A DNA stretch of 13,464 bases from Entophlyctis helioformis (lineage: Eukaryota; Chytridiomycota; Chytridiomycetes; Chytridiales; Chytriomycetaceae). Below, piece after piece: positions 1 through 13,464 of this stretch. The stretch's first letter is position 1. The number at the start of each line of letters is the position of its first letter. A program made the translations under genes and the position numbers. The stretch spans positions 1 to 13,464 of the forward strand of contig JAHLKH010000416.1 in the NCBI GenBank assembly GCA_025526915.1, read 5' to 3'. Under the pieces are notes generated by a model that saw nothing but the letters and a program-made list of their open reading frames with translations, did not search any database and was not told the DNA's origin.

Positions 1-1042
1 CATTCAGAATGCACGCCTAAGATTGCATCCAAACACGGCAGGAGCCATTACTCGTCACACTGGCCAGACAGGCTGTATTCAAGAAGGAGCGAGAAGAGCG
101 TGCAGAGAAGGCCAAGGACAAGACATCCAGGAGCACAAGAAGGATGCAGCAAGCAAGCCCGCCAGGCTCAATCTGAGGATGAGACACGGGCGTAAGTGGC
201 ATATGGCATGTCGCGTGCCTTGAATGTGCATGCTGACCAGCGCGTTCTTTGACAGATACGAGCGTGGTGAGAGATCAGCAATACGGCAGCTACTGGAAGC
301 AATCTATCGCCTGATTGCATTGCCAGTCATGACGGGTGCCGCTGCCATCCATGGCGACGAGCCAAGGCCGGTGGAGAGCACATATGATCGTCCTGAGCAG
401 ATTGTCAATCTCGCGGTATGGTTCTGGATTGGCATGTTGATCTGCGCGTCTGGTTTTGTGTGTGTTGACTTGTGCGATGTGCAGGAAATGCTCTCTGCCG
501 ACCCCATCTTTATGAAGGCGTTTGGATGCCAAGTCAAGACGCCGCCGGCGATGCAGACGCGCGGCACGGTCGTCGAGGACATTTTCAATGCCGTGTATCG
601 GTTTACGGCGACAATATGGCGTGCAGGACTCCTTCTGATTTGCCGCGATGATCGAGGAGCTGGTCATGCTCAAGCCAGACGCGCCGCTGCCACTTCAATA
701 CTGCGTCCTTGGAAAGCAACAAAGGACGGCATGACAACATTCTGTTTTGTCAATCCGGACGACCTTGGCAAGAAGGAGATCATGGGACTCCATGCCAATG
801 GGTGCATTCTGGACAGCAGCATCACCGCGTGGCAGATGTACGGCGATGGCCCACGCAGCAGCAACAGCAAGCTGCATCGGTATGGCGACTTGGTGACCCT
901 CGAGAGCGGCGCGGTGCTCAAGATCTGCGAGTTCAAGGCAGCCAAGAAGGCCACACAGCCTGATGACCACGGCGATCATGGCCACGACAACCACAACGAC
1001 CACGGCGACCACGACGACCACGGCGAGCATGATGAGCAGGGC
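1..1042 (+). CDS. Unrecognised coding stretch, probably the 5' part of the Fanzor gene (5' end outside window)
   Basis: I do not recognise a family here. Coding character is best in the frame running from 257 to 1042, with an intron at 192-255 (GTAAGT...TTTGACAG) and a second at 416-484 (GTATGG...GTGCAG, 69 nt, so the frame stays open if it is retained). Before 192 the coding-like frame changes twice (near 120 and 160) with no intron, from a Lys/Glu-rich piece (about 79-118) to an acidic piece that splices in phase to 256. At 639-731 another frame looks coding (higher third-position GC), reachable through a weak intron at 593-656, and must then shift back near 732. The segment at 733-960 reads as a plausible globular domain. 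It is followed at 960-1042 by a His/Asp-rich run. An intron at 1043-1091 (GTGTCA...TGTGCAG, 49 nt) joins it in phase to the next segment, so I infer one gene, but a separate upstream gene is possible. Confidence 0.4.
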
Positions 1043-1091
1043 GTGTCACTCGAGATCTCCTTGCACAATGTGCCCGAGCTGGCCTGTGCAG

Positions 1092-4000
1092 CCTGACGAC
1101 CTGGACACCCATGACGAGCATGATGTGCACAATCCAGCAGCAGCATCCAGCGGCACCGATGCTCCACCACAAGCTGTCCAGCGACCAGCCGTCCTAACAG
1201 CAAATGACCTACTCGCGGCGCTCACCAGCAGCGGTCTCTGGCGGCGAGGGAGCTGTCACGATGCTTCTGCGATACCTCGCGTACATTCTGGCAGGTGGCC
1301 AGATGGTCAAGCCACGAGCGCACAAGCATGTTGTGCACTCATGGCTTGTTACGACCATGCAGATGATCATTCATTGCACTTGGACAAAGGGGATGATGCA
1401 GGACAGCATGGCGCAGATGCAGGAGGATGCAGCCAAGCTGCGCATGTTTTGCAATGGATGCAGACACGGCGGCCGCAACGCAGCAGGCAGCCACAATCCA
1501 GGCGTCTGAGATGCCAGGATGACGCGGTGCAGATGGAGGCAGACGCCATGGATGGCGTTTTGCCTGGCATTCTTGACAACAGCTTATGTGCAGATGCCAT
1601 GACCAGTATCTTCAGCAATCTGGCCAGGGATATCTGCGGCACCCTCTCTACGCATTTTATCTCGAACCAGTTGATGCTGGTCGACGCGGCGATCCACCGC
1701 CTGGTTCCTGGCTCGTCTGCCGAGGATGTCAAGAAATGGCGCGAGATCATGTCCAAGGCCGCCAATGTTGCCAAGGCCGCGAAGGCTGCAAAGGACGCCA
1801 AGGATGCCAAGGCCGCCAAGGCGCCAAGACTGCTGCTGCCAAGGCTGCCAAGGCCGCCAAGCTTGCTGCCGCCAAGGACGCCACACCACAAGCCACTCTG
1901 GATGCCGCCTCTCCCACAGCAGGCTGCAAGCGGCCTGCATCAAGCTCTTCATCGGCCACCAACAGCGCCAAACCCAAGAGGCAACGGCGCAGGAAGGACA
2001 AGGCTACCACCAAGGACGGCACGCCTGGCACAACACAAGCCACAGAGGGCCAGGACGACGCTGTGCTACCGCAAGCATTGCACAAGCTCATGGCGGTCGA
2101 GTGCAACGCGTCATTGTCGCCGGCAGGAAAGTTCAAGCAACTGCGAGATCTCGCAGGCTCATCCCTCAAGCTGTACCCGCAGCCGGCGAGCCGCGATCCC
2201 TTTGTCCTCATCACAGAAACCACCCTCTTTTGGGCTGTCATGGGGGCAAAGAAGGATCGCGTACCCACCAAGGACAATGCTGTCTTGCAAGCATTGGAGA
2301 GAGCAGCTCCTTGCTGCACTCAGTAGGTCGCATTGCCTGTAAATGCCATGCTTGTATGATATGATGCTGACTCTGCACTTTTATCGTAGACTACAAAGAT
2401 GAAGACTTGACACTCGAGTCGCCAAATGACACGATCGAGAAGGCGTTTAGTGCAAGCCGTGAGGTTTGTGTTCTTGACATCCTCCTCCCTGGACTCTGTT
2501 TGAGCGAGCGACGCTTCCAGACTCCTGCAGAGGCCAAAGCGCGAATGGACGCGGTTGCCAAGGCCACAGCCGATGCCACAGCCAAGGCAACGCGAGAGGC
2601 CGACGAGCAGGGTCTGGATGGCAAGGAGCGCGAGGAGCATATCAAGGCTGCGATTGATGCCGCGTGTCCAGCAAGGCCAATCAAGACAATCAGACTGGGC
2701 AGCATCATGACGGATGGATACAGCATCTACCAGCTGGCTCTCGATGGCCGCACAAACCGTCCAGAGTCGCCTCGCAGTATGTGGCGTGCTTGGATGCTTT
2801 GGTGCACACGTTGATTCTGACCACTGCCTTGATCTACAGATCCCAACGCTGCGTCTTCAGGCGAGCAGCCCAGTATTTTTGATGATGGAGGCCTTGGTGG
2901 CCTTGGCGGCTGGAATAATTGCTTGGATGATGGCTTGGATGGCGAATGTGAGTTGTTGTGCCAATCCAGACGCACACTTGTTGTCCACACTGACTGACAT
3001 GCCATCCACAGCCGCCGATCCAGCCGACCCGTCAGCCGCCAAGCCATACACGCCCAATCCTGTAAGCCACTTGCATGCTAAACTCGTGCATTGGTGCACA
3101 TGCATTGCACATTCCTCACTCATGCCATGGCATGACAGGGCAAGCGCAACTTTTACGCTTCTCAGCGACTGCCCAACATTGTCAACGCCAACAATCTGTT
3201 CACTGACCAAGGCTACCAGACTGTTCGCGTTGTCAGCTTTGACTGGGGCAAGCGGTACCTGTATGGCGCGTCCAGCATGCTGGTCGATCTCAGAGACTTT
3301 TCGTATACGCTCGAGTCCAACTACGTGCTCTCCTCTGGCGTATTTCATGCTGAGCGTGACCTTCAGCGGTGGTATGCATGCAATGACTCTGCCACGCGCA
3401 CTCTTGACCAGATCAACTCACAGAGCCTGCCTCTTGTGCCAGGTTTAACAATCGATATGCCAAGGCAGCGGACATCCAGGCGGCCATTGCATTCAAGACC
3501 GCAAAGCATGCCGATCCAGGCGTCTCAGCAGGCGAGAGAGCCTTTTGGGATCTGCGCTGCCATGCGTACTGCTCGCCATTCCTGAATGCACGGGTATGTT
3601 TTCTCTGGTTCTGGATGCCCATTGGCATGGCCGCCATGCTGCTTGATCGCCTGCTGATCACACTGGATGGCATGGCATGGCATGGCATTCCACAGAAGGT
3701 CAAGGCCAAGCGGTTCACCATGCGCAGCAACAGCATGTCTATTCGCGGAAACGCTCTTGAGGGCATCATGAAGCTGGCAGGATCGACCACTGGCAAGCGC
3801 GCATCCCGATGCATCTCAAGGCCTCCCTGTCGACCGAACAAAGTTGACAGAGGACAACATTCCCGTTGTGTGGGCATTTGGCATCGACTTTACAGGCCAA
3901 GGTGGCCGGCATGCTGTGTTTGAGAGGTTTCTCATCAGGCATCTGCGGTCGTCTGGATATGCCTATGTGCGTCTGATGCCATCCATCCATCCATCCATCC

Positions 4001-4618
4001 ATCCATCTGTGCACCAACTGACACACGATCATGCACACGCACACACACACACAGATCTACCGCTGCAACGAGAACCTGACCAGCCAGATGTGCCCGCAGT
4101 GCAAGCAGCGGATCCCATACGAGAACCGCACCAACCTGCGACGCTACGAGTGCATACCATGCAAGACCGTCTACCACCGAGACGTGCTTGGAGCCACCAA
4201 CATCGGGATGGTCGCACTGTGGCATCTGCTCTATGGACAACGGCCGCTCTACTTGACGCACACCAAAGCCGACAGCAATCCAGCCACGCCAGAGCACCTC
4301 AACAGCATCGCGGCAATGCATATCTCCATCCAGGATTGTGCACGAAATGCTCCGTCTGTTGTCCCACAGCCTCAAACGCGGAAACACTTCAAGTCGCATG
4401 TGGCCTCATGGGACCAGATCAGCCTGCCGTCCTGTGGCGTTCAAGACGTGCTGTACAGCAGCGTTCAAGACACGGTCCATCCGTCGTCCAGCTGCGACCA
4501 GCACGCAGACAGCCTGCCCTCAAGTCACCTGTCACTCATTCCACACAGTGACTTGTTTGACCACCAACACTTTGAATCGGGGCACCTCCCGATCGACCTA
4601 ACGGGTCACTTTTTCTAA
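1092..4618 (+). CDS. Fanzor: eukaryotic TnpB-like RNA-guided DNA endonuclease, with uncompensated frame changes (possible pseudogene)
   Basis: Fanzors are RuvC-fold nucleases related to TnpB/Cas12 that cut DNA guided by an RNA from the 3' end of their own locus. Exons I infer: 1092 to about 1175, about 1232-1294, 1363-2322, 2390-2776, 2840-2947, 3012-3061, 3139-3371, 3443-3593, 3696-3966, 4055-4618. From 2390 to about 3780 and from 4055 to the TAA at 4616-4618 all splice phases agree. Catalytic signs: RuvC-I Asp at 3241 in VVSFDWGKRYLYG; Gly at 3880 in VVWAFGIDF, where TnpB carries Glu; the shifted Glu at 4070 just before LTS; zinc-ribbon Cys at 4091, 4100, 4151, 4160; RuvC-III Asp at 4181 in HRDVLGATN. 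The N-terminal half has an Ala/Lys repeat (about 1745-1880) and a basic stretch KPKRQRRRKDK (1970-2002), a likely nuclear signal. Frame changes near 1452, 1515, 1828, 2298 and 3780-3843 lack a usable intron. The catalytic half alone is about 587 residues, so the whole protein would be large. Confidence 0.82.
3844..4207 (+). other. Fanzor RuvC-II / zinc ribbon / RuvC-III block
   Basis: This is the most diagnostic part of the Fanzor gene. The exon ending at 3966 and the exon starting at 4055 are joined across an 88-nt intron (GTGCGT...ACACAG) at phase 0. The order is hydrophobic strand, Gly in place of the TnpB Glu (3880), helix, strand, Glu (4070) in NENLTSQMCPQC, a C-x2-C pair, 16 residues, a second C-x2-C pair, then HRD. 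That spacing and the Glu-x2-TS-x2-C motif follow the OrfB zinc-ribbon pattern, in the arrangement reported for Fanzors. Confidence 0.85.
3979..4054 (+). repeat. Two microsatellites inside a Fanzor intron
   Basis: Seven copies of CCAT occupy 3979-4006, and an AC-rich dinucleotide run (about 4033-4052) leads directly into the acceptor AG at 4053-4054. The AC run replaces the usual pyrimidine tract. The repeats make this intron (88 nt) longer than most of its neighbours. Confidence 0.85.
4576..4614 (+). other. Two tandem hairpins and T-run at the Fanzor 3' end (candidate guide-RNA scaffold segment)
   Basis: ATCGGG (4576-4581) pairs with CCCGAT (4588-4593) around a six-base loop. One base later GACC (4595-4598) pairs with GGTC (4604-4607) around five bases. 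Five T residues follow at 4610-4614, and the stop codon is at 4616. In TnpB and Fanzor loci the guide RNA overlaps or follows the 3' end of the gene, so the position suits an omega/fRNA scaffold. It could also be chance structure in coding DNA. Confidence 0.3.
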
Positions 4619-4844
4619 CGATAAAGGTGAGCACCTTGTGGATGTGCCTCGCCTGTCTGTCGTCGCATGCTCGTTGCTGACTCGAACCTGCCATCGTGTG
4701 ATGTGCGGGCTTGCATTCGACGCCTCTTGCGACGAATTGTATTCCAAAATGCTTGGTAATTGTATGAATATCGGGCCACAAGAGCGAGCGATTGCGCAAC
4801 TAAACTCAACAACAACCACTTGAACGCTGTTGCTGCTGCCGCCC
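4619..4844. other. Intergenic: Fanzor 3' flank and NKAP 5' flank
   Basis: There is no gene here by my reading. Short ORFs on both strands have no recognisable content. The stretch at about 4735-4775 is AT-richer than its surroundings. The NKAP promoter and leader should lie here, and so may the right end of the Fanzor element and any guide sequence. I could not identify a terminal repeat or target-site duplication. Confidence 0.5.
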
Positions 4845-7027
<2,183 letters not shown>

Positions 7028-7334
7028 AGGAGCGAGTGGCTGTGTGTGATGCCAATGAAGGCTTTGCCGACTGTGGCTGTTTTTTCGGGACTGGGGACTG
7101 GGGTGCTAGCGAGCCGAGACCGAGGGCCTAAACCCAGTGCTTGGCTGTGGCGGCATGCGTGCATCAGCGAGACAGGCAAAACGATGTCGGTAGCATGACG
7201 CCGATCGTGACGGCCCGTATCTGGGGCAGTGCTTTGCAGTGCATGTCTATAAGGCCAGAGCCAGAGTCGTACTATCACTATTATTAGGGCAGCGCAGATA
7301 GATAGAAGAGAGAGAGAGAAGGGAGAGAAGACAG
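7028..7334. other. Intergenic between convergent NKAP and cytochrome b5 genes
   Basis: I see no coding region with support. The stretch must hold both 3' UTRs. No AATAAA was seen on either strand. A purine-rich GATA/GA microsatellite fills about 7298-7330, just beyond the cytochrome b5 stop codon. Confidence 0.6.
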
Positions 7335-7934
7335 TCACTCTATAGCAGACACGTCGCCTGCCGCCGCTGCCGTCTCTGACACGCCCATCGCCGCCACGGA
7401 CGCCGCAAGAGCGCCGACCTCACCACCACCACCAGCGGCATTCGCAGCATTCGCCGCCGCAGCAGCGGCATTCGCAGCGGCAGCATTTGCAGCAACCAAC
7501 TCCTTGTCGTCGTCAGCGACCAGCCGCCCAAGCCGCCGCCCGACACCCAACCGCTTGGGCACATTCACATGCGCATGATACTTGCGCACCAGCAACGTGG
7601 CGTCGCGGCCCACGCCCTTGAGCAGATAGTCGAGCCCGCCCGGATGGTCAAACGTCGACACGTCGTACACGACCCCGTCGACCGCCATCCACTGGCCCGA
7701 CTCTTCCGTCTTGTGCGACGCGAGCGCTGAGGCGCTGATGGGCGGCAGGTCGGACGCGGCGGCGGTCGGCGTGGGCAGCCGCGCGTGCGAGGATTTGGGC
7801 GAGTGCGATGTCGAGCCGCCGCTGTTGCCGCTCTTGTCGAGATCGTCTTTGCCGGGCGGTGTCGATGGCGAGACTGCCGATGCCGACGGGCTGCCGCTGC
7901 CGCCGCCACGAAACTTTTGCAGCCAGGATTGCAT
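7335..7934 (-). CDS. Cytochrome b5 heme-binding domain protein, Irc21/CYB5R4-like
   Basis: This is a single-exon gene of 199 residues, starting MQSWLQKF at the ATG complementary to 7932-7934; an upstream TTG-initiated extension is not needed. The N-terminal third is Ser/Pro-rich and probably disordered. The b5 fold spans about residues 75-130: WMAVDGVVYDVSTFDHPGG, then GVGRDATLLVRKYHAHVNV. The axial heme ligands should be His97 in HPGG and His120, 23 residues later. That spacing and the K-Y-H-x-x-V-N context match the b5 domains of yeast Irc21 and animal CYB5R4 rather than microsomal b5 (24 residues). The Trp usual after the second His is replaced by His. No reductase domain follows, only a tail rich in Ala, Asn and Gly. 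There is no C-terminal membrane anchor, so it is probably a soluble electron carrier. The length is close to that of Irc21. Confidence 0.85.
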   Translation of the reverse strand: MQSWLQKFRGGGSGSPSASAVSPSTPPGKDDLDKSGNSGGSTSHSPKSSHARLPTPTAAASDLPPISASALASHKTEESGQWMAVDGVVYDVSTFDHPGGLDYLLKGVGRDATLLVRKYHAHVNVPKRLGVGRRLGRLVADDDKELVAANAAAANAAAAAANAANAAGGGGEVGALAASVAAMGVSETAAAAGDVSAIE

Positions 7935-8006
7935 TGCGTTGGTGCGGTGTCGGTCAGTCGGTCGCCTTGCGTTGGAAAGGGTCGGCTGGCGTCTGGGCAA
8001 GGTCGC

Positions 8007-8099
8007 AATATATCCCTGCCCGCACAATCAGCTCGTCATGCCCGTCATGCCGTCATGACGCAGCCAAATCTCGCCGAGATCGTCGCGCTATTGACGTCA
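8007..8099 (-). promoter_or_regulatory. TATA-like and CRE-like sites upstream of the cytochrome b5 gene
   Basis: On the minus strand ATATATT lies at 8013-8007, about 75 nt before the ATG. The perfect palindrome TGACGTCA (8092-8099) lies about 160 nt before it; this is the full cAMP-response element bound by ATF/CREB-type bZIP factors. Both sit in the 331-bp gap between the RPL35A stop and the cytochrome b5 start. The rest of that gap shows nothing further. Function is inferred from motif and position. Confidence 0.4.
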
Positions 8100-8265
8100 T
8101 TCTTATCGGCGCGCCGAGTCCAGGTGCAACACGCACGCTGTGAGCGCGCAGAGGGTGAAGCACATGTCCATGTTCGTCCATATTGTTTCATTGCCCAAGT
8201 CTGGCCAGCACCGCCGCGTTATCCAGAGACAAACACTGCCGCACTGGCCAACGCTATGCATCCAT

Positions 8266-9314
8266 TTAAACACGCGAGGGGTAGAGCATCTGTTCACGCG
8301 GACAAGCGATCGCATCCATCCAGGCAACACGGCGTTAGCCAGGCGTCCAGTCTCTGCGACAGCAGCAATGGCAACAATAGCAACAACAGCAACACGCGGC
8401 ACCAGTCCACTTACAACGCGGACAGAGGCACCGAAGCTCTTGGCGGGAAGGTTCGAGGCAAACTTTGCACGGACACCGCCAGAGTTGCCGTGGGTTCTGG
8501 TGATGCGGCCCCAGATGACGCGGATCTTGGAGCCGTCAATGGCGCGCTCGGCACGGTACACGTAGGCGACACGCTTGCCAAGGTAGAACTCGGCATCCTG
8601 GGGAGTTCTGACACCCTCGACCTGGAGGAGGGAGGTGTGCTCCTTGGTGTTGCGCTTAGAGCGGCGGAAACCGAGGACACGGCCCTTGGCGTAGAGTCTG
8701 TCGTTGGACGCAGGGCATTAGTCATGTTTGCTCCTTGTTGCAGCAGTGGCTGGTTGGTTGGAGCAGGAGCAGCAGCAGTTGTTGTTGTCGTATGGTGTGG
8801 TTGCTTGCAGCCCATGTCGGCACAGGTGGTGCGTTGCTGCTGTGCATGTCGCCTGCCGCCCAGTTGAAGCTGAATCGATTCAGCACACAAGTCGTTGCTG
8901 CTGGGTCGAGCCGGCCTGTCCATCCCATCCCATCCCATCCCATCCAGTTGCCGAGCGGTCGGGCATCAGGACAGCACGGCATGGGTGGGGGTGTGTCGTA
9001 GCATCCATCCCCGCTCGTCTGTATAGTGCAGGACGGCGTGTCGCCAGCCCATGCATCCATCCATCCCCGCCGGCCGCCGCAACGTTGCCGATTCCCAAGT
9101 CGATTCCTGTTCCAGGCTGCTGCTGCTGCTCAAAGTCGAGTCGGAACGTCGCAAGTCGGCTGCTGCTGGCTGGGTCGCTGCTGCTGGGTCGGCCGGCGTA
9201 CGTCTGCTGGTCGTCCCCACCACTACTGCTGCTCCTGCTCCTGCTGCTCCTGCTGCTGCTCCTGCTACCGTCGTTCGAGGTTGCTCACCGTTGGGGACGC
9301 GAAGTAGCAACCAT
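8266..9314 (-). CDS. RPL35A: 60S ribosomal protein eL33 (L35A)
   Basis: eL33 is a structural protein of the large cytosolic ribosomal subunit. Three exons on the minus strand: 9314-9289 (26 nt, MVATSRPQ and the first two bases of Arg), 8697-8415, and 8289-8266 (24 nt, MLYPSRV and stop). The total is 110 residues, the length of human RPL35A. Signature stretches include [69 protein letters not shown] and the C-terminal LYPS. Splice sites: intron 1 8698-9288 (donor GTGAGC, branch-like ACTAAT about 20 nt before the CAG) and intron 2 8290-8414 (donor GTAAGT, acceptor CAG). Frame and phase close exactly. Intron 1 is 591 nt, far longer than any other in the window. Confidence 0.95.
8869..8945. repeat. 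Perfect palindrome and CATCC repeat inside RPL35A intron 1
   Basis: GCTGAATCGATTCAGC (8869-8884) is a 16-bp perfect palindrome. Five copies of CATCC follow at 8921-8945. The rest of the intron is rich in CTG/CTC triplets (9117-9270). I looked for C/D-box and H/ACA snoRNA signals on the transcribed strand and saw no convincing pair. Confidence 0.75.
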
Positions 9315-9383
9315 CTTTTGAGTGAGTAGTGTGAGGGCGGAAACCACTGCGGCTGCTCGTCAAATTCCAAACTGGCTGGCCGA

Positions 9384-9404
9384 AATTGGCGCTCGTCACG
9401 TGAC
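9384..9404 (-). promoter_or_regulatory. RPL35A promoter elements: palindromic E-box and CCAAT
   Basis: GTCACGTGAC (9395-9404) is a perfect 10-bp palindrome with a CACGTG core, the type bound by bHLH factors such as Cbf1, about 80 bp upstream of the RPL35A ATG. A CCAAT pentamer lies at 9388-9384 on the minus strand. The leader just before the ATG is pyrimidine-rich, as in many ribosomal-protein genes. Function is inferred. Confidence 0.4.
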
Positions 9405-9661
9405 CCGATGGCCGGTTTTTGTTGGCGTGCTTGGCGTTCCGCTGGCTTGCCGGCCGTCTCGCCTGCTCTGTCCTCGGTCGGTCGGTCGGTCGGTCGGTCG
9501 GTGCACCAGCAGTGCCGTGTTGTGTCGTCCTTCTGTGCGCTGTGTGTTATGTTGTCCTGTCCTTCTGTGTGTTGTCCTTCTGCTGTGTGTGTTGTCCTGC
9601 TGCCCTTCTGTGTGCGACTGCGAGTGCACCAGAGCACCACAGCGTCTCCAACCGGCACGCC

Positions 9662-9721
9662 TATTGCCTGCTGTCTTGACTATGCGCCGACCCCCGAGTA
9701 CGGTCCATACAACAGGCAATA
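9662..9721 (-). other. Inverted repeat able to form a 13-bp hairpin
   Basis: TATTGCCTGCTGT (9662-9674) is the reverse complement of ACAACAGGCAATA (9709-9721) at 12 of 13 positions, with 34 bases between. In a minus-strand transcript the odd pair would be a G-U wobble, giving 13 continuous pairs. It is not part of any recognised gene and does not fit a tRNA. Confidence 0.6.
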
Positions 9722-10098
9722 CGCTTGCGCATCCTCTCCATCTCCCTGCTACCTCCCTGGTACCTCCCCACATCCCGACCCACGCTAGATCCAAGCTTGC
9801 CTCCTCCCATTGGGCACACTTGTTTGCAACCGTGGAAGATCGACCCACCCAGGCACCCTGTCTGCCCCACCGGCCTGTGCTGGCTTCCAGACTCTCCCTT
9901 CACCCGGAAGCTGCACGCTCGCTGCCGGTGGGAGCGTTCTGTTTGGCGGTCGGCATTCGCAATGCTGATCTCTGAGCGGCGCTTGTCACGGACGCTGCCA
10001 CATCACACATCACATCACATCAACTGCCAATAAAAAGCACCCGTTGTTGCAGCAGAAGCAGAAAAAGTAGTGTAAAAAGAGGGAGCAGAGGGAGCGGG

Positions 10099-12463
<2,365 letters not shown>

Positions 12464-13464
12464 ATGGACGCCAGCGCAGCGACACAGGCAGCGACGGCGA
12501 CGGCGACCACAACCACTGCTGCTGCTGCTGCTGCTGCTGCCGCTGCTGCTGCTGTTGCTGCTGCAGGCGACGCACCTGCCCGGCCAGAGTCTGTAGATGT
12601 GGCCGCTCTGTGGGTGCGTTTGGCGCCCGTCTGCCGCTGTTTGTCCTGCGGACGTCTGGCGCACTGGCACTCGCACTGACACACCGCATCCAACCAGGCG
12701 CAGGTCCAGCGGCTGGCGCAACAGCAGGCCGAGCTGCAGGCGACCGTCGAACAGCAGGCTCTGGCCATCGCCGCCCTCAGGGCTGCTGCTGACGCTGCTG
12801 CCGAGGCTGCCCAGCACGATCCACGGTGAGCGCTGCCGTCTGCTGCTGCCTGCCGATGCTGCCTTGTGTCTGCTGTGGCCTGCTGCCGCTCACACGGCCC
12901 ACGCACGGCACACACGCAGATCCAGCGATGTCACAGCATCCGCACCTGCTGCACCTGCTGCACCTCCTGCACCTCCTGCACCTGCTACACCTGTTGCACA
13001 GGCTGCACAGCTGCCCTGTCGGCAGCTACTCCCCAGCCAGCAACGCCGTTCACGCCCACCATGCAGGCCGTCCTTCCAGCCGTCGGCATGGACATGGCGA
13101 CGTTCATCTGGAACTCGCTGCAGGCAAACATCGCCATGCAGGCCACCGCTGCCGCCCATCCCTCCGCACTGCCTGCACTTGCACCTGCTCCTGCTCCTGA
13201 AACGCCCACGGCACCTGCCATGGCCACCACGCCGCTGTCTGCAGTGACCCGTGCTGACGACCCGCAAGTCGGCCAAGCGGTCGCTGCCGTCATCGTCCAT
13301 CTCCAGCCCTTCTGATCTCGCGTCGGCACCTGCATCGGCCGCACCAGACGCCAAACGGCCCCGCTCGCGCACGTCGTTCTCGTACCAGACACTCAAGGAG
13401 CTGCCCATGACCGAGGAGCGTCAGGCTGCGTTCGACAAGCTCAATCTGCCGTCGGCTATCCTGG
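12464..13464 (+). CDS. Unrecognised Ala-rich coiled-coil protein, 3' end outside window
   Basis: No family is recognised. Start: ATG 12464 (MDASAATQ), although an in-frame ATG at 12431 would add 11 residues. Exon 1 (12464-12613) encodes Thr-rich then poly-Ala sequence from GCT repeats. Intron 12614-12697 (GTGCGT...CCAG). Exon 2 (12698-12825) encodes a heptad-like segment rich in Gln and Ala (VQRLAQQQAELQATVEQQAL), a probable coiled coil. Donor GTGAGC at 12826. Acceptors at 12919 or 12936 give different frames: the first yields an Ala/Pro repeat, the second a Cys/Thr repeat in frame with 13010-13236 (MQAVLPAVGMDMATFIWNSL). After about 13240 the coding-like frame differs again (KRPRSRTSFSYQTLKELPMT to the window end). 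A weak intron at 13237-13306 (GTCTGC...CTCCAG) would reconcile the phase. The basic KRPRSR stretch could be a nuclear signal. Confidence 0.55.

Follow-up and report, generated by a model that had tools for sequence, protein, structure and literature searches.

The window, the whole stretch of DNA analysed here, comprises 13,464 nt from the chytrid Entophlyctis helioformis (contig JAHLKH010000416.1, positions 1-13,464), and its start is also the start of the contig. It carries one decayed copy of a DNA transposon rather than a settled nuclear gene. The coding part that is left belongs to a large RuvC nuclease, and the neighbours recognised by Pfam are NKAP, eL33 (L35Ae) and a RIO kinase. Position 4777 is the last of the element, and 67 bp separate it from the putative NKAP ATG at 4845. 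An Rfam scan of the window returned no family at its gathering score. The features, with the evidence for each, are as follows.

1..2322, + strand: decayed coding region, the middle part of a long reading frame, before the RuvC exons (nucleotide and peptide homology to copies L010, L022, L024 and L017; exon end 2322, donor GTAGGT)
2390..2776, + strand: exon E2, with the TDG segment preceding RuvC-I (exon model and paralogue projection)
2840..2947, + strand: exon E3, an acidic linker of variable length among copies (exon model and paralogue projection)
3012..3061, + strand: exon E4 (exon model and paralogue projection)
3139..3371, + strand: exon E5, RuvC-I, with the catalytic Asp 3241 in DWG, highly mosaic among copies (exon model and copy alignments)
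3443..3593, + strand: exon E6 (exon model and paralogue projection)
3696..3966, + strand: exon E7, RuvC-II region, 271 nt, frame broken in the window (paralogue projection)
4055..4618, + strand: exon E8, with the alternative Glu 4070, Cys 4091/4100/4151/4160, the RuvC-III Asp 4181 and the stop TAA at 4616-4618 (PF07282 match and copy alignment)
4619..4777, + strand: conserved non-coding right end, a candidate guide-RNA scaffold (conservation across copies)
4755..4777, + strand: right terminal inverted repeat of 23 bp, ending ATCGGGCC (19 of 23 bases match the left end of other copies)
4778..4785, + strand: 8 bp of flank directly after the element, ACAAGAGC, where the target duplication is expected, its left partner being off the contig (from duplications at other copies)
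4845..6839, + strand: host gene NKAP, 5' end and part of the coding region (Pfam Nkap_C, 6.2e-38 at 6357-6839; ATG 4845 read from the sequence)

The original prediction placed the nuclease locus at 1092-4618, a span that proved too short: homology to the element reaches the first bases of the window (C416:1) and continues to 4777. The contig starts inside the element, so the window copy lacks its left end and the FEN-like part. The whole element is about 8-10 kb long, and fuller copies extend several kb to the left of the window start. The most unusual part of the element, a FEN/EXO1-like domain, lies past the left edge of the window.

The RuvC nuclease and its exons

A catalytic Asp at 3241, a Glu at 4070, an Asp at 4181 and four zinc-ribbon Cys had been reported in this order, and all are present (codons GAC, GAG and GAC; Cys at 4091, 4100, 4151 and 4160). 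Across 21 aligned copies, including that of the window, the first Asp is kept in all 18 that have the position, with three lacking it, and the other six residues are kept in 21 of 21. A profile search bore out the zinc ribbon, which matches PF07282 (3.6e-9; 37.1 bits against a cut-off of 26.3). In a search of the genome (205 candidates in 29.6 Mb), where the zinc ribbon of the window scored 40.7 bits, all 150 scored PF07282 matches were above the curated cut-off.

At least seven exons with consistent phases had also been proposed. Seven exons are indeed present, their phases agree and paralogues support the splice sites; the frame itself is discontinuous. Exon 3696-3966 is 271 nt long in the window and 261 or 270 nt long in 15 of the 18 other copies with the whole exon, and the extra base of the window shifts the frame into a stop. 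In the 20 other copies, every donor of an exon that is present reads GT, apart from that of L025, which is truncated at this point. The acceptors read AG, with departures confined to the second exon in L019, the third in four copies and the fourth in three, all places where lengths differ. All 53 copies compared retain GT and AG in both introns flanking exon 3139-3371. In the part before the RuvC exons, the peptide of the window is scattered across several frames, and L010 has a single 563-residue open reading frame for part of the region. Projection of the exons onto other copies revealed frames open across the C-terminal exons in L022 (474 residues), L009 (580) and L010 (549); most other copies also meet an early stop.

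The further claim of a large, intron-rich TnpB/Fanzor nuclease holds for the size, the introns and the TnpB/Fanzor type of the RuvC domain, while the DWG at RuvC-I makes "Fanzor" a less safe name. The superfamily motif given by Bao and Jurka, D-X(125,275)-[TS][TS]XX-[C4 zinc finger]-X(5,50)-RD (PMC3627910), is found in copy L010 (D226, T415-S416, C419/422/439/442, R448-D449), and the window has the same catalytic and Cys codons. The RuvC-II Glu of Fanzors is described as displaced to six residues before the zinc finger (PMC10711439). The same displacement is seen here in E-N-L-T-S-Q-M-C, whose Glu and first Cys are present in 21 of 21 aligned copies. In contrast, the published Fanzors described in PMC10711439 nearly always have DPG at RuvC-I, where the present family has D-W-G (D in 53 of 53 copies, W and G each in 52 of 53). 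At the level of sequence motifs, the displaced Glu, the C4 ribbon and the Bao and Jurka motif argue for membership of the Fanzors and DWG argues against it; "Fanzor-like" is therefore safer. The NCBIfam model NF040570 (guided_TnpB) was matched by three of three members tested (best 1.8e-6), at scores short of its 100-bit cut-off (27.5 bits for the first member, over the C-terminal end only). A sequence-profile search of structures retrieved no Fanzor structure, and the predicted structure of the RuvC part was too poor in quality for use.

The FEN/EXO1-like 5' nuclease and its predicted link to the RuvC part

Left of the window's start, fuller copies encode a FEN/EXO1-type 5' nuclease domain with acidic residues. 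Five of seven acidic positions are kept in all eight proteins of alignment A3; of the remaining two, one holds in 7 of 7 rows with a letter and one in 6 of 7. Among the four copies of alignment A2, all are kept apart from one E, replaced by K in a single copy. We take these seven conserved acids to be the metal-binding residues of the FEN/EXO1/XPG family. Pfam XPG_I_2 was matched at E<=1 by eight of eight members of alignment A5 (best 1.9e-4); its cut-off of 24.2 bits was not reached by L024 (17.6 bits) or P0007 (15.5 bits), and L019 gave no match. The predicted FEN-like fold, a moderate-quality model, gave structural alignments to 5' nucleases at 10-20% sequence identity. Together, the sequence motifs and this model suggest a 5'-nuclease fold, and the acidic residues resemble, and the predicted core fold may resemble, those of FEN1/EXO1/XPG 5' nucleases (e.g. 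PDB 7mxx, 5v0b and 5hnk). Protein searches, each limited to scoring the 8,000 or so candidates with the most words in common, found eight relatives of the FEN-like part and five of the RuvC part, all from Entophlyctis helioformis.

We know of no FEN1/EXO1/XPG nuclease that forms part of a Fanzor protein. Fanzors act as single nucleases in the literature covered, and the largely open-access literature on Fanzors with flap endonucleases, eukaryotic TnpB with XPG, and Fanzors in chytrids yielded no fusion of Fanzor/TnpB with a FEN-type nuclease, one passage being ambiguous on fusion. The word XPG is absent from the main text of the Fanzor survey PMC3627910.

The catalytic residues of both nucleases lie within one element. 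That they are joined in one reading frame is predicted by a splice model of copy C140, which has 18 exons and 1,993 residues and runs from ATG to stop through both nuclease domains. The splice script joins homologous peptides by GT-AG introns and forbids in-frame stops, so that a stop-free path always exists. Unlike the paths of L024, L009 and C40, that of C140 has no intron >160 nt and no exon <20 nt, and 1,667 of the 1,973 C140 codons similar to reference peptides lie in the path, in frame. The weakest stretch of the model is the link between the two parts, 1.1 kb from -5450 to -4330, which consists largely of stretches without peptide support. Codon periodicity is weak there as well, with little third-position excess in most middle windows of the codon-position test. 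We therefore keep as a serious rival that the FEN/EXO1-like nuclease and the Fanzor-like RuvC nuclease are encoded by two neighbouring genes with separate transcripts and no fusion protein. The annotated E. helioformis proteins that were found would suit this arrangement, since each spans one side (242-520 aa for the FEN-like part, 272-332 aa for RuvC), as would the outcome of a search with a 1,015-residue FEN-plus-middle query, in which no protein of about 558-1,776 aa appeared among 7,995 candidates scored. Against it, pairwise comparison finds conserved peptide blocks over much of the region between the nuclease parts, and the C140 model spans the link with ordinary introns. On balance, fusion is the more likely reading, and two adjacent genes are a real, if lesser, possibility.

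Inverted ends, target duplications and the search for a transposase

Twenty of the genome's PF07282 loci were retrieved and compared with the window. The right end is kept, alike within a few bases, in 19 of the 20 loci and in the window, with differing DNA beyond; in 12 of these 20 copies unique DNA begins only after about 47 bp more. The 23-base pattern of the right end has 197 matches in the genome at <=3 mismatches, and the reversed control has none. For the left-end pattern there are 86 matches, two of which are in fact right ends in reverse orientation. Left and right ends form 23-bp inverted repeats, with 19 of 23 bases alike.

Target duplications were sought in 21 elements with both ends read. 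Five of these (C116, C18, C103, L009 and L012) were set aside as uninformative because their left end is of a second type and not fully delimited. Second-type left ends have a left flank common to five elements (L012, L023, C116, C18 and C103), which puts the true left end further left there. A duplication is present in 11 of the 16 informative elements, ten times with a length of 8 bp. Six duplications match at 8/8 positions (C5a, C138, C12, L024, C172 and, assuming a right end two bases longer, C5b) and four at 7/8 (C67, C35b, L015 and C436, with L015 and C436 at one duplicated site). The remaining one, of 10 bp in C40, lies outside the 47-bp extension. No duplication was found in C239, C49, C198, C140 and L022. 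The shift in C5b, the unusual opening bases of C172 and the match in C40 are by-eye readings, and the left end of C168 was not captured. No target-adjacent motif was seen by eye before the duplication in ten left flanks. Inverted ends and target duplications of fixed length mark the element as a TIR DNA transposon. Retroposition, suggested by four copies with the common right end and a broken-off left (L014, L015, L027 and L025), is ruled out for two copies with internal deletions, L015, which has the family's left end, and L012, which has the other left-end type; that the DNA copies retain introns also argues against it.

A Pfam scan of element pieces recognised no transposase, and a divergent one may lie in the middle part. 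KDZ has four matches on three contigs of the genome; at the one locus examined as a source of transposase, the 6.5 kb read held no related ends. A hAT search was silent both in the genome and in controls, and is uninformative on absence. The Pfam and KDZ results, and the departure of DWG from Fanzors, would fit an arrangement in which the long protein is itself the transposase and its RuvC (RNase H-fold) or FEN-like part cuts the inverted ends with no RNA guide. However, the C4 ribbon and displaced Glu are features of RNA-guided relatives. Moreover, some Fanzor elements, such as the Fanzor1 elements ROr-4, PBl-3 and MCi-4 described in PMC3627910, likewise have TIRs and TSDs and encode no transposase; their TSDs are 9 bp, and those of MCi-2 11-12 bp, compared with 8 bp here. 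We consider a self-sufficient transposase of this kind unlikely.

The original prediction had read the locus as a resident nuclear gene beside housekeeping genes. Introns and the neighbours NKAP, eL33 (L35Ae) and RIO kinase would speak for such a domesticated Fanzor gene, but its right end is one of the 197 matches and common to about 200 places and its frame is broken, and copy number and broken frame together rule this reading out. Nor do the introns attest to long nuclear residence, as had been supposed: they belong to the element, two being intact in 53 of 53 copies, and since they move with it they are uninformative on long residence at the site.

Mosaic copies, possible RNA guidance and the proposed movement of the element

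The copies of the element are mosaics and heavily recombined. Among C140, L024 and L009, dS is 0.8-1.7 in the FEN-like and middle parts and 0.23-0.27 in the RuvC part; in the alignable parts of the same copies, dN/dS is 0.26-0.40 and 0.59-0.63, respectively. C40 and C140 show the reverse pattern, with the 5' part 95% and the 3' part 75% alike. A 5' variable and 3' uniform element, MCi-2, is described in PMC3627910 and resembles these mosaics. Diversity of the RuvC-I exon was measured on 53 of 60 copies tried (one was dropped for length and six had no match), and was 0.21 at fourfold sites and 0.16 at first and second positions. The interiors of the two neighbouring introns gave only 0.053 and 0.044 in these copies (bootstrap 0.025-0.089 and 0.016-0.079, versus 0.138-0.283 at 40 fourfold sites). 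The RuvC-I exon keeps variants that neighbouring introns lack. All four combinations occur in 1,813 of 4,005 pairs of common sites; short blocks are thus exchanged among copies. The contrast between exon and introns could reflect diversifying selection on the protein, escape from a silencing directed at spliced RNA, or constraint on the introns.

The right end after the stop codon is 159 nt long, well conserved and ends at the flank; over its last 110 nt, mean column identity is 81% across 27 copies. In SpuFz1, the flank next to the right-end scaffold serves as guide (PMC10432273). This precedent and the conserved right end suggest, by analogy, that the RuvC part may be RNA-guided, with the flank as guide. 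Covariation and helix counts in the right end were not above control, and the consensus fold gave no proof of a guide-RNA scaffold. A right-end hairpin (alignment A6, columns 61-83) is paired in 81% of cells, but shuffles pair equally, so the hairpin is no evidence for an RNA. The SpuFz1 elements of Spizellomyces punctatus (Fanzor1), as described in PMC10432273, are alike in their chytrid host, inverted ends, conserved 3' non-coding stretch up to a variable flank, and large number of copies, both gene-bearing (42 loci there) and gene-less (134). They differ in being about 2.1 kb long with a single ORF and 30-nt ends, whereas the present element is 8-10 kb long, with many exons, a FEN-like domain, DWG for DPG and a putative guide RNA.

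Collectively, we lean towards the reading that the window holds a decayed, left-truncated transposon copy whose fuller relatives encode a predicted protein of about 2,000 residues, combining a FEN/EXO1-like nuclease with a TnpB/Fanzor-type RuvC nuclease that is likely guided by a right-end RNA. Under this reading, the element would move by a cut-and-paste mechanism that depends on a transposase provided in trans. A right-end transcript would run into the flank, the adjoining target sequence would act as guide, and the RuvC part would cut matching sites that lack the element. The 5' nuclease might then trim the cut ends, after which repair would copy the element back; such repair copying would also feed exchange among copies. 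A bolder version, which we offer as a speculation and think rather improbable, sees a selfish element with its own gene-conversion enzyme working in two steps, in which an RNA-guided RuvC cutter is fused to a 5' nuclease resembling EXO1/FEN. This enzyme would cut and resect the element-free site, into which the element would be copied back, and the same activity would shuffle short blocks among the roughly 200 copies, leaving nuclease exons diverse and neighbouring introns not.

High copy number is not new, being known from SpuFz1 and from CMe-1A of the red alga Cyanidioschyzon merolae, which is described as having about 150 copies in one genome but differs in its length of about 3 kb and its lack of TIRs (PMC3627910). 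Multi-exon Fanzors are not new either, those described including members with five and ten exons in Chlamydomonas. The family, with its roughly 200 right ends in a single small chytrid genome and its open, broken and internally deleted copies, offers material for testing guide use and recombination. If a Fanzor-like cutter is indeed paired or fused within one element with a nuclease that processes 5' ends, this would show how such elements might steer repair after cutting, a question for TnpB/Fanzor biology with practical bearing on genome editing.

The right-end extension and a separate repeat

An extra ~47 bp precedes the unique host DNA in 17 of the 37 right ends of the Fanzor-like element examined. 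This extension reads TTTGCCGGCGGTTTGCCGGC...CCCCTC or variants of it, is shortened in some cases, and was found at the following loci.

Fetched element copies: L009, L012, L013, L014, L016, L018, L019, L020, L021, L022, L025, L026
Contigs of the same genome: C40, C116, C18, C103, C140

On C40 the target duplication is situated outside the extension, which shows that the extension was mobilised together with the element. Several element copies (L012, L020 and L022) contain or adjoin a separate CACGTG-rich repeat, which starts with GTAGCACTGGG and runs to ACCGAGCATCCGTTACA.

Insertion sites and KDZ-type transposase fragments

In two cases the element sits directly upstream of a host gene's likely start codon and has the orientation of that gene.

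Window 4778-4845: interval between the element and the likely start codon of NKAP, same orientation
L012 right flank: host frame that we take to resemble phosphoserine aminotransferase

Two short, internally deleted elements, L015 (contig C35) and L066 (C436), share a single insertion site, so the assembly contains this site twice, either as a duplication or as two alleles.

KDZ-type transposases generate 8-bp duplications, and fragments of this type are present on contigs C334, C271 and C396 of the genome (G000). Within the 6.5 kb examined of the C334 KDZ stretch, no ends related to those of the Fanzor-like element were found.

Diversity and exchange among copies

Across 53 copies, in the region matching window 3062-3593, the RuvC-I exon consists of short alternative blocks in many combinations. 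Diversity was 0.21 at its fourfold sites compared to 0.05 and 0.04 in the flanking introns. The copies L069 (C40) and L070 (C140) are 95% identical in their 5' parts compared to 75% in their 3' parts: entire element modules have been exchanged between copies.
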